A DNA stretch of 64,000 nucleotides, taken from assembly GCF_000024985.1 (NCBI RefSeq), contig NC_013523.1, forward strand, positions 1,302,001 to 1,366,000, given 5' to 3'. The position numbers and the translations under genes are program-made. This document shows positions 1-64,000 of this stretch, piece after piece. Position 1 is the first letter of the stretch. Each line of letters starts with the position of its first letter. The stretch comes from Sphaerobacter thermophilus DSM 20745 (GTDB taxonomy: Bacteria; Chloroflexota; Chloroflexia; Thermomicrobiales; Thermomicrobiaceae). A model generated the notes under the pieces. It was not told the origin of the DNA and did no database searches. It saw only the letters and a list, made by a program, of their open reading frames with translations.

Positions 1-2
1 GC

Positions 3-500
3 ACCCTCAAGGTGATCGTCGGCGGTGAAGGTAACGTCGGGAAGACCTCGCTGATCCGCAAGTATGCCAAGGGAAAGTTCAGCGAGGCCCGCAACATCAC
101 GCTGGGCATCGATATCACCACGCAGGAGTTCAGCGTCGACGGCGAGACGATCCGCCTGGCGATCTGGGACATCGAGGGCCAGGCAGGCAACCGGCCGAAC
201 TTTTACATCGGAGCCCAGGCCGGAATGCTGGTCTACGACGTGACCGAGCCCGCGTCGCTCCAGGCGTTGACCGAGTGGCATGCCCGCTGCGTCCGGTATG
301 CCCCGGACGCGCCTTTGATCATCGTCGGCAACAAGATCGACCTCGGGCTCGTCTTCCCGCCGACGTGGGGCCGAGTGCTGGCGCGGCATCTCGGCTCGCC
401 ACACGGCTTCCTCTCCGCCAAGACGGGGGAGAACGTGACGCAGGCGTTCAGCCTCCTGGCCGAAGCGGCATACCGGCACGCACGTGCCTCACATCGATAG
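3..500 (+). CDS. Ras/Rab-like small GTPase, 5' end cut off by the window
   Basis: The reading frame is open from the first bases of the window, so the true start lies upstream; an internal GTG at 12 is probably not the start because coding continues 5' of it. All five G motifs of a Ras-superfamily GTPase are visible: P-loop GGEGNVGKTSL, a switch I threonine in NITLGID, the G3 motif WDIEGQ (Ras WDTAGQ, with the Gln that positions water kept), NKID for guanine specificity, and SAKTGEN as G5. The family binds and hydrolyses GTP as a switch. No C-terminal lipidation signal is seen; the protein ends ASHR. Its stop lies 6 bp before fmt, so it may be co-transcribed with it. Effectors and regulators are unknown. 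Confidence 0.85.
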   Translation, partial: TLKVIVGGEGNVGKTSLIRKYAKGKFSEARNITLGIDITTQEFSVDGETIRLAIWDIEGQAGNRPNFYIGAQAGMLVYDVTEPASLQALTEWHARCVRYAPDAPLIIVGNKIDLGLVFPPTWGRVLARHLGSPHGFLSAKTGENVTQAFSLLAEAAYRHARASHR

Positions 501-506
501 GCTGCC

Positions 507-1451
507 ATGGCCATCTCTGTTGTATTCCTTGGCTCCCCCGCATTCGCGGTTCCCTCGCTCCGCGCGCTCGCCTTGGACGCGCGGTTCACTATCCCGCTCG
601 TAGTTACCCAGCCGGATCGCCCGGCAGGTCGCGGCCGCCGGCCACGACCACCAGCGGTGAAGGACGCGGCTATAGAGTTGGGCCTGCCGGTCTTCCAGCC
701 TGAGACGCTGCGAGACCCGGCCGCAGTGGAGCGCCTCGCGGCCGCCGTACCGGACGTGTTGGTCGTTGTCGCCTACGGAGAGATCCTCCGCCAATCCGTC
801 CTCGATCTCGCGCCCCTCGGGTGCCTCAACGTGCACCCGTCGCTGCTGCCGCGCTATCGCGGTTCGTCGCCGGTGCAGGCGGCTATCTTGAATGGCGACA
901 CCGAGACGGGGATCTCGATCATCAAGCTTGTTCGCCGCATGGACGCGGGCCCGATTGTCGCCCAGCGCCGGGTACCGCTCGATGGGACGGAGACGGCCGG
1001 CACCCTGTCAGAGCGCCTTGCCAACCTGGCCGCGGAGATGCTGCCGGATGTGGTCGCCGCTTGGGTCGCCGGGGAGCTTGAAGCCGAGCCGCAGGACGAC
1101 GCGGCCGCGACCTACACCCGGGAGTTGACCACAGCCGACGCGCGGATCGATTGGGGCAAAGACGCCGCGGAAATCGAGCGGCTGGTGCGGGCGATGCAGC
1201 CATGGCCGAAGGCGTGGAGCATCCTCGAAGGTCGGCGGCTGGCGGTGCTTGCCTGCGACATATCCCACAAGCCCAGCACAGAACCCCCCGGCACCATCAA
1301 TGTGTCAGCCCGTCCTCCCCGTGTCGCCACCGGGACCACCGACCTCGTTCTCCTGCGGGTTCAGCCGGAGGGAAAGCGCGAGATGGCGGCCGAGGATTGG
1401 GCCCGCGGCGCGCGTCTCCCCCATGGTGCGCGGTTTGCGCCGGTGGAGTAG
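507..1451 (+). CDS. fmt: Methionyl-tRNA formyltransferase
   Basis: Transfers a formyl group from 10-formyltetrahydrofolate to Met-tRNAfMet for translation initiation in the cytosol. The 314-aa length is normal for the family. The N-terminal Rossmann-type domain starts VFLGSPAFAVPSL; the folate/catalytic segment near residues 105-125 reads LNVHPSLLPRYRGSSP, carrying the Asn and His of the catalytic triad, and the Asp follows in RRMDAGPI. The C-terminal OB-like domain starts near residue 205. The ATG at 507 is six bases after the preceding GTPase stop, and the next gene begins 33 bp downstream. The usual partner def is not adjacent here. Confidence 0.95.
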   Translation: MAISVVFLGSPAFAVPSLRALALDARFTIPLVVTQPDRPAGRGRRPRPPAVKDAAIELGLPVFQPETLRDPAAVERLAAAVPDVLVVVAYGEILRQSVLDLAPLGCLNVHPSLLPRYRGSSPVQAAILNGDTETGISIIKLVRRMDAGPIVAQRRVPLDGTETAGTLSERLANLAAEMLPDVVAAWVAGELEAEPQDDAAATYTRELTTADARIDWGKDAAEIERLVRAMQPWPKAWSILEGRRLAVLACDISHKPSTEPPGTINVSARPPRVATGTTDLVLLRVQPEGKREMAAEDWARGARLPHGARFAPVE

Positions 1452-1484
1452 GAGAGTTGCCCACAGGTAGGAGAGTGAGAACGG

Positions 1485-2159
1485 ATGGCCGACTCGGTTC
1501 CCACCGAGTTGATTGAAGAGTACCGCCAGCGCCAGCGGGAGCTGGCCCACGCCGTCATTGAACGCTCGCTCACGAAGGCGCCGACCGTCATCGCCGCGGT
1601 TGACGTTCACCTCCGCGGCTCGTGGGGCGTCGCCGCCGCCGTCGCCTACACCTATCCCTCGCTCGAGGAGATCGACCACCATGTCGCCACCGGGCGGCTC
1701 ACCTTCCCGTACATTCCGGGTCTACTCTCGTACCGCGAGGCACCGCTGTGCCTTAAAGCGATCCGCGGTCTAGCCCAGGAGCCGGATCTGATCCTGGCGG
1801 ACGGGCAAGGACGGGCGCACCCCCGCCGTGCCGGTATCGCCTGCCACCTCGGCGTTGAACTGGGCCTACCGACCATCGGCGTGGCGAAGTCAATCCTCGT
1901 CGGCCGCCATGATCCACTCGGGGAGGAACGGGGAAGCGTTGCGCCCCTCGTGGCCGACGACGAGGTCGTCGGCATGGCCGTCCGCACCCGCACCGGCGTC
2001 ACCCCGGTCTACGTCTCGGTCGGCCATCTCATCACACTGGATGAGGCAGTCGACTGGACGCTTCGCACGACTACCCGCTATCGCCTTCCGGAACCGTCGC
2101 GCCGGGCACACCGGCTGGCGCAGGTTACCGCCCGCACGCTCCCCACCGACGCACCTTGA
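1485..2159 (+). CDS. nfi: Endonuclease V (deoxyinosine 3' endonuclease)
   Basis: Repairs deaminated adenine by cutting the second phosphodiester bond 3' to deoxyinosine. The 224-aa length matches bacterial EndoV. The RNase-H-like core is recognisable: IAAVDVHLRG (first metal-binding Asp), FPYIPGLLSYREAP (conserved tyrosine/wedge segment and catalytic Glu), LILADGQGRAHPRRAG (second Asp) and GLPTIGVAKS. The ATG at 1485 is preceded by GGAGAG. Same strand and close spacing as fmt; the region downstream has no intact plus-strand gene for nearly 2 kb. Confidence 0.93.
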   Translation: MADSVPTELIEEYRQRQRELAHAVIERSLTKAPTVIAAVDVHLRGSWGVAAAVAYTYPSLEEIDHHVATGRLTFPYIPGLLSYREAPLCLKAIRGLAQEPDLILADGQGRAHPRRAGIACHLGVELGLPTIGVAKSILVGRHDPLGEERGSVAPLVADDEVVGMAVRTRTGVTPVYVSVGHLITLDEAVDWTLRTTTRYRLPEPSRRAHRLAQVTARTLPTDAP

Positions 2160-2259
2160 GACTGACCTCGACGCTGACCCCTGTGCTCTTCCCTGGCCCC
2201 AGACCGGAAGACCGAACGCGCCCTGCCACTTGCGCGTTGGCTGTGCCGGGGACAGATGA

Positions 2260-2604
2260 CGATCGTCTCCTCGTCCACTTCCGCCCCGGTGTTACCCAAC
2301 GACTCCGCGACCCATGTGGCGCACGGCCCATCATCCCAACATCCCCAGCCGTGAACGCGAACTGCACCAGGCTCTGCTGGGGCATCACCGCCCGGCGCAG
2401 AGCGAGTTCCTGGGTACTGTAGGATCCTTCGACTTGACGCGGATTCAGGACCGTCAAATTGGCCTCGGCTGTCGTGTCGCCCACCGAGCAGGTCAACTTG
2501 GCATTGAACCCACCGAAACCCTCAGGATTCCCACCATCATGGGCGCGCCGCAGGAGTGCGCGTGCCTCGGGATCGCCCGTGATCGAGGTGTCGACCGTCA
2601 TCAA
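2260..2604 (-). pseudogene. Fragment of an unrecognised short protein gene
   Basis: A minus-strand frame beginning with ATG at 2604 gives about 60 plausible residues (starting MMTVDTSITGDPEARALL, then an alternating hydrophobic stretch suggesting a beta-rich domain). After about residue 90 the composition in this frame becomes Arg/Ser-rich and looks non-coding, while another minus frame (around 2180-2300, NTGAEVDEETIVICP) looks more protein-like. I read this as a frameshifted or eroded gene. The start loosely recalls DUF3386-type proteins, but I would not name it. An intact small gene of unknown function is the alternative. Confidence 0.3.
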
Positions 2605-2845
2605 GGCTTGTCCCTAAGCACCGATTTGGCAGTAGAGTAGCCCGCGACTGGCAGTGGACATAATCAGTGGAAGCGAGGTGCCGTGATCGCACTCTTGGTC
2701 GCTAGGGTCAGGATCCACGGGCAATCAGGCATTCCGTCGGCCCTCATGCGCTGGGATAATCGACCGGCTTGGTGGGACGCCCTCTATCAACTGGCACCGG
2801 AAACGGAAGAATCCGGGATGGATCCAGCATGGAACACCTAGGTAG

Positions 2846-3106
2846 CCCGAACGTCGTCCGCTGCGACGCGTATCTCTGGCGGACGACGACACGATCCGTA
2901 GGCAGACAAGCCAATCGGCGGCCCGCGATGGCTGGTACAAACGGATCGCGTCCCATGACAGGTTCAAAGAGTGGCCCTCGACGGTCCCGGGCACCTGGAC
3001 GCGCTCCTGGCAATTGTACGAGGCCACGATGCCACCCACGCTCGCGCCAGCGAGGCAGAGGGGCGCCATCTCGGTGTCGGGACGGGGCGAACCGATTTGC
3101 GGATAA
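2846..3106 (+). other. Open, coding-like fragment without a start
   Basis: This plus-strand frame follows a TAG at 2843 and runs 86 codons to a TAA inside the palindrome at 3098-3121. It has no ATG or GTG at its beginning, but residues such as RDGWYKRIASHDRFKEWPST and VPGTWTRSWQLYEATMPPTL have the mixed composition of real protein rather than of antisense GC-rich DNA. It is probably the remnant of a gene whose 5' part is lost. No family was recognised. Confidence 0.25.
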
Positions 3107-3121
3107 GCGCACTTATCCGCA
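3098..3121. repeat. Perfect inverted repeat, 10-bp arms with 4-bp loop
   Basis: The arms TGCGGATAAG (3098-3107) and CTTATCCGCA (3112-3121) are perfect reverse complements separated by CGCA. No T-run follows on either strand, so it is not a standard intrinsic terminator. It sits near the point where the truncated acetyltransferase gene stops resembling its family and where the plus-strand fragment ends, suggesting a junction scar or an element end. Confidence 0.75.
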
Positions 3122-3152
3122 TACACTCGTATTGCAGCTCTAGGAAGACCTC

Positions 3153-3492
3153 TTCTATCCTCAAGGAAGGCCGCGAGCGCGCGCGTCGCGACGCCTTGAC
3201 CCCAGTAATCCGGGCCGATGCAGTAACCGACCATCCGCCGGCCCGCGTCGTTCCAGCTCACGATGTTGCCTGCCACCCGGCCGTCAACCAGGATCATGCG
3301 GGCGACCGCCACGCCATCGCGCAGGACCTTCGACCAGTGCTCCTCTTGGGCCTCCCGATCACGGGTCGGGAACCGTGTCATCGCGGTTGCCTCAGTGTCG
3401 AGCTTGTGCTCGAAGAAGCAAGGCTCGTCGTCGTCCAGAACGCCTCGCAGCACGGCCTGCAATCCCGGTGCTTCTCCCACGCTGGGGTGCAC
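3153..3492 (-). pseudogene. Truncated GNAT acetyltransferase (RimJ/RimL type)
   Basis: From a GTG at 3492 the minus-strand frame encodes about 110 residues of a GNAT fold: EEHWSKVLRDGVAVARMIL, then VAGNIVSWNDAGRRMVGYCI and the acetyl-CoA loop DYWGQGVATRALAAFL. The expected C-terminal third (usually a segment like RPLYA..N.AS.RVLEKCGF) is missing: after LED the frame runs into unrelated sequence including the palindrome at 3098-3121, though it stays open to 2725. The gene therefore looks truncated by rearrangement. The family acetylates N-termini or small amines; no substrate can be given. Confidence 0.6.
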
Positions 3493-3532
3493 CCGCGGTT
3501 CCTCTCACCGCCCGCCTGTGGACGGCATCCGG

Positions 3533-3949
3533 TCATTCCTTGGCATAGGCACCGCCATGGTGGGCGGCTTCACGGAGGATGTCCCCGAGAACGTCCCAGT
3601 CCACGTCGCTAAGGCGCTTGAAACGGATGCAGCTCTTTCCGACGCTGGCCTTCGGGAGACGCTCTTTATGTCGCTCCGGGACATACTGCCCGTCGACCAC
3701 AGCATGGACGTAGACAGAGATATACCGCTTCTGGCTGGCCAGAGCCACGACGGCCGTGTCTCCCTCACGCCCGGAGGCGTAGCGAAAACGATACGGCCCG
3801 TAGCCGATCATGCCGGAGATCATGACCGGAGCCAGGTCTGGGACCGTCGCGCGGATGAACTCATGCAGTTGCTGGACTTCACTTCGCCGCGGTTCGTCCA
3901 GCAGCTCGAAATACTCCTCCGGGCTCTGGGCCTCGGTGCTCGGCGCCAA
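3533..3949 (-). CDS. DUF1801 (YdhG-like) protein
   Basis: A 138-aa protein of the DUF1801/YdhG-like family, recognised by SPEEYFELLDEPRRSEVQQLHEFIRATVPD at the N-terminus (helical), the aromatic-rich centre GMIGYGPYRFRYASGRE, the segment QKRYISVYVHAV and the C-terminal KSCIRFKRLSDVD motif. The family fold resembles a small alpha/beta hydrophobic-pocket protein; its biochemical role is not established. Standalone gene transcribed toward the truncated acetyltransferase, 40 bp away. Confidence 0.8.
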   Translation of the reverse strand: MAPSTEAQSPEEYFELLDEPRRSEVQQLHEFIRATVPDLAPVMISGMIGYGPYRFRYASGREGDTAVVALASQKRYISVYVHAVVDGQYVPERHKERLPKASVGKSCIRFKRLSDVDWDVLGDILREAAHHGGAYAKE

Positions 3950-4118
3950 ATCTGGCTCTCCTTCGCTTGACGTGCATCAATAACCGACGTTGAAAGGCAG
4001 ACCTGTAGCTCGAATCGGGCACCCGAACGATGCTCCTGGTCGGCGCACCCGTCAGTGTACACTGCCCAGAAAGGAAGAACGCCGGGTCGTGCGGCGGCGT
4101 GTTCGGGGAGGACGGGCA

Positions 4119-4994
4119 GTGGAGCGTTTCCTGAAGTGGCTGTTGCCGGCCCTCATCGTCGTCGAAATCGTCCTGGTCCGGGGCGGCGTGCTTACACTCG
4201 GGCAGGCAGTGGCGATCGTGGTCGCCATCGAGGGCGGCATAGCGCTGATCGCCGCGCGGCAGGCGATCGTCGCCGTGCGCCGCTTCCGCGCCGGACGGAG
4301 CGCTGGGGTTGACCCGTGGACCGCCGCCGAGGACGCGCTGACCGTCTTCTTTCCGCGGGTCATGGCGCGATTTCTCGTCATGGAGCCACGCGTCTGGGCC
4401 TGCCTTATCCGCTGGGTCACGCGGCGCTACCGACACGGTCCAGACGACTTTCCGTATCACTCTGGCTCCATCCTGGGCATCTTCATCGTCGTCATACTCT
4501 TCACCACGCCGGTCGAGATCCTCCTGTTCGAGTTGCTGATCCCCTGGACCTGGCTCCGCTGGGTGTTCCTGATCCTGGCCATCTATGCGTTGGTCTGGGT
4601 CTTCGGCCTGTACGCCTCGCTGGTGGTCCTCCCCCACCGCCTGGAATCCGATGGCCTGCGCGTCCGCTACGGCGTCCTGTATGAAACCGTGATCCCACGC
4701 GACCGGATCATTGGCATCGAGGAGGAGCAGCGCAAAGTACCCGGCGGCCGCGAGGGCCTGATCTTCCCTGACGGCGAAACGGGCGTTGCCTACCTCAGTA
4801 TCGGCGGCCGCACGCACTTGAGGATCGAGGTGGCCGAGCCCGTGCAATTCCTTACGCTCACCGGGCCCTCACGGCCGATCGACGTGTTGAATCTCGCGGC
4901 GAACCATGCGGATCGGCTGAGTGCCGCGTTGCGCGAACGCCTTCCAACGTTGAGCCGCGACGACCGCGGCCCCGGCGCGCTCCCCGCAGCGTGA
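4119..4994 (+). CDS. Membrane protein with C-terminal PH-like domain
   Basis: I chose the GTG at 4119 because GGGGAGGA lies six bases before it; an in-frame start at 3990 has no such site. The 291-aa product has an N-terminal hydrophobic segment (about 5-45), a cytosolic stretch with many Arg, two more hydrophobic segments at about 115-170 (GSILGIFIVVILFTTPVEIL and WLRWVFLILAIYALVWVFG), then a soluble domain starting LPHRLESDGLRVRYGVLYETVIPRD. That last pattern matches bacterial PH-like (DUF304-type) domains, as does GRTHLRIEVAEP. Function unknown; probably an inner-membrane protein. Confidence 0.65.
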   Translation: MERFLKWLLPALIVVEIVLVRGGVLTLGQAVAIVVAIEGGIALIAARQAIVAVRRFRAGRSAGVDPWTAAEDALTVFFPRVMARFLVMEPRVWACLIRWVTRRYRHGPDDFPYHSGSILGIFIVVILFTTPVEILLFELLIPWTWLRWVFLILAIYALVWVFGLYASLVVLPHRLESDGLRVRYGVLYETVIPRDRIIGIEEEQRKVPGGREGLIFPDGETGVAYLSIGGRTHLRIEVAEPVQFLTLTGPSRPIDVLNLAANHADRLSAALRERLPTLSRDDRGPGALPAA

Positions 4995-5130
4995 ACCGGC
5001 GCTATACTAGGCAAGCATGTGCCGATTGGTTGGAATCGGTGATGAGCGGGCAGGTCGCCGCTCGGTGCGCCCTCGCCCTCACCGGGCACGAGTGACACGC
5101 GGCAGCGAGTGGTAAGGAGAGTACGCGGCG

Positions 5131-6768
5131 ATGACGATGTCGGTGAAACGGAAAGTTCGCGGTGGTGTGGCGCTGATCAAAGCCCTCGAGGCACACGGCG
5201 TCCGCACCACCTTTGGTATCCCCGGAGTGCATACCCTCGACGCATACGATGCCCTCTATGACAGTGATCACATCGCCACGATTCTCCCCCGCCACGAGCA
5301 AGGTGCAGGGTACATGGCCGACGGGGCCTATCGCGCCACCGGCAAGCCCGGGGTGGCCCTCATCGTCACCGGCCCCGGTGTCACCAACGTCGTGACCGCA
5401 GCGGGCGAGGCGTTCGCTGACAGCTCGCGGATCGTCATCATCGCCACCAATCTTGAGCGCAAGTACCTCGACACGCTGGAGGGCAACCTCCACGAGATGA
5501 AGGACCAGATGGGCGTGATGCGCCCCGTCACGAAGTGGGCGCACCGCGTCATGTCGGCGAAGGAGATCCCGGGCGCCGTTGCCGAGGCCTTCCGGCAGGT
5601 TCAGACCGGACGTGGACGACCGGTCTACCTGGAGATCCCGATTGATGTCATGGCCGAGGAGGTCGAGATCGACGAGCTGCCGGTTGGCGAGGGCGAGCGC
5701 ACGGCACCCAACCCGGAGCAGGTCGCGGAAGCGGCCGACCTGATCGCGGCGGCGAACCGGGTCTTCATCTTCGCCGGTGGTGGTTGCGACGACGAGGAGG
5801 TTTCACCGCTGCTGCGCGAGCTGGCGCATGAGCTAGGCGCCCCGGTCTGCACCTCCCTCATGGGCAAGGGTGCAATCCCGGAGGATGACGACTGCGCCGT
5901 GGGTGCCTTCGGTTACCGCTGGTCGCCGGAGAGCCCGATCGCCTCTCTCATGAAGGGCTCCGATCTCACCATCGCGATCGGCACCGGTCTTGGGGTGCGC
6001 ACGACCGCGCAGGGCACCATGCCGCTCCCGACGCCGCTGATTCACATCGACATCGACCCGCATGAGATCGGGCGGCGCTACCCCACCGCGGTCGGCATCG
6101 TGGCCGATGCCGCGCTCACCCTGAAGGCGCTGCTCGAGGCGGTGCGCGCCGGGAAGCGGCCGAAGGAGCGCTGGTCGGTCGAGGAGATTCGTGCCGTGCG
6201 CGAGGCCAACTTCCAGCCCGCGAACGAGCGCGCTGAGCGTTACGTCGCGTACCTGCGGGCGCTGCGCGAGGCGACGCCGCGCGACGCGATCGTCACCTGC
6301 GACATGACGATGATGTGCTACGAAGCGGTCCGCTACTTCCCCGTCTACGAGCCGCGGACCTTCACCTTCCCGCGCGGGTTCGGGACGCTGGGATCCTCGC
6401 TGCCGACGGCGCTGGGCGCCAAGATCGCCCGGCCCGACCGCAAGGTCGTGTCGCTCAACGGCGACGGCGGCTTCCAATTCACGATGCAGGAGCTGGGTGC
6501 TGCGGCGCACCACCGCATCCCGGTCACCATCGTGATCTTCAACGACAGTACCCATACGGCGGTCAAGGTGGCTCAGCGTGAGGCCTACCCCGGCCGCTAT
6601 ATCGACGTCGATCTCGTGAACCCTGACTATGTCAAGCTCGCGGGCGCCTACGGGATCACGGCGGTGCGTGCCGAGTCCCCCGCCGCCCTGAGCGAGGCGC
6701 TGGCGTCCGCGCTGCAGCGGGAGGAGCCGGTGCTGATCGACGTGCCGATCAAGCTGGAGCAGTACTAG
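5131..6768 (+). CDS. Thiamine diphosphate-dependent enzyme of the acetolactate synthase family
   Basis: The 545-aa protein has the three-domain order of the family: N-terminal pyrimidine-binding domain with the catalytic Glu in PRHEQGAGYMADG (about residue 55), a central Rossmann-like domain (about 190-330), and a C-terminal diphosphate-binding domain with GDGGFQFTMQEL followed by IFND, the GDG...N magnesium motif. AAGGAGA lies 10 bases before the ATG. It lacks a small regulatory subunit gene beside it and diverges from IlvB, so the substrate (acetolactate synthase, oxalyl-CoA-, sulfoacetaldehyde- or benzoylformate-type activity) cannot be set. A TATACT box sits at 5003-5008 without a clear -35. 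Confidence 0.85.
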   Translation: MTMSVKRKVRGGVALIKALEAHGVRTTFGIPGVHTLDAYDALYDSDHIATILPRHEQGAGYMADGAYRATGKPGVALIVTGPGVTNVVTAAGEAFADSSRIVIIATNLERKYLDTLEGNLHEMKDQMGVMRPVTKWAHRVMSAKEIPGAVAEAFRQVQTGRGRPVYLEIPIDVMAEEVEIDELPVGEGERTAPNPEQVAEAADLIAAANRVFIFAGGGCDDEEVSPLLRELAHELGAPVCTSLMGKGAIPEDDDCAVGAFGYRWSPESPIASLMKGSDLTIAIGTGLGVRTTAQGTMPLPTPLIHIDIDPHEIGRRYPTAVGIVADAALTLKALLEAVRAGKRPKERWSVEEIRAVREANFQPANERAERYVAYLRALREATPRDAIVTCDMTMMCYEAVRYFPVYEPRTFTFPRGFGTLGSSLPTALGAKIARPDRKVVSLNGDGGFQFTMQELGAAAHHRIPVTIVIFNDSTHTAVKVAQREAYPGRYIDVDLVNPDYVKLAGAYGITAVRAESPAALSEALASALQREEPVLIDVPIKLEQY

Positions 6769-6836
6769 GACGCCTCGCGCGGCATCGCACCCGGTTTCGG
6801 ACCGGGCGCCGTGCGTGCGAGCGTGATCGTCGTTTG

Positions 6837-6868
6837 CCCCCGCCGACCCCGCTGAGGATCGGCGGGGG
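6837..6868 (+). terminator. Strong GC hairpin after the ThDP enzyme gene
   Basis: CCCCCGCCGA (6837-6846) and TCGGCGGGGG (6859-6868) are perfect reverse complements with a 12-base loop. No T-run follows, so it is a weak case for a classical intrinsic terminator. A TATAAT at 6875-6880, just after it, is a possible -10 box for the next gene, but no good -35 is in place. Confidence 0.45.
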
Positions 6869-6939
6869 CTCCGGTATAATCCTGACGTGTTCAGCCGTGT
6901 GGGCCCGGTCCGGGCCGCATTGCCCAGATACAGATAGGG

Positions 6940-8553
6940 GTGCTCGTGACAACCAGTCCCGAGACGACGGAGGTAGTGGAGACCACGCCGGCGTCGGGTG
7001 CGCGACGGCCTCAGGTCTTCAACTGGCTGCTGCTGTTGATCGTCTTCGTCGGCGGCATCTGCAGCATTGGCATCGAGCTGACAGCCTCGCGCCTGCTCGG
7101 CCCTTACTTTGGTGACTCGACGATCATCTGGGCCAACCTCATCGGGCTGACGATGCTGTACCTCTCGATCGGGTACTACTTCGGGGGCCGGGTGGCCGAC
7201 CGGTGGCCGAGAGCGACCCTGCTCTTCGCCATCACCGCCGTGGCCGGCTTTGCGACGGGCCTGATCCCGTTCATGTCCCGCCCGATTCTCGAGCGCTCGC
7301 TTGTGGCCTTCCAGGACCTCGCGGTCGGGGCCTTCTACGGATCCTTGCTCGGAGTCATCCTCCTGTTCGCCGTGCCGGTGACCCTGCTCGGCTTCGTATC
7401 GCCCTTTGCCATCCGCCTGCGCCTGCTCAGCGTCACCTCTGCCGGGAATACCGCCGGGTCACTCTATGCGCTCTCGACGGTCGGGAGCATCATCGGGAGT
7501 TTCCTGCCGGTTCTCCTGTTGATCCCCTGGGTCGGCACGTACAAGACCTTCTACACCTTCTCCCTGATCCTGATCGGCACTTCGGTCCTTGGGCTGTTGC
7601 TCCTGCGGGCCCGTGTGATGGCACTCGGCGCGCTCCTGCTGGCCCTGATCGTCCTGACCGTCGCCGCGCTCTGGGAGACGAGCTCGATCCGACCGCCGGA
7701 GTACGGGGAGATCGTCTACGAGGACGAATCCCAGTACAACTACATCCAGGTCGTCCGGAACGGGACCGCTCACTACCTGTCACTGAACGAGGGCCACGCG
7801 ATCCACTCGATCTACGACCCGGAGCGCCCGTTGACCGGCGGGCCCTGGGACTACTTCATGGTTGCACCCTACTTCAACCCGGATACCAGTCCCAGCGACG
7901 TCCGCAGCATGGCGTTGATCGGTCTTGCGGCCGGCACGGTGCCCAAGCAGGTCACCGCGGCCTACGGGCCGATCCCGATCGACGGGGTGGAGATCGACCC
8001 GGATATCGTCAAGGTCGGTCGCGAGTACTTCGACATGAACGAGCCCAACCTGAACGTGTTCGTCCAGGACGGACGCTATTTCCTGGCCTCCACCGATCGC
8101 AAGTACGATGTGATCGGCATCGACGCCTACCACCAGCCGTACATCCCCTTCCACCTGACAACCCGGGAGTTCTTCCAGGAGGTGCGTGACCATCTCACGC
8201 CCAATGGCGTCGCGGTGGTCAATGCCGGGCGTACCGCGACCGACTTTCGACTGGTTGATGTGATCGCCTCGACCATGAAGTCGGTCTACCCGAACGTCTA
8301 CATCATCGATGTCGGGCGCTTCGCGAACAGCATGGTGATCGGCACCAACCAGCCCACCGATATCGCCAACTTCGCCGAGAACATCGAACGCCTGCCGCCG
8401 GGGTTAATCCGGACCGTCGGCGAGATCAGCCTGGAGACGGGGAATATCCGCGAATGGACCTCGACGGACCCGCGGCTAGTCTTCACCGACGACTGGGCGC
8501 CGGTGGAGCGGGTGGTCGATTTGATGATCATTGACACGGCGACGGGGCGCTAG
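6940..8553 (+). CDS. Membrane protein fused to a spermidine synthase-like domain
   Basis: The 537-aa product has an N-terminal membrane part (about residues 25-225) with six or more hydrophobic segments of MFS-like/SpeE-fusion type, followed by a soluble Rossmann methyltransferase-like domain related to spermidine synthase: YNYIQVV, the nucleotide-binding segment ALIGLAAGTVPKQV, PIDGVEIDPDIVKVGREYF and VFVQDGRYFL. The aminopropyltransferase catalytic pair (D..DP) is not intact; the segment reads IDAYHQPYIPFHLTT. So polyamine synthesis should not be assumed. Two GTG codons (6940, 6946) are possible starts. Confidence 0.8.
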   Translation: MLVTTSPETTEVVETTPASGARRPQVFNWLLLLIVFVGGICSIGIELTASRLLGPYFGDSTIIWANLIGLTMLYLSIGYYFGGRVADRWPRATLLFAITAVAGFATGLIPFMSRPILERSLVAFQDLAVGAFYGSLLGVILLFAVPVTLLGFVSPFAIRLRLLSVTSAGNTAGSLYALSTVGSIIGSFLPVLLLIPWVGTYKTFYTFSLILIGTSVLGLLLLRARVMALGALLLALIVLTVAALWETSSIRPPEYGEIVYEDESQYNYIQVVRNGTAHYLSLNEGHAIHSIYDPERPLTGGPWDYFMVAPYFNPDTSPSDVRSMALIGLAAGTVPKQVTAAYGPIPIDGVEIDPDIVKVGREYFDMNEPNLNVFVQDGRYFLASTDRKYDVIGIDAYHQPYIPFHLTTREFFQEVRDHLTPNGVAVVNAGRTATDFRLVDVIASTMKSVYPNVYIIDVGRFANSMVIGTNQPTDIANFAENIERLPPGLIRTVGEISLETGNIREWTSTDPRLVFTDDWAPVERVVDLMIIDTATGR

Positions 8554-8555
8554 CG

Positions 8556-9404
8556 GTGGAGGTCGGATCTCAGACGTTATCGGTCTTCCGGTTCAGGTGC
8601 TTTGACCCAGCCATGGTGCGGCACGGAATCACCGGGCGGACTTCACAACTCCCAGCCGAGGGGACGGTGACGAACCGGCCCGGTCTCGACCCCGCGATCG
8701 TCACGGCGAACCGGGCAGCATGGTCGGCCGCCATCGGCGTGGACGCGGCATGCTGGACCTACGGACGACAGGTGCACGGCGCTCAGGTCGCGCTCGTCTC
8801 GCGGAACGGCCACGGGCCGGAAATTGGCGACGACACCTTCCCGCCGGGCACTTGGATTCAGGGTCGAGATGCGTTCGTCACCGCCGAGCCGGGGATCCCG
8901 GTGGTCGCCTTCTGCGCCGACTGCGTGCCGATCTTACTGCACGACCCAAAGCGCGGCGCGGTGGCAGCGATCCATGCCGGCTGGCGCGGCACGGTGGCCG
9001 ATGTGGTCGGGGCTACGGTGCGGACAATGCAGGAACGGCTGGGCTGCGACCCCCGCGACCTGATCGCAGGGTTGGGGCCTTCGATCGGGCCGTGCTGCTA
9101 CGAGGTCGGCGACGAGGTGATCGAGGCGTGGCGAGCGACCGGCCTCGATCCGGACGGGCACGCCGTCCGTCGGGTCGACAACCGTACGATCTTCGACCTG
9201 TGGCACTCCAACCGGTCTGCTCTCATTGCGGCTGGCGTCCCAGCCGAGCAGATCGAAGTGTCTGGCGTATGCACCCGCTGCAACGCAGACCGGTTCTTCT
9301 CCCATCGTTCCCGCCGCGCGACGGGAGCGCCGCCTGCGAGCTTCGCGGCAGTGATCGCGCTCGTGCCGCAGGGAGCAGAGCAAGGAGCAGGGATTCAATG
9401 GTGA
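8556..9404 (+). CDS. pgeF: Peptidoglycan editing factor / multicopper polyphenol oxidase family (LACC1-like)
   Basis: YfiH/PgeF-family protein of 282 aa. Conserved active-site elements are visible: FCADCVPILL (Cys), IHAGWRGTVADVV (His), GPSIGPCCYEVG (Cys pair) and the C-terminal CTRCNADRFFSHR. Characterised members act on purine nucleosides or release a wrongly incorporated amino acid from cell-wall precursors. The GTG at 8556 is two bases after the preceding stop; ATG at 8613 is the alternative. Its 3' end overlaps yggS by 7 bp, a very common pairing in bacteria. Confidence 0.9.
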   Translation: MEVGSQTLSVFRFRCFDPAMVRHGITGRTSQLPAEGTVTNRPGLDPAIVTANRAAWSAAIGVDAACWTYGRQVHGAQVALVSRNGHGPEIGDDTFPPGTWIQGRDAFVTAEPGIPVVAFCADCVPILLHDPKRGAVAAIHAGWRGTVADVVGATVRTMQERLGCDPRDLIAGLGPSIGPCCYEVGDEVIEAWRATGLDPDGHAVRRVDNRTIFDLWHSNRSALIAAGVPAEQIEVSGVCTRCNADRFFSHRSRRATGAPPASFAAVIALVPQGAEQGAGIQW

Positions 9405-10117
9405 TTGGGGGGACAGACACGGCGACCGTTGCCGAGAAGGTGGCCCGGGTACAGGAACTCGTGCGTGCCGCGGCCGAGCGCGCGGGACGCGACCCGGCCA
9501 GTATCCGCATCGTCGGGGTGACCAAGACGCTCCCTCCTGACGCGAATGCCACGGTCGAAGCAGCATGGGCCGCGGGACTGCGCGACTTCGGCGAGAACCG
9601 GGTCCAGGACGCGGCCAAGAAAGTGTCCACCCTCTTCACGGCGGTCCTGGAGGAAGGCGCCACCCTGCACCTCATCGGCCACTTGCAGACGAACAAGGCG
9701 CGAGACGCCGTGCGCCTCTTCTCGCTGATCCACTCGGTTGATCGCCCAGGACTGGTCGACGCCTTGCAGCGCCGCGCCGAGCGCGAGGGGAAGCGTCAAG
9801 ACATCCTGCTGCAGGTCAACGTTGCACGGGAGGAGCAGAAGCACGGCTGCGCTCCCGAAGAAGCGGAGGCGCTGCTGCGCCACGCCGCCGCGCAGCCCAA
9901 CCTGCACGTTCGCGGGCTGATGACTATCGCGCCGCTCGTCGACGATCCCGAGGAGACGCGCCCCGTCTTCGCGGCGCTGCGTTCGCTCCGCGACCAGCTC
10001 CAGGAGGCGACCGGAATCGCGCTACCGGAGCTGTCGATGGGCATGACCAACGACTACGAGGTGGCGATCGAGGAGGGCGCGACGATCATCCGGGTCGGCC
10101 GGGCGATCTTTGGTTAG
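9398..10117 (+). CDS. yggS: YggS/PROSC-type pyridoxal phosphate homeostasis protein
   Basis: A 239-aa single-domain fold-type III PLP-binding protein. The lysine that binds PLP is in VGVTKTLPP near residue 40; other family marks are RDFGENRVQDAA, HLIGHLQTNKARDAVRL, IHSVDRP and the C-terminal LSMGMTNDYEVAIEEGATIIRVGRAIFG. The ATG at 9398 has AAGGAG ten bases upstream and overlaps pgeF. The family buffers free PLP and has no known enzymatic activity. Confidence 0.93.
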   Translation: MVIGGTDTATVAEKVARVQELVRAAAERAGRDPASIRIVGVTKTLPPDANATVEAAWAAGLRDFGENRVQDAAKKVSTLFTAVLEEGATLHLIGHLQTNKARDAVRLFSLIHSVDRPGLVDALQRRAEREGKRQDILLQVNVAREEQKHGCAPEEAEALLRHAAAQPNLHVRGLMTIAPLVDDPEETRPVFAALRSLRDQLQEATGIALPELSMGMTNDYEVAIEEGATIIRVGRAIFG

Positions 10118-10255
10118 TGTTGCGTGTTGCGTGTTGCGTGTTCGGTCTTGCGTACCGGGTATCCCGGGAACGGCTGAGATGCCCAAAGAGTGCTACACAT
10201 CACGCCTCGGGTATCACGGGACACGGCACACGCAATGCGCAGTACGCAATACGCA
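10118..10255. repeat. Facing arrays of a heptamer repeat (imperfect inverted repeat)
   Basis: Immediately after the yggS stop there are three copies of TGTTGCG (10118-10138) and a degenerate fourth (10139-10145). About 80 bp on, 10228-10255 contains four units ACACGCA, ATGCGCA, GTACGCA, ATACGCA, which are the reverse complement of the same heptamer family (TGCGTRY). The two arrays could pair to a long imperfect stem. Between them lie the related sequences CGGGTATCCCGGG (near 10156) and CGGGTATCACGGG (10208-10220). It looks like a small non-autonomous repeat element or a cruciform rather than coding DNA. Confidence 0.7.
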
Positions 10256-10279
10256 CCAGCATCGAAGGGTAACGGCGAG

Positions 10280-11098
10280 TTGCGAGTCACGTCGTTCGGG
10301 AGCGGTAGCAGCGGGAACGCCCTGCTGATCCAGACGGAGGGTCCTGCGGGCACCACGAGCGTGCTGATCGATGCAGGCATCCCAGTGCGCCGCCTGCGTG
10401 CCGGGCTGGCCGCCGCCGGCGTCCCTGACGACGGGCTCGACGCCATCCTGGTCTCCCACGAGCACCACGACCACATCAGTGCACTGCCGCGGCTGGTCCG
10501 CTACCAGCGCTGTCCGATCTTCGCCACCAGCGGCACGATGCGCGCCCTGGATATCGCACCGTCAGACCGATGGGAGCGGTTAGTGCCTGAGCACTCCTGC
10601 CGGATCGGCTCGCTGACTATCACCCCGATTTCTGTCCCCCACGATGCGGCCGAGCCGGTAGGGTTCTACGTCGATGACGGCACCGTGCGAGCCGCGATCT
10701 TCACCGACCTGGGCAGCACTGCCGCCCTGGTCCGCGACCCCGTCGCGCAGGCGCACCTGGTCATCCTGGAAGCAAACTACGACGTGGAGATGCTCGAGCG
10801 CGGTCCCTACCCTGCCCGGCTGAAGCGCCGTATCCGGAGCGGCCACGGCCACCTCAGCAACGCCGAGTGCGGCGACTTCCTGGCTGACACCCTCGGGTCC
10901 ACAACAGTGGACATCTGGCTGGCGCACCTCTCGGAGAACAACAACCGGCCGAAGCTGGCCGAACAGACAGTGGTCCAGCGGCTCGGCACCGGTCTGGGCG
11001 GTCCGCGAGTTCAACCGATGCCACGACACCGCCCGTTCGTCTGGGACGCGCCCAGCGCACTACAGCGGCCGCGGCAGCTCGGTTTCCTGCTCCCCTAG
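10280..11098 (+). CDS. MBL-fold metallo-hydrolase (YycJ/WalJ-like)
   Basis: Metallo-beta-lactamase fold protein. The core reads VTSFGSGSSGNALLI at the N-terminus, the metal motif SHEHHDHISALPRL (HxHxDH), VPHDAAEPVGFYV, the Asp in AIFTDLGST, and the C-terminal LSNAECGDFL and LAHLSENNN segments with the last His. Family members are 5'-3' exonuclease-like or hydrolases linked to cell-wall regulation. The start is uncertain: an ATG at 10235 would place about 15 residues inside the heptamer repeat, so I prefer TTG 10280, preceded by GAAGGG, which gives 272 aa and the normal family N-terminus. Confidence 0.85.
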   Translation: MRVTSFGSGSSGNALLIQTEGPAGTTSVLIDAGIPVRRLRAGLAAAGVPDDGLDAILVSHEHHDHISALPRLVRYQRCPIFATSGTMRALDIAPSDRWERLVPEHSCRIGSLTITPISVPHDAAEPVGFYVDDGTVRAAIFTDLGSTAALVRDPVAQAHLVILEANYDVEMLERGPYPARLKRRIRSGHGHLSNAECGDFLADTLGSTTVDIWLAHLSENNNRPKLAEQTVVQRLGTGLGGPRVQPMPRHRPFVWDAPSALQRPRQLGFLLP

Positions 11099-11122
11099 GG
11101 CTGTCCGCCCGTCCCGCGATGA

Positions 11123-12940
11123 CTAGTCGGCGGCGTGCGCCTCCTGGCCGCGGAACTGCATCGTATAGAGCTTGTAGTAGGCCCCGCGACGCTCGAGCAG
11201 CTCGGCGTGGTTGCCCATCTCGACGATCCGGCCCTGATCCAGAACCACCACCCTCGACGCCTGCTTCACCGTGGACAGTCGGTGGGCGATCATGATCGCC
11301 GTGCGGCCTTCCAGGAGGGTCCGCAGCGCTCGCTGGATCTGCAGCTCCGTCGTCGTGTCCACGCTCGACGTCGCTTCGTCGAGGATGATGATCCGCGGGT
11401 CGGCGAGGAGCGCGCGAGCGAACGCGATGAGCTGGCGCTGCCCAACCGACAGCGTCGCGCCCCGTTCGTGCACCGGTGTGTCGTAACCCTGGGGCAGACG
11501 CACGATGAAGTCGTGGGCGCCGACCGCCCGTGCCGCTGCCTCGATCTCGTCATCGGTCGCGTCGGGCCGGCCGTAGGCGATGTTCTCGCGCACGGTGCCG
11601 TCGAACAGGAAGGTGTCCTGCAGCACGATTCCGAGTTGCGACCGGAGCGACCGTTGGGTGACGTCACGCACGTCGTACCCGTCGATGCGCACGCTCCCCT
11701 CCCAAACGTCGTAGAAGCGTGCCAGAAGGTTGATCATCGAACTCTTGCCGGCCCCGGTCTCGCCCACCAGCGCGATTGACTCACCCGGTGCCACGTGAAG
11801 GTCGATGCCGTGCAGCACAGGTGTCGACTCGTAGCCAAAGACGACGTGGTCGTAGTCGATGGCGCCACGCACGCGCGGTAGCTCCACGGCGTCTGGTGCG
11901 TCTTCCACCTCTGGCTGCACGTCCTCCAGATCGAAGATCCGCTCGCCCGCCACCATCGCCGCCTGCATGACGTTGTAGCGCTGGCTAAGGTCACTGATCG
12001 GCTCGTAGAAGCGGGAGATGTAGGCCACGAACGTGAACAGCTCCCCGATCGTGAAGGCGGAACCACCCAGGACGATCCGCCCACCGACATAGAGCACGAG
12101 CGCGGTCGCAAGCGCCTGCGACACCTGCACCACCGGGAAGAGGATGGCCGACAGGCGGGCGGCCCACAGGCTCGCGTCCAGGTTCTCCTGGTTGACTGAC
12201 CGGAAACGCTCCATGTTCCGGAGTTCGCGGGCGAAGGCCTGGACCACGCGCATGCCAGCGATGCTCTCGGCCAGGTTCGCGTTCACCCGGGCGATGGCGA
12301 TCCGGGTTGCACGGTAAGCCGCGATGGCGCGCCGGCGCCACCAGATCACCGTCACGATCAGTAGCGGCATCACGGCGAGCGTCAGGAGCGCCAGGCGCCA
12401 GTTCGTGGCCAGCATCACGGCCACGATGCCGAACAGGATGACCAGGTCCATCAGGATCCCGACCAGCCCGTCGGTGAAGAGGTCGTTGATCACGCTGACG
12501 TCGTTCTGCACCCGGGACATGATCGACCCGACGCCCCGCTTGTCGATGTAGCGGATACTCAGGCGCTGCAGGTGCGCGAAGAGGCTCGACCGGAGGTCAT
12601 ACACAAGGCGCTGGCCGACCCAGGAGGTCAGATAGAGCTGCCCGGCATAGGTGGCGAAACGCAGGCCGATGACGACCACGAAGACGAGCGCGAGCAGGTT
12701 CAGGGCAGGCATCCCGGTGCGACCGGCGAACGTGCGGCCCGAACCCGGGTTGATTACGTCAAGGCCGAGCCCGAAGAGGTAGGGCAGGGCGAGATCGGCA
12801 CCCGCCGCGGCGAGCATGCAGGCGACCGTCAGCGCCAGTCGCCACCGGTAAGGCGTGACCCGGCTGAGCAACCGGCGCGCGACCCGGCTGTCGTAAGCCT
12901 TGCCAAGGAGATCGTCGGCGTTCCCGCTAAAGTGCCACAT
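11123..12940 (-). CDS. ABC exporter half-transporter with altered signature motif
   Basis: A 605-aa type I exporter half: membrane domain with six helices (about residues 30-320, including ALTVACMLAAAGADLALPYL) and an ATPase domain (about 355-600). Walker A is GETGAGKSS, Walker B ends ILDEATSSVD with the catalytic Glu, and the signature is LSVGQ instead of LSGGQ. The upstream neighbour, 26 bp away on the same strand, carries the matching defect (Asp for the catalytic Glu), so the two very probably form one heterodimer with one weak and one active ATP site. Substrate (drug, lipid or peptide) is unknown. Confidence 0.92.
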   Translation of the reverse strand: MWHFSGNADDLLGKAYDSRVARRLLSRVTPYRWRLALTVACMLAAAGADLALPYLFGLGLDVINPGSGRTFAGRTGMPALNLLALVFVVVIGLRFATYAGQLYLTSWVGQRLVYDLRSSLFAHLQRLSIRYIDKRGVGSIMSRVQNDVSVINDLFTDGLVGILMDLVILFGIVAVMLATNWRLALLTLAVMPLLIVTVIWWRRRAIAAYRATRIAIARVNANLAESIAGMRVVQAFARELRNMERFRSVNQENLDASLWAARLSAILFPVVQVSQALATALVLYVGGRIVLGGSAFTIGELFTFVAYISRFYEPISDLSQRYNVMQAAMVAGERIFDLEDVQPEVEDAPDAVELPRVRGAIDYDHVVFGYESTPVLHGIDLHVAPGESIALVGETGAGKSSMINLLARFYDVWEGSVRIDGYDVRDVTQRSLRSQLGIVLQDTFLFDGTVRENIAYGRPDATDDEIEAAARAVGAHDFIVRLPQGYDTPVHERGATLSVGQRQLIAFARALLADPRIIILDEATSSVDTTTELQIQRALRTLLEGRTAIMIAHRLSTVKQASRVVVLDQGRIVEMGNHAELLERRGAYYKLYTMQFRGQEAHAAD

Positions 12941-12966
12941 CGTCGTCTCGGGCTGAGTCCCGGACG

Positions 12967-14730
12967 TCAGTCCGCGACCTCAGCCAGGTCCTCCTGATCC
13001 CGAAGCTGGAGATCATAGATCTCGGCGTAGAGCCCGCCGTTGCGCAGCAGCGTCTCGTGCGTCCCGCGCTCGACGATTCGCCCCCGGTCAAACACCAGAA
13101 TCAGGTCGGCGCGCTTCAGCGTCACCAGCCGGTGGGCAATGATGAATGTCGTGCGACCTACCATCAACTCGTCGAGCGCGCGTTGGATGGTGTGCTCCGT
13201 CTCGGTGTCCACGTTGGACGTCGCATCATCGAGGATCAAGATGCGTGGATCCATGACGAGCGCCCGAGCCAGGGCCACCCGCTGTTTCTGCCCGCCGGAC
13301 AACGAGACGCCGCGCTCGCCGACGACCGTGTCGTAGCCCTGCGGCAAGGCGGTGATGAAGTCGTGCGCCTGCGCGGCGCGAGCCGCAGCCTCGATCTCCT
13401 CGTCGGTCGCGTCCGGTCGCCCGTACGCGATGTTCTCCCGGATCGAGACCCCGAAGAGGAAGGTGTCCTGCAACACGACACCCACCTGTCGCCGGAGCAC
13501 TTCAAGGTCCAGGTCACGAACGTCGACGCCGTCGATGCACACCGCCCCGGCGGTGACGTCGTAGAAGCGGGGAATCAGCGCTGTGAGTGTGCTCTTTCCC
13601 GACCCCGGCTTGCCCAGGAGCGCGATCCGCTGGCCTGGCTCGGCGGTGAAGGTCACGTCGGCGAGCGCATCCTCATTGGCGCCCGGGTAGCGCACCCAGA
13701 CATGCTCGAACGAGACATGTCCCTCGATTGGAGTCAACCGCACCGCGTTCGGCGGGGACGCGATGGCCGGCCGGGTGTCGAGTACCTCAAAGATGCGTTC
13801 GCCGGAGGCTAAAGCTCGGGCGAGGCTGTTCACGACCCAGCCGAGGAGTCGGATCGGCTGGCTGAGCATGGCCAGGTAGAAGTAGAAGGCGGTCAGCTTC
13901 CCGATCGACAGGTTGCCCAGCGCGACCTGTCGGCCTCCGTACCACAGGATGAGCGCCAACCCAAGGCTCGAGAGGAGCGTCATCAGGGGGAAATAGAACG
14001 CGGAGCGCCGCACGGTGTCCATGCTCCGCTCGTAGAGCCGCTGGATGGCCTGGTCGAACTTCGCGCGTTCGTCCTCCTCGCGCGCGAACGCACGCACGAC
14101 CCGTGCGCCCGCGAGGTTCTCCTGGAGCACGTTGGTCATCACGCCGAACTGCTGCTGAACGGCCAGGAACATCGGCCGGATCGTTCGGCCGAAGTGGATC
14201 GCGGTCCAGGCGAGGAGCGGCATCACGCTCAGGGAGAGCAGCGCGAGGCGCCAGTGCGTTGCGAAGAGGATGATCGACACTACGATCAGCATCCCCGCCG
14301 ACTGCACCAGGGAGCGCAGCGAGAACATGAGGAAGCGCCGAATTGAGTTGACGTCCTCGGTCGCCCGCGACATCAACTGGCCCGTGTGCGCCCGGTCGAA
14401 GAACGAGAACGGGAGCGCCTGGAGGTGCCGGTAGAGATCGTTGCGGATGTCAAAGGCGACCTGCTCCGCCAGGAACGTGAAGAGGTAGCTCCGAACGAAC
14501 GTGAAGGCGCCCTGCAGCAGTCCAGCGGCGACGATGGCGACCGCACCGAGCGTCACGACGCGCAGGTCGGCAGCGACCAGCCCGCTGTCGATCACGTACT
14601 CGACGAGACGCGGGACGGCGAGCTGCATGGCGGTCCCGATGAGCAGCGCCACATAGGCAACGGTCACCCGTCGCCAGTAGGGCCGCAGATACGCCAGAAT
14701 GCGCTGGAGAATAGCCATGAACGGTCCCAC
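12967..14730 (-). CDS. ABC exporter half-transporter with degenerate Walker B
   Basis: A 587-aa type I exporter half, first gene of the two-gene unit. Membrane domain about 20-310, nucleotide-binding domain about 340-580. Walker A is GKPGSGKST, the signature is the consensus LSGGQ, and Walker B is LILDDATSNVD, so the catalytic Glu is Asp. Switch His is present in IAHRLVTLKRAD. Known heterodimeric exporters such as TM287/288 and BmrCD show the same division. The ATG at 14730 is chosen because the protein starts directly before the first membrane domain. Confidence 0.92.
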   Translation of the reverse strand: MGPFMAILQRILAYLRPYWRRVTVAYVALLIGTAMQLAVPRLVEYVIDSGLVAADLRVVTLGAVAIVAAGLLQGAFTFVRSYLFTFLAEQVAFDIRNDLYRHLQALPFSFFDRAHTGQLMSRATEDVNSIRRFLMFSLRSLVQSAGMLIVVSIILFATHWRLALLSLSVMPLLAWTAIHFGRTIRPMFLAVQQQFGVMTNVLQENLAGARVVRAFAREEDERAKFDQAIQRLYERSMDTVRRSAFYFPLMTLLSSLGLALILWYGGRQVALGNLSIGKLTAFYFYLAMLSQPIRLLGWVVNSLARALASGERIFEVLDTRPAIASPPNAVRLTPIEGHVSFEHVWVRYPGANEDALADVTFTAEPGQRIALLGKPGSGKSTLTALIPRFYDVTAGAVCIDGVDVRDLDLEVLRRQVGVVLQDTFLFGVSIRENIAYGRPDATDEEIEAAARAAQAHDFITALPQGYDTVVGERGVSLSGGQKQRVALARALVMDPRILILDDATSNVDTETEHTIQRALDELMVGRTTFIIAHRLVTLKRADLILVFDRGRIVERGTHETLLRNGGLYAEIYDLQLRDQEDLAEVAD

Positions 14731-14880
14731 GCTCCCGCAAAGGTCACATCAGCCAACTATATCACGGGTGCGCGAATGGCCACGCTCACCGCGCTGCGTG
14801 CCTTGGAGTCACACCGATTGGAGGACTCCGCAAGGTGGGCCCCATCCGTCCTGGAAGATGACGATCTGATCAAGGAAATG

Positions 14881-14909
14881 TTGACCGAGCCCAGGACTGA
14901 GCGTACAAT
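14881..14909 (+). promoter_or_regulatory. Sigma70-type promoter
   Basis: TTGACC at 14881-14886 and TACAAT at 14904-14909 are 17 bases apart, close to the consensus. It precedes the helix-turn-helix gene starting at 14963, leaving a leader of about 45 bases. Confidence 0.7.
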
Positions 14910-14962
14910 AGGTACGTACAGCGAGAGGGTGCAGAGCGGCCACTGGCCGAGAGGGAGCGGAC

Positions 14963-15490
14963 GTGGACGAGGCGCTAGATTTCCAGGAAACGATCGACAA
15001 GTGGTTGCGGGTCGTCTATAGCAACCAGTATCGGCTCATGTCTCGCCTCTATCCCCAGGCGATCCAACCGCTCACTATCGAGCAGCTACGCGAGGGTCCC
15101 CTCGGTCAGGACCTGGCCCGACTGGCGGCCCTCGCCCGCGGCGAGGTGCGCGAGGCAAAGGAGCGCGTGCTCGAAGCCATCGACTCTGTGCTCCAGATCC
15201 TCTTCTGGCCGCCGGCGGCCGAAGACTACACGGTGCCCCGGAGCTTCTGGGAGACCGATCTGGGCCGGATGATCTCGATGGCCAAGTTCCGCGCGTACGA
15301 GCCGACCGAGCTGGTCAGCATCGGCAGTGCGGCACAGCAGCTCGGCGTCACCCGCCCCACCATCTACCGGTGGATGGACGACCGGACGCTCGGTTACGTG
15401 CGCGACGAGATGTCGGGGCGCACGTTCGTCGTCCGCGCCGACGTCGAGAACCTGCGACGCAGCATGGAGACCATGGGGTCCGAGGCGTAA
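14963..15490 (+). CDS. DNA-binding protein with C-terminal excisionase/MerR-like helix-turn-helix
   Basis: The 175-aa protein has an N-terminal helical region (about 1-110) with no family I recognise and a C-terminal winged helix of the excisionase/MerR type: LVSIGSAAQQLGVTRPTIYR, then WMDDRTLGYVRDEMSGRTFV and an Arg-rich ending helix. Such domains bind DNA. It starts at GTG 14963 after GAGGGAG, behind a good promoter, and is followed by a terminator-like hairpin, so it is a monocistronic gene. No integrase or phage gene lies near, so a housekeeping regulatory role is more likely than excision. Confidence 0.7.
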   Translation: MDEALDFQETIDKWLRVVYSNQYRLMSRLYPQAIQPLTIEQLREGPLGQDLARLAALARGEVREAKERVLEAIDSVLQILFWPPAAEDYTVPRSFWETDLGRMISMAKFRAYEPTELVSIGSAAQQLGVTRPTIYRWMDDRTLGYVRDEMSGRTFVVRADVENLRRSMETMGSEA

Positions 15491-15512
15491 CCCTACGACT
15501 CCACTGATTCCG

Positions 15513-15567
15513 CCCGGGAGCGCCCCGGTACGGAATGAGCCCGTCCGCGGCGCCTCCCGGGGTTTCT
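15513..15567 (+). terminator. Hairpin with short T-run after the helix-turn-helix gene
   Basis: CCCGGGAGCGCC (15513-15524) pairs with GGCGCCTCCCGGG (15549-15561) with one bulged base, followed by GTTTCTT. The loop is about 24 bases. It lies 23 bp after the stop. Confidence 0.55.
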
Positions 15568-15894
15568 TGCCTACAACGGACCGCCCCTCTCCAAACCCTC
15601 CAACCCGCCCCTCACCCATCACCTGGGATGCGCCCCGTCGAACGCATGCTGCGTGTCGGTCCCGCATTCAACTGGGCGGGATCAACCGACCAAGTCGCGG
15701 AGCGATCGAGCACGCCGTCTGTGGCCGGGCTGAGGCGGCGTGAAGGATCTCCCGATCCGGCGCGGGTCATGAGAGGATCCGGCGCAATGGTCCGTGCCCG
15801 GTTTTCCCCGAGCACAAACCATGGAGTCGAGGGTCTCAGGCAGGGCCACTTGGATCAGATGGGATATGTCGTGTGCAGCGCGCTCGCCAGACCG
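15568..15894. other. Intergenic region, nothing recognised
   Basis: About 330 bases between a terminator-like hairpin and the 3' end of the convergent CBS-domain gene. Short open frames here have the composition of random GC-rich DNA. I see no RNA gene, repeat or clear promoter. Confidence 0.5.
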
Positions 15895-16374
15895 TTAGTC
15901 GCCGCGCAGGCTGGATTCCTCGCTCGCCATCAGCCGCACGATGTCGGAACGGCTGACGATACCGACCAACTCACCGGCGTCGTCCACGATGGGGACTGGG
16001 TTCACCCGCCGCTCGTACATCAGCGTCGCCGCGTCCTGCACGGTGGCGTCAGGCGTCAGCGTGATGGCGGGGGCCGACATCAACTGCCCGGCGGTGGTCG
16101 CCAGGATGCGACGGAGCTGCTCTTCGTCACCCGTCCCCGGCACGCGGAGGAACGCATCAAGGAACACCACGTAGAGCGGCGCGTCCCACTCGGACTGGCG
16201 TGCGATTAAGTCGTACTCGGTCACGACGCCGACCACGCGCCGCCCCTCGAGGACGGGCACGCCGGTCAGCTTGTGCTTCCAGAGCAGGCGGGCCACGTCG
16301 GATACCGGGGTCGCTACCGTGACCGCGACCACATCCCGCGTCATGATTTCCTGGATCGATCTGTCGATCGTCAT
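15895..16374 (-). CDS. Protein with paired CBS domains
   Basis: A 159-aa protein made of one Bateman module. The first CBS motif reads VSDVARLLWKHKLTGVPVLE followed by VVGVVTEYDLI; the second reads VQDAATLMYERRVNPVPIVD followed by LVGIVSRSDIVRLM. Such modules bind adenine nucleotides. I chose ATG 16374 because it overlaps the TGA of nnr (16371-16373) in an ATGA arrangement, indicating translational coupling; ATG at 16392 would overlap nnr more deeply. Last gene of the run starting at tgt. Confidence 0.88.
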   Translation of the reverse strand: MTIDRSIQEIMTRDVVAVTVATPVSDVARLLWKHKLTGVPVLEGRRVVGVVTEYDLIARQSEWDAPLYVVFLDAFLRVPGTGDEEQLRRILATTAGQLMSAPAITLTPDATVQDAATLMYERRVNPVPIVDDAGELVGIVSRSDIVRLMASEESSLRGD

Positions 16375-17981
16375 CCGCCGATCCTTCCCCACCGCGCGTC
16401 ATACAGCGCTGCCAGCGCGCGCGGAAGCGCATCGATCAGGTCGCTGGCGACGAGCCCGAGCGTACCGACGCGCTCCATCGCCAGGATTGCCGCCTCGCCC
16501 CCCAGGTAGACCCCAGCCGCTGCGGCTTCGCGCGACGGGACGCCCTGGGCCATCAGCCCGCCGATCATCCCGGCCAGTACGTCACCGGTTCCGGCCGAGG
16601 CCAGCGCCGGGAGAGCCTGTGGAGCCACCAGGAGCGTGCCGTCGGGGCTGGCCACCACCGTGTGGCCATGCTTCAGCACGACCACCTGCCCGAACCGCTC
16701 AGCCGCCTCGCGCGCCGCGGACCAAGGGTCGGCGACGATCTCATCGACCTCGGTGTCGAGCAGACGGCTCAGTTCACCGGGGTGTGGCGTCAGAACGAGT
16801 TGAGCCGAGCGCAACCGGTCGGGCCACTCAGACTGCTTCGCCAGCCAGTTGAGCGCGTCGGCGTCCAGCACTGCCTGGGCACGGAACTCCTGGGCCTCCT
16901 CGGCCACGGTGCTCGCGCCGAACCCGATGCCTGCCGCGACCGTCCGCACTCGGAAGAGGGCGTTCAGGAATTCGTCGACAGGCGAGTCCTGACCGAGCCC
17001 AGGGCCCACCACGAGTGCCTGATAGCGATCGATCTGCTCGTGGATCATGCGCGCCATGCGCGCGCCGGCGCCGCCGATCTCCCCCTCCGGGAGCGGAAGG
17101 AACGTCACCTCGGGAAGCGCGGTGGCGATCGGGGCGATCAGCGACCGTGGGACGGCCAGTGTCACCAGCCCGGCCCCGACCCTTGCGCCGGCTGCCGCGG
17201 TCAGACGCGGAGCCCCATAGTAGGTCGGAGCCCCGCCGACGACGAGGAGCGTCCCTACCTCGCGCTTATGCGTGTCCGCATGCCGACGAGGCAACCAGGC
17301 GCGCACGTCCTGCTCGGTGATGAGTTGTGGGGCTTCACGGGATATGTCGGGCGCGGGCAGCCCGATGTCGATCAGCCGAAGAATCCCCGTGTAGCGCAGT
17401 GCCGGCGCACGGTAGAGCCCGATCTTCGGTAGGCCCACCGTGACCGTCATGTCGGCCGCCAGCGCGCCCTCCGCGACGGCCCCGCTGTCCGCGTCCACGC
17501 CGCTAGGAACGTCGAGCGCGACGACCGGCGTGCTGCGCTCACGTCGGACGGCCGCGACGGTTGCGAACGCGTCCACAACCTCCGGCGGCAAGGTGTCTTT
17601 TCCGCCGATGCCGAACACCGCATCGACGATGACGTCCGCCCCCCGCGCTGCCTCCGCGAGCGCTCTAGGTTCGATCCAGACGAACTGGTCGGCCGTTGCC
17701 GCATCGATCGGAGCACCACCGCTGTCCGTGCGCCGGTAGCCCCAGATCAGACACCGCCAACCGCGCTCCTGCAAGGCGGCTGCGGCGACCAGACCGTCGC
17801 CGCCGTTGTTGCCCGGGCCGGCCAGCACGAGCACGGTCCCCGCGCGCCCCCCGGCCGCTCGTTCGATCTCCCGTGCGACGCCACGACCCGCGGCGCGCAT
17901 CAGGTCCGCCTCCGTGTGTCCCGCTGCCAGTGCGGCACGTTCCGCCGCCCGAATCTCCTCCACCCGGCACAAGTTGATCAC
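16371..17981 (-). CDS. nnr: Bifunctional NAD(P)HX epimerase/dehydratase
   Basis: Repairs hydrated NAD(P)H. The 536-aa length fits the fused enzyme. The N-terminal YjeF epimerase domain (about 1-215) has VLAGPGNNGGDGLVAAAALQ, DAVFGIG and ALDVPSGVDADSG. The C-terminal ribokinase-like dehydratase domain (about 225-530) has LLVVGGAPTYYGAPRLTA, GPGLGQDS, VLDADALNWLA, LTPHPGELSRL and the nucleotide/catalytic GTGDVLAGMIGGL. It overlaps acpS by 4 bp at the start and the CBS gene by 4 bp at the stop. Pairing with acpS is widespread in bacteria. Confidence 0.95.
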   Translation of the reverse strand: MINLCRVEEIRAAERAALAAGHTEADLMRAAGRGVAREIERAAGGRAGTVLVLAGPGNNGGDGLVAAAALQERGWRCLIWGYRRTDSGGAPIDAATADQFVWIEPRALAEAARGADVIVDAVFGIGGKDTLPPEVVDAFATVAAVRRERSTPVVALDVPSGVDADSGAVAEGALAADMTVTVGLPKIGLYRAPALRYTGILRLIDIGLPAPDISREAPQLITEQDVRAWLPRRHADTHKREVGTLLVVGGAPTYYGAPRLTAAAGARVGAGLVTLAVPRSLIAPIATALPEVTFLPLPEGEIGGAGARMARMIHEQIDRYQALVVGPGLGQDSPVDEFLNALFRVRTVAAGIGFGASTVAEEAQEFRAQAVLDADALNWLAKQSEWPDRLRSAQLVLTPHPGELSRLLDTEVDEIVADPWSAAREAAERFGQVVVLKHGHTVVASPDGTLLVAPQALPALASAGTGDVLAGMIGGLMAQGVPSREAAAAGVYLGGEAAILAMERVGTLGLVASDLIDALPRALAALYDARWGRIGG

Positions 17982-18370
17982 GACCCGTCCGCCTCCCCGT
18001 CCATCGGCGCACGCTTGGTGGCCACGACGACCGCCATCGCCACGCTACGCGAGTGTGTCAGTGAGATCGAGAAATGGGTTAGGCCAAGATGCGCGGCCCG
18101 CGCCGCGGCCGTGTCGTGGAGCACGACGATCGGTTTTCCGCGGCGGTTTGGTAGGACCTCGATGTCGCGCCAGCGGATCCCACGGACACCCGTCCCCAGC
18201 GCCTTCATCACCGCTTCCTTGGCCGCGAAGCGCGCTGCCAGTTCCGCCGGTCGGCGGCCGTAGCGCTCCCGCTCCCGCTCGGTGTAAACCCTGCGCAAGA
18301 ATCGATCACCGAAGCGCTCAAGCGTCTGCTGAATGCGGTCGATCTCGATGACGTCGATGCCAACTTCCAC
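17978..18370 (-). CDS. acpS: Holo-[acyl-carrier-protein] synthase
   Basis: Attaches 4'-phosphopantetheine from CoA to acyl carrier protein. Both family motifs are seen: GIDVIEIDRI with the Mg-binding Asp near the N-terminus, and RFAAKEAVMKALGTG with the catalytic Glu and Lys; HFSISLTHSRSVAMAVVV ends the domain. GTG 18370 gives 130 aa, the usual size. The frame stays open upstream to 18451, with ATG at 18427 as alternative, but those residues overlap the UDP-glucose dehydrogenase end and do not look conserved. Overlaps nnr by 4 bp. Confidence 0.9.
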   Translation of the reverse strand: MEVGIDVIEIDRIQQTLERFGDRFLRRVYTERERERYGRRPAELAARFAAKEAVMKALGTGVRGIRWRDIEVLPNRRGKPIVVLHDTAAARAAHLGLTHFSISLTHSRSVAMAVVVATKRAPMDGEADGS

Positions 18371-18407
18371 CGGTCCGGCCGCCTCTGGATCCCAGAGGGG
18401 CTGATAG

Positions 18408-19700
18408 CTAGCGCCCGACACCGGCATAGCGGAACCCAAGTCGCCGCACATCGGCAGGATCGTAGAGGTTGCGCCCGTCCAGCAGAACCGGCTGGCGCAT
18501 CAAGTCCGCGACCCGTCCGAGATCGGCCTGCTTGAACTCGTTCCAGGGCGTCAGCACCAGCAGCGCGTCGGTCCCGCGCACGGCTTCGTAGGGATCGTCG
18601 AAGTACTCCGCCTCGGGGACCACCTCCCGGGCATTGTCCATCGCCGCCGGGTCGTAACAGCGAGGGATCGCCCCGCGCTGGATGAGCATGCGCACCACGT
18701 CGATCGCTGGCGACTCGCGGATATCGTCGGTGTCCTGCTTGAACGAGAGTCCCCAGATCGCAATCGGCCGCTGGTGGAGGTCGCCCACCATGGTCTGGAG
18801 CTTGTGCACGAAGCGCCGGCGCTGATCCTGGTTGATCTCCAGCACGGCGTGGAGGAGTTGCGGGTGGCAGCCGGCCTCTTGCGCCATGTAGGACAGCGCC
18901 TTGACGTCCTTGGGGAAGCAGGACCCGCCGAACCCGATACCGGCGTCGAGGAACAGCGGGCCGATCCGCGGGTCGAGGCCCATGCCCTGCGCGACGACCT
19001 TGACGTCCGCCTGGTATTGCTCGCAGATCTGCGCGATTTCGTTGATGAAGCTGATGCGGGTCGCCAGGATCGCGTTGGAGGCGTACTTGATCATCTCGGC
19101 GGTGCGGCGGTCAGTGATGAGCACCGGCGCGTTGAGGGCGCTGTAGAGTTCTGCGACGCGCTCGGCCGCCTCACGGTCCTCGGCCCCGAGCACGATCCGG
19201 CTGGGATTGAAGACATCCTGGACCGCCGACCCCTCGCGGAGGAATTCGGGGTTGCTCACGACGGCAAAGGTTGCGTCGGGCGACTTGACCTGGTTGATGA
19301 TCGACGTGACGAGGTCCCCGGAGCCGATGGGCATGGTGCTCTTGTTGATGATGATGGTGTGCCCGCGTATGGTCTTGCCGATCATCTCGGCCGCCGAGCG
19401 CACGGCACGCATGTCCGCCTCGCCGCTGAAGGAGGACGGCGTGCCGACGCAGATGAAAACAAACTCAGAAACCGGCACGGCCTCGTCATAGCAGGTGGTA
19501 AAGCGGAGGCGCCCTGCCTTGAGGTTGCGGGTCACGAGCTCGTCCAGACCGGGCTCGTAGATCGGGCTGATCCCCTCCGACAGGAGCTGGACCTTTCGTT
19601 CGTCAATATCGACCCCGTAGACTTGATTCCCCAGGTCGGCGAAGGCGGCCGCGTAGACGGCCCCGACATAGTTCGTTCCGATGATGGTGATGACCGCCAC
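18408..19700 (-). CDS. UDP-glucose/GDP-mannose dehydrogenase family protein
   Basis: Oxidises a nucleotide sugar to its uronic acid using two NAD+. The 430-aa protein has the N-terminal Rossmann domain ITIIGTNYVGAVYAAAFADL (Asn replaces the usual second Gly of GxGYVG), ending the strand VYGVDID; the catalytic Cys is in GFGGSCFPKDVKAL (near residue 265), and the C-terminal UDP-binding domain has AIWGLSFKQDTDDIRESPA. GTG 19700 is used: it has AAGGGA upstream and is four bases from the previous stop. It sits behind a FecR-like membrane protein, which may hint at envelope polysaccharide synthesis. Confidence 0.92.
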   Translation of the reverse strand: MAVITIIGTNYVGAVYAAAFADLGNQVYGVDIDERKVQLLSEGISPIYEPGLDELVTRNLKAGRLRFTTCYDEAVPVSEFVFICVGTPSSFSGEADMRAVRSAAEMIGKTIRGHTIIINKSTMPIGSGDLVTSIINQVKSPDATFAVVSNPEFLREGSAVQDVFNPSRIVLGAEDREAAERVAELYSALNAPVLITDRRTAEMIKYASNAILATRISFINEIAQICEQYQADVKVVAQGMGLDPRIGPLFLDAGIGFGGSCFPKDVKALSYMAQEAGCHPQLLHAVLEINQDQRRRFVHKLQTMVGDLHQRPIAIWGLSFKQDTDDIRESPAIDVVRMLIQRGAIPRCYDPAAMDNAREVVPEAEYFDDPYEAVRGTDALLVLTPWNEFKQADLGRVADLMRQPVLLDGRNLYDPADVRRLGFRYAGVGR

Positions 19701-19704
19701 TCGT

Positions 19705-21066
19705 CTACATCCCTTCACGCACCGGGTCACTGACCCGCGACGGGCCGGTGCTCGACTGCGGGTCGCCTGCCTCGTTGCTCGTCAACGATAGATTGGTGAC
19801 CCGTGCCTTATAGCTATGTCCCGAACTGTACACGAGGAGAGACGTGATCTGACGCGGTAGCGGCATGACATTTCTGAGGTCAAACTCGACATGCCGCCAA
19901 ACCCCCCGCTCGATCAACGTCGCTCGTCCCTCGGGCTCAGGGGTCGGTCCCGGCTGGATGTAGAACCCATGCCACCACTCCCGCGGCTGCCCCTGTAGAT
20001 CAACGTACGTCAGCTTGAGGATCAGCGGATACTCCGTGTGCATCTCCCCGCCGCCTGGCGGTGACTGCGCATCAATCCAGATGTCGGCCGCCAGTCGCAG
20101 GGACGAGTGGACCCGCAGCGTCACCCCGATCTGTTGCTGGATCCCCGTCTCGCAGTGGTCAGTGTTCCCACTGTCACGCGAGAATTCGACCGCGACGTGT
20201 CGCTCCCCGAACACCTCAACCGGGACACGCTGGACGATCCCAAACTCGCTGCCGCCGTCGCCGCCCTGGTCCTGGTACTCCACCCATTCGGCCAATCCGC
20301 GCGTGAATTGACCATTACGGATCATCTCGCGCACGGCAGCAGTCACCGGCCCGAAGGCCCCACCTGCGCTCACGATCGTCTGCTCGTTGGCCGCCAGGCT
20401 CCGGGTGCCTGCCTCACTGGTGACGGTGGCATGCCCCCGCAACACGCCGACCCGCACGGCCAGGATCGGCTCATCGGCACCTCCGTTGCGCGAGCTGCGC
20501 TGCACCTCGACGAGGAACGAACCAGCGTCTGGAGTGCGCGGGGAATCCACCATCACCACCTCGGCTGGGCCCGCGGTCACACGCAACGTGGACTCCGCGA
20601 CGTCGCCGTGCGGCGCCATACCGACGTAGATGGTTCCACGCACGGGCACCAGCACGAACTCCTTCCGCGTGGACCAGAACCGGGATGTCCGCATCCGGTG
20701 GATGGTGACCTCGGTCTCCTCCGAGATCTCAACCGTCCCGCCGTCGAAGAGGGTCAACCAGCCCACGGTTCCTTGCCCAGCAGCGATCGTGTCCCCCTCC
20801 TCCACCGTGACCACGTCCGTGACAAGGCGCCACTCGTCCTGCCCCTTGGGACGCAACAACAGTCCCGATCCACTCACGACCTGAAGCGTCGCTGGTTCCG
20901 AGGTGGTCGCGTTGGCGAGATACCAGCGCGCACCGAGCACGGCCGCTCCGACCAGGCTCAGGAACACCACGAACCCGGCCAGGAGCAACGCCCAGGCCAG
21001 GCGCACCTGGCGCCGGATCAGCGGCGAATTGTGAACCCCTGAAACTCCGGTCCCGGTTCCAACCAT
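19705..21066 (-). CDS. Membrane-anchored protein with FecR-like domain
   Basis: The 453-aa protein has a short N-terminal cytosolic tail, one transmembrane helix (about 20-45, LAWALLLAGFVVFLSLVGAA) and a large external part. Residues about 60-240 look like a FecR-type beta domain: VVTVEEGDTIAAGQGTVGWL, FDGGTVEISEETEVTI, VPVRGTIYVG and SLAANEQTIVSAGG. The C-terminal part (about 255-440) resembles a beta-sandwich carbohydrate-binding-like domain (ADIWIDAQSPPGGGEMHTEY). It overlaps acyP by 49 bp and precedes the nucleotide-sugar dehydrogenase by 4 bp. Likely an envelope protein; function unknown. Confidence 0.75.
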   Translation of the reverse strand: MVGTGTGVSGVHNSPLIRRQVRLAWALLLAGFVVFLSLVGAAVLGARWYLANATTSEPATLQVVSGSGLLLRPKGQDEWRLVTDVVTVEEGDTIAAGQGTVGWLTLFDGGTVEISEETEVTIHRMRTSRFWSTRKEFVLVPVRGTIYVGMAPHGDVAESTLRVTAGPAEVVMVDSPRTPDAGSFLVEVQRSSRNGGADEPILAVRVGVLRGHATVTSEAGTRSLAANEQTIVSAGGAFGPVTAAVREMIRNGQFTRGLAEWVEYQDQGGDGGSEFGIVQRVPVEVFGERHVAVEFSRDSGNTDHCETGIQQQIGVTLRVHSSLRLAADIWIDAQSPPGGGEMHTEYPLILKLTYVDLQGQPREWWHGFYIQPGPTPEPEGRATLIERGVWRHVEFDLRNVMPLPRQITSLLVYSSGHSYKARVTNLSLTSNEAGDPQSSTGPSRVSDPVREGM

Positions 21067-21305
21067 TCGCAGGTCATCCGGTTCACCACAGCACCCGGCG
21101 GTCCCTCCCGCAACGCGGCGCGGAACCGCTCCAGCGCCTCTACCGGGCCATCGGCTACCGTCTCAACGGAGCGCCCGTCCTCACGGTTGCGCACCCACCC
21201 GCTCAGCCCGAGCGCGGTGGCGGTACGCACGACGAAAGCGCGGAAGCCGACGCCCTGCACGCGGCCCTCGACGACACAGCGCAGACGGGCCTTCTCCTCC
21301 GGCAC
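21018..21305 (-). CDS. acyP: Acylphosphatase
   Basis: Hydrolyses carboxyl phosphates such as acetyl phosphate. Start GTG 21305 is preferred because AGGAG lies ten bases before it and it gives 95 aa, the family size; upstream in-frame GTGs up to 21341 would overlap tgt. The conserved motif VEGRVQGVGFRAFV carries the phosphate-binding loop and catalytic Arg, and LSGWVRNREDGRSVETVADG contains the catalytic Asn. Sits between tgt (32-bp gap) and the FecR-like gene (overlap). Confidence 0.92.
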   Translation of the reverse strand: MPEEKARLRCVVEGRVQGVGFRAFVVRTATALGLSGWVRNREDGRSVETVADGPVEALERFRAALREGPPGAVVNRMTCEWLEPGPEFQGFTIRR

Positions 21306-21337
21306 GTGCTCAGAGCTCCTCTCCACAGAGACCACCC

Positions 21338-22582
21338 TCACGCGGTTCCCGCCTCTGCACGAAGTCCTCGGTGCCGCTGCCGCTGCCGCGCGGCCGCTGC
21401 GCTGTCGGCCGGGCGGTAGCGGTCGAGGAAGGATCGCATTTCCTCCACAAACGTCCCGCGGGCGATCGCGTCCCGAATCCGCGCCATCTCCCGCTGGATG
21501 AACCAGAGGTTGTGAATCGTGCCCAGCCGGTAAGCCAGCAGTTCACGCGCGCGGAACAGGTGGTGGAGGTAGGCCGCGCTGAATGTCGTGCAGGTTGGGC
21601 AGTTACAGGTCTCATCGACCGGCCCGAAGTGTGTTCGAAACCGAGCTGCGGTGACGTCGACACGCCCGTCCGGGGTGAAGAGCGCCCCCCGCCGCGCCAC
21701 GCGCGTCGGGTGGACGCAGTCGAACATGTCGACTCCAGCGGCCACCCCTCGCCAGAGATCCTCCGGCGATCCGACTCCCATGAGGTAGCGCGGCCGCTCG
21801 GGTGGCAGACCGTCAATCGAGGCGTCGAGCATCTCCGCCATGACCTCTTTCGGCTCGCCCACGCTGAGGCCGCCGATCGCCGAGCCGTCGAGCGGCAGGT
21901 CCCGCAGGAAGCTCGCGCTCTCCCGCCGTCGGTCCGGATCGAAGCCCCCTTGAGCGATCCCGAAGAGCATGGGGCGGGAGTCGGGCGCCACATCCGCCTG
22001 GCGCGCGGCGAAGCGCTCGATGGCACGACGCAGCCAGCGGTGCGTTCGCTCCATCGCCGCGGCCTGCGCGGCGTCGTCGCTCCCGTAGCCGACCAACTCG
22101 TCGAGTGGCATGATGATGTCCGAGCCAAAGCCGAGCTGGAGGTCGATCGCCGATTCGGGGGTCAGTTCCCAAAGGCTTCCGTCGAGGTGAGAACGGAAGG
22201 TCACGCCCTCCTCGCGCACCTCCCGCCGCTGTGCCAGGCTGAAGACCTGAAAGCCCCCGGAGTCGGTGAGGATCGGTCCGTCCCACGCCATGAAGCGCTG
22301 GACGCCGCCTGCCGCTTCCAGGACAGCCAGGCCCGGACGGAGCATGAGGTGATAGGTATTCGCAAGAATGATGTCGGTGCCGCTCGCCCGCACCTCATCC
22401 GGCGTCAGCGACTTGACGCTCGCCTGGGTGCCAACGGGCATGAACGCCGGCGTGCGCACTTCACCGCGCCGGGTCCGGAGGATACCGACGCGGGCCCTGG
22501 TCGTCGGGTCCGATGCCTGGATCTCGAAGTGGTGGGGCTGCTTGCCGCCGGAGTGCGATGCGGCGTTATCGCGCTCAATCAT
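21338..22582 (-). CDS. tgt: tRNA-guanine transglycosylase
   Basis: Exchanges G34 of GUN anticodons for a queuosine precursor. The 414-aa TIM-barrel enzyme shows the start of the conserved core TPAFMPVGTQASVKSLTP, the catalytic acid segment ILTDSGGFQVFSL, the GIAQGG loop, GGLSVGEPKEVM, the nucleophile segment MFDCVHPTRVARRG and the zinc site CNCPTC with a later His in LGTIHN. First gene of the seven-gene minus-strand run ending with the CBS protein at 15895. queA is not adjacent. Confidence 0.95.
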   Translation of the reverse strand: MIERDNAASHSGGKQPHHFEIQASDPTTRARVGILRTRRGEVRTPAFMPVGTQASVKSLTPDEVRASGTDIILANTYHLMLRPGLAVLEAAGGVQRFMAWDGPILTDSGGFQVFSLAQRREVREEGVTFRSHLDGSLWELTPESAIDLQLGFGSDIIMPLDELVGYGSDDAAQAAAMERTHRWLRRAIERFAARQADVAPDSRPMLFGIAQGGFDPDRRRESASFLRDLPLDGSAIGGLSVGEPKEVMAEMLDASIDGLPPERPRYLMGVGSPEDLWRGVAAGVDMFDCVHPTRVARRGALFTPDGRVDVTAARFRTHFGPVDETCNCPTCTTFSAAYLHHLFRARELLAYRLGTIHNLWFIQREMARIRDAIARGTFVEEMRSFLDRYRPADSAAAARQRQRHRGLRAEAGTA

Positions 22583-22635
22583 GGTCGAATGGTAGCACAG
22601 GCGCCGAGGGGCGCGTCAGGCACGACAGGCGATCG

Positions 22636-23301
22636 ATGCCGATGAGCGACAAACGCCGTACACGCGAGATTCGCCGCCGCCTGCAACTGTGGTCATTCGA
22701 CCAACTGTACCGCCACGCCTGGTTCTACGATCCGCTGAGCCGCCTGGTGTTCGGCGACGAGTGGCATCGCTGGCGCCAGGCTGTCCTCCCTTTCGTTGGT
22801 CCAGGGCGCGTCCTCGACCTCGGCTGTGGAACCGGAGCGCTCCTCCCCGAACTGCACGAGAGGGCGATCGCCATTGGCGTGGATCGGTCGCCGAGTATGC
22901 TGCGCGTAGCGAGCCGGCGTGTTCGCCGCGGCTGGCTGGTGCGCGCTGCCGCTGGAGCCCTCCCCTTCCGCGACGCCGCATTCACGACGGTCGTCTCAAC
23001 CTTCCCGGCGCCGTTCATCCTCGAGCGGGACACACTCGCTGAAGTGGCCCGCGTCCTCGAGCCGGGTGGGCGGTTCGTTGTCGTTCTCGGCGGTGAGATC
23101 ACGGATTGGCAAGGATGGCGCCGGCCGGTCGGAGTACTCGCCCGTCTCTTCTACGGGGATCGGGTAAGGGGCGGCACCCCTTCGACGGACGTGCTCGCGT
23201 ATCCCGCCCTGCCCGGGGTCTGGCACACCGTCGCCACACCCCGCGGGCATGCTCATCTCTGGGTTGCAAGCCGTACTGACCGCCCGGCGGCTGGGGGCTA
23301 A
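22636..23301 (+). CDS. Class I SAM-dependent methyltransferase
   Basis: The 221-aa protein has the SAM-binding motif [17 protein letters not shown] (about residue 60), an acidic end of beta-2 in [23 protein letters not shown] (motif for the post-II strand) and the [13 protein letters not shown] segment. It is a methyltransferase type 11 family member, small molecule or lipid substrate unknown. ATG 22636 or 22642 are both possible. Divergent from tgt, and its TAA shares bases with the stop of the tat gene on the other strand (23298-23301). Confidence 0.85.
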
Positions 23302-23771
23302 CTGGTCGTGCCGCCGGACCCTGTCCCGGTGTCGTGGCCGTTGGACGCAACCGCGGGCGGCGCATCGATCGGCATCAGGTCGGCAAGCGGGTCGGCCTTG
23401 GTCGGCATCCGCTGCGGGGCAGCGGCCTTTGCCTCGGCCACAGCCTTGGCGACACGCGCCGACGCCCCGGGGGGCGGCGGAGGCGTGTTGATCTGGTCCA
23501 AACGGGTTGCCTCGGTCAGCACCGATGTCGTGGTCCGGTGCACGTCCGCGGCGGACTGCCGGACCTCGTCGCCCACCGACGTGACCTCGCTGGTGACCTC
23601 GTTGAGCGTCCGCTGGAACTCGCCCGTCAGGTCGCTGGTTGCGGCCCGGAACTCGCGGATGCCCTTCCCGATCCCCTGCGCGATCTCAGGCAGTTTTCCC
23701 GGCCCGAAGATCATGAGGGCGATCACCATGATCACCAGGATCTCCATCGGCCCCATGCCAAAGAAGTTCAT
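23298..23771 (-). CDS. TatA/TatB-type twin-arginine translocase protein
   Basis: The start ATG 23771 has GGAGAG six bases upstream. The 157-aa protein begins with a short hydrophobic helix ([20 protein letters not shown]), the FGP hinge and an amphipathic helix ([18 protein letters not shown]), the defining Hcf106/MttA pattern. A long soluble tail follows, with a possible coiled coil (about 45-95) and a Pro/Ala-rich end. The length and the Gly-Pro hinge do not decide between TatA and TatB; the longer tail resembles TatB. No tatC is in the window. Confidence 0.85.
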
Positions 23772-23893
23772 CCACGCTCTCCGTTCGACGCTACCGCAGC
23801 CCCTGGGCCCGTCCGGATGCTGACGGTTGGTAGTATACCATCGCGAGCGGGCACGGACGGCGAGGCGCGATCGCTGGGACGTGTGCTGGCCGC

Positions 23894-25036
23894 ATGGAGA
23901 GGGAATGGCAGCCGGTGCTCCTACTCGACGGCCGGATCTTAGCATATCGGCGCGGAGGTATTACGCGATATGTCGCTGAACTCGCCGCCCACCTGCCCGC
24001 GGCGGCACCGGACCTGACCGTGCGCGTCCTTGTCAACCGCGCCGGCATCGAGGCCGGTCTGCCGACCGTCCGCGTCAGAACTCCTCCGCACCACCGGCTT
24101 GAGCGCTGGACGCTCGGATTGGAAGTGCTGCGCCACAGGCCCCGCCTGCTCCACAGCCCCGACTTTATTCCACCGGTCGCGCCAGGCATCCCGCTGGTCG
24201 TGACTGTGCACGACCTTGCATTCCTCACCGACCCGTCCCTGCTCGCAGCCGACGGCCTGCGCTACTACGGTCAACTCCCGCGCGCGATCCACGCGGCACG
24301 GGCGGTAATCGCTGTCTCGGGCACGGTTCGTGAACAGGTTATCGAGCGGCTCGGCGTGCCGGCGCACCAGGTACACGCCGTCTACAACGGAGTGGCCGAC
24401 ACCTTCTTCGCCGAGCCGTCCGAACCGCCCAACCAGACGATCGCGCGGGAGGCGCCCGAGATCGCCCCCGCTCTGCTCGGCCGTGATCGGCCAGTGATCC
24501 TGGTGGTGGGCACCGTTGAGCCGCGCAAGCGTCACGTCTTACTCGCGCGGGCGGTGGCGGATCTGGCCGTGCGGCAGCCAGACCTTGCCCCGCTCCTCGT
24601 CGTCGCCGGCCAGCCGGGTTGGCGCTCGGAGGAGGGCACGGCGGCGATCCGCGAACTGGAGCAGTCAGGACTGGCTGTCTGGCTGACGGAGGTCGGCGAC
24701 CGGCTCCTGCACGCGCTCTATCGCACGGCGACCGTGCTCGCCCTCCCCTCGTTCGACGAGGGGTTCGGCCTGCCGCTCGCAGAGGCGATGGCGGCGGGAC
24801 TGCCGGCGGTGGTCGCCAAGCGCGGGGCGCTGCCTGAGGTGGCGGGCGACGCGGCGGTGCTCGTCGATGAGGACGAGCCGGCAACGTGGGCGGAGGTGCT
24901 GGCGTGGGTGCTGGACGATGCCACGCTGCGGCGCGACCTGGCTGCGCGCGGCAGGGAGCGGGCGGCACAGTTCCGCTGGGAACGAACGGCGCGGGAGACC
25001 GCGGCTATCTACCGGAGGGTGCTCGCTGGTGAATGA
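23894..25036 (+). CDS. GT4-family glycosyltransferase
   Basis: GT-B fold retaining glycosyltransferase, 380 aa. The N-terminal half has [10 protein letters not shown] (donor/acceptor loop typical of mannosyl- or glucosyltransferases), [11 protein letters not shown] and [19 protein letters not shown]. The C-terminal half has [40 protein letters not shown] (the E..FGLP..EAMA donor motif) and [15 protein letters not shown]. It transfers a sugar from a nucleotide or lipid donor; neither donor nor acceptor can be set. Overlaps pth by 8 bp. Confidence 0.9.
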
Positions 25037-25673
25037 GCGACCGACCTGGTTGATCGTGGGGCTCGGCAACCCGGGACAACGCTACGCGGCGACCCGGCAC
25101 AACATCGGCTTCATGGTGGTCGACCATCTCGCACGGAAGTTGGAGCCGGGGACGTTGCGCAACCAGTTCGACAGCGAGCTGATCGAGACGCGCGACGAGC
25201 CCGGCCGCATCGTGCTGCAGAAGCCGCAAACCTACATGAACCTCAGCGGGATCGCCGTGGCCCAGGCGGCACGCTGGTACCGTGTCCCCACCGAGCGCAT
25301 CCTCATCATCTATGACGACCTCGATCTCCCGTTCGGCCGCATCCGGCTACGTCCGGGTGGCAGTAGTGCCGGGCACAAGGGTTTACAGTCCGTGATCGAG
25401 CACCTCGGCACCGACCGGGTGCCGCGCCTCCGGGTGGGAATCGGCCGGCCGGCCCACGGGAGCTCCGTGAGCTACGTGCTCAGCCGTTTTCGATCGGAGG
25501 AGGAACGGGTCCTACCTGAGGTCATCGCGCTCGCCGCCGATGCCGCGCTCAGTTGGTACCAGGATGGCATCGATGCCGCGATGAACATGTACAATCGGGC
25601 TGGTGCCCAGCGAGAGGACGGACGCGAAGCGCAAGGGAGAGTAGACAGCCAGCGGTTCACTTCCGGAACGTAG
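25029..25673 (+). CDS. pth: Peptidyl-tRNA hydrolase
   Basis: Releases peptides from peptidyl-tRNA that drops off ribosomes. The 214-aa protein starts at GTG 25029, overlapping the glycosyltransferase stop. Catalytic and binding residues are present: GLGNPG, RHNIGF (catalytic His), [10 protein letters not shown] (Asn) and [20 protein letters not shown] with the Asp that polarises the His; [14 protein letters not shown] follows. About 20 residues after the normal end (from MNMYNRAG) form an Arg/Gln-rich tail. Confidence 0.95.
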
Positions 25674-25714
25674 CGACGGCCGGGAGCAACGAGGCTCCAG
25701 GCAGGAGGTGTAAC

Positions 25715-26860
25715 GTGGACTTCGCACTCGACTCCGAGCATCAACTCTTCCGGGAGCGCTTCCGCGCGTTCGCCAACGACGTCGTCGCGCCGCGCGCCGC
25801 GGAGATCGACCGCACCGGCGAATTCCCCTGGGACGTGATCAACGCAGCGGCCGAACTGGGGCTGCTCGGGGTGCCGATCCCCGAGGAGTACGGCGGCGTA
25901 GGAGCCGACGGGCTCGCGTTCACCCTGCTCATCGAGGAGCTTGCCGGCGCGTGCGGGTCCACCGCACTCACGATCGCTGCCCACACCGGCCTCGTCTGCG
26001 TGCCGCTGCTCATGTTCGGCAACGAGGAGCAGAAGCGGCGCTTCCTCACGCCGCTGGCCGAGGGAAAGATGCTCGGCGCGTTCGGACTCACCGAGCCGCA
26101 GGCCGGCTCCGACGCGGGCGCCACGCGAACCACCGCCGTGCGCGACGGCAACGAGTTCGTGATTAACGGCCAGAAGGTCTTCACCACCAACGGCAGCATC
26201 GCCGGGGTGATCATCGTCACCGCCGTGACAGACCCCGAGGCCGGGCGGCGCGGAATTTCCAACATCATCGTGCCGGCCGACGCGCCCGGTGTGAGCTTCG
26301 GGCAGGACCAGGAGAAGATGGGCCTCCACGGCTCGGTCACCTCCCAGGTCTACTTCCAGGACTGCCGGGTTCCGGTCGACAACCTCCTGGGCCGCCCGGG
26401 GGAGGGCTTCAGACAATTCCTCCAGGTCCTCGACGGGGGCCGGATCGGCATCGGGGCGATGTCAGTCGGGATCGCCCAGGCGGCGCTGCGTGCGGCCCGG
26501 GACTACGCGCTGGAGCGCGAGCAGTTCGGTCAGCGCATCGCGGACTTCCAGGCCATCAGTTTCATGCTCGCCGATATGGCGACCCAGCTTGAGGCCGCGC
26601 GCTGGCTGGTATACCGGGCGGCCTGGCTGAAGGATCGTGGCTTGCCGCACACCACCGAAGCGGCGATGGCCAAGCTCTTCGCTTCGGAAGCCGCCGAGCG
26701 TATCTGCCACAAGGCGATTCAGATTCACGGGGGATACGGGTACACCACGGAGTACCCGGTTGAGCGGTATTACCGCGATGTCCGCCTGACTGAGATCGGC
26801 GAGGGCACGTCGGAGATTCAACGGCTCGTCATCGCCCGCCGGCTCCTGGCGGAAGCATAG
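25715..26860 (+). CDS. Acyl-CoA dehydrogenase
   Basis: FAD-dependent alpha,beta-dehydrogenation of an acyl-CoA, passing electrons to ETF. The start GTG 25715 follows AGGAGGTG by five bases and gives the normal 381 aa. Conserved segments: [29 protein letters not shown] (flavin and substrate contacts), [11 protein letters not shown], and near the C-terminus [17 protein letters not shown] and [16 protein letters not shown], where the Glu is the catalytic base in short- and medium-chain enzymes. First gene of the acyl-CoA operon, 42 bp after pth. Specificity (short or branched chain) is open. Confidence 0.93.
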
Positions 26861-26882
26861 GTAGGAAGGGACGGACAAGCCG

Positions 26883-27734
26883 ATGGAGATCACGCGCGTC
26901 GCGGTCGTCGGCGCGGGGACGATGGGGAGCGGGATCGTGCAGGTCGTGGCTCGGGCCGGTATCCCGGTCACAATGATCGACCGCGACCAGGCGATCCTGG
27001 ACCGCGCATTTGAGACGATCGCGCAACGGCTCCACCGTGAGGTGGAGAAGGGACGGCTCACCGAGGAGGAGGCGGGCGTTGCCACGAGCCTGATCCAGAC
27101 CGACGCCTCCGTCGACAGCGCGGCTGAGGCCGACCTTGTTATCGAGGCGGTGCCCGAAGTTCTGGACCTGAAAGCGGATATTTTCCGGCGCCTGGATGAG
27201 ATCAGCCCCAGCGCGACAATCCTGGCATCCAACACGTCGTCGATCTCCATCACCCAGCTCGCTGCGATCACCCGCCGGCCGGACAAGGTCGTCGGCATGC
27301 ACTTCTTCAACCCGGTCCCGGTCATGCAACTGGTCGAGGTTATCCGCGGGTTGGGCACCTCGGACGAGACGCACGCCGCGGTGATGGATCTTGCCAGGCG
27401 GCTGGGCAAGACGCCGGTGACGGTGAACGACTTTCCCGGCTTCGTCTCCAACCGCGTGCTGATGCCAATGATCAACGAAGCGATCTTCTGCCTGATGGAG
27501 GGGGTCGCCACCGCTGAGGACATCGACACCGTGATGCGGCTCGGTATGAACCACCCCATGGGGCCGCTGGCGCTGGCCGACCTGATCGGCCTCGACGTCT
27601 GCCTCGACATCCTGGAGGTGCTGCACCGCGACCTGGGCGACGACAAGTACCGCCCGTGCCCGCTCCTGCGGAAGATGGTCGCAGCCGGGAAACTGGGCAG
27701 GAAGACGGGCGAGGGATTCTACACCTACCCGTAG
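26883..27734 (+). CDS. 3-hydroxyacyl-CoA (3-hydroxybutyryl-CoA) dehydrogenase
   Basis: NAD-dependent oxidation of 3-hydroxyacyl-CoA to 3-ketoacyl-CoA. The 283-aa size matches short-chain Hbd/PaaH enzymes. Visible are the NAD loop [19 protein letters not shown], the segment [11 protein letters not shown], the catalytic His in [17 protein letters not shown], its partner Glu, [19 protein letters not shown], and the C-terminal helical domain with [18 protein letters not shown]. It sits between the two acyl-CoA dehydrogenases (22 and 9 bp gaps), as expected for beta-oxidation of a short chain. Confidence 0.94.
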
Positions 27735-27743
27735 GGAGCGACG

Positions 27744-28895
27744 ATGGACTTCACCCTCCCGGACGAGCTTCGGCTGCTCCAGGAGACCGTGCGTGAGTTC
27801 GTGGCGGACGCGGTGACGCCGCGGGCCGCGGATCGCGACCGCGAGGCCGCGTTTCCGGCCGACGAACTCCGCGCCGCCGCAACGCTCGGACTGTGCGGCC
27901 TGATGGTGCCAGAGGAGTTCGGGGGGAATCCGGTCGGCTCCTTGGGTGCCGCGCTCGTCTACGAGGAGGTCGCCGCCGGGTCACCGGCGCTATCCGTCAC
28001 GCTCTCGGTCCACAACACCCTCGTCTGCGGTGCGGTGGCAACCTATGGCCAGCCCGAGCTTCAGGCCGAGCTTCTGCCGAGGCTCGCCTCCGGGGAGATC
28101 CTCGGCGCCTACGCGTTGACCGAGCCCAGTGCCGGCTCGGACGCCGCCGCGCTCACGACCCGTGCCCGCCGCGACGGCGACCACTACGTCCTCGACGGGC
28201 GGAAGATCTTCGTGACCCACGGCGACCACGCCGGGCTCTACATCATCTTTGCCGTCACCGACCCGGAGGCTCGCACCTCGCGCCGTATCTCGGCCTTCGC
28301 CGTCGATCGGGACACACCCGGGCTGGCGGTGCCCCGGCGCGAGCACAAGCTCGGGCTGCGGGCCTCGGAGATCGCCGAGGTGACGTTGACCGAATGTCGC
28401 GTCCCGGCGACGCGACTCTTGGGCAACGAGGGTGATGGGTTCGGCATCGCGATGGCGTTGCTCGACGGTGGCCGCATCGGCATCGGTGCCCAGGCGGTCG
28501 GCATCGCCCGCGGCGCCTTTGACCTGGCCCGGCGGTACGCCCGTGAGCGCCAGCAGTTCGGCCGCCCGATCGCGGACTTCCAGGCGATCCAGTGGAAGCT
28601 GGCCGACATGGCAACGCGGATCGACGCGGCGCGGCTCCTCGTGTGGCGGGCCGCGACCCTGCGCGACCAGGGCCAGCCACATACCCTCGCGGCCTCGCAG
28701 GCCAAACTCTTCGCCTCCGAGACCGCGACGTTCGTGACGGACCAGGCGGTCCAGATCCACGGCGGCTACGGCTACCTCGAGGAGTACGCAGTCGAGCGAT
28801 ATTTTCGGGATGCCCGCGCGACGGTGATCTACGAAGGGACCTCCGAGATCCAGCGACTCGTCATCGCGCGCCGGCTCTTGAGTGACAGTCAGTGA
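27744..28895 (+). CDS. Acyl-CoA dehydrogenase (second of the operon)
   Basis: A 383-aa homologue of the gene at 25715 with the same domain order: N-terminal helical domain with GLMVPEEFGG, middle beta domain with GAYALTEPSAGSDAAAL and the C-terminal helical domain with [19 protein letters not shown] and [18 protein letters not shown] (catalytic Glu in YEGT). Two related dehydrogenases in one operon usually differ in chain specificity, for example one for a branched and one for a straight short chain; which is which cannot be read from sequence. Start ATG 27744, with GGAG eight bases upstream. Confidence 0.93.
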   Translation: MDFTLPDELRLLQETVREFVADAVTPRAADRDREAAFPADELRAAATLGLCGLMVPEEFGGNPVGSLGAALVYEEVAAGSPALSVTLSVHNTLVCGAVATYGQPELQAELLPRLASGEILGAYALTEPSAGSDAAALTTRARRDGDHYVLDGRKIFVTHGDHAGLYIIFAVTDPEARTSRRISAFAVDRDTPGLAVPRREHKLGLRASEIAEVTLTECRVPATRLLGNEGDGFGIAMALLDGGRIGIGAQAVGIARGAFDLARRYARERQQFGRPIADFQAIQWKLADMATRIDAARLLVWRAATLRDQGQPHTLAASQAKLFASETATFVTDQAVQIHGGYGYLEEYAVERYFRDARATVIYEGTSEIQRLVIARRLLSDSQ

Positions 28896-28910
28896 GGTTT
28901 GGAGAAACCG

Positions 28911-29477
28911 ATGGCAGGTCAGTCAACAGAGAAGAACGGACAGTCGACGCAGCGCGGCTATCTCATGCTGCTGGTGGGGCACGAGCGTGCGACGTCGGAC
29001 GCCGCGCTCGGCATCGCCCTCCGCGCAGCGGGGCACAACCTTCGCGTGCACATCATCGAGTTCCTAAAGGGCGGGCGCGACCGCGGCGAGGTCGCCGCCG
29101 TGTCCTTCCTCACCGGAGTGACGCTCACCCAGTACGGCACCGTCCCTCCCCAGCGAACGGTGGAGGACATGGACGGTCCGGCCATCGCGCCTGACCGCCT
29201 CGAGGCGGCGCTACGAGAGGCGCAGGTGCACGTGCGCCAGCGCGTCACCAACATCCTCATCCTCGACGGGCTGCTGACTCTGGTCGGCCAGGGCCTGGTA
29301 GAGGAGTCCAGGATTCTGGACTTGGTGAATGAGTCCGCCCCATGGCTCGACATCGTCGTCAGTGGGGCAACAGTTACCGATACCCTGAAGGAGGCCGCCG
29401 ATTCGGTTACCATGATGGAAATCGTCAAGTCCAGCGAGCGCGCCGAGCAGCCGCTCCGCCGCGGCATTCACTACTGA
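28911..29477 (+). CDS. CobA/CobO-family protein with lost P-loop (pseudo-adenosyltransferase)
   Basis: The fold is that of the ATP:corrinoid adenosyltransferase Cob[31 protein letters not shown], the centre TNILILD and the ending [15 protein letters not shown]...RRGIHY all align in order with that family. But the P-loop, normally GNGKGKTT, reads GHERATSD (residues 23-30), and the usual ILDE of the second nucleotide motif is ILDG. So the residues that hold ATP are absent and catalysis as in CobA is unlikely. It lies 41 bp before a B12-dependent mutase gene. It may bind or hand over cobalamin, but that is inference. Start ATG 28911 has GGAGA seven bases upstream. Confidence 0.7.
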
Positions 29478-29518
29478 CGGGCCGGCCCGCACGCCGGACC
29501 GAGGAGGTGGGACACGCC

Positions 29519-31165
<1,647 letters not shown>

Positions 31166-31181
31166 TCGAGGGGAGGAGAAG

Positions 31182-31604
31182 GTGTCTGCCAGCCGGACGC
31201 GCCCGATCCGGGTACTCGTGGCAAAACCCGGCCTCGACGGCCACGACCGCGGAGCCAAGGTCATGGTCCGCGCGCTGCGCGACGCCGGAATGGAGGTGAT
31301 CTACACCGGCCTCTTCCAGACGCCGGAGATGATCGCCCGCGCCGCCGCCGACGAAGATGTCGACGTGATCGGCCTCAGCATCCTCTCCGGGGCCCACAAC
31401 GCCCTCGTGCCGCGGGTGATGGAAGAGTTACGGAAGATGGGCATCGACGACGTGCTGGTAGTCGTCGGCGGCACGATCCCCGAGGAGGACGTCCCAAGAC
31501 TGAAGGCGGCCGGAGTCGCCGAGGTCTTCGGACCAGGCACGCCGCTGCCCGACGCGATCGAGTTCATCCGCGCGAACGCCCCACGGCGAGAGGACGTGGC
31601 GTGA
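31182..31604 (+). CDS. B12-binding small subunit of the acyl-CoA mutase
   Basis: A 140-aa cobalamin-binding domain that completes the split mutase. The base-off/His-on motif is present: [19 protein letters not shown] (DxHxxG, His as lower cobalt ligand), with SILSGAHN and VVVGGTIP lining the nucleotide tail pocket. Start GTG 31182 follows GGGAGGAGAAG. Its stop overlaps the next start by 4 bp. The same stand-alone domain exists in IcmB, HcmB and archaeal Mcm small subunits. Confidence 0.94.
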
Positions 31605-32569
31605 GCGATCTCATCCAGCGCTTCCTGGCGGGCGACCGGCGTGCTCTGGCGCGGCTGCTCTCTCACGTCGAGAACCGTACCGAACTCGGCGCCCGCGCCA
31701 TCCGCGAGTCGTTCGACCGCACCGGTCGAGCGCACATCGTCGGCATCACCGGCCCTCCCGGTGCCGGCAAGAGCACCCTCACCAACGCCCTGATCCGCGA
31801 ACTGCGCGGCCGCGACCGCAGGGTCGGGGTGCTGGCCATCGATCCCTCAAGCGCCATCACTGGCGGCGCCACGCTCGGCGACCGGATCAGAATGATGGAG
31901 AACCACGCCGACGAGGGCGTCTACATCCGCAGCATGGCAACGCGCGGCCAGATGGGCGGGCTGGCCCTGGCGGCGACCGGCGCGATCCACCTCCTCGACG
32001 CCTACGGCTTCGACGTCATCCTGGTCGAGACCGTCGGTGTCGGGCAGGACGAGGTAGACATCGCCGAGACCGCCGATACCACTCTGCTGGTCCAGGTACC
32101 CGGCCTTGGCGACAGCATCCAAACGATCAAGGCCGGGATCATGGAGATTGCCGACATCCTGGTCGTCAATAAGGCCGACCGTCCCGATGCCCGGCAACTC
32201 GTTCGCGACCTGCGCAACATGCTGCTCCTGGGCGAGACCCCCGAGGGCGACTGGAAGATCCCGATCGTGGAAACGGTGGCGACCGAGGGAACCGGCATAC
32301 CGCGGCTGGTGGACCAAATCGACGCGCATCGCGCCTGGCTGGAGGAGTCGGGACGGCACCGGGGTCGCATCGAACGCCGCCTCGCCCGCGAGGTGGTGCT
32401 CCTGGCTCGCGAGCGATTCGACCAGTGGATCACCGCCAGGCTCCACGACCAGGCGTTCGCGGACGCACGCGCGGCACTCCTGGCACGTCAGGTCGATCCG
32501 GGAACGCTGGCGGACCGCCTCCTGGACGGCGTGCTCGACCCGGCCGACACCACCCAGACCCGTCGTTAA
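31601..32569 (+). CDS. MeaB/ArgK-type G-protein chaperone of the B12 mutase
   Basis: A SIMIBI-class GTPase that protects acyl-CoA mutases and gates cofactor loading. The 322-aa protein shows P-loop [38 protein letters not shown], the switch III region with RGQMGGLA, the [12 protein letters not shown] Walker B segment and NKAD for guanine. It starts at GTG 31601 inside the small-subunit stop (GTGA), so translation is coupled. The gene's TAA is shared with the stop of tlyA on the other strand. Family members pair with methylmalonyl- or isobutyryl-CoA mutases (MeaB/MeaI). Confidence 0.95.
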
Positions 32570-33378
32570 CCCTTCTCTCCGCTCAGGGCCGCCATCGCTA
32601 CGTCGATGAGCGGCTCTGGATCGACCTCCTCGCCGCCTTCGAGGCTCAGCCAGACAAGGAATTCGACGTTTCCCGCCGGGCCACGGATCGGCGACGGCGT
32701 CAGCCCTCGGACCGTGAAGCCGAGGGACTGTGCCTCGGTCAGCACCCGCCGGAGCACCTCCCGGTGGACCCTTGGGTCGCGAACGACCCCGCCCTTCCCG
32801 ACCTTCTCTCGCCCCGCCTCGAACTGCGGTTTGATCAGCGCCACACACGAGCCGTCTGGCTTGAGTACCCGCAGCGCAGCGGGCAGTACCAGTGCCAGTG
32901 AGATGAAGGAAACGTCGATGGTCACGATGTCGATCGGCTCCGGCAGCGACTCCAGGTACCGCACGTTGGTGCGGTCGAGCACGACCACGCGCGGATCCTG
33001 TCGCAGCCGGTAGTCGAGTTGCCCGTAGCCGACGTCGATGGCGTACACCCGCGCCGCGCCGCGTTGGAGCAGCACGTCGGTGAACCCGCCGGTCGAGGCA
33101 CCAAAGTCAGCGCAGATCCGGTCCCGGATGTCAAGGGCGAACTGCTCCAGCGCCCAGTCCAGCTTCTCGCCACCCCGGCTGACGAAGCGGGGACGCTCGC
33201 GGAGGTCGAGTGGCGCGTCGGGTGGGAGGAGGGTTCCCGGCTTGTCGATGACGCGGTCGCCCGAGCGCACCGCCCCCGCCATGATCATCGCCCGCGCTCG
33301 GCTGCGAGTCTCGGCCAATCCCCGCGCGACCAGCAACTCGTCCGCGCGAACCCGCTTGCTCATCGGTGCGCCGCTCAC
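32566..33378 (-). CDS. tlyA: TlyA-family rRNA 2'-O-methyltransferase / S4-domain protein
   Basis: The 270-aa protein has an N-terminal S4 RNA-binding domain ([20 protein letters not shown]) and an FtsJ-like Rossmann methyltransferase with [33 protein letters not shown] (SAM motif), [10 protein letters not shown] and [15 protein letters not shown]. Characterised members methylate ribose in 16S and 23S rRNA; some are called haemolysins. GTG 33378 overlaps the ruvC stop (GTGA); ATG 33363 with AGGTGA upstream is the alternative. Confidence 0.93.
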
Positions 33379-33881
33379 CTCTGCTCGACCGCGCGGTGGA
33401 ACCGGCTCGTCTGGGCGTGGCAGAGGGCCACGGCGAGGGCGTCGGCTGCGTCGTCCGGCTTTGGTACCTCGTCGAGGTTCAGGAGGATCCGCACCATCTC
33501 CTGCATCTGCGCCTTGTCTGCCTTGCCGTACCCGGCCACGGCCTGCTTGACCTCGGCCGGCTTGTACTCCACGACCGGCACCCCCGCCTGCGCAGCCGCA
33601 AGGAGAACCACACCCCGCGCCTGGCCGACCGAGAGGGCAGTCGTGACATTGCGCGAGAAGAACAGTTCCTCGATCACGACGACATCCGGCGCGTGGCGAC
33701 GCAGGAGCGTACTCAACCCTTCGTAGAGCTTCAGCAGCCGCGCGGGCATGCGCTCCGACGACGGAGTGGAGAGTACGCCGTACTCCAGCGCCAGCGGCTC
33801 GTCATTCCCCACAACCAGCCCATAACCCAGCAGTGCTGTTCCCGGGTCGACACCCAGGATGATCTCCCCACGCTCGCTCAT
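33375..33881 (-). CDS. ruvC: Holliday junction resolvase RuvC
   Basis: Cuts Holliday junctions together with RuvAB. The 168-aa protein from ATG 33881 has the four catalytic acids: [26 protein letters not shown] and the C-terminal [13 protein letters not shown], plus [20 protein letters not shown] for DNA contact. The open frame extends to 33962 but the residues before MSERGE look non-coding. ruvA and ruvB are not in the window; tlyA follows with a 4-bp overlap. Confidence 0.95.
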
Positions 33882-34005
33882 CGCCGCGCGCCACCCTCGC
33901 GGGAGTCGACTGGGTGAATCGGCAGACGATCCGCCTGTGCCGCCCCGCTTACGACGAGGCATGGGTTACGGGATGTACCGTTCGGCAACCACATCCCCCT
34001 CCCGC

Positions 34006-34034
34006 TTGCAATTCGGAAACTTTCCGGGTATACT
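34006..34034 (+). promoter_or_regulatory. Promoter of rpoD
   Basis: TTGCAA (34006-34011) and TATACT (34029-34034) are separated by exactly 17 bases. The predicted transcription start near 34041 leaves an unusually long leader of about 170 bases before the rpoD ATG. Confidence 0.75.
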
Positions 34035-34126
34035 GGTAGGTAAGAGTTGAAACAAGGGGCGGCATGATCGGAATGCGACGGACAATCCACGTGCATACCC
34101 TCGATTCGGTTGGGTGACCCAGCGTG

Positions 34127-34155
34127 CCCAGGCCCCAGTGGCCCGGGATTTTTTT
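34127..34155 (+). terminator. Intrinsic terminator-like hairpin inside the rpoD leader
   Basis: CCCAGGCC (34127-34134) and GGCCCGGG (34140-34147) form an 8-bp stem with one mismatch, followed by A and seven T (34149-34155). It lies after the promoter and before the start codon, so it would stop rpoD transcription unless bypassed: an attenuator candidate. It could also end a very short leader RNA. Confidence 0.6.
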
Positions 34156-34213
34156 ATCTAATGTACTCGCCCTCAGGCGGTTTCGGCGCCTTGAGAAGGT
34201 GGTGAAGAAGAGT

Positions 34214-35386
<1,173 letters not shown>

Positions 35387-35409
35387 CCTGCGGAAAACAT
35401 GATCACGTT

Positions 35410-35440
35410 CAGGGGAGCGGTTGGTTCGCTCCCCTGTTTT
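35410..35440 (+). terminator. Intrinsic terminator of rpoD
   Basis: CAGGGGAGCG (35410-35419) and CGCTCCCCTG (35427-35436) are perfect reverse complements around a 7-base loop, followed by TTTT. It begins 23 bp after the rpoD stop. Confidence 0.85.
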
Positions 35441-35524
35441 CGTTCGGAAGCGCAGGACTATCGGTGCCCATCCTGGACCGGGCAGTGCCGGCACGAGCGA
35501 TTCCTCGCTCCTATGATGCTGCGC

Positions 35525-35580
35525 TGTCACCCTGAGCGGTGCCGACAGCCGCGCGCGGCGGAGTCGAAGGATCGCTCGTC
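35525..35580. repeat. REP-like palindromic intergenic sequence
   Basis: The region reads TGTCACCCTGAGCGG...then GCGGAGTCGAAGGATCGC. The two halves CACCCTGAGCG and AGTCGAAGGAT are the hallmark of a dispersed intergenic repeat I have seen in many bacterial genomes. The 12-mer AGTCGAAGGATC also occurs, reversed, at about 2422-2434 in the gene graveyard. Copy number must be tested genome-wide. Confidence 0.45.
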
Positions 35581-35609
35581 AGAATCGCCGCGCACTGGAA
35601 GGGCTAACC

Positions 35610-36860
35610 CTACCCCTCGTAACGCGAGAAGACCAGGCTGACGTTATGTCCGCCAAATCCGAGGGAGTTCGAGATCGCGTGGCGAACCTCGGCGTTCCGT
35701 GGACCGTCACAGACGTAATCCAGGTCGCACTCGGGATCGGGATGGCGCAGGTGCCAGGTCGGTGGGAGCACCCCTCGCGCTAACGCCAACACCGTGAAGA
35801 CCGCCTCAACTGCGCCCGCGGCGCCGAGGAGATGACCCGTCAGCGCCTTGGTGGAACTCACGGGCGGCACCCGCTCCTCCCCGAACACCCGCTTCAGTGC
35901 GAGCGTCTCCAGGCGGTCGTTGAGCGGCGTCGAGGTGCCGTGAGCGTTCACGTAGCCGATGTCGTGGGGCGCCAGCCCCGCCCGTGCGATGGCGATCTCC
36001 ATCGCCTCCGCGGCCCCGGCACCCTCCGGGTCGGGCTGCACGATGTGACAGGCATCGCCGGTCGCGCCGTAGCCGGTCAGCTCGGCCAGGATGGTTGCCC
36101 CCCGGCTCCGCGCGTGCTCGAGCGACTCAAGCACTAGCGTAGCCGCGCCCTCGGCGATCACGAAGCCGTCGCGCGTGCGGTCAAACGGGCGGCTTGCGCT
36201 CTCCGGTTCGTCATTCCGGGTCGAGAGCGCCCCCAGGGCGCAGAACCCCGCCACCGATCCCGGTGTGATCGGCGCCTCAGCCCCGCCGGCCAGCATCACG
36301 TCGGCCTCCCCACGCCGGATAATCTCCGCCGCCTCACCCAACGCGTGCGCTGCGCTGGCACAGGCCGACAGCGTGGCGAAGTTCGGGCCCTTCGCGCCCG
36401 TCACGATCGAGACGTAGCCTGAGCCCATATCGGCGAGGAACATCGGGATGAAGAAGGGGCTGACGCGCCCCGGACCGCGCTCGGCGAGCGTCCGCAGCTC
36501 CCGCTCGGCGGTCTCGATCCCGCCGAGGGCCGTGCCCAGCAACACACCGACCCTCCGGGCGTTCTCCGGCGTGATCTCCAGCTCCGCATGTGCGAGCGCG
36601 TCCTGGGTCGCCGCCACCGCGAGCTGAATGAAGCGGTCGGTACGCCGTGCTTCCTTCGGCTCAAGACGATCGCGCGGGTCAAAACCGTGGACTTCGCCGG
36701 CGATCCGGCTGGCGAAGCCCTCGGCGTCGAAGCGGGTGATCGGGCCGGTGCCCGAGCGGCCAGCGAGCAGCGCCTCCCACGCCGCGTCCAGGGTGTTGCC
36801 GACCGGGCTCAGAATGCCCATGCCGGTGACGACGACTCGGCGCGCGTCACGCTCAGTCAC
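35610..36860 (-). CDS. fabF: 3-oxoacyl-ACP synthase II
   Basis: Condenses malonyl-ACP with acyl-ACP in fatty acid elongation. The 416-aa thiolase-fold enzyme has the catalytic triad: Cys in [13 protein letters not shown], His in [14 protein letters not shown] and His in [26 protein letters not shown] ends the protein. It starts at ATG 36860, overlapping the preceding dehydrogenase gene by 8 bp. No other fab gene is adjacent, so it may be a single-locus FabF. Confidence 0.93.
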
Positions 36861-37827
36861 GTGTGAGTACCTCCGGATTCAGGCAGCGTGGCGGCGACTC
36901 ACCGCGCAGGACAGCGAGCAGGTTCCGCGCCGCCAGTTCCGCCATCCGCGCTCGCGTGGTGAAGCTCGCGCTCGCAATGTGCGGCGTCACCACGACGCGC
37001 GGGTACCGCAACAGGGGATGATCAGCGGGCAAGGGCTCAGGGTCGGTCACGTCGAGCCCGGCGCCCCAGATCCAGCCTTGCTCCATCGCCTCCAGCAAGG
37101 CATCCGTCTGCACGACAGGTCCGCGGGCAGTGTTGATCAGCACCGCACTCGGCTTCATGCGCCGGAGTTGTTCACGGCCGATCATCCCGCGAGTCTGCTC
37201 GTTCAACGGGACGTGCAGGCTGACAAAGTCGCTCTCAGCGAGCAGGGCGTCCAGTTCCCGCCACTCGGCCCCGAGCTCCTCCTCAACCTCGGGACGGCGC
37301 CGCGGAGCGTGATAAAGGACGCGCATATTGAAACCACGCGCGCGTCGGGCAACCGCTTGCCCGATCCGGCCGAGCCCGACGATACCCAGCGTCGCACCGT
37401 GGACATCCGGCCCCAGGTAGCCCATCGGCTCCCACGTGCGCCAGGCGCCCGCGCGCACCGCGTTGTGTCCCTCCGGAATCCGCCGCGCCACCGCCAGCAG
37501 GAGACCGAAAGCCAGATCGGCCGTCGTCTCGGTCAGCACATCGGGCGTGGTGCATACCGCGACGCCACGCTCCGTACACGCGGCGACATCGATGTTGTCG
37601 AACCCGACTGCCATATTGCTGACGACTCTCACCGACGGTAGCCGGTCGAGCAGATCCCCGTCCACCCGCTCGGTGAGCAATGTCAGCAGGCCATCGGCTC
37701 CCTCGGCCAGCCGCACCAGTTCGTCGCGGCTCGGTGGGAGCTCTCCCTCCCAAACAGTCACATCGCCCGCTTCTCGGAGCAGGTTGAGGCCGACTTCCGG
37801 GATGACCCGGCTCACCGCGATCCGCAC
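36853..37827 (-). CDS. D-isomer-specific 2-hydroxyacid dehydrogenase (glyoxylate/hydroxypyruvate reductase type)
   Basis: NAD(P)H-dependent reductase of 2-keto acids, 324 aa. The N-terminal catalytic domain has [16 protein letters not shown]; the NAD domain has [52 protein letters not shown] (catalytic Arg), [19 protein letters not shown] (Glu) and [11 protein letters not shown] (His). It starts at GTG 37827 behind GGAGG and a good promoter. Glyoxylate reductase is the closest class by motif; substrate not proven. Confidence 0.9.
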
Positions 37828-37857
37828 GCCGTCCTCCCTCCACCGAACGTCGTGCGG

Positions 37858-37886
37858 ATTCTAACGGGCAGTCGAACGGGCGGCAA
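37858..37886 (-). promoter_or_regulatory. Promoter for the dehydrogenase-fabF unit
   Basis: On the minus strand TTGCCG (37886-37881) and TAGAAT (37863-37858) are 17 bases apart, 31 bases before the GTG at 37827. Confidence 0.65.
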
Positions 37887-38036
37887 CATGCGCGGCGAGA
37901 TACCGACGCGGCTGGCGCCGACGTTGCGATCCCGAATCCAGCAGTTCCCCGTCATCGTGTTTCGGTCCGAACCAGAGCCAGGAGCGCCCCCATCATTACC
38001 GAACAGCGACCGATCGCAAAGGCTCAACCGTCGCCC

Positions 38037-39143
38037 GTGCGCCTGCCACACCCCTGGACACGAGCGCTCAACGCTCGCGACACGCGGAAGGTGCAGCCGC
38101 GCACCATTGACGTTTCCGCACTCTGGCCGAAAATAAGGGTCCTCAACCGGGGGCTGGTCGAGATCCCCGGCGCCTGGGTGAACCCGTTCACAGTGTCCGG
38201 CGACGGCCGGCTGGTCTTCGCCACGATCCATACCGACGACTGGGCCGGCGTGGCTGCCATCCCCACTGACGGGAGCGGCTACACTCGGATCTTCCAGTTC
38301 GCCAACCCCGATCTGGATCAGGTCACCGGCGGGAGCTTCGACGGCCGCTGGTTGGTGTGGAGCGAGTCGCACGACCCAGCCGACCGGGGAGACTGGAGCA
38401 TCCGCGCCTGGGACGCTGAGTCGGGGCAAGTGCAGACGGTCGCTGAGGCGCCGCGGAAGGACGGCCGAACCATCCCGGGTCCCTTCGTGTTCCCGACCGT
38501 CGATCACGGGATGGTCGCCTGGGCACAGACCAGCCCCGAGGGTGGACGGGAGATTCATCTCTACTCGCTGGCCGACCGGCGTGACCGGATCTTGGCAGCA
38601 GGGGACGTCGGGAGAAGCCCGGTCACCTTCTGGTGGCCGTACATCATCTGGCAGGTGCGCGATCAGTCGGGCCCGGAGGACCGGGCGGGTCGCGTCATGA
38701 CGGCCGATGCCACCACCGGCGAGCCCGTGGAGCCCCCTCCGGCCCTCGCGGCGATCCGTCATCTCGGGTTCATGGCGGCCTCCGAGTCGGTCCTCGCGTG
38801 GACCGACGGCGGGATCCTGTGGGTCTGGCGGCCCGGCGAGGCCGCGGCGCGGGCGGTCTTTCGGGCACCGGATGGCGACTACATCCAGTTCTTGAGCATC
38901 GCCGGCGACCTGACCACCTGGGATGGAGTGACAGGGCCGTGGGTGGCTGATCTCCGCAGTGGTAGCGTGGCGAAGTTACCGCAACTCTACGGAGGCCGAC
39001 ACGCCCGCGGCACCGCGCTGCTCGTCGTCGAGCCAACCAGCCAGGTGAGGAGCAGACACCCACCCCTGCGCATCCGGTTCGCGGATGTGGGTCAGTTTGA
39101 ACCGCTGCCGACCTGCGCGTCCTCCACACCGGAAACAGATTGA
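38037..39143 (+). CDS. Beta-propeller-like protein of unknown function
   Basis: A 368-aa product made of repeating short beta blades, such as VSGDGRLVFATIHTDDWAGV, GGSFDGRWLVWSES, VDHGMVAWAQTS, FWWPYIIWQVRD, ASESVLAWTDGGILWVW and IAGDLTTWDGVTG: the pattern of TolB/WD40-like six- or seven-bladed propellers. No signal peptide is visible from the GTG at 38037, and no good ribosome site precedes it, so the true N-terminus may be missing or the gene may be damaged at its 5' end. Function unknown. Confidence 0.6.
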   Translation: MRLPHPWTRALNARDTRKVQPRTIDVSALWPKIRVLNRGLVEIPGAWVNPFTVSGDGRLVFATIHTDDWAGVAAIPTDGSGYTRIFQFANPDLDQVTGGSFDGRWLVWSESHDPADRGDWSIRAWDAESGQVQTVAEAPRKDGRTIPGPFVFPTVDHGMVAWAQTSPEGGREIHLYSLADRRDRILAAGDVGRSPVTFWWPYIIWQVRDQSGPEDRAGRVMTADATTGEPVEPPPALAAIRHLGFMAASESVLAWTDGGILWVWRPGEAAARAVFRAPDGDYIQFLSIAGDLTTWDGVTGPWVADLRSGSVAKLPQLYGGRHARGTALLVVEPTSQVRSRHPPLRIRFADVGQFEPLPTCASSTPETD

Positions 39144-39225
39144 GTCGGCGAGGCCGGATCCCGGCATCCAAACACCAGGTCGATTGAGAGGTGAATGCGG
39201 CACCGGGTCTCGCAATTGCGCAGAC

Positions 39226-39254
39226 TTGAAGCGGAGCCTCAAGCGTGGTAGTAT
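39226..39254 (+). promoter_or_regulatory. Promoter of the 6S RNA gene
   Basis: TTGAAG (39226-39231) and TAGTAT (39249-39254) with a 17-base spacer. Transcription is expected to start near 39261, exactly where the 5' strand of the RNA closing stem begins. Confidence 0.6.
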
Positions 39255-39260
39255 CCAGTA

Positions 39261-39420
39261 GGGTCAAGCCCCACCCCGCTCGGCGTGTACGACAACGTTT
39301 TGAGCCAACGTGAAGTAACCGACGGGAGCTGCTAAGCGGGCCTCGTGGGGCTCGGGGTTGCGGCACCCACCTGCCTTTGCAGGTTCAAAACCGAGTTACA
39401 CCCGGCGGAGGTGGGGTTTT
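39261..39420 (+). ncRNA. ssrS: 6S RNA
   Basis: About 160 bases with no coding potential between a promoter and a strong terminator. The 5' CCCCACC (39269-39275) pairs with GGTGGGG (39410-39416) as closing stem. The 3' part reads CUGCC UUU GCAGG hairpin, then GAGUUACACCCGGCGGAGG, which parallels the 3' half of E. coli 6S (GGGUUACAGCCUGCGGCGGC), and UUGCGGCACCCACC before it parallels the strand facing the central bubble. 6S RNA mimics an open promoter and traps sigma70 RNA polymerase. Identification rests on eye comparison; a covariance search would settle it. It precedes holA by 43 bp. Confidence 0.72.
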
Positions 39421-39433
39421 GCCCCACCTTTTT
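39410..39433 (+). terminator. Intrinsic terminator of the 6S RNA
   Basis: GGTGGGG (39410-39416) and CCCCACC (39422-39428) enclose TTTTG and are followed by TTTTT. The 5' arm is also the 3' strand of the RNA closing stem, so terminator and mature stem exclude each other, implying 3' trimming or refolding. Confidence 0.85.
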
Positions 39434-39462
39434 CATGCCTCATGTTCTTGGGGGACGGCCTG

Positions 39463-40464
39463 GTGATCCTGATCCTCCACGGCACCAATCGGCTCGCGAT
39501 CGACGAGCGTGTCCAGCATCTGCGTGCGGAGCACGACCCGGCTGGCATCACCACCACGGTTGTGGAGCGGGCGGCCGAGCACCTTGGAGAACTGCGCAGC
39601 GCCTGCCTGTCCCCCGGATTCTTCGGCGCGACTCGCCTCGTCATCGCGCGGGACCTCCTCGTCGGCGGGGGCGGCGGGCGCGGCCGCCGCACGAGCGCTG
39701 ACCGAGTCGAGGCGCTGGCCCTTCTGGCCTCGGTCCCGGAAACCACCGTCCTGATCGTGGCCGAGTCGGAGATCAAGCCCGCCGACGAGCGTGAGCTGCG
39801 CTCCAAGGTACCCGGCGCGACCATCGAGCGACACGATGTCCCGCGCGGTCGTGATCTGGTGGAATGGGTTCGTACCCGCGCCCGGCGCTACGACGCAACG
39901 ATCGAAGCCGAAACGGCTGCCCAGCTCCTCGAAGCCCTCTTCCCCACGTCCTGGCGTGCCGTCGCGCGGCGCGATGACGTGCCCCCCGACCTGTACCGCC
40001 TCGACGCGGAAGTGGCGAAGCTGGCAACCGCGGCGGGACCGAGTCAGGAGATCACGCGCGATCTCGTCGGGGCGCTGGTGCCCGATGCCGAAGCGACGAA
40101 CATCTGGGGACTGACCGACGCCATCGTGGCAGGCGACGTGGCGGGTGCGGTGCGCGAGGTCGAGCGCGCGCTCGCGACCGGAACCCCTGCTGAGATGCTT
40201 CTCGGCCAGCTCGCGTCCCAGTTCGAGGTCTTCGCGGTGCTCGCGGCCGGTCAGGCGCAGAGCGCCGCCGCGCTCGCGGCTGAGACGGGGATCAGCGAAG
40301 GTCGCCTTAGGCAGGCGAGCCGTACTGCGAGTCGCTTCCCGTATGAGCGGATCGCGCGCGGCCTGGCCGCGCTGCGCGAGATCGACGTGGCGACCAAGCA
40401 GGGACAGGCAGAGGCGGCCGATCTGCTGGTTGGCACCGTCGCGCGCCTGGCCGCGGGCCGGTAG
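39463..40464 (+). CDS. holA: DNA polymerase III subunit delta
   Basis: Clamp-loader subunit that opens the beta clamp. The start GTG 39463 (GGGGGA eight bases upstream) gives the family N-terminus ILILHGTNRLAIDERVQHLR and 333 aa; upstream frames run through the 6S terminator. Later segments typical of HolA: GFFGATRLVIARDLL, VPETTVLIVAES, DLVEWVRTRARRYDATI, PDLYRLDAEVAKLA and VPDAEATNIWGLTDAIVAGD, then the C-terminal collar helices (LASQFEVFAVLAAGQ). Convergent with rpsT, the pair often neighbours in bacteria. Confidence 0.9.
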   Translation: MILILHGTNRLAIDERVQHLRAEHDPAGITTTVVERAAEHLGELRSACLSPGFFGATRLVIARDLLVGGGGGRGRRTSADRVEALALLASVPETTVLIVAESEIKPADERELRSKVPGATIERHDVPRGRDLVEWVRTRARRYDATIEAETAAQLLEALFPTSWRAVARRDDVPPDLYRLDAEVAKLATAAGPSQEITRDLVGALVPDAEATNIWGLTDAIVAGDVAGAVREVERALATGTPAEMLLGQLASQFEVFAVLAAGQAQSAAALAAETGISEGRLRQASRTASRFPYERIARGLAALREIDVATKQGQAEAADLLVGTVARLAAGR

Positions 40465-40515
40465 AGCCCGGAAGCGACTGCACGGAGCGAATCAGGGACG
40501 GTTTCAGTGCACGAC

Positions 40516-40540
40516 AAAACGGGCCGCGGATGCAGCCCGT
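40516..40540 (-). terminator. Terminator of rpsT
   Basis: Read on the minus strand, ACGGGC (40540-40535) pairs with GCCCGT (40524-40519) and is followed by TTTTG. It lies about 40 bases after the rpsT stop. Confidence 0.6.
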
Positions 40541-40578
40541 ATCGCACACACGCTGTTGCGCCGCGATCCGTGAGGGTG

Positions 40579-40854
40579 CTATTCCTCGCCGCGGATCAGC
40601 GCGTTGAACTTCTTCATCAGCCGCGCCTTGCGCCGCGCCGCGTTGTTCTTGTGGATGATGCCCTTGATGGCAGCCCGGTCGAGCGTGCTGATCGCGTCGC
40701 CCACGGCCGTCGCCGCCGCATCGGCATCACCCGCGGCAATCAGCCGCTCGGCCTTGCGAATGTAGGTGCGGGCCGACGACCGGAAGATCCGGTTCCGCAT
40801 ACGTCGTCGCTCGGCAACGCGGACGCGCTTCGCCGCAGACTTCGTGTTGGGCAA
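40579..40854 (-). CDS. rpsT: 30S ribosomal protein S20
   Basis: A 91-aa basic helical protein: PNTKSAAKRVRVAERRRMRN at the N-terminus, then TYIRKAERLIAAGD and the end helix with HKNNAARRKARLMKKFN, all hallmark S20 segments. The only plausible start is TTG at 40854, with GGAGGG about ten bases upstream; an ATG before it runs directly into TGA. A non-ATG start is also used by E. coli rpsT (TTG/UUG), where it matters for autoregulation. Confidence 0.95.
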   Translation of the reverse strand: MPNTKSAAKRVRVAERRRMRNRIFRSSARTYIRKAERLIAAGDADAAATAVGDAISTLDRAAIKGIIHKNNAARRKARLMKKFNALIRGEE

Positions 40855-40917
40855 GTCTCACATCCCTCCGGATTTCGATCGCACACGCAATCGGCGGCGC
40901 CACCGCCGAACCACCAA

Positions 40918-40946
40918 AGTCTAGCAGGATCAGCAATTCCAGGCAA
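40918..40946 (-). promoter_or_regulatory. Promoter of rpsT
   Basis: On the minus strand TTGCCT (40946-40941) and TAGACT (40923-40918) are spaced by 17 bases. The leader of about 55 bases contains GC-rich inverted sequences (around 40888-40905). Confidence 0.65.
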
Positions 40947-41031
40947 CACCACGCTCGTCCTCTGTTACGATGGGCCTACACCGATCCGACGGGCGAGGTC
41001 CGCCTCGCCGCCATCGAGAGCGGGGAACGCG

Positions 41032-41388
41032 ATGCAGGTGATTCGCAAGGGATCCGCACCGGTTGAGCGCGGCACCACCTTTACGGGCGAGACGACGCTG
41101 GAGCGCTACCTCGCCGGTGGCGCGGAGGGTATCAGTCTCTCCGTGGTCCACTTCAAGGACGGGTCGCGCACCCACTGGCACGAGCACCCCGGTGAGCAGA
41201 TCCTGTTCATTCTTGAGGGTCGGGGGCGCGTCGGGACGGAGGACGAGGAGATCGAGGTCGGGCCCGGCGACGTGATCTACACCGGCCCCGGTGAGCGGCA
41301 CTGGCACGGCGCCGCTCCTGGCGCATCGATGACCCACATCAGCATCACCCGCGGCGGCCCGCCGGTATGGGGCGAACCGCCGGAGTGA
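41032..41388 (+). CDS. Small cupin-domain protein
   Basis: A 118-aa single cupin. Motif 1 reads GSRTHWHEHPGEQILFILEGRG (two His and a Glu for metal) and motif 2 reads PGDVIYTGPGERHWHGAAPG (His). Such proteins bind Fe, Mn or Zn and act as isomerases, dioxygenases or sensors; this one has no partner gene that indicates a substrate. ATG 41032 preceded by GGGGAA. Confidence 0.9.
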   Translation: MQVIRKGSAPVERGTTFTGETTLERYLAGGAEGISLSVVHFKDGSRTHWHEHPGEQILFILEGRGRVGTEDEEIEVGPGDVIYTGPGERHWHGAAPGASMTHISITRGGPPVWGEPPE

Positions 41389-41481
41389 TGCCCTCGCCGC
41401 ACCCCCACCGGCACGGGGTAGAATGATCCCGGTTGGTGGCTGGACACCGGGGCGAGCCACGGTGTCATCGTGGGAGCGGTG

Positions 41482-41769
41482 ATGTCCAACCCGACACCCG
41501 ACCTGGACCTGCTGCTCACGCGATTGCGCGCGCTCCACGACGATCTGGAGCGGACACGCGAGCGGGAGCGCCTGCGGGTCGAAGAGGTTGAGCGGCGGAT
41601 CGGGGCGGCTGCGATCGACCCGCCACGCACCGAGGAAGCGATGCACGAGCTATTTCAGGCATACGAGGCTCGATCCTTCGCTCGAGGGCGACTCGATGCA
41701 CTGGACCACCTGATCGAGCGCCTCGATCTGCTGCTGGCCCCGTCCCCTGAGGGGTCGGGGCAACGCTGA
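41482..41769 (+). CDS. Small alpha-helical protein, probable coiled coil
   Basis: A 95-aa charged helical protein: LDLLLTRLRALHDDLERTRE continues as a heptad-like run to about residue 42, and LDALDHLIERLDLLLAPSPE near the end makes a second helix. ATG 41482 has GGGAGCGG just upstream. Its stop overlaps the murJ start (TGATG), so it is probably translated together with murJ. No family was recognised. Confidence 0.65.
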   Translation: MSNPTPDLDLLLTRLRALHDDLERTRERERLRVEEVERRIGAAAIDPPRTEEAMHELFQAYEARSFARGRLDALDHLIERLDLLLAPSPEGSGQR

Positions 41770-43418
41770 TGCCAGCCCCGCCGCGGCGCGCGCACGGGGC
41801 GCGGCCGGTGCCTACCCCTTCCCGGCGTCCACGCCGGATCACGCTGCAGAAAGCCCGACCGTCCCGCTCGGTGGCAGCCAATGCAACGATCGTCGCCGCC
41901 GCCTTCGTCGTCAGCCGCGTGCTCGGCCTGCTGCGCGAGATCCTGATCGCCCGGCAGTTCGGCACCAGCGGGGACTACGACGCCTACGTCGCCGCCTTCC
42001 GCATTCCGGACCTCCTCTTCCTCGTCGTGATGAGCGGCGCGTTCGGCTCGGCTTTCATCCCGGTCTTCGCCGGGTTCCTCAGCCGGGGAGAGCAGGACCG
42101 CGCCTGGCGCCTGGCCAGCGCGGTGCTCACGTACACCGTCCTCACCCTGCTCGTGGTGGGGCAGCTTGTGTTCCTCTTCGCCGGTCCGCTCATGCGAGAC
42201 ATCGTCGCACCCGGACTGGCGCCCCCGCAGCAAGACCTGGCGGTCAATATCACCCGCCTCCTGCTCCTGTCTCCCTTGCTGCTGGGGCTCGGTGCCGCGG
42301 CGCAGGGGATGCTCCAGGCCCAGGACGCCTTCACCCTGCCTGCGGTGGCGCCGATCCTCTACAACCTCGGCATCATCGCCGGCGCCCTGCTGTTGGCACC
42401 CACGATGGGCGTCTACGGGCTTGCTGTCGGCGTCATCGTCGGGGCAGCCGGACACGCCGGCATCCAGTTCGTCGGGCTCATTCGCCGCGGCATGCACTTC
42501 TCCCCCACGCTCTCGCGCCGTGTGCAGGGTCTGGGCGAGGTAGCTCGCCTCATGGCCCCGCGTCTGGTAGGCCAGGCAGCCTTCCAGATCAACTTCATCG
42601 TCATGACGAACTTCGCCTCCCGGCTTGGCGAGAGCAAGGTCTCGGCGATCAATTACGCCTACCAGGTCTTCATGCTGCCGCACGGCGTGCTGGCGCTTAG
42701 CCTCTCGACCGTGATCTTCCCGATGATGGCCCGCCAGTATGAGTTGAATCAGCTTGACGACCTCAAAGTAACCCTGCGCGGCGCGCTCGGCCCGCTCATC
42801 TTCCTCACCTTCCCGGCGTCGGTCGGGCTCTTCGCCTTCCGCACCAGCATCGTCCAGGTGCTCTTCCAGTTCGGCTCCTTCTCCGACGAGTCCACCCGGC
42901 TCGTCGCCCAGGCCCTCGCCTACTTCTCGGTGGGCCTGGTGGCATTCGCGGTCGTCGAGGCGGTCACGCGGGCCTTCTACGCCATGCACGACACCCGCAC
43001 GCCGGTGACGGTCGCCATCGTGACCGTCATCGCCAACATAGCCCTCAGCGCCTATCTCGCGCCGCGCCTCGGGCACGGGGGACTGGCCCTCTCGATCGCA
43101 CTTACCACCATCGTGGAGATGGCAATCCTGCTGACCGTCCTCTACCGGCGCATCGGCGGGCTCGGCCGGGGCCTGCTCGAATCGACGATCAAGGCAGCAG
43201 CAGCCACGGCGATCATGGCGGTCGTCGCCCTGCGCTTCGCCGGCCCGCTGGCACAGGTGACCGACCCGTCCGACGGACGGTCCATCGCGGGTATGGTCAT
43301 GTTCGTCGTCACGCTGGGCGCCACCGGCATTACGTACCTCGTTTCCGCTTACTACCTGCGCGCGCCCGAGCTCTTCGAGACCCTCGACCGCGTCCGCTCC
43401 CGCCTGCGCCGCGCATGA
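41769..43418 (+). CDS. murJ: Lipid II flippase MurJ (MviN family)
   Basis: A 549-aa MOP-superfamily membrane protein with about 14 helices after an Arg/Pro-rich N-terminal tail of 35 residues. Family marks: TIVAAAFVVSRVLGLLREILIARQFGTSGDYDAY, then FRIPDLLFLVVMSGAFGSAFIPVFA, LLSPLLLGLGAAAQGMLQAQDAFTLPA and MLPHGVLALSLSTVIFPMMAR. MurJ moves lipid II across the cytoplasmic membrane for peptidoglycan synthesis. The ATG overlaps the stop of the small upstream gene. Confidence 0.93.
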   Translation: MPAPPRRAHGARPVPTPSRRPRRITLQKARPSRSVAANATIVAAAFVVSRVLGLLREILIARQFGTSGDYDAYVAAFRIPDLLFLVVMSGAFGSAFIPVFAGFLSRGEQDRAWRLASAVLTYTVLTLLVVGQLVFLFAGPLMRDIVAPGLAPPQQDLAVNITRLLLLSPLLLGLGAAAQGMLQAQDAFTLPAVAPILYNLGIIAGALLLAPTMGVYGLAVGVIVGAAGHAGIQFVGLIRRGMHFSPTLSRRVQGLGEVARLMAPRLVGQAAFQINFIVMTNFASRLGESKVSAINYAYQVFMLPHGVLALSLSTVIFPMMARQYELNQLDDLKVTLRGALGPLIFLTFPASVGLFAFRTSIVQVLFQFGSFSDESTRLVAQALAYFSVGLVAFAVVEAVTRAFYAMHDTRTPVTVAIVTVIANIALSAYLAPRLGHGGLALSIALTTIVEMAILLTVLYRRIGGLGRGLLESTIKAAAATAIMAVVALRFAGPLAQVTDPSDGRSIAGMVMFVVTLGATGITYLVSAYYLRAPELFETLDRVRSRLRRA

Positions 43419-43499
43419 CAGCCGCTGCGTGCGGCGCGGTCGCTCGGTTATACTTGGCGTTCGAGCATCCGCAGGGGTGGAGGTCGCGGCGCGCGCTGT

Positions 43500-45332
<1,833 letters not shown>

Positions 45333-45339
45333 CACGCCC

Positions 45340-46740
45340 ATGCCAGGTATCACGCTGGTAGGCCTCGGCCCCGGCGATCCCGCGGCGTTGAGCCAGGCCG
45401 CGCGGGACGCGCTCGCGAACGGGCAGGTCTTCCTCCGCACGCGCCATCATCCCGTGGTCATCCAGCAGGCGGCGCCGGCCGGCCGGCCCGCCTTCGAAGA
45501 CCTGCTTGACAGTGACACGCCCCTGGCGACCGTCATCGAGCGATGGATCGACACGCTCCTCGATGCCGCGCGGACTGACGCGGTCGTGTACGCCGTCCCT
45601 GGGAACCCACTCGTTGGCGACGCCACGGTTCGTGTGCTGCTCCAGCGCGCTGAGGAAGCCGCCGTCCCGGTTAACACGATTCCCGCTAGTACCGTAGTCG
45701 ACGCTGCGACCGCCGCGCTTCCCCCGTCCGCCCTCGCATTGGGCGTGCAGGTGCTGGATACGCTTGACCTGGCCCTGGCTGCCGAGCACGCGCCCTTCGG
45801 TGGCGGGGAGGCGGCTCTGTCGCCGCTGCAGCCGCTGCTGTTGACGAACCCGGGTCCCGCCCGTGTGATGGCAGCCGCGTGCGAGACGCTGGCACGTCTC
45901 TACCCGGATTCAACGACACTGCTAGTTCTCAACCACACACCCACGGGAGAACTCCACTCAGTGGAGACGGCGCTGGGGAGTCTCGCGGACGCCACCGGAG
46001 ACATGCTTGCCATCTATCTCGCGCCGGTGTCGCCGCTCGAGAGCGCCCGGCATGCTACGGGACTCCAGCGGATCGTGGCGCGGCTTCGTGCCCCCGGTGG
46101 CTGCCCCTGGGATCGCGAGCAGACGCACCAGTCGCTGATGCGCGCGGGAATCGAGGAGGCGTACGAAGTTCTGGAGGCAATTGAACGCGACGACGCAGCG
46201 GCGTTGCGTGAGGAACTTGGGGACCTGCTGCTCCAGGTCTACCTGCATGCCCAGATCGCTGAGGAGGCGGGGGAATTCACCCTGGAGGACGTCATCGGCG
46301 ACCTGTCGGCGAAGCTGGTGCGCCGCCACCCGCATGTTTTCGGCGAAGCCCACGCCGCCGACGCGAGCGACGTCCTGCAACGCTGGGACGAGATCAAGCG
46401 CGCTGAGCGAGCGGAGCGAGGGGTTGACGAGGCAGCGCACCCACTGGGCCAGATTCCGGCTGCGCTCCCGGCCCTCATGCGTGCCCAGACTGTCCTCCGA
46501 CGCGCGGTAAGGGCCGGACTGTTGCCGTTCGATCCCGACATGCTCCAGAGTCGCTGGCGGGCGCTTGCGGCGGGAGAGGAGCCGGTGTCCGCCGAGACCC
46601 TGGGCGATGCGCTCCTGGCAACTGCGCTCCTGGCAGCCGAGGCGGGGCTCGACGCCGAACAGGCGCTACGGGAGCGGACGCTCGCGCTCGAAGCAGCGAT
46701 CCGCGGGCACACGGCCGCCACCCCCGATGATCTATACTGA
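45340..46740 (+). CDS. mazG: Fused tetrapyrrole-methylase-like domain and MazG pyrophosphohydrolase
   Basis: A 466-aa YabN-type fusion. Residues about 1-225 are the SAM-dependent tetrapyrrole methylase-like domain (ITLVGLGPGDPAALSQAARD and VYAVPGNPLVGDATVRVLL). Residues about 245-350 are the MazG NTP pyrophosphohydrolase with APGGCPWDREQTHQSLMR, EEAYEVLEAIE and EELGDLLLQVYLHAQIAEE (EExxE...ExxD metal site). The MazG part removes abnormal nucleotides; the methylase part is of unknown use in this family. The start ATG 45340 lies 7 bp after lepA; a TATACT occurs at its end, before aspS. Confidence 0.92.
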   Translation: MPGITLVGLGPGDPAALSQAARDALANGQVFLRTRHHPVVIQQAAPAGRPAFEDLLDSDTPLATVIERWIDTLLDAARTDAVVYAVPGNPLVGDATVRVLLQRAEEAAVPVNTIPASTVVDAATAALPPSALALGVQVLDTLDLALAAEHAPFGGGEAALSPLQPLLLTNPGPARVMAAACETLARLYPDSTTLLVLNHTPTGELHSVETALGSLADATGDMLAIYLAPVSPLESARHATGLQRIVARLRAPGGCPWDREQTHQSLMRAGIEEAYEVLEAIERDDAAALREELGDLLLQVYLHAQIAEEAGEFTLEDVIGDLSAKLVRRHPHVFGEAHAADASDVLQRWDEIKRAERAERGVDEAAHPLGQIPAALPALMRAQTVLRRAVRAGLLPFDPDMLQSRWRALAAGEEPVSAETLGDALLATALLAAEAGLDAEQALRERTLALEAAIRGHTAATPDDLY

Positions 46741-46812
46741 TACGTCCATACCGACTGCGCGCCGCACACGGCCGCACCGGGCCACGCAATGCTTGAAGGG
46801 AGAGTGCTCCGC

Positions 46813-48642
46813 ATGACCGACTTGGGTGACATCCAACAGCGCGCCGGGCAGCGCCGCTATACCACCTGCGGCGAACTGCGCGCCGGCGATGTCGGCCGCA
46901 CCGTCACCCTCAAGGGTTGGGTGAACCGGCGCCGCGACCATGGCGGCCTGATCTTCCTCGATCTGCGCGACCGCTACGGCATCACCCAGGTCGTGGCCAA
47001 CCCGGAGCATTCGCATGAGGCCCACCAGACCGCCGAGACGGTGCGCAACGAGTACGTCCTCTCCATCACCGGGACCGTCGCGGCCCGACCAGCCGGCACC
47101 GAGAACCCCAACATGGCGACCGGGGCGATCGAGGTCGTGGCCGACCGGATCGAGGTGCTCAACCCGGCCAAGACGCCCCCGTTCTACATCAACGAGGATG
47201 TCGAGGTCGAGGAGACGCTGCGGCTGGAGTTCCGCTACCTCGACCTGCGCAAGCCCAGGATGCAGCGCAACCTGATGCTGCGGCATCGCGCGGTCAAGTT
47301 CATTCGCGACTACCTCGACGCGCGCGACTTCATCGAGATCGAGACACCGGTGCTGGTCAAGAGCACACCTGAGGGCGCGCGCGACTACGTGGTACCCAGC
47401 CGGATCTACCCGGGGCACTTCTACGCGCTGCCACAGTCGCCGCAGCAGCTCAAGCAGCTCCTCATGGTCGCGGGGATGGACCGCTACTACCAGATCGCCC
47501 GGTGCTTCCGGGACGAGGACCAGCGCGCCGACCGCCAGCCTGAGTTCACTCAGCTCGACCTCGAGATGTCCTTCGTCGACGTGGAGGACGTGCTGACCCT
47601 CACCGAGGGTCTGTTCACCGCGATGTTCGAGGAGCTGGCGACCAAGCCGATTCTGCAGAAGCCCTTCCCGCGGCTCACCTACGCGGAGGCGATACTGCGC
47701 TACGGCACCGACAAGCCCGACCTTCGCTTCGGCATGGAGATCGCCGATGTGACGGACCTGGTGGCGGACAGCGAGTTCGGCGTTTTCTCCAACACCGCAC
47801 GGTCGGGCGGCGTGATCCGTGGTATCGCCGTGCCTGGCCAGGCCGGGATCAGCCGCGGCCAGATCGACCAGTTGACCGAGCAGGCGCAGAGTTTCGGTGC
47901 CAAGGGCCTGGTCTGGATCGGCCTGCTGGCGAGCGATGACCGCTCCCTGACGCCGCGCTCGCCGATCGCGAAGTTCCTGTCCGAGGACGAGATCAGGGGC
48001 ATGGCCGAACGTCTCGGAGCCGGGCCCGGCGACCTGATGCTGCTCGTCGCCGATCAGGCACCCGTGGCCGCCAATGTGCTCGGCCGCCTGCGCGTCGCGC
48101 TGGGCCACCAGCTCGGGCTCGTCAACACCGACGTCCACGCGTTCTGCTGGATCGTCGAGATGCCCTTCTTCGAGTGGGACGAGGAGAACGGCCGCTGGGA
48201 AGCCGCACATCACCCCTTCACCTCGCCCATGGACGAGGATCTCGAGATCCTGGAGACCGACCCCGGCCGCGCCCGCGCCAAGGCATACGACATCGTCCTC
48301 GACGGCTGGGAACTGGGGAGCGGGAGCATCCGGATTCACCGGCGCGACGTCCAGAACAAGATCTTCGAGCTGATGGGCTACGACGAGGAGGAGATCGAGC
48401 GGCGGTTCGGACACCTTCTGCGCGCCTTCGAGTACGGCGCGCCGCCGCACGGCGGCATTGCGCCCGGCATCGATCGCACGGTCATGATCCTGGCAGGCGA
48501 GGAGAACATCCGCGAGGTTATCGCCTTCCCGAAGAACCAGAGCGCGCAGGATCTCATGATGGGCGCGCCGTCACCCATCAACGAAGAGCAACTCAAGGAA
48601 CTCCACATCAACGTCGTCCTGCCGAAGCCGGCCGGCGCCTAG
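46813..48642 (+). CDS. aspS: Aspartyl-tRNA synthetase
   Basis: Class II aaRS of 609 aa with the bacterial insertion (GAD) domain. OB-fold anticodon domain starts TTCGELRAGDVGRTVTLKGW; motif 2 reads CFRDEDQRADRQPEFTQLDLEMS and motif 3 APPHGGIAPGIDRTVMI; FRYLDLRKPRMQRNL begins the catalytic domain. ATG 46813 is used because GGGAG lies about ten bases upstream; 46789 is the longer alternative. Discrimination between Asp-only and Asp/Asn charging is not resolved here. Confidence 0.96.
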   Translation: MTDLGDIQQRAGQRRYTTCGELRAGDVGRTVTLKGWVNRRRDHGGLIFLDLRDRYGITQVVANPEHSHEAHQTAETVRNEYVLSITGTVAARPAGTENPNMATGAIEVVADRIEVLNPAKTPPFYINEDVEVEETLRLEFRYLDLRKPRMQRNLMLRHRAVKFIRDYLDARDFIEIETPVLVKSTPEGARDYVVPSRIYPGHFYALPQSPQQLKQLLMVAGMDRYYQIARCFRDEDQRADRQPEFTQLDLEMSFVDVEDVLTLTEGLFTAMFEELATKPILQKPFPRLTYAEAILRYGTDKPDLRFGMEIADVTDLVADSEFGVFSNTARSGGVIRGIAVPGQAGISRGQIDQLTEQAQSFGAKGLVWIGLLASDDRSLTPRSPIAKFLSEDEIRGMAERLGAGPGDLMLLVADQAPVAANVLGRLRVALGHQLGLVNTDVHAFCWIVEMPFFEWDEENGRWEAAHHPFTSPMDEDLEILETDPGRARAKAYDIVLDGWELGSGSIRIHRRDVQNKIFELMGYDEEEIERRFGHLLRAFEYGAPPHGGIAPGIDRTVMILAGEENIREVIAFPKNQSAQDLMMGAPSPINEEQLKELHINVVLPKPAGA

Positions 48643-48657
48643 CCGCCCGGCTTCGGC
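48621..48657 (+). terminator. Hairpin at the 3' end of aspS
   Basis: GCCGAAGCCGGCCGGC (48621-48636) pairs with GCCGCCCGGCTTCGGC (48642-48657) with one mismatch; the stem overlaps the last codons of aspS. The following bases ACCTCTTCTC are only weakly T-rich. Confidence 0.5.
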
Positions 48658-49094
48658 ACCTCTTCTCCCGCGCTGCGTGCCGTCCACTCGTAGCCCAGTG
48701 AGGGCTCCCGCCCTGCTCGCCCGCGAGGAGATCCATCTCGGCTTTGACGAGCGCTCCTAACCTCCGATTGCCACGCGACGGCCCGCCGACCTCCAGGAAG
48801 TGGCGCGGCTCGCCGAGGTCGGTCGCCGCCACCCCGGGGGAGGAGCCGCACAGCCTGGTCGTTGCCCCCTGCGACTCTTCAGAGAAGAGTCGCACAGGTA
48901 AGGACCGCCAGACGGGTGCCTCCGAGCGTCGTCTGGCAAGCAGAATACGAGCCTCGGACGACAAGACAGTTAATTGCGAAATATACGGTCGTCAGGAGCA
49001 TGAGTCGTGTAGTTCAGATTGACATCCGATCCCGTTCCTCCATATCATGTGACCATCGACTCATCCGAGACAAACGATGGAGGGCGGGAGCACG
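48658..49094. other. Intergenic region with a perfect hairpin and T-box-like sequence
   Basis: About 435 bases without a credible gene. It holds a perfect 11-bp inverted repeat, TGCGACTCTTC (48870-48880) and GAAGAGTCGCA (48884-48894) with loop AGA, without a T-run. On the minus strand, positions around 48665-48760 contain GAGCAGGGCGGGAGCCC and CGAGTGGACGG...GCGCGGGAG, which loosely recall the end of a T-box leader, but there is no gene downstream in that direction. I call no RNA gene here. Confidence 0.4.
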
Positions 49095-50639
49095 ATGGCG
49101 TCTGCAGTCGAACCCGACCGCGACGAGTTGGCCTACATTCCAGCCGCAGACCTGGCGGCACGGATCCGGCGTCGCGAACTATCGCCTGTGGAGGTGGTCG
49201 ACGCATTCATCCGGCGTATCGAGGAGCGGAACCCCAGTCTCAACGCGTTCGTTTACGTCGCCTTCGACGAGGCCCGGGAGCGCGCGCAGGAGGCCGAGCG
49301 AGCTGTGATGTCCGGGGCGGAACTCGGCCCGCTCCATGGTGTCCCGACGGCGATCAAGGATCTTTTCGACTACCATCCAGGTTGGAAGAGTACGTTCGGC
49401 GGGATCCGGGCGCTCAAGGACTTCGTCGTTGATGCTCATTGCGTCTTTGCCGAGCGGATCAAGCGCGCCGGAGCGATCATTCTTGGGAAAACCAACAGCC
49501 CGATCATGGGGTTCCGAGGCACTTGCGATAACTACCTGTTTGGACCGACGCGGAACCCCTTTGACCTTTCGCGCAACAGTGGTGGCTCATCAGGCGGCAG
49601 CGCAGCCGCCGTTGCCGACGGGCTTCTACCGCTTGCCGAGGGTACCGACGGCGGCGGGTCCATCCGGATCCCCGCTTCCTGGTGTGGCGTGTACGGCTAC
49701 AAGCCATCGTTCGGTCGTGTTCCGTACGTCAACCGTCCGAACGCGTTCAGCGGTACCGATCCCTTCCTCTTTGAGGGCCCGCTGACGCGCACCGTCGAGG
49801 ACGCGGCACTCGCCCTGAGCGCGCTGGCTGGGTATGACCCGCGGGACCCCTTCAGCTTGGACGAGCAAGTGGACTTCATGTCCGCACTACGCCGCTCAGT
49901 GAAGGGCTGGAAAATCGCCTACAGTCCCGACTTCGACGTGTATCCGGTGGATCCCGAGGTTCGGAGGGTCGTGGACGAGGCAGCCATGGCCTTCACTGAG
50001 GCTGGCGCTCAGGTCGAAGAGGTGTGCGTCGGCATCACGCGCGACCAGCGCGAGCTAAGCGACCTCTGGTGCCGCCTCATCATCCCGCTCAACGTCGCGG
50101 GAATCGAGGGCTTGAAGGCGGGCGGAATCGACCTCTTGGGAGAGCACAGAGACGACCTTCCACCCGAGTACCTGCGCTGGATCGAGGAGGGCTACCGGAT
50201 GACAGCACTCGATGTCCAGCGCGACCAGCAGATGCGCACCGAGATCTACGACGCCATCCAGGGAGTGCTCAACGAGTACGACCTGCTGATCACGCCGACC
50301 CTCGCGTGCCTGCCGGTCGAGAACGCAGACGACGGCAACACGGTCGGACCGTCCGAGATCAATGGTGTGCCGGTCGATCCCTTGATTGGCTGGTGTATGA
50401 CCTACTTCGTCAACTTCACCGGGCACCCGGCGGCATCGATCCCCGCGGGAATGGCCCATGGGAAGCTCCCGGTGGGCATGCAGATCATCGGCCGGCGTTA
50501 TGCCGACGCGGATGTTCTCACCGCCAGCGCGGTGTTTGAACGGCTGCGGCCTTGGCGGCAGATCTACGAGATCCCGGCTGCCCGGCCACTGACTGCACCG
50601 ATGGCAAAGTCTGACGGTCTCAGCATGACGGAGAGTTGA
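49095..50639 (+). CDS. Amidase-signature family hydrolase
   Basis: A 514-aa amidase with the Ser-cisSer-Lys triad: Lys in HGVPTAIKDLFDYHPGWKST, the signature NSGGSSGGSAAAVADGLLPL (cis-Ser) and GTDGGGSIRIPASWCGVYGYK (nucleophile Ser). FVNFTGHPAASIPAGM is the C-terminal conserved segment. Such enzymes hydrolyse linear or aryl amides; GatA is excluded by the lack of gatB/gatC neighbours and by overall sequence. ATG 49095 with GGGAG five bases upstream; ATG 49077 is an alternative. Confidence 0.92.
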   Translation: MASAVEPDRDELAYIPAADLAARIRRRELSPVEVVDAFIRRIEERNPSLNAFVYVAFDEARERAQEAERAVMSGAELGPLHGVPTAIKDLFDYHPGWKSTFGGIRALKDFVVDAHCVFAERIKRAGAIILGKTNSPIMGFRGTCDNYLFGPTRNPFDLSRNSGGSSGGSAAAVADGLLPLAEGTDGGGSIRIPASWCGVYGYKPSFGRVPYVNRPNAFSGTDPFLFEGPLTRTVEDAALALSALAGYDPRDPFSLDEQVDFMSALRRSVKGWKIAYSPDFDVYPVDPEVRRVVDEAAMAFTEAGAQVEEVCVGITRDQRELSDLWCRLIIPLNVAGIEGLKAGGIDLLGEHRDDLPPEYLRWIEEGYRMTALDVQRDQQMRTEIYDAIQGVLNEYDLLITPTLACLPVENADDGNTVGPSEINGVPVDPLIGWCMTYFVNFTGHPAASIPAGMAHGKLPVGMQIIGRRYADADVLTASAVFERLRPWRQIYEIPAARPLTAPMAKSDGLSMTES

Positions 50640-50680
50640 GCCCAGCACTATCACCGTGTAGACCGATAGGGTTGCCACAA

Positions 50681-50708
50681 CCGCCCTGACCTCTCGAGGT
50701 CGGGGCGG
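50681..50708. terminator. Hairpin between convergent genes
   Basis: CCGCCCTGACCTC and the following AGGTCGGGGCGG form a nearly complete 13-bp stem (one T-G pair) with a small loop. It lies 41 bp after the amidase stop and before the convergent propeller gene, and could end transcription from either side, but lacks a T-run. Confidence 0.45.
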
Positions 50709-50867
50709 CATCACTTCGCGTGCTTCTCGGCGCCAGTGAGGTGGAGAACAACTCCCTTTTCGTTCAGAGCGGTCGTCGATCGCCTTGTCACAGTCGCTTG
50801 CGGCGACGAGAGTAGCGGCTGGGATAGTAGGAGAAGCCCCGTTTCCATACCGCGGGGCCGGCGCTCG

Positions 50868-51866
50868 TTACGGCGCCCAGGAGAGGCCGGAGGTGGCGTC
50901 GATGCCGGAGCCCTTGAACAGCTCCTGCGGCTCGCCCAGCCTCGGCGTGCCGTCCTCGCCCACGGAGAAGGGGGCGGCGACCGCCTTGAAGGAGCCACCG
51001 TCCGTCTGGAGGAAGGCGATCCAGGACCCGTCAGGGGACCAGGTCGGAGCGCGCACGTTGCCGAAGTTGGTCAACCGTATCGGGGTGCCGCCCTCGGCGG
51101 GTACCACCCAGATGTCGTTCTCGGCCCCCGTCCGGCCGGTGTAGGCGATCCACCGACCATCCGGCGACCATGCGGGATCGTAGGCTCCCTCGTTGGTCTC
51201 CACCAGCGGGAAGAGCTGCTCAGTATTGAGATCCACGACCCAGAGCTGCGTCCAGCGCTGCAGGTCGTTCTCGCCAGTGGTGCGCTGAGCGAACACGATC
51301 CGCTGGCCGTCGGGCGAGAAGTCGGGATGCTCCACGTTCTCACCGTTGTAGGTTGAGGCCTGTATCTGGTAGGGGTTCTCTCCCGGAGCAGGCATCAGCC
51401 ACAGGAAGTTCTTGAGCGTGTTGCGGTCGCTGACAAATGCGATCGCGTCACCTGCGCGCGACCACACCGGGTCCAGCGCCCACATAGCCTCCCGGATGTA
51501 CGCCTCGGTGCCGGGCTGGATTGGCGGCTGGTAGAAGGTCAACTGCTCCATGCCGCTGCCGTCGGCGTTGGCAATGTAGAGGTCGGAGAACGCGTCGCCG
51601 GTGCGGACGAACACGAACCGACTGCCGTCGCCCGACCAACGTGGGTACGACGCGTCGCCGACGTGCGTTATCTGTGTTGTCGACCCATCCCACACGTGGA
51701 TATCGCCATTCTGGGCGAAGAGGATTCGGCCGGTGGGCGCGGCGCCAAGCGCGTCCCTGTCATCGAGCAGTGGGTCCGGTGCGCCGCAGGCGATGCCGGC
51801 GAGTCCCAGCAGCGCCACCAGGACCAGTCCGGCTCGCAATAACCGACGCCAGCGTTGCATCGTCAT
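50868..51866 (-). CDS. TolB-like beta-propeller lipoprotein
   Basis: The 332-aa protein has a lipoprotein signal: Arg-rich start, LLRAGLVLVALLGL core and the lipobox LAGIAC. The mature part consists of propeller blades with PD40-type motifs: YPRWSGDGSRFVFVRTGD, DPVWSRAGDAIAFVSDRN, HPDFSPDGQRIVFAQRT, DPAWSPDGRWIAYTGRT and APTWSPDGSWIAFLQT. Probably periplasmic/extracytoplasmic and binding a protein or ligand. ATG 51866 touches the murE stop (TGATG), so the two genes are coupled; the longer frame to 51893 is less likely. Confidence 0.88.
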   Translation of the reverse strand: MTMQRWRRLLRAGLVLVALLGLAGIACGAPDPLLDDRDALGAAPTGRILFAQNGDIHVWDGSTTQITHVGDASYPRWSGDGSRFVFVRTGDAFSDLYIANADGSGMEQLTFYQPPIQPGTEAYIREAMWALDPVWSRAGDAIAFVSDRNTLKNFLWLMPAPGENPYQIQASTYNGENVEHPDFSPDGQRIVFAQRTTGENDLQRWTQLWVVDLNTEQLFPLVETNEGAYDPAWSPDGRWIAYTGRTGAENDIWVVPAEGGTPIRLTNFGNVRAPTWSPDGSWIAFLQTDGGSFKAVAAPFSVGEDGTPRLGEPQELFKGSGIDATSGLSWAP

Positions 51867-53407
51867 CACTCGTCGTTTCCCGCGGCGGTGCAACCATAGC
51901 CGCGTTCGCGGAGCGCAAGTTCCGCTTCCCGCGCTTCATCCCACGGGCGCCGTTCGGCGCCATAGATGATACACCGCTCGTGACCTTTCCCGGCCAGGAG
52001 AACGCCGTCCCCCGGCCGGGCCCAGTCGAGCGCCGCCCGGATCGCCGCTCGCCGATCCTCGATGCAGACGTAGTCCCGGCCTTCGACCGCGCCGGCGTCG
52101 CGTGCTCCAGCCGCGATCTCGGCGATGATGGCATCGGGGTCCTCGAACCGCGGATCTTCTGACGTGAACACCGAGAAATCGGCGAGCCGGGCACTGACGG
52201 CTCCCTGCAGCGGGCGCTTGGCACGGTCCCGCTCACCCGCGCTGCCAAAAACCGCGATCACGCGGCCGGGCACGAGCGATCGGAGGAGCCGCAGGGACTT
52301 CTCCAGCGAATCAGGGGTGTGCGCGTAGTCCACGATCACGGTGTACGGTTGGCCGAGATCAACACGGCGCATCCGTCCCGGCACGCCTGCGAGCGACTCC
52401 AGCCCGCGGGCGATGGCCTCAGGGCTCAACCCAAGCAAGTGACCGACCCCTGCCGCGGCCAGGGCATTGTCCACGTTGTACGCCCCGATCAGGTTGAGCC
52501 GAACCGGCACCGACCCGCGAGGCGTCGTCAGGCGGAACGACGTGCCGTCGGCCGCGAGCTGCACATCATCGGCCTGGAGATCGGCGGGGGCTCCCTTAGC
52601 GCTGAACCAGAGAACCGGCGCGGTCCCGGCAGCCTCCGCGATCGCGCGTGCTCCCTCATCGTCCCGGTTCAGCACCACCCCGCCAGGATATGGACGCGGG
52701 CCGCGTCCGGCGACGCGCTCCAGGAGGCGCGCCTTGGCACGCCGGTACTCCTCGATCGTGCCGTGGAACTCAAGGTGCTCGTGGGTGATGTTGGTAACAA
52801 CGCCCACGTCGAATGCGCATTCGTCGAGCCGGTGAAGGGCCAGGCCGTGGGACGTCGCCTCCAGCACGGCCCAATCGACGCGCGCCTCGCGCATCTGCGC
52901 CAGCAGGCGCTGCACGTCGAGCGACTCGGGTGTGGTCTGTCGCGTGTCATGGTCGACGATCTCGTCCCCCACCCGCACGGCAATCGTGCCGATCAGACCG
53001 GTCCGGTACCCGGCCGATCGCAGCATGGCATCCACGAGATAGGAGGTGGTCGTCTTGCCGTCGGTGCCGGTGATCCCGATGATCCCGAGCGCCTCGGCCG
53101 GGCGACCAAAGAACGTCGCCGCCACCAGCGGGAGCGCCGCGCGCGTGTTGGGTACCGCAGCATAGGCGGGGTAGTTCGCGAGATCAGGTTCCCACGACTC
53201 GACCAGGGCGGCGACGGCACCGCGAGCGCGGGCGTCGGCCAGGAAGCGATGCCCATCGGTGTAGCCGCCTCGCATTGCAACGAACAGGCTGCCCGGACGA
53301 GCCAACCGCGAGTCATAGCAGACATCCGTGACCACCGTCCCAAGGTCACCCCCGGAGCTGGTCACGGGAAGCGCCTGAATCAGGTCTGAAAAGCGGCTCT
53401 GTGTCAC
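51866..53407 (-). CDS. murE: UDP-N-acetylmuramoyl-tripeptide synthetase MurE
   Basis: ATP-dependent ligase that adds the third amino acid to UDP-MurNAc-L-Ala-D-Glu. The 513-aa length and order are typical: N-terminal UDP domain (YDSRLARPGSLFVAMRGGYTDG), ATP site GIIGITGTDGKTTTSYLVDAML, NITHEHLEFHGTIEEYRRAK, and the C-terminal domain with VDYAHTPDSLEKSL. The substrate-selecting loop, DNPR in DAP-specific enzymes, reads SEDPRFEDP: Arg is kept and Asn is missing (Glu-Asp-Pro-Arg). Cell walls of this class are reported to contain ornithine rather than DAP, which would fit a relaxed motif; not proven. Confidence 0.93.
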   Translation of the reverse strand: MTQSRFSDLIQALPVTSSGGDLGTVVTDVCYDSRLARPGSLFVAMRGGYTDGHRFLADARARGAVAALVESWEPDLANYPAYAAVPNTRAALPLVAATFFGRPAEALGIIGITGTDGKTTTSYLVDAMLRSAGYRTGLIGTIAVRVGDEIVDHDTRQTTPESLDVQRLLAQMREARVDWAVLEATSHGLALHRLDECAFDVGVVTNITHEHLEFHGTIEEYRRAKARLLERVAGRGPRPYPGGVVLNRDDEGARAIAEAAGTAPVLWFSAKGAPADLQADDVQLAADGTSFRLTTPRGSVPVRLNLIGAYNVDNALAAAGVGHLLGLSPEAIARGLESLAGVPGRMRRVDLGQPYTVIVDYAHTPDSLEKSLRLLRSLVPGRVIAVFGSAGERDRAKRPLQGAVSARLADFSVFTSEDPRFEDPDAIIAEIAAGARDAGAVEGRDYVCIEDRRAAIRAALDWARPGDGVLLAGKGHERCIIYGAERRPWDEAREAELALRERGYGCTAAGNDE

Positions 53408-53660
53408 TGCCCCCCCGGATCATACCCAGCCAAACGGCCGCGCCACAGACGGCCCGGAGCCGACCCCTGCTGCGCGACCGGCAGGCGTGCGTGATGACAG
53501 CCCCCACCCGTCATAGTGAGGACGGCTCGATAGTATTCAACGCATTGGAAGCCGGATTCGTCACGACCCGCTGGACACACGGCCACCGCCACGGACGATG
53601 GAGCGGAGCCGCGTCCTGCGACCACCGTAGCAGCTCCAGGTGCAGCCAGGGGACCGGGCC

Positions 53661-54626
53661 TCATACGCCGGGCCGCAGCGGGTCGGACTCATAGAAGGCC
53701 TGGACGAGCGCGTCCTCGGCGGCCTCGCGAACCACCGGGTCCTTGTCTCGACGCAACCGGCGCAGCACGTTCACTGCGACGCGACCGCCAATCTGCCCGA
53801 GCGCGCCGATCGCAGCGGTCTGCACCTCGCGGTCTTCGTCGCGAATCAGGTTCAGCAGTGAGTCGAGCGCCTGGGGATCTCCCAACTCGCCCGCGGCCTT
53901 GGCCGCCTCGTAGCGGAACTCCGGGTCGTCGCTCTCCAGCTCGGCCAGGATCTGCGGCAACCAGGACGCATCTAGGTTGCGCCCCATACCGAAGAGCGCA
54001 CTCACCCGCAGCTCCCGGTCCTCAGAGGCGTATGCAGCCGCAATCTCCGCAGTTACCTCAGCGTCGTCGGTAAACCACGCGAGCGACTCGAGGGCACGCC
54101 GGCGGACCCACGACGGCGCGTCTCCGTGGAGCAGATCCATGAGCGCGCTCCGAACCTGTGCCGTATGCTCGTCGTCGAGGTCGCCGAGGCTCGCGCGGCA
54201 GGCGAACTGCCCGAGGCCGGTCGCGATGGCCTCGAGCACCGCCGGCTCCCGCTCACGGGCGAGCATACCCAGCAGCTCGTCGAGGCAGTCGTTGCTCTCG
54301 TCCTCCCAGAGGCCCGCGACAGCGACGGCGCGCACTTCGGCGTCGTCGTCATCCAGCGCGACACGCAGAATGCGGCTGAAGTTGAGTTCGACGTTCTCCT
54401 CGGCCAGATCGACCATCTGCCGGACAAGGTAGCGCCGGGCATCCAGCGGGAGCTGCGGCCACTCGGCGCGCACTTGAACCGCCGCGGCCCGGCTGATGTC
54501 CGTCAGTTCGGCGACCGCACTGGCCGAGCGCTGACCGCCTCCGATCGCCCGCAGCCGCTCGATCACCCGCGCGGCACTCGGGTCATTCTGCGGGGTTCGG
54601 CTGATAGTAGAAAACATCTTCGACAT
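53661..54626 (-). CDS. HEAT-repeat protein
   Basis: A 321-aa all-helical protein with about eight HEAT/PBS-lyase-like repeats, for example DAEVRAVAVAGLWED, PAVLEAIATGLGQF, PSWVRRRALESLAWF, DRELRVSALFGMGR, DPEFRYEAAKAAGELGDPQALDSL and DREVQTAAIGALGQIGG. Such scaffolds bind proteins or DNA. The ATG at 54626 lies inside the 566-aa upstream gene (44-bp overlap), so the two are coupled. No enzymatic motif is seen. Confidence 0.85.
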   Translation of the reverse strand: MSKMFSTISRTPQNDPSAARVIERLRAIGGGQRSASAVAELTDISRAAAVQVRAEWPQLPLDARRYLVRQMVDLAEENVELNFSRILRVALDDDDAEVRAVAVAGLWEDESNDCLDELLGMLAREREPAVLEAIATGLGQFACRASLGDLDDEHTAQVRSALMDLLHGDAPSWVRRRALESLAWFTDDAEVTAEIAAAYASEDRELRVSALFGMGRNLDASWLPQILAELESDDPEFRYEAAKAAGELGDPQALDSLLNLIRDEDREVQTAAIGALGQIGGRVAVNVLRRLRRDKDPVVREAAEDALVQAFYESDPLRPGV

Positions 54627-56283
54627 CCGGATCCACGCTGAACTGGGGATTGCTCGGCGACTGCACGATGTCCCGGATCAGATCGGCCGGCATCGGGCGC
54701 TCCACGTTGGCCACCGCGACCAGATCGTCGAGCATGGCCATGTAGCGGACGGAGTCGCCACTCCCCTCGGCCTCACCGATACGCTCGAAGACCGCCGCCA
54801 GCGTCTCTTCCGGCCGCCGCCGGACCCGGTCCTCCAGCGGCGCCTGATTCGCCAGGCGCGGGAACCGGTTCTCGGTCAGGAGCATGTTGTCCTGGGTCGC
54901 GCAGTAGAAGGTCGTCGGCCGGAAGACGTAGCGCCCCTTCTTCTCGTCGAGTTGCAGCAGCTTGCGATCCTGGCCCGACACCGGCAGGTACTCGATCAGG
55001 TAGGTGCCATCGTTCTCGCTGCGCTCGATGGTGATCAGAGCGCCGGGCACCAGGTTGGCGCTGAAGAACGCCTCGAAGCCTGCCAGGTAGCCGCCACGGT
55101 TCCCCGTCGGGTAGCGGAGCTCGACGAAGAACGTTTCATACGTCTGCGGCGACTCGAAGACGAGCACTGCCGCCCGCTGGTCGGGCAGCATCGGGGGCGG
55201 GAGGAGCGCGGCGAAGTTGGCGTCGTAGGGCAGCACTCCGTAGTGATACTCGTAGAACGTGAGCACGTGCTCCACGACCGGCTCGGCCGCCTCGACCGGC
55301 TCCTTCGCGTAGTCGAGCAAGAAGCGGTAGTCAGAGCCGATCTCGCTCGGCTTCCGCTTCGTGGTGCCGATCGTGGGCAGGCCACTCGTGCTCCACAGGC
55401 GCTGCCCAGGAGTCCCGACGAACTCGAACTCACGATGCTCCCGCGACAGCCGGAAGTTCAACGCGAACCGCATCAGCTCGTAATCGGCGGCCGAGGGATT
55501 CAGACCCAACACGTCCTGGAGCAGGATCTCGTCGGTGAGCGGCTCCCCGCGCTCCAGGAGATATTCGCGGATGCGCCGCAACTCGCCGCGGCTCAGGCGG
55601 GGAACCTTGTCCTCCATCATCCACTGGTCACCGAAGTTGGCGACCGAGAGATCCTGACGCAGGTCGCGACGGATGATCTCCGCCAGCGCGGCGTCGTCCA
55701 GGGCCGCCAGTTCCTCGTCGCTGACGAGTGCCGCCGCTTCCATCGCTGGCACCGGCTCGACTTCTGCCTCCACCTCAATCTCGGCCGGCTCTTCCGGAAG
55801 CGGCTCGGCGGCCTCCTCCGTGATCTCGGGGATCACCACATCCGCAGGCTCAGTGACTAACGTGTCTCCCACGAGATCCGGCCGCCGTCGCGGCTCGAAG
55901 ACTTTCGGCTGCTCGGGCAGCGGCACCGGCTCCTGGAAGCGCTGGGCCAGCGTGTGCTCGGAGACGGGTTCCTCCTCCGTTACCGGAGCACGACCCTCCC
56001 GGGTCGTCGCGAAGACCACCCGCCCTTCCGCCTCCTCGCGCAGGAACACGTCCGGGTTCATCGACAGGACACGGTCGATCTCGACACTCCATTCCTCCGC
56101 GGAGCGCTCACCGTGTCGCGAGGCGTAGAACTCGGCGAGCGCGGAGAGTGGGCTGCGGATCGGCGCCGAGCGCGGGAACAGTCTGCCCATGGTGGACAGC
56201 GCCTGGAAGATCTCCTCAGCCATCCGCTGCTCGTCTTCAGTGCCCACGAATTGCGGCTTGGAAGCTGCCTCTGCCGTCTGCAT
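54583..56283 (-). CDS. Unrecognised 566-aa protein
   Basis: I do not recognise a family. ATG 56283 has GAGGAG about a dozen bases upstream; a TTG at 56313 would add ten residues. Visible parts: an N-terminal helical domain (about 15-105) that could be a winged helix (RSPLSALAEFYASRHGERSA ... WSVEIDRVLSMNPDVFL ... RVVFATT), a Glu/Pro-rich acidic linker (about 105-190), and a large C-terminal region with an alpha/beta character including PTIGTTKRKPSEIGSDYRFL, TFYEYHYGVLPYD and a Trp/Tyr-rich core. No membrane segment or signal. Middle gene of a three-gene set of unknown role. Confidence 0.7.
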   Translation of the reverse strand: MQTAEAASKPQFVGTEDEQRMAEEIFQALSTMGRLFPRSAPIRSPLSALAEFYASRHGERSAEEWSVEIDRVLSMNPDVFLREEAEGRVVFATTREGRAPVTEEEPVSEHTLAQRFQEPVPLPEQPKVFEPRRRPDLVGDTLVTEPADVVIPEITEEAAEPLPEEPAEIEVEAEVEPVPAMEAAALVSDEELAALDDAALAEIIRRDLRQDLSVANFGDQWMMEDKVPRLSRGELRRIREYLLERGEPLTDEILLQDVLGLNPSAADYELMRFALNFRLSREHREFEFVGTPGQRLWSTSGLPTIGTTKRKPSEIGSDYRFLLDYAKEPVEAAEPVVEHVLTFYEYHYGVLPYDANFAALLPPPMLPDQRAAVLVFESPQTYETFFVELRYPTGNRGGYLAGFEAFFSANLVPGALITIERSENDGTYLIEYLPVSGQDRKLLQLDEKKGRYVFRPTTFYCATQDNMLLTENRFPRLANQAPLEDRVRRRPEETLAAVFERIGEAEGSGDSVRYMAMLDDLVAVANVERPMPADLIRDIVQSPSNPQFSVDPDVEDVFYYQPNPAE

Positions 56284-56331
56284 CCCGGATCCACTCTCCT
56301 CGCGTCGAAACAAATGGGCGGACCGCGCTGG

Positions 56332-56454
56332 CTAGCGGCTCAACCGCTCCCGCAGCGCGCGGACGAGGTCATCGGTCGTCATCGGTTTGGCGGAGTTGCG
56401 CAGCAGGAACAACAGATAGGTGAGATGCTCCTCGCTGAGACGCACGCTCGACAT
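56332..56454 (-). CDS. Very small conserved-looking protein (40 aa)
   Basis: ATG 56454 follows GGGAGGA at an ideal seven-base spacing, with a second ATG at 56460, behind a good promoter. The 40 residues SSVRLSEEHLTYLLFLLRNS plus AKPMTTDDLVRALRERLSR form two or three helices, like the first part of a winged-helix or a small interaction domain. It ends 48 bp before the 566-aa gene and is in the same orientation. Being so short, its reality rests on start signals and composition. Confidence 0.6.
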   Translation of the reverse strand: MSSVRLSEEHLTYLLFLLRNSAKPMTTDDLVRALRERLSR

Positions 56455-56489
56455 GGCCATTCCTCCCATCACCAAGGCCACAAGTGCAA

Positions 56490-56519
56490 AGTGTACATGC
56501 GTTCTCGTGGATCAGGCAA
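56490..56519 (-). promoter_or_regulatory. Promoter of the 40-aa / 566-aa / HEAT gene set
   Basis: On the minus strand TTGCCT (56519-56514) and TACACT (56495-56490) with an 18-base spacer, about 35 bases before the ATG at 56454. It lies after the ROK gene, implying a separate transcript. Confidence 0.55.
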
Positions 56520-56553
56520 CGCGTCAGGGACAGACCAGAGGAAGGCAGGGGCG

Positions 56554-57561
56554 CTAACCCACCTGGTCCCCCCGCAGCGCAAGCGCAACCGCACCGAGGA
56601 TAGCGGAGTCGCCCCGGAACTGCGCGGTGGAGAGCCGCAGGCGGCGCACCGATGCCGGGTACGAATACTGGCGCACCCGCGCACCCAGAGGATCCATCAG
56701 TAACTCCCCGACCTCGGCCACCGGGCCACCCACAATCACCGCCGCCGGGTTCAACACGGTGATCAGATTGGCGATCGCCAGCCCGAGCACCCGCACCGTC
56801 TCGGTGACGACCTCCCGGGCGATCTCGTCCCCGGCCCGTGCCCGCTGGAAGATCGCGCCGACGGTGATCGCCCCCGGCGCCGACCATGAGTCGATCACCT
56901 CACGCCGGGCGGTTCTCAGCCGTTCTCGAAAGTTGTTGACGATCGCCGGAGCCGATGCATAGGCCTCCAGATGGCCGGGCTTGCCGCAGGAGCAGATCGG
57001 TCCGCCGACCGAAACGACCATGTGCCCGATCTCGCCCGCCGTCCCGCTGCCGCCGTGAACCAGGCGGCCGTCGACGATGATCCCGCCGCCGACGCCCGCA
57101 CCCAGGTGGACGTAGACCACATCGGCGCATCCACGGGCTGCCCCGTAGCTGGCTTCGCCTACGGCAGCGGCCCGAGCATCGTTCTCAAGCACGCTCGGGA
57201 TCCCGACCGCCTCCTCCAGCAGGTTGACCAGGGGAAAGTTTTCAAAGCCCGGTGCCCGGTGCGACAAAAGCGTCACCCCGCGCGCGGCGTCCACTGGTCC
57301 GCCAAAGGCGATCCCGATCCGCGCAATGTCCGAGAGGTCTGCCTGGATCGAACTGCAAGCCTGGTCGATTAGGCCCCGAACCGTATCCACGACGACCGGC
57401 GCAGGAGCCGAGGCATCGATGGAGTGGGCTTCGGCCACGATGCGCCCCGACGGTTCGGCCAGCACCACGCGCTGGCCACGACCGGCGATCTCCACCCCAA
57501 GCACGAAACGCTTGTCGCAGGGGAGCACGCCCCACTGCCCCGGGAGTTGGGCCTGTTCCAC
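56554..57561 (-). CDS. ROK-family sugar kinase
   Basis: Phosphorylates glucose or a related sugar; 335 aa with no N-terminal helix-turn-helix, so a kinase rather than a repressor. The N-terminal ATP loop is FVLGVEIAGRGQRVVLAEPSG, the catalytic segment VLENDARAAAVGEASYGAARG (Asn-Asp), the phosphate loop VHLGAGVGGGIIVDGRL, the sugar/zinc region GEIGHMVVSVGG and CSCGKPGHLEAYAS with the Zn Cys and His. PAAVIVGGPVAEVGELL binds adenine. Substrate not set. Confidence 0.92.
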   Translation of the reverse strand: MEQAQLPGQWGVLPCDKRFVLGVEIAGRGQRVVLAEPSGRIVAEAHSIDASAPAPVVVDTVRGLIDQACSSIQADLSDIARIGIAFGGPVDAARGVTLLSHRAPGFENFPLVNLLEEAVGIPSVLENDARAAAVGEASYGAARGCADVVYVHLGAGVGGGIIVDGRLVHGGSGTAGEIGHMVVSVGGPICSCGKPGHLEAYASAPAIVNNFRERLRTARREVIDSWSAPGAITVGAIFQRARAGDEIAREVVTETVRVLGLAIANLITVLNPAAVIVGGPVAEVGELLMDPLGARVRQYSYPASVRRLRLSTAQFRGDSAILGAVALALRGDQVG

Positions 57562-57975
57562 CCGCTACCTCCTCGGCCTGCCGTTCACGCCGTCAGTGTA
57601 CCGGTGCACCTCCGACCCGGGTCGTGGCCGGTGCCCCATTCTAACACGGCTCTCGCCATTTGTGCGGAAATGCACGAACACCAGGCGGCCATCCACGCCC
57701 CGGCGCAGGCGTTCCGAGTCACCTGGGCGCCTCGTCAGCACACCGGACTCCACGGTAGCTCTCGCCCGTAGTCCCTACGGGCGGCTTCAAGTCAGGACGC
57801 GGATCGCAATGGCCACGTTACCGCGATCTCGCTCTCCCGGACCAGCCGTGGCGCCGTGGTCTGCTCTGGCACATCGAACGCCCGCCTCCTTATGACCCAA
57901 ATGACTCGTGGGAACCGCACCACCTGAAGGGGTCGCTGCCCGGTCGCGTTGCGCGCGTACGCGGGCCGTTCACGG
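57562..57975. other. Intergenic region, nothing recognised
   Basis: About 410 bases upstream of the ROK gene (minus) and of tRNA-Asn (plus). I see no gene; short open frames lack start signals. A TAGAAT-like box for the ROK gene occurs near 57637-57643 on the minus strand without a convincing -35. Confidence 0.4.
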
Positions 57976-58004
57976 TTGCATCCATCGCCGTTCCGTGCTA
58001 AACT
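57976..58004 (+). promoter_or_regulatory. Promoter of tRNA-Asn
   Basis: TTGCAT (57976-57981) and TAAACT (57999-58004), 17 bases apart, 28 bases before the tRNA 5' end. Confidence 0.65.
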
Positions 58005-58032
58005 CCTGGGCGGCAATTGAAGCTGTCGACGT

Positions 58033-58107
58033 TCCCCGATAGCTCAACGGTAGAGCAGGCGGCTGTTAACCGCAAGGTTGAAGGTTCGAATCCTTCTCGG
58101 GGAGCCA
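58033..58107 (+). tRNA. tRNA-Asn (anticodon GTT)
   Basis: The cloverleaf is complete: acceptor arms TCCCCGA (58033-58039) and TCGGGGA (58097-58103), D arm GCTC...GAGC, anticodon loop CTGTTAA with GTT at 58065-58067, T arm with GTTCGAATC, discriminator G, and an encoded CCA (58105-58107). The first anticodon-stem pair is a G-A mismatch (58058/58074), the others pair. tRNA-Asn decodes AAC/AAU. Own promoter and terminator. Confidence 0.97.
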
Positions 58108-58108
58108 A

Positions 58109-58140
58109 CGGGAGGACACAGGTCCTCCCGCTTATTGTTT
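58109..58140 (+). terminator. Terminator of tRNA-Asn
   Basis: CGGGAGGAC (58109-58117) and GTCCTCCCG (58122-58130) enclose ACAG and are followed by CTTATTGTTT, a T-rich run. Confidence 0.8.
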
Positions 58141-58288
58141 CTGCCCCCTGCTGCAGTTCCGCGCCGCCGACCATCATCCCGTCAAAGCCATTGCCTTTCC
58201 AGTCACAAAGGTGCGTTGTTGCGCTTTCGGGCTTCACGACTGGTCCTTATTGCTCGATTCTCGCCATCCTGGCAATAGCGTGCGCCAT

Positions 58289-58317
58289 TTGCGTCATACA
58301 TTACCACGCATTACTAT
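58289..58317 (+). promoter_or_regulatory. Promoter of the TPR/LuxR regulator gene
   Basis: TTGCGT (58289-58294) and TACTAT (58312-58317) with a 17-base spacer; predicted start near 58324 and leader of about 60 bases to the ATG at 58387. Confidence 0.55.
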
Positions 58318-58386
58318 GGCGGCGCTGAGACTGAGCGACTCGCTCATCGGACGACCTCGCAGGCGGTCCCGGCTGGTGGTGAGCCC

Positions 58387-60036
58387 ATGACAAGTTCCGA
58401 CGCACTCGAACGGGCCCGGCAGTCCTTCAGCAGTCGCGCGTGGAGTGATGCCTACGACGCGCTGGCCGCCGCGGACAAACAGGCGTCGCTCTCGGCAGGC
58501 GACCTGGAGCGGCTTGCCATAGCCGCCTTCCTCGTCGGGCAACTTCCTCACAGTGTGAACGCCTGGGCACGGGCCCATCGGGAGTTCCTCCAGAGTGGCG
58601 ACCCGGTGCGAGCGGCGCGCAGCGCCTTCTGGGTCGCCTTCGTCCTCCTCGACCTGCGTGATGTGGCCGCGGCTAATGGCTGGGTCGCTCGCGCACAGCG
58701 GCTGCTCGACGCTGGCGCCCATGACTGCGTCGAGCGAGGCTACCTGCTCCTCCCCGCTGCACTCCGCCACGCTGCCTCAGGCGACCCTGCGGGCGCGCTC
58801 GCTCGCTTCCGCCAGGCTACCGAGATTGGAGAGCGCTTTGGCGATCCTGATCTGGTGGCCCTCGCCCGCCAGGGAGAAGCACGGGCCCTGCTCTGGATGG
58901 GGAAGATCCCGGATGGCACAGCGCTGCTCGATGAGGTCATGGTCGCCGTCACGACCGGCGAGGTTTCCCCGCTCGTGACCGGCACCGTCTACTGCAGCGT
59001 GATCGAGGCGTGCCAGGAGATCTACGACCTCCAAAGGGCCCACACCTGGACAACAGCACTGACCCGCTGGGCGGAGTCCCAACCTGGGCTGATCACCTAC
59101 CGCGGGCAGTGCCTCGTTTACCGCGCGGCGATACTCCAGGTGCGCGGCGCATGGCCGGCCGCCCTGGACGCAGTGAAGCGGGCGCAGGAGTGGTTCGCCC
59201 GGATACCTGCTGACCCGGCGACCGGCTCCGCGTTCTACCGGCAGGGCGACCTTCACCGGCTGCGAGGTGAGTTCACTCAGGCCGAGGAAGCCTACCTCAG
59301 TGCGAGCCAGTGGGGACGACGGCTCGAGCCGGGCCTGGCACTCTTGCGGCTGTCCCAGGGGAAACACGACGTCGCCGCGGCCTCGATTCGCCGCGCCGTC
59401 GACGAGACGCGCGACCGGCTCGCCCGCTCCGAGCTGCTCCCTGCCTACGTCGACATCATGCTCGCCGTGGACGACCTCGCCGCGGCGCGGTTAGCCGCCG
59501 ATGAGCTTGCTCAGATCGCCAGCGCTCTCGACGCGCCCCTGCTGCACGCCCAGGCAGCCCACGCCGCCGGGGCAGTCCTCCTCTGTGAGGGCGTGGCCCA
59601 GGCCGCACTCGCCGCACTGAGGCGAGCCTGGGCTGCCTGGCAGGAGATCGAGGCCCCGTACGAGGGCGCACGTACCCGCGTGCTGATCGCGCTCGCCTGC
59701 AGGGAGCTCGGGGACGAAGAGACGGCGAGGATCGAGCTGGATGCGGCGCGCTGGTCCTTCAGCCAGCTCGGCGCCGCGCCCGATGTGGCCCGTGTCGAGG
59801 CTTTGTCCCGGACGCATCCGACCGCACCCACGGCGGGACTGACCGCGCGCGAGGTGGAGGTGCTCCGTCTCGTGGCCGAGGGCAAGACCAATCGCGCGAT
59901 CGCCGAAGACCTGTTCATCAGCGAGAAGACGGTCGCGCGCCACATCAGCAACATCTTCACCAAGCTCGATCTCTCGTCGCGAGCGGCAGCCACGGCGTAC
60001 GCCTACGAACACGGCATCGTGTCCCCGTCTACATAG
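58387..60036 (+). CDS. LuxR-type transcription regulator with helical repeat N-terminus
   Basis: A 549-aa protein. Residues 1-460 are TPR-like helical hairpins (for example LVALARQGEARALLWMGKIP, AAILQVRGAWPAALDAVKRA and [19 protein letters not shown]), as in the MalT/LAL sensor part but without the NACHT/P-loop ATPase. The C-terminal LuxR HTH (about 478-540) reads LTAREVEVLRLVAEGKTNRA and then AEDLFISEKTVARHISNIFTKL. It probably senses through the repeats and binds DNA as a dimer. Its likely targets are the monooxygenase and methyltransferase genes downstream, by position only. Confidence 0.85.
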   Translation: MTSSDALERARQSFSSRAWSDAYDALAAADKQASLSAGDLERLAIAAFLVGQLPHSVNAWARAHREFLQSGDPVRAARSAFWVAFVLLDLRDVAAANGWVARAQRLLDAGAHDCVERGYLLLPAALRHAASGDPAGALARFRQATEIGERFGDPDLVALARQGEARALLWMGKIPDGTALLDEVMVAVTTGEVSPLVTGTVYCSVIEACQEIYDLQRAHTWTTALTRWAESQPGLITYRGQCLVYRAAILQVRGAWPAALDAVKRAQEWFARIPADPATGSAFYRQGDLHRLRGEFTQAEEAYLSASQWGRRLEPGLALLRLSQGKHDVAAASIRRAVDETRDRLARSELLPAYVDIMLAVDDLAAARLAADELAQIASALDAPLLHAQAAHAAGAVLLCEGVAQAALAALRRAWAAWQEIEAPYEGARTRVLIALACRELGDEETARIELDAARWSFSQLGAAPDVARVEALSRTHPTAPTAGLTAREVEVLRLVAEGKTNRAIAEDLFISEKTVARHISNIFTKLDLSSRAAATAYAYEHGIVSPST

Positions 60037-60173
60037 AATCACCCATCGCGGTCGTTACGCAGAGTTGGGTATCCCGCCCGATGCGGCGCAGGTCAACGCG
60101 CACTTACCCTGAGACATGCACGACGAAAGGACTCTCCCGGCTCCATCAGTCGGATGTCTCAGGGAGGTGACCC

Positions 60174-61304
60174 ATGACCGTTCAGCGCGATCCAGAGCGG
60201 CTGCAGACGATCGTCATCGGCGGTGGTCAGGCGGGCCTCGCCGTCGGGTATCACCTGGCTCGCCACGGCCTGCCGTTCGTGATCCTCGACGCCAACGAGC
60301 GGGTCGGCGATTCCTGGCGCAAGCGGTGGGACTCCCTCCGCCTGTTCACCCCGGCACAGTTCGACGCACTCCCGGGGATGCGTGTCCCGGCGCCGAACCA
60401 TGCCTTCATCACCAAGGACGAGATGGCCGACTACCTCGAAACCTACGCTCAGCGATTCGCACTGCCGGTCCGCACTGGAACGCGGGTGGATCGGCTCTCA
60501 CGGGACGAAAGCGGGTTCGTGGTGACGGCAGGCGATCGGACGTTGCATGCCGAGCAGGTCGTCGTCGCGATGAGCAACTACCAGCAGCCTCGTGTGCCCG
60601 AGTTCGCCCGCGACCTCGCGCCGGACATCGTCCAGGTACACTCGATCGACTACCGCAACCCCGGCCAACTCCAGAACGGTGGCGTCCTCGTCGTCGGGGC
60701 AGGCAACTCGGGCGCGGAGATCGCCATCGAAGTCGCGCGGGAGCACCCAACGTGGCTCTCCGGGCGGAGCACCGGCCAACTCCCCTTCCGGATCGACGGG
60801 CGGGCAGCGCGGCTCGGGCTCGTCCGCTTCGTCCTCCGCGTGCTGTTCCACCGTGTCCTCACCCTCCGATCGCCCCTTGGCCGCCGCTTCCGTGCGAAGC
60901 TCGCCGGTCACGGCGGACCACTCATCCGCCTCAAGGGCGAGGACCTGGCGGCCGCGGGGATCATGCGCGTGCCGCGAGTCAGTGGGGTGCAGGAAGGTCG
61001 CCCCCGCCTGGAAGACGGCCGCGTCCTCGACGTGGCGAACGTCATCTGGTGCACCGGTTTCCACCCGGGCTTCTCGTGGATTGACCTTCCGGTGCTGCAG
61101 GATGGCCGTCCCGCGCACGACGAGGGAATCGTGCCCAGCGAACCGGGCCTCTACTTCGTCGGGCTGGAGTTCCTTTCCGCGGCATCGTCCGTCATGATCC
61201 ATGGCGTCGGTCGGGATGCCGCTCGCATCGGAGACGCGGTCGCCGCACGAGCTCGAAGTCGCGCACCTGTGTCTGCCGAGGAACCGGCCCTGGCGGCTGC
61301 CTGA
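60174..61304 (+). CDS. Flavin-containing monooxygenase / NAD(P)-binding oxidoreductase
   Basis: A 376-aa two-dinucleotide-fold protein. FAD loop IVIGGGQAGLAVGYHLARHG (GxGxxG), DANERVGDSWRKRWDSLRLF (typical for FMO/CzcO proteins), the NADP loop VLVVGAGNSGAEIAIEVARE, and the ATG-like motif IWCTGFHPGFSWIDLPVL near residue 295. The FMO fingerprint FxGxxxHxxx is not intact, so it belongs to the CzcO/YUC-like group with unknown substrate. ATG 60174 follows AGGGAGGTGA. Co-directional with the LuxR gene (137-bp gap). Confidence 0.85.
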   Translation: MTVQRDPERLQTIVIGGGQAGLAVGYHLARHGLPFVILDANERVGDSWRKRWDSLRLFTPAQFDALPGMRVPAPNHAFITKDEMADYLETYAQRFALPVRTGTRVDRLSRDESGFVVTAGDRTLHAEQVVVAMSNYQQPRVPEFARDLAPDIVQVHSIDYRNPGQLQNGGVLVVGAGNSGAEIAIEVAREHPTWLSGRSTGQLPFRIDGRAARLGLVRFVLRVLFHRVLTLRSPLGRRFRAKLAGHGGPLIRLKGEDLAAAGIMRVPRVSGVQEGRPRLEDGRVLDVANVIWCTGFHPGFSWIDLPVLQDGRPAHDEGIVPSEPGLYFVGLEFLSAASSVMIHGVGRDAARIGDAVAARARSRAPVSAEEPALAAA

Positions 61305-61329
61305 GAACAACGTTGAGAGGACCATTTCC

Positions 61330-62163
61330 ATGGTTTCCCAGGACATCGCGCAGACCCGAGCCGAATGGGATCGCATCGCCCCTGGCTACGACCGGACCAA
61401 CACCCGCACGCAGATGGCACTCGGAGCCGAGGCGCTCCGTCGCGCCGGACTGAGCCCCGGCACGCGCTTCCTCGACGTCGCTTCCGGCAGCGGGGCGCTC
61501 AGCGTTCCGGCCGCGCGAATCGGCGCGAGCGTCGTCGCTGTGGACCTGTCCCCGGTCATGCTCACGCTCCTGCAAGAGCGGGCACACCGTGAGGGGCTCG
61601 CCATCGAGACGCAGGTGATGGACGGTCAGGCGCTCGCGATCGACGATGACAGCTTCGATGTGGCAGGGTCCCAGTTCGGCGTCATGCTCTTCCCCGACAT
61701 GCCGCGGGGAGTGCACGAACTGGCCCGGGTTGCCCGCCGTGGCGGGCGGGTTCTGATGGTCTCGTACGGCGACCCTCATGCGATCGACTTCTTGACGTTC
61801 CTGATCCGCGGTATCCAGGCGGTCCGTCCCGACTTCACCGGCCCGCCCGCCGATCCCACGCCACTGCCCTTCCAGTTGCAGGACCCTGCCCGCCTCCACC
61901 GGGAACTGGTCGACGCCGGTCTCACTGAGGTCACGGTGTCCACCGTGACCGAGGCCACCGAGTTTCAGGACGGCGCCGAGCTCTGGGACTGGGTCATCTG
62001 GAGCAACCCGATCGCGCCGGCCCTGATCGACGGCCTGGAACTCACGAGCGTGGAGCGCGAAGCGGTTATCGACCGTCTCGAAACGCTGATCCGCGCCCGG
62101 GCCGGAGGGAGTGGCCCAGCCACACTGACCAACCCGGTGCACATCGGGATCGGCACGAAGTAA
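61330..62163 (+). CDS. Class I SAM-dependent methyltransferase
   Basis: A 277-aa protein with SAM motif RFLDVASGSGALSVPAARIG, acidic VVAVDLSPVMLTLLQERA, and MDGQALAIDDDSFDVAGSQF, then RVARRGGRVLMVSYGDP: UbiE/COQ5-like group. Substrate unknown. Start ATG 61330 has GAGAGGA upstream and lies 25 bp after the monooxygenase stop, so the two are probably co-expressed and the methyltransferase may act on the oxidised product, which is inference. Confidence 0.87.
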   Translation: MVSQDIAQTRAEWDRIAPGYDRTNTRTQMALGAEALRRAGLSPGTRFLDVASGSGALSVPAARIGASVVAVDLSPVMLTLLQERAHREGLAIETQVMDGQALAIDDDSFDVAGSQFGVMLFPDMPRGVHELARVARRGGRVLMVSYGDPHAIDFLTFLIRGIQAVRPDFTGPPADPTPLPFQLQDPARLHRELVDAGLTEVTVSTVTEATEFQDGAELWDWVIWSNPIAPALIDGLELTSVEREAVIDRLETLIRARAGGSGPATLTNPVHIGIGTK

Positions 62164-62182
62164 GGGAACCGGCGGACGACAA

Positions 62183-62231
62183 CAGGGCGCCGCACCGTGC
62201 GGTGATCATGAGCTCACGGCGCGGCGCCCTG
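62183..62231. terminator. Bidirectional hairpin between convergent genes
   Basis: CAGGGCGCCGC (62183-62193) and GCGGCGCCCTG (62221-62231) are perfect reverse complements separated by a 27-base loop that itself contains ACCGTG/CACGG. It lies just after the methyltransferase stop and just before the stop of the convergent TPR gene. Confidence 0.6.
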
Positions 62232-62232
62232 G

Positions 62233-64000
62233 TCAGCGTCGAGCGAGTTCCGCCAGCTTCTGCACCATGGGGTGATCCGGCATGACGCGCTCAAGGGTTG
62301 CGGCCCACCGGCGTGCATCCTCTTTCTTGCGCTCAACCAGCGACAGATGGATCATCAGCGACCCGAGCGCCACGTACTCGTCGACGTGGTAGCGGGTCCG
62401 GCTGAGCAGCGGTAGCAACATCGCGCGAGCGTCGGAGTACCGCCCCTGCTCGATACGAACCTGCGCGAGTCCAAGCGTTGCAAACATGTAGTCGGGGCTG
62501 TCGGCCATCACCGCCTCCAGCAGGGCCTCCGCCTCATCGAAGCGCCTCTGCAGCGTGAGGGCCTGCGCCAGGTACGTTCGGATGCCCGGTGACCCGGGCT
62601 CAACCTCGAGCGCTTGCTTGAAGAGTGTCTCCGCCCGTTCCGGCTGCCTGGCTTGGAGCGCCGCCCGAGCCTCCGCGAGCCAGGCTTCGACCTCAGGAGC
62701 ATGCGCAACCTCGAGCGGTTCCTCGTGGAGCTCGAAGCCCTGCGCCTGCACGGTGGTCCATTCCCCATCGATCCACATGTCGAATGTCTGGCCCGGTTTC
62801 AGGAGACCGGCATCCTGCACCGCCGTGATCGCCTGCTGGCGCAGCGTGTCCGTTCCGCGCTGGGACAGGGCGAACTGATGCAGCGCTTCGAGCAGAGTCG
62901 GATCCTCCGAGTATGCGGCGATCTGCACCGCCAGCGTCCGACCGGCCGAGTCCCCCCGTTCGAGGAGGATCGGAACCACGGCCTTCAATTCCGGGCTCTG
63001 CCGCAGCATCCGCCGAACTGCGCGGGCAAGACGGTCCTCGTCACCCGCGATCACCGCCGCCGTAAAGCCCGACAACAGGTTCTCCATGACCCGCTCGGAA
63101 ACCCAGTTGCGCAACTCGAAGGGCCACGGCGCGTGCCGCTGGCCGACGGGCCGGCTCAAGTCCGCGAGATTCTCCCGGGCGGAATGCATGCCGGGGTCGA
63201 GCTTCAATGCCCGTTCCCACAACTGCCGCGCTCGCTGCTCGTCGCCGCGGTTCATCGCTGCCACCGCGGCCAGGTGGCAGATGTACGCACCCCCTGGCAT
63301 GCCGAGCGCGCGTGCTGCCTCCGCGCGCTCATACACGTCGAGCACGCGCTCGTCGTACCCGACGAAGCTGAACGCCTCCGCCAACTTGAGCCACTGGTCG
63401 TCTCGAACGTCTTCAACCAGCGCCAGGCGATCAGCCTCGGACCGGGCCTTCTCCACCTGGCCCGTCATCATCAAGACGCGGATCAGGTTGCCACGTGCGT
63501 GGACGTTCTCGGGATCGATCTCCAGGGCACGTCGGGCGGTCGCGATCGCCTGGTCATAGGCCCCCTCGACCGTCAGGACCAGCGTCAGGTTGTTCAGCAC
63601 CGGCACAAAATCAGGCCACCGCTTGAGGAACTTCTGCGCCGTCGCCCGGGCCTCGCTCGTCCGCCCCTGATCCATCAGCGACTGGATCTCTTCGTGGAGT
63701 GCAGCGAGCTGCAACCCTTCCTCGCCGCTTAGACCTGCCTCGGCAAGCATTTCGTCGACCGACGGTCGGAGCTGCATGAGGACCTGTTCAACCTCTGGCA
63801 CCTGGGGATGATCCGGCCAGCGCTGCTGGAAGGATTCGAAGGTTCGGAGGGCAAGCACCGGGCGCAGGTTCCTCATGTAGGCATCGCCCAGCGCCAGGGT
63901 CACGTCAGCATCGTTCGGCTGCTGTCGATGCCACGACTCCAGGGCGAGGAGATAACTGCGCCAATCTTCGAGTGCCTGAGCGACCGACGCCAGCGCCTGA
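62233..64000 (-). CDS. Tetratricopeptide-repeat protein, 5' end beyond the window
   Basis: The minus-strand frame is open from 62233 to the window edge; in-frame codons continue past a GTG at 63903 (residues LLALESWHRQQPNDADV), so the gene starts outside and at least 589 aa are present. It is built of TPR units: PVLNNLTLVLTVEGAYDQAIATARRALEIDPENVHAR, GNLIRVLMMTGQVEKARSEA, AAVAAMNRGDEQRARQLWERALKLDPG and RTYLAQALTLQRRFDEAEALLEAVM (shown in parts). The segment around 375-400 (MWIDGEWTTVQAQGFEL) is not TPR. Likely a scaffold; function unknown. Confidence 0.8.
   Translation of the reverse strand, partial: QALASVAQALEDWRSYLLALESWHRQQPNDADVTLALGDAYMRNLRPVLALRTFESFQQRWPDHPQVPEVEQVLMQLRPSVDEMLAEAGLSGEEGLQLAALHEEIQSLMDQGRTSEARATAQKFLKRWPDFVPVLNNLTLVLTVEGAYDQAIATARRALEIDPENVHARGNLIRVLMMTGQVEKARSEADRLALVEDVRDDQWLKLAEAFSFVGYDERVLDVYERAEAARALGMPGGAYICHLAAVAAMNRGDEQRARQLWERALKLDPGMHSARENLADLSRPVGQRHAPWPFELRNWVSERVMENLLSGFTAAVIAGDEDRLARAVRRMLRQSPELKAVVPILLERGDSAGRTLAVQIAAYSEDPTLLEALHQFALSQRGTDTLRQQAITAVQDAGLLKPGQTFDMWIDGEWTTVQAQGFELHEEPLEVAHAPEVEAWLAEARAALQARQPERAETLFKQALEVEPGSPGIRTYLAQALTLQRRFDEAEALLEAVMADSPDYMFATLGLAQVRIEQGRYSDARAMLLPLLSRTRYHVDEYVALGSLMIHLSLVERKKEDARRWAATLERVMPDHPMVQKLAELARR

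Follow-up and report, generated by a model that had tools for sequence, protein, structure and literature searches.

The genome of Sphaerobacter thermophilus DSM 20745 (3,993,764 bases, two contigs) encodes a conserved set of three genes in which one winged helix appears to be assembled from two polypeptides, a 40-aa protein (P0001) and a 566-aa protein (P0002), with a HEAT-repeat protein (P0003) encoded next to them. We interpret P0001 and P0002 as a chromosomal, probably nucleic-acid-recognising two-polypeptide protein and give this reading a probability of about 0.55. The P0001/P0002 family is built from known folds and its domain anatomy is well supported by computation; recognition of DNA, a regulatory or chromosome-organising role and contact with the HEAT protein are proposed. 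The features, all within the window (the whole 64,000-nucleotide stretch analysed here), are as follows.

56490-56519, minus strand: promoter-like element TTGCCT-N18-TACACT, identical in L081 and near-identical in L082
56332-56454, minus strand: small ORF P0001, 40 aa, with conserved start and Shine-Dalgarno sequence
54583-56283, minus strand: ORF of the large protein P0002, 566 aa, with an AlphaFold2 (AF2) model and a homologue count
55990-56244, minus strand: P0002 14-98, predicted N-terminal winged helix (AF2 pLDDT above 90)
55720-55929, minus strand: P0002 119-188, predicted disordered acidic Glu/Pro linker (pLDDT mostly under 60)
55606-55719, minus strand: P0002 about 189-226, predicted half winged helix, H3-S2-S3 (AF2, read-through model, HHalign)
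55384-55605, minus strand: P0002 227-300, predicted complete winged helix 2 (AF2; VIA match to 5fyw_X, Z 8.4)
54976-55287, minus strand: P0002 333-436, predicted B3-fold pseudobarrel (Foldseek and VIA)
54604-54831, minus strand: P0002 485-560, predicted C-terminal winged-helix-like domain (AF2 secondary structure)
53661-54626, minus strand: HEAT-repeat protein P0003, 321 aa (Pfam HEAT_2, E 4.7e-31)

The genes are read from the minus strand in the order P0001, P0002, P0003, the set that the sequence-only reading of this DNA had described, and all three are conserved. P0001 and P0002 are separated by 48 nt and lie in the same frame with one TAG stop between them, and the P0002 and HEAT genes overlap by 44 nt. 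In relatives the order ROK, small ORF, large gene, HEAT, PIG-L, FemAB, MurE recurs, with losses (the labels ROK, PIG-L, FemAB and MurE come from sequence inspection, without a family scan). Past the ROK gene is a tRNA-Asn gene (58033-58107, plus strand).

The small ORF was searched for with an HMM on both strands in three frames at 80 loci, two of which were too short (<150 nt upstream). It was found directly 5' of the large gene at 75 of the 78 testable loci, in every case on the coding strand and ending in its own stop codon; the 22 seeds of the HMM were picked by hand and partly come from genomes among those tested, so that the test is not fully independent. At the three loci that gave no match the ORFs seem to be truncated or wrongly started. 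Inspection by eye 5' of the large gene identified a related small ORF at 21 of 21 diverse loci, and BLAST with P0001 (E ≤ 0.001) recovered matches in 41 of 158 class genomes, all of one order (counted from the listing). The spacing of the small and large genes varies between a 4-nt overlap, which is frequent in Chloroflexales, and a gap of 138 nt. Compared with L082, the P0001 frame differs at 3 first, 1 second and 13 third codon positions, and the Shine-Dalgarno sequence of the small ORF (56462-56467) is kept in three Sphaerobacter genomes. Given the third-position bias among Sphaerobacter species and the coding-strand HMM matches, conservation of the 40-aa frame is, on these comparisons, more than chance; whether the frame was conserved had been one of the points on which the earlier proposal could have failed, and the matches at 75 of 78 loci are in its favor.

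A promoter separate from that of the ROK gene had also been proposed for the set. A promoter consensus scan gave zero sites; in favor of the proposal are the element TTGCC(T/C)-N18-TACACT (56490-56519), kept in three Sphaerobacter genomes, and a comparison of 64 non-redundant loci, in which TACACTT- and TATAAT-like words are enriched 5' of the small ORF. A search for a conserved operator 5' of the small ORF found no clear class-wide site, only these promoter words and a hairpin at 12 loci. The hairpin, AGCRGGGAGR-loop-YCTCTCTGYT including G-U pairs, precedes the small-ORF start by 21-31 nt at 12 Chloroflexales loci (L126, L127, L129, L142, L144, L146, L147, L150, L151, L153, L154 and L158) and could be a site of RNA-level autoregulation. 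An Rfam scan of the region upstream of the small ORF at eight loci gave no family.

Of 121 relatives, 115 have a P0002 homologue, as do all 81 near-complete genomes (≥90% complete, ≤5% contaminated). The large protein, which the sequence-only reading had called unrecognised, matches no known family, a match to one of unrelated function having been the second point on which that proposal could have failed: Pfam and NCBIfam returned nothing for P0001 or P0002. PHROGs gave no convincing match either, and profile searches against solved structures (profiles A1, A4 and A5) gave chance-level matches only. Pfam models of B3 or winged-helix domains do not match these proteins. B3 families were not found at E up to 1 in P0002, in the other 20 A1 members or in 15 relatives of the fused type described below; Pfam gave no winged-helix family for the joined halves or for each half of the split domain. 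The halves and winged helix 2 look to us, in sequence, like HARE-HTH or RpoE-delta type winged helices, and no HARE-HTH profile match was obtained up to E 10 with the halves or joined halves. PADLOC, Pfam and NCBIfam identified no nuclease or defence family for P0001 or P0002, and HEAT for P0003. An EcoRII-N search included as a yardstick matched nothing, controls included, and is uninformative.

The P0002 model (AF2, 60 rows) has a mean pLDDT of 87.2, with 419 of 566 residues at ≥90. The N-terminal winged helix (residues 14-98) gave VIA matches of Z about 8 to Vps22, JetB, Lotus and Zalpha folds. The Glu/Pro linker noted earlier is present at about 119-188 with a net charge of -14 (mean of -12.9 over 60 rows). 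The B3-fold domain, which the sequence-only reading had overlooked, is predicted to form the seven-stranded open pseudobarrel characteristic of the B3 superfamily. Plant B3 domains occupy ranks 1-13 in Foldseek (best E for B3 DNA-binding domains 1.5e-3) and ranks 1-16 in VIA, although families absent from the VIA listing may also match. Residues 333-436 align with plant ARF1 (4ldx) at Z 10.8, rmsd 2.4 over 102 residues, with VAL1 and FUS3 at Z 10.7, and with the restriction enzymes LlaJI.R1 (6c5d) at Z 9.5 and BfiI (3zi5) at Z 7.6. This is also the most conserved domain, with 25 of the 64 positions at which one residue occurs in at least 90% of rows. These make up 25 of the 104 positions of the B3 region and, in an arm-like stretch (386-404), 8 of 19; in the arm-like loop R390, N395, R396, G397 and G398 are kept at 95-100%.

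Relevant passages of PMC4081073, PMC4267653 and PMC6599366 describe B3 domains in plant factors and restriction enzymes, and in those of PMC4081073 and PMC4267653 the bacterial B3 folds described so far belong to restriction enzymes. The superfamily includes EcoRII and UbaLAI; P0002 lacks a nuclease and is not a plant factor. Its B3 domain differs from known ones in having no Pfam B3 match, in being acidic and embedded among winged helices, and in occurring in nearly every examined genome of one bacterial class. Phrase searches of mostly non-subscription literature gave no publication combining "B3 domain", "restriction" and "Chloroflexi", no bacterial non-restriction B3 protein of the P0002 kind, and no description of a split winged helix or HTH.

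Immediately before winged helix 2 lies the half domain. Modelled alone, P0002 189-223 consists of helices and a hairpin only. The models support the conclusion that P0001 supplies the missing H1-S1-H2. When P0001 and P0002 were modelled as one read-through chain (13 paired rows among 49), P0001 residues 11-40 reached pLDDT 95-97, with a helix at 8-20, a strand at 25-26 and a helix at 27-40. DSSP assigned the large part a helix at 254-267 and strands at 271-274 and 277-280 (P0002 197-210, 214-217 and 220-223), giving across the two proteins the order H1-S1-H2-H3-S2-S3 of a winged helix. A strand bridge at P0002 185-186 (model 242-243) appears that is missing from the model of P0002 alone, and pLDDT in the half domain is about 86 with P0001 (184-193) versus about 62 alone (181-190). 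Read-through residues 6-357 aligned in VIA with the tandem winged helices of the SelB C-terminus (1wsu), with 117 of 122 residues matched across the composite winged helix and winged helix 2 at rmsd 5.9; the Z of 7.3 is in the range of common or chance arrangements. Unlike SelB, the protein has no GTPase part and takes its first winged helix from two genes. From the DSSP assignment, the raised confidence and the SelB alignment, we infer that the two halves probably pack on each other. Covariation between small and large proteins was not enriched at the half domain (of the 80 strongest pairs, 8 fell in 185-226, against an expectation of 6.5). The resemblance of the 40-aa product to the beginning of a winged helix, remarked on from the sequence alone, is thus borne out by prediction and comparison. 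Its proposed partnership with the large protein gains from the predicted docking and from fused relatives, but the predicted docking place is an internal half domain, not the N-terminal winged helix.

Relatives in other classes carry both halves in a single chain. A profile search of 301 genomes of the phylum gave matches in 68, of which 31 are outside the class label; the A4 profile, built from the outside relatives, matched 75, and adding the class member that A3 alone detected gives 76 of 301 genomes with either form. The split form was found outside the class at two inspected loci (L206 and L207), which a third genome resembles. Most other outside relatives are single chains of 520-540 aa in genomes that we suppose to be Anaerolineae. 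These comparisons support the earlier suggestion that the set could be lineage-specific. In the fused type, HHalign placed the small protein at 13-55 (E 5.4e-7) and the half domain at 144-186 (E 2.6e-8); further along come winged helix 2 at 202-251 (E 2.6e-8), B3 at 307-403 (E 2.4e-11) and winged helix 3 at 457-520 (E 7e-4). Winged helix 1 had no match. A reversed-order composite used as a control also scored E 1.7e-9, via winged helix 2; E-values of joined profiles therefore prove no order, and the separate matches of the halves carry the argument.

The fused proteins (L191-L205) differ from the split form in joining the halves through an insert, in lacking winged helix 1 and in having a gene for a 145-aa protein in place of HEAT. 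The insert is about 85 residues long, unrelated and beta-rich-looking; the Sphaerobacter class has winged helix 1 and the acidic linker at this place, with the break between the two genes immediately ahead of them. We obtained no support for the insert being a CarD/TRCF polymerase-binding domain: HHalign gave a probability under 1 from a profile of only four sequences, the segment having been obtained from 4 of 29 loci. The 145-aa protein, encoded 3' of the fused gene at 14 of 15 loci (not at L200), has a winged-helix-like C-terminus and no Pfam match over the cut-off. Also identified were shortened fused-type proteins of 266-268 aa (L237 and L238), in which the tandem winged helices are present and the chain ends before B3. 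In split-form loci outside the main class set (L148, L206 and L207), a gene that resembles the bifunctional nuclease family DUF151 lies 3' of the large gene.

P0003 matches the HEAT_2 profile at 107 bits (cut-off 27.7), and Pfam and NCBIfam found HEAT repeats only. A HEAT gene follows the large gene on the same strand at 71 of the 78 loci with 600 nt downstream; the other seven are four Herpetosiphon loci, L148, L149 and L140. In L140 (6004-8832) and L184 the large and HEAT proteins are fused in one frame of 942-957 aa; the C-terminal sequences of the two are identical, and they are probably one organism, from a metagenome assembly.

In the mechanism that we favor, P0001 would fold as the half of a winged helix that comprises helix 1, strand 1 and helix 2, and this half would dock on helix 3 and the wing hairpin of P0002 (residues about 189-226). 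The composite domain and winged helix 2 would form a tandem that adjoins the B3-fold barrel. Both parts would be translated from one message, on which stop and start codons overlap in many relatives. The surfaces of B3 and of the winged helices may read a conserved site, either on DNA or on a component of the transcription or chromosome machinery, with the HEAT protein a possible partner of P0001/P0002. The B3 fold, the several winged helices and the invariant arginine-bearing loop suggest nucleic-acid recognition. The charge speaks against it: the acidic B3 domain and the net charge of -47 of P0002 are unlike a typical DNA binder. Per 100 residues the charge is -8.3 for P0002 and -7.2 for the HEAT protein, versus -1.2 to -3.5 for four neighbour genes. 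For this reason our commitment is just over one half, and an acidic scaffold is kept as the main rival.

That rival is a complex that does not bind DNA, with B3 and winged helices serving as protein-binding modules and acidic P0002 and HEAT forming a scaffold round a basic partner such as polymerase, ribosome or a nucleoid protein. Winged helices often bind proteins, the HEAT gene adjoins and the charges fit (P0002 -47, HEAT -23, B3 on average -6.5, sd 2.1, n = 60, in the Sphaerobacter class). It has to contend with the arm-like loop of the B3 barrel, which is the most conserved stretch, and with the B3 domain of the fused type, which is basic (+5.9, n = 15). As to the basic DNA-contacting arms of B3 proteins, the arm-like stretch of P0002 is conserved, but the domain around it is net acidic in the class, and basic only in fused-type relatives. 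The two types have no arm motif in common, which tells against the favored reading. We regard the scaffold as a real but less probable alternative.

A small ORF that acts only as a leader peptide or upstream ORF coupling translation, its product being no structural partner, is improbable. The stop/start overlap (gap -4) in many Chloroflexales and the hairpin near the start in 12 of them would suit such a role. They are outweighed by class-wide amino-acid conservation with third-position bias, by the matching segment inside the protein chain in other classes, and by gaps of up to 138 nt elsewhere, which imply no strict coupling. That the set is left over from, or akin to, a restriction or defence system and has kept its B3 recognition domain is very improbable: BfiI, UbaLAI and LlaJI are among the Foldseek and VIA matches, but the model has no nuclease domain, PADLOC matches neither P0001 nor P0002, and occurrence in all 81 near-complete relatives, in a gene order that recurs, is unlike mobile defence genes.

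The nucleic-acid-recognising two-polypeptide protein is the reading that we retain. Its most specific form is a phylum-specific core chromosome regulator, with a winged helix that two genes encode in parts and that reassembles in trans, and with a housekeeping bacterial B3 domain outside restriction enzymes; we offer this form tentatively, as a possibility short of even odds. If it is correct, an entire bacterial class has a core protein that went unnoticed because half of one domain is encoded by a 40-aa gene, which is easily missed in annotation. It would also provide a natural winged helix built from two genes, for which the fused relatives serve as control, and a bacterial B3 fold outside restriction enzymes, with a bearing on the origin of the plant B3 factors.
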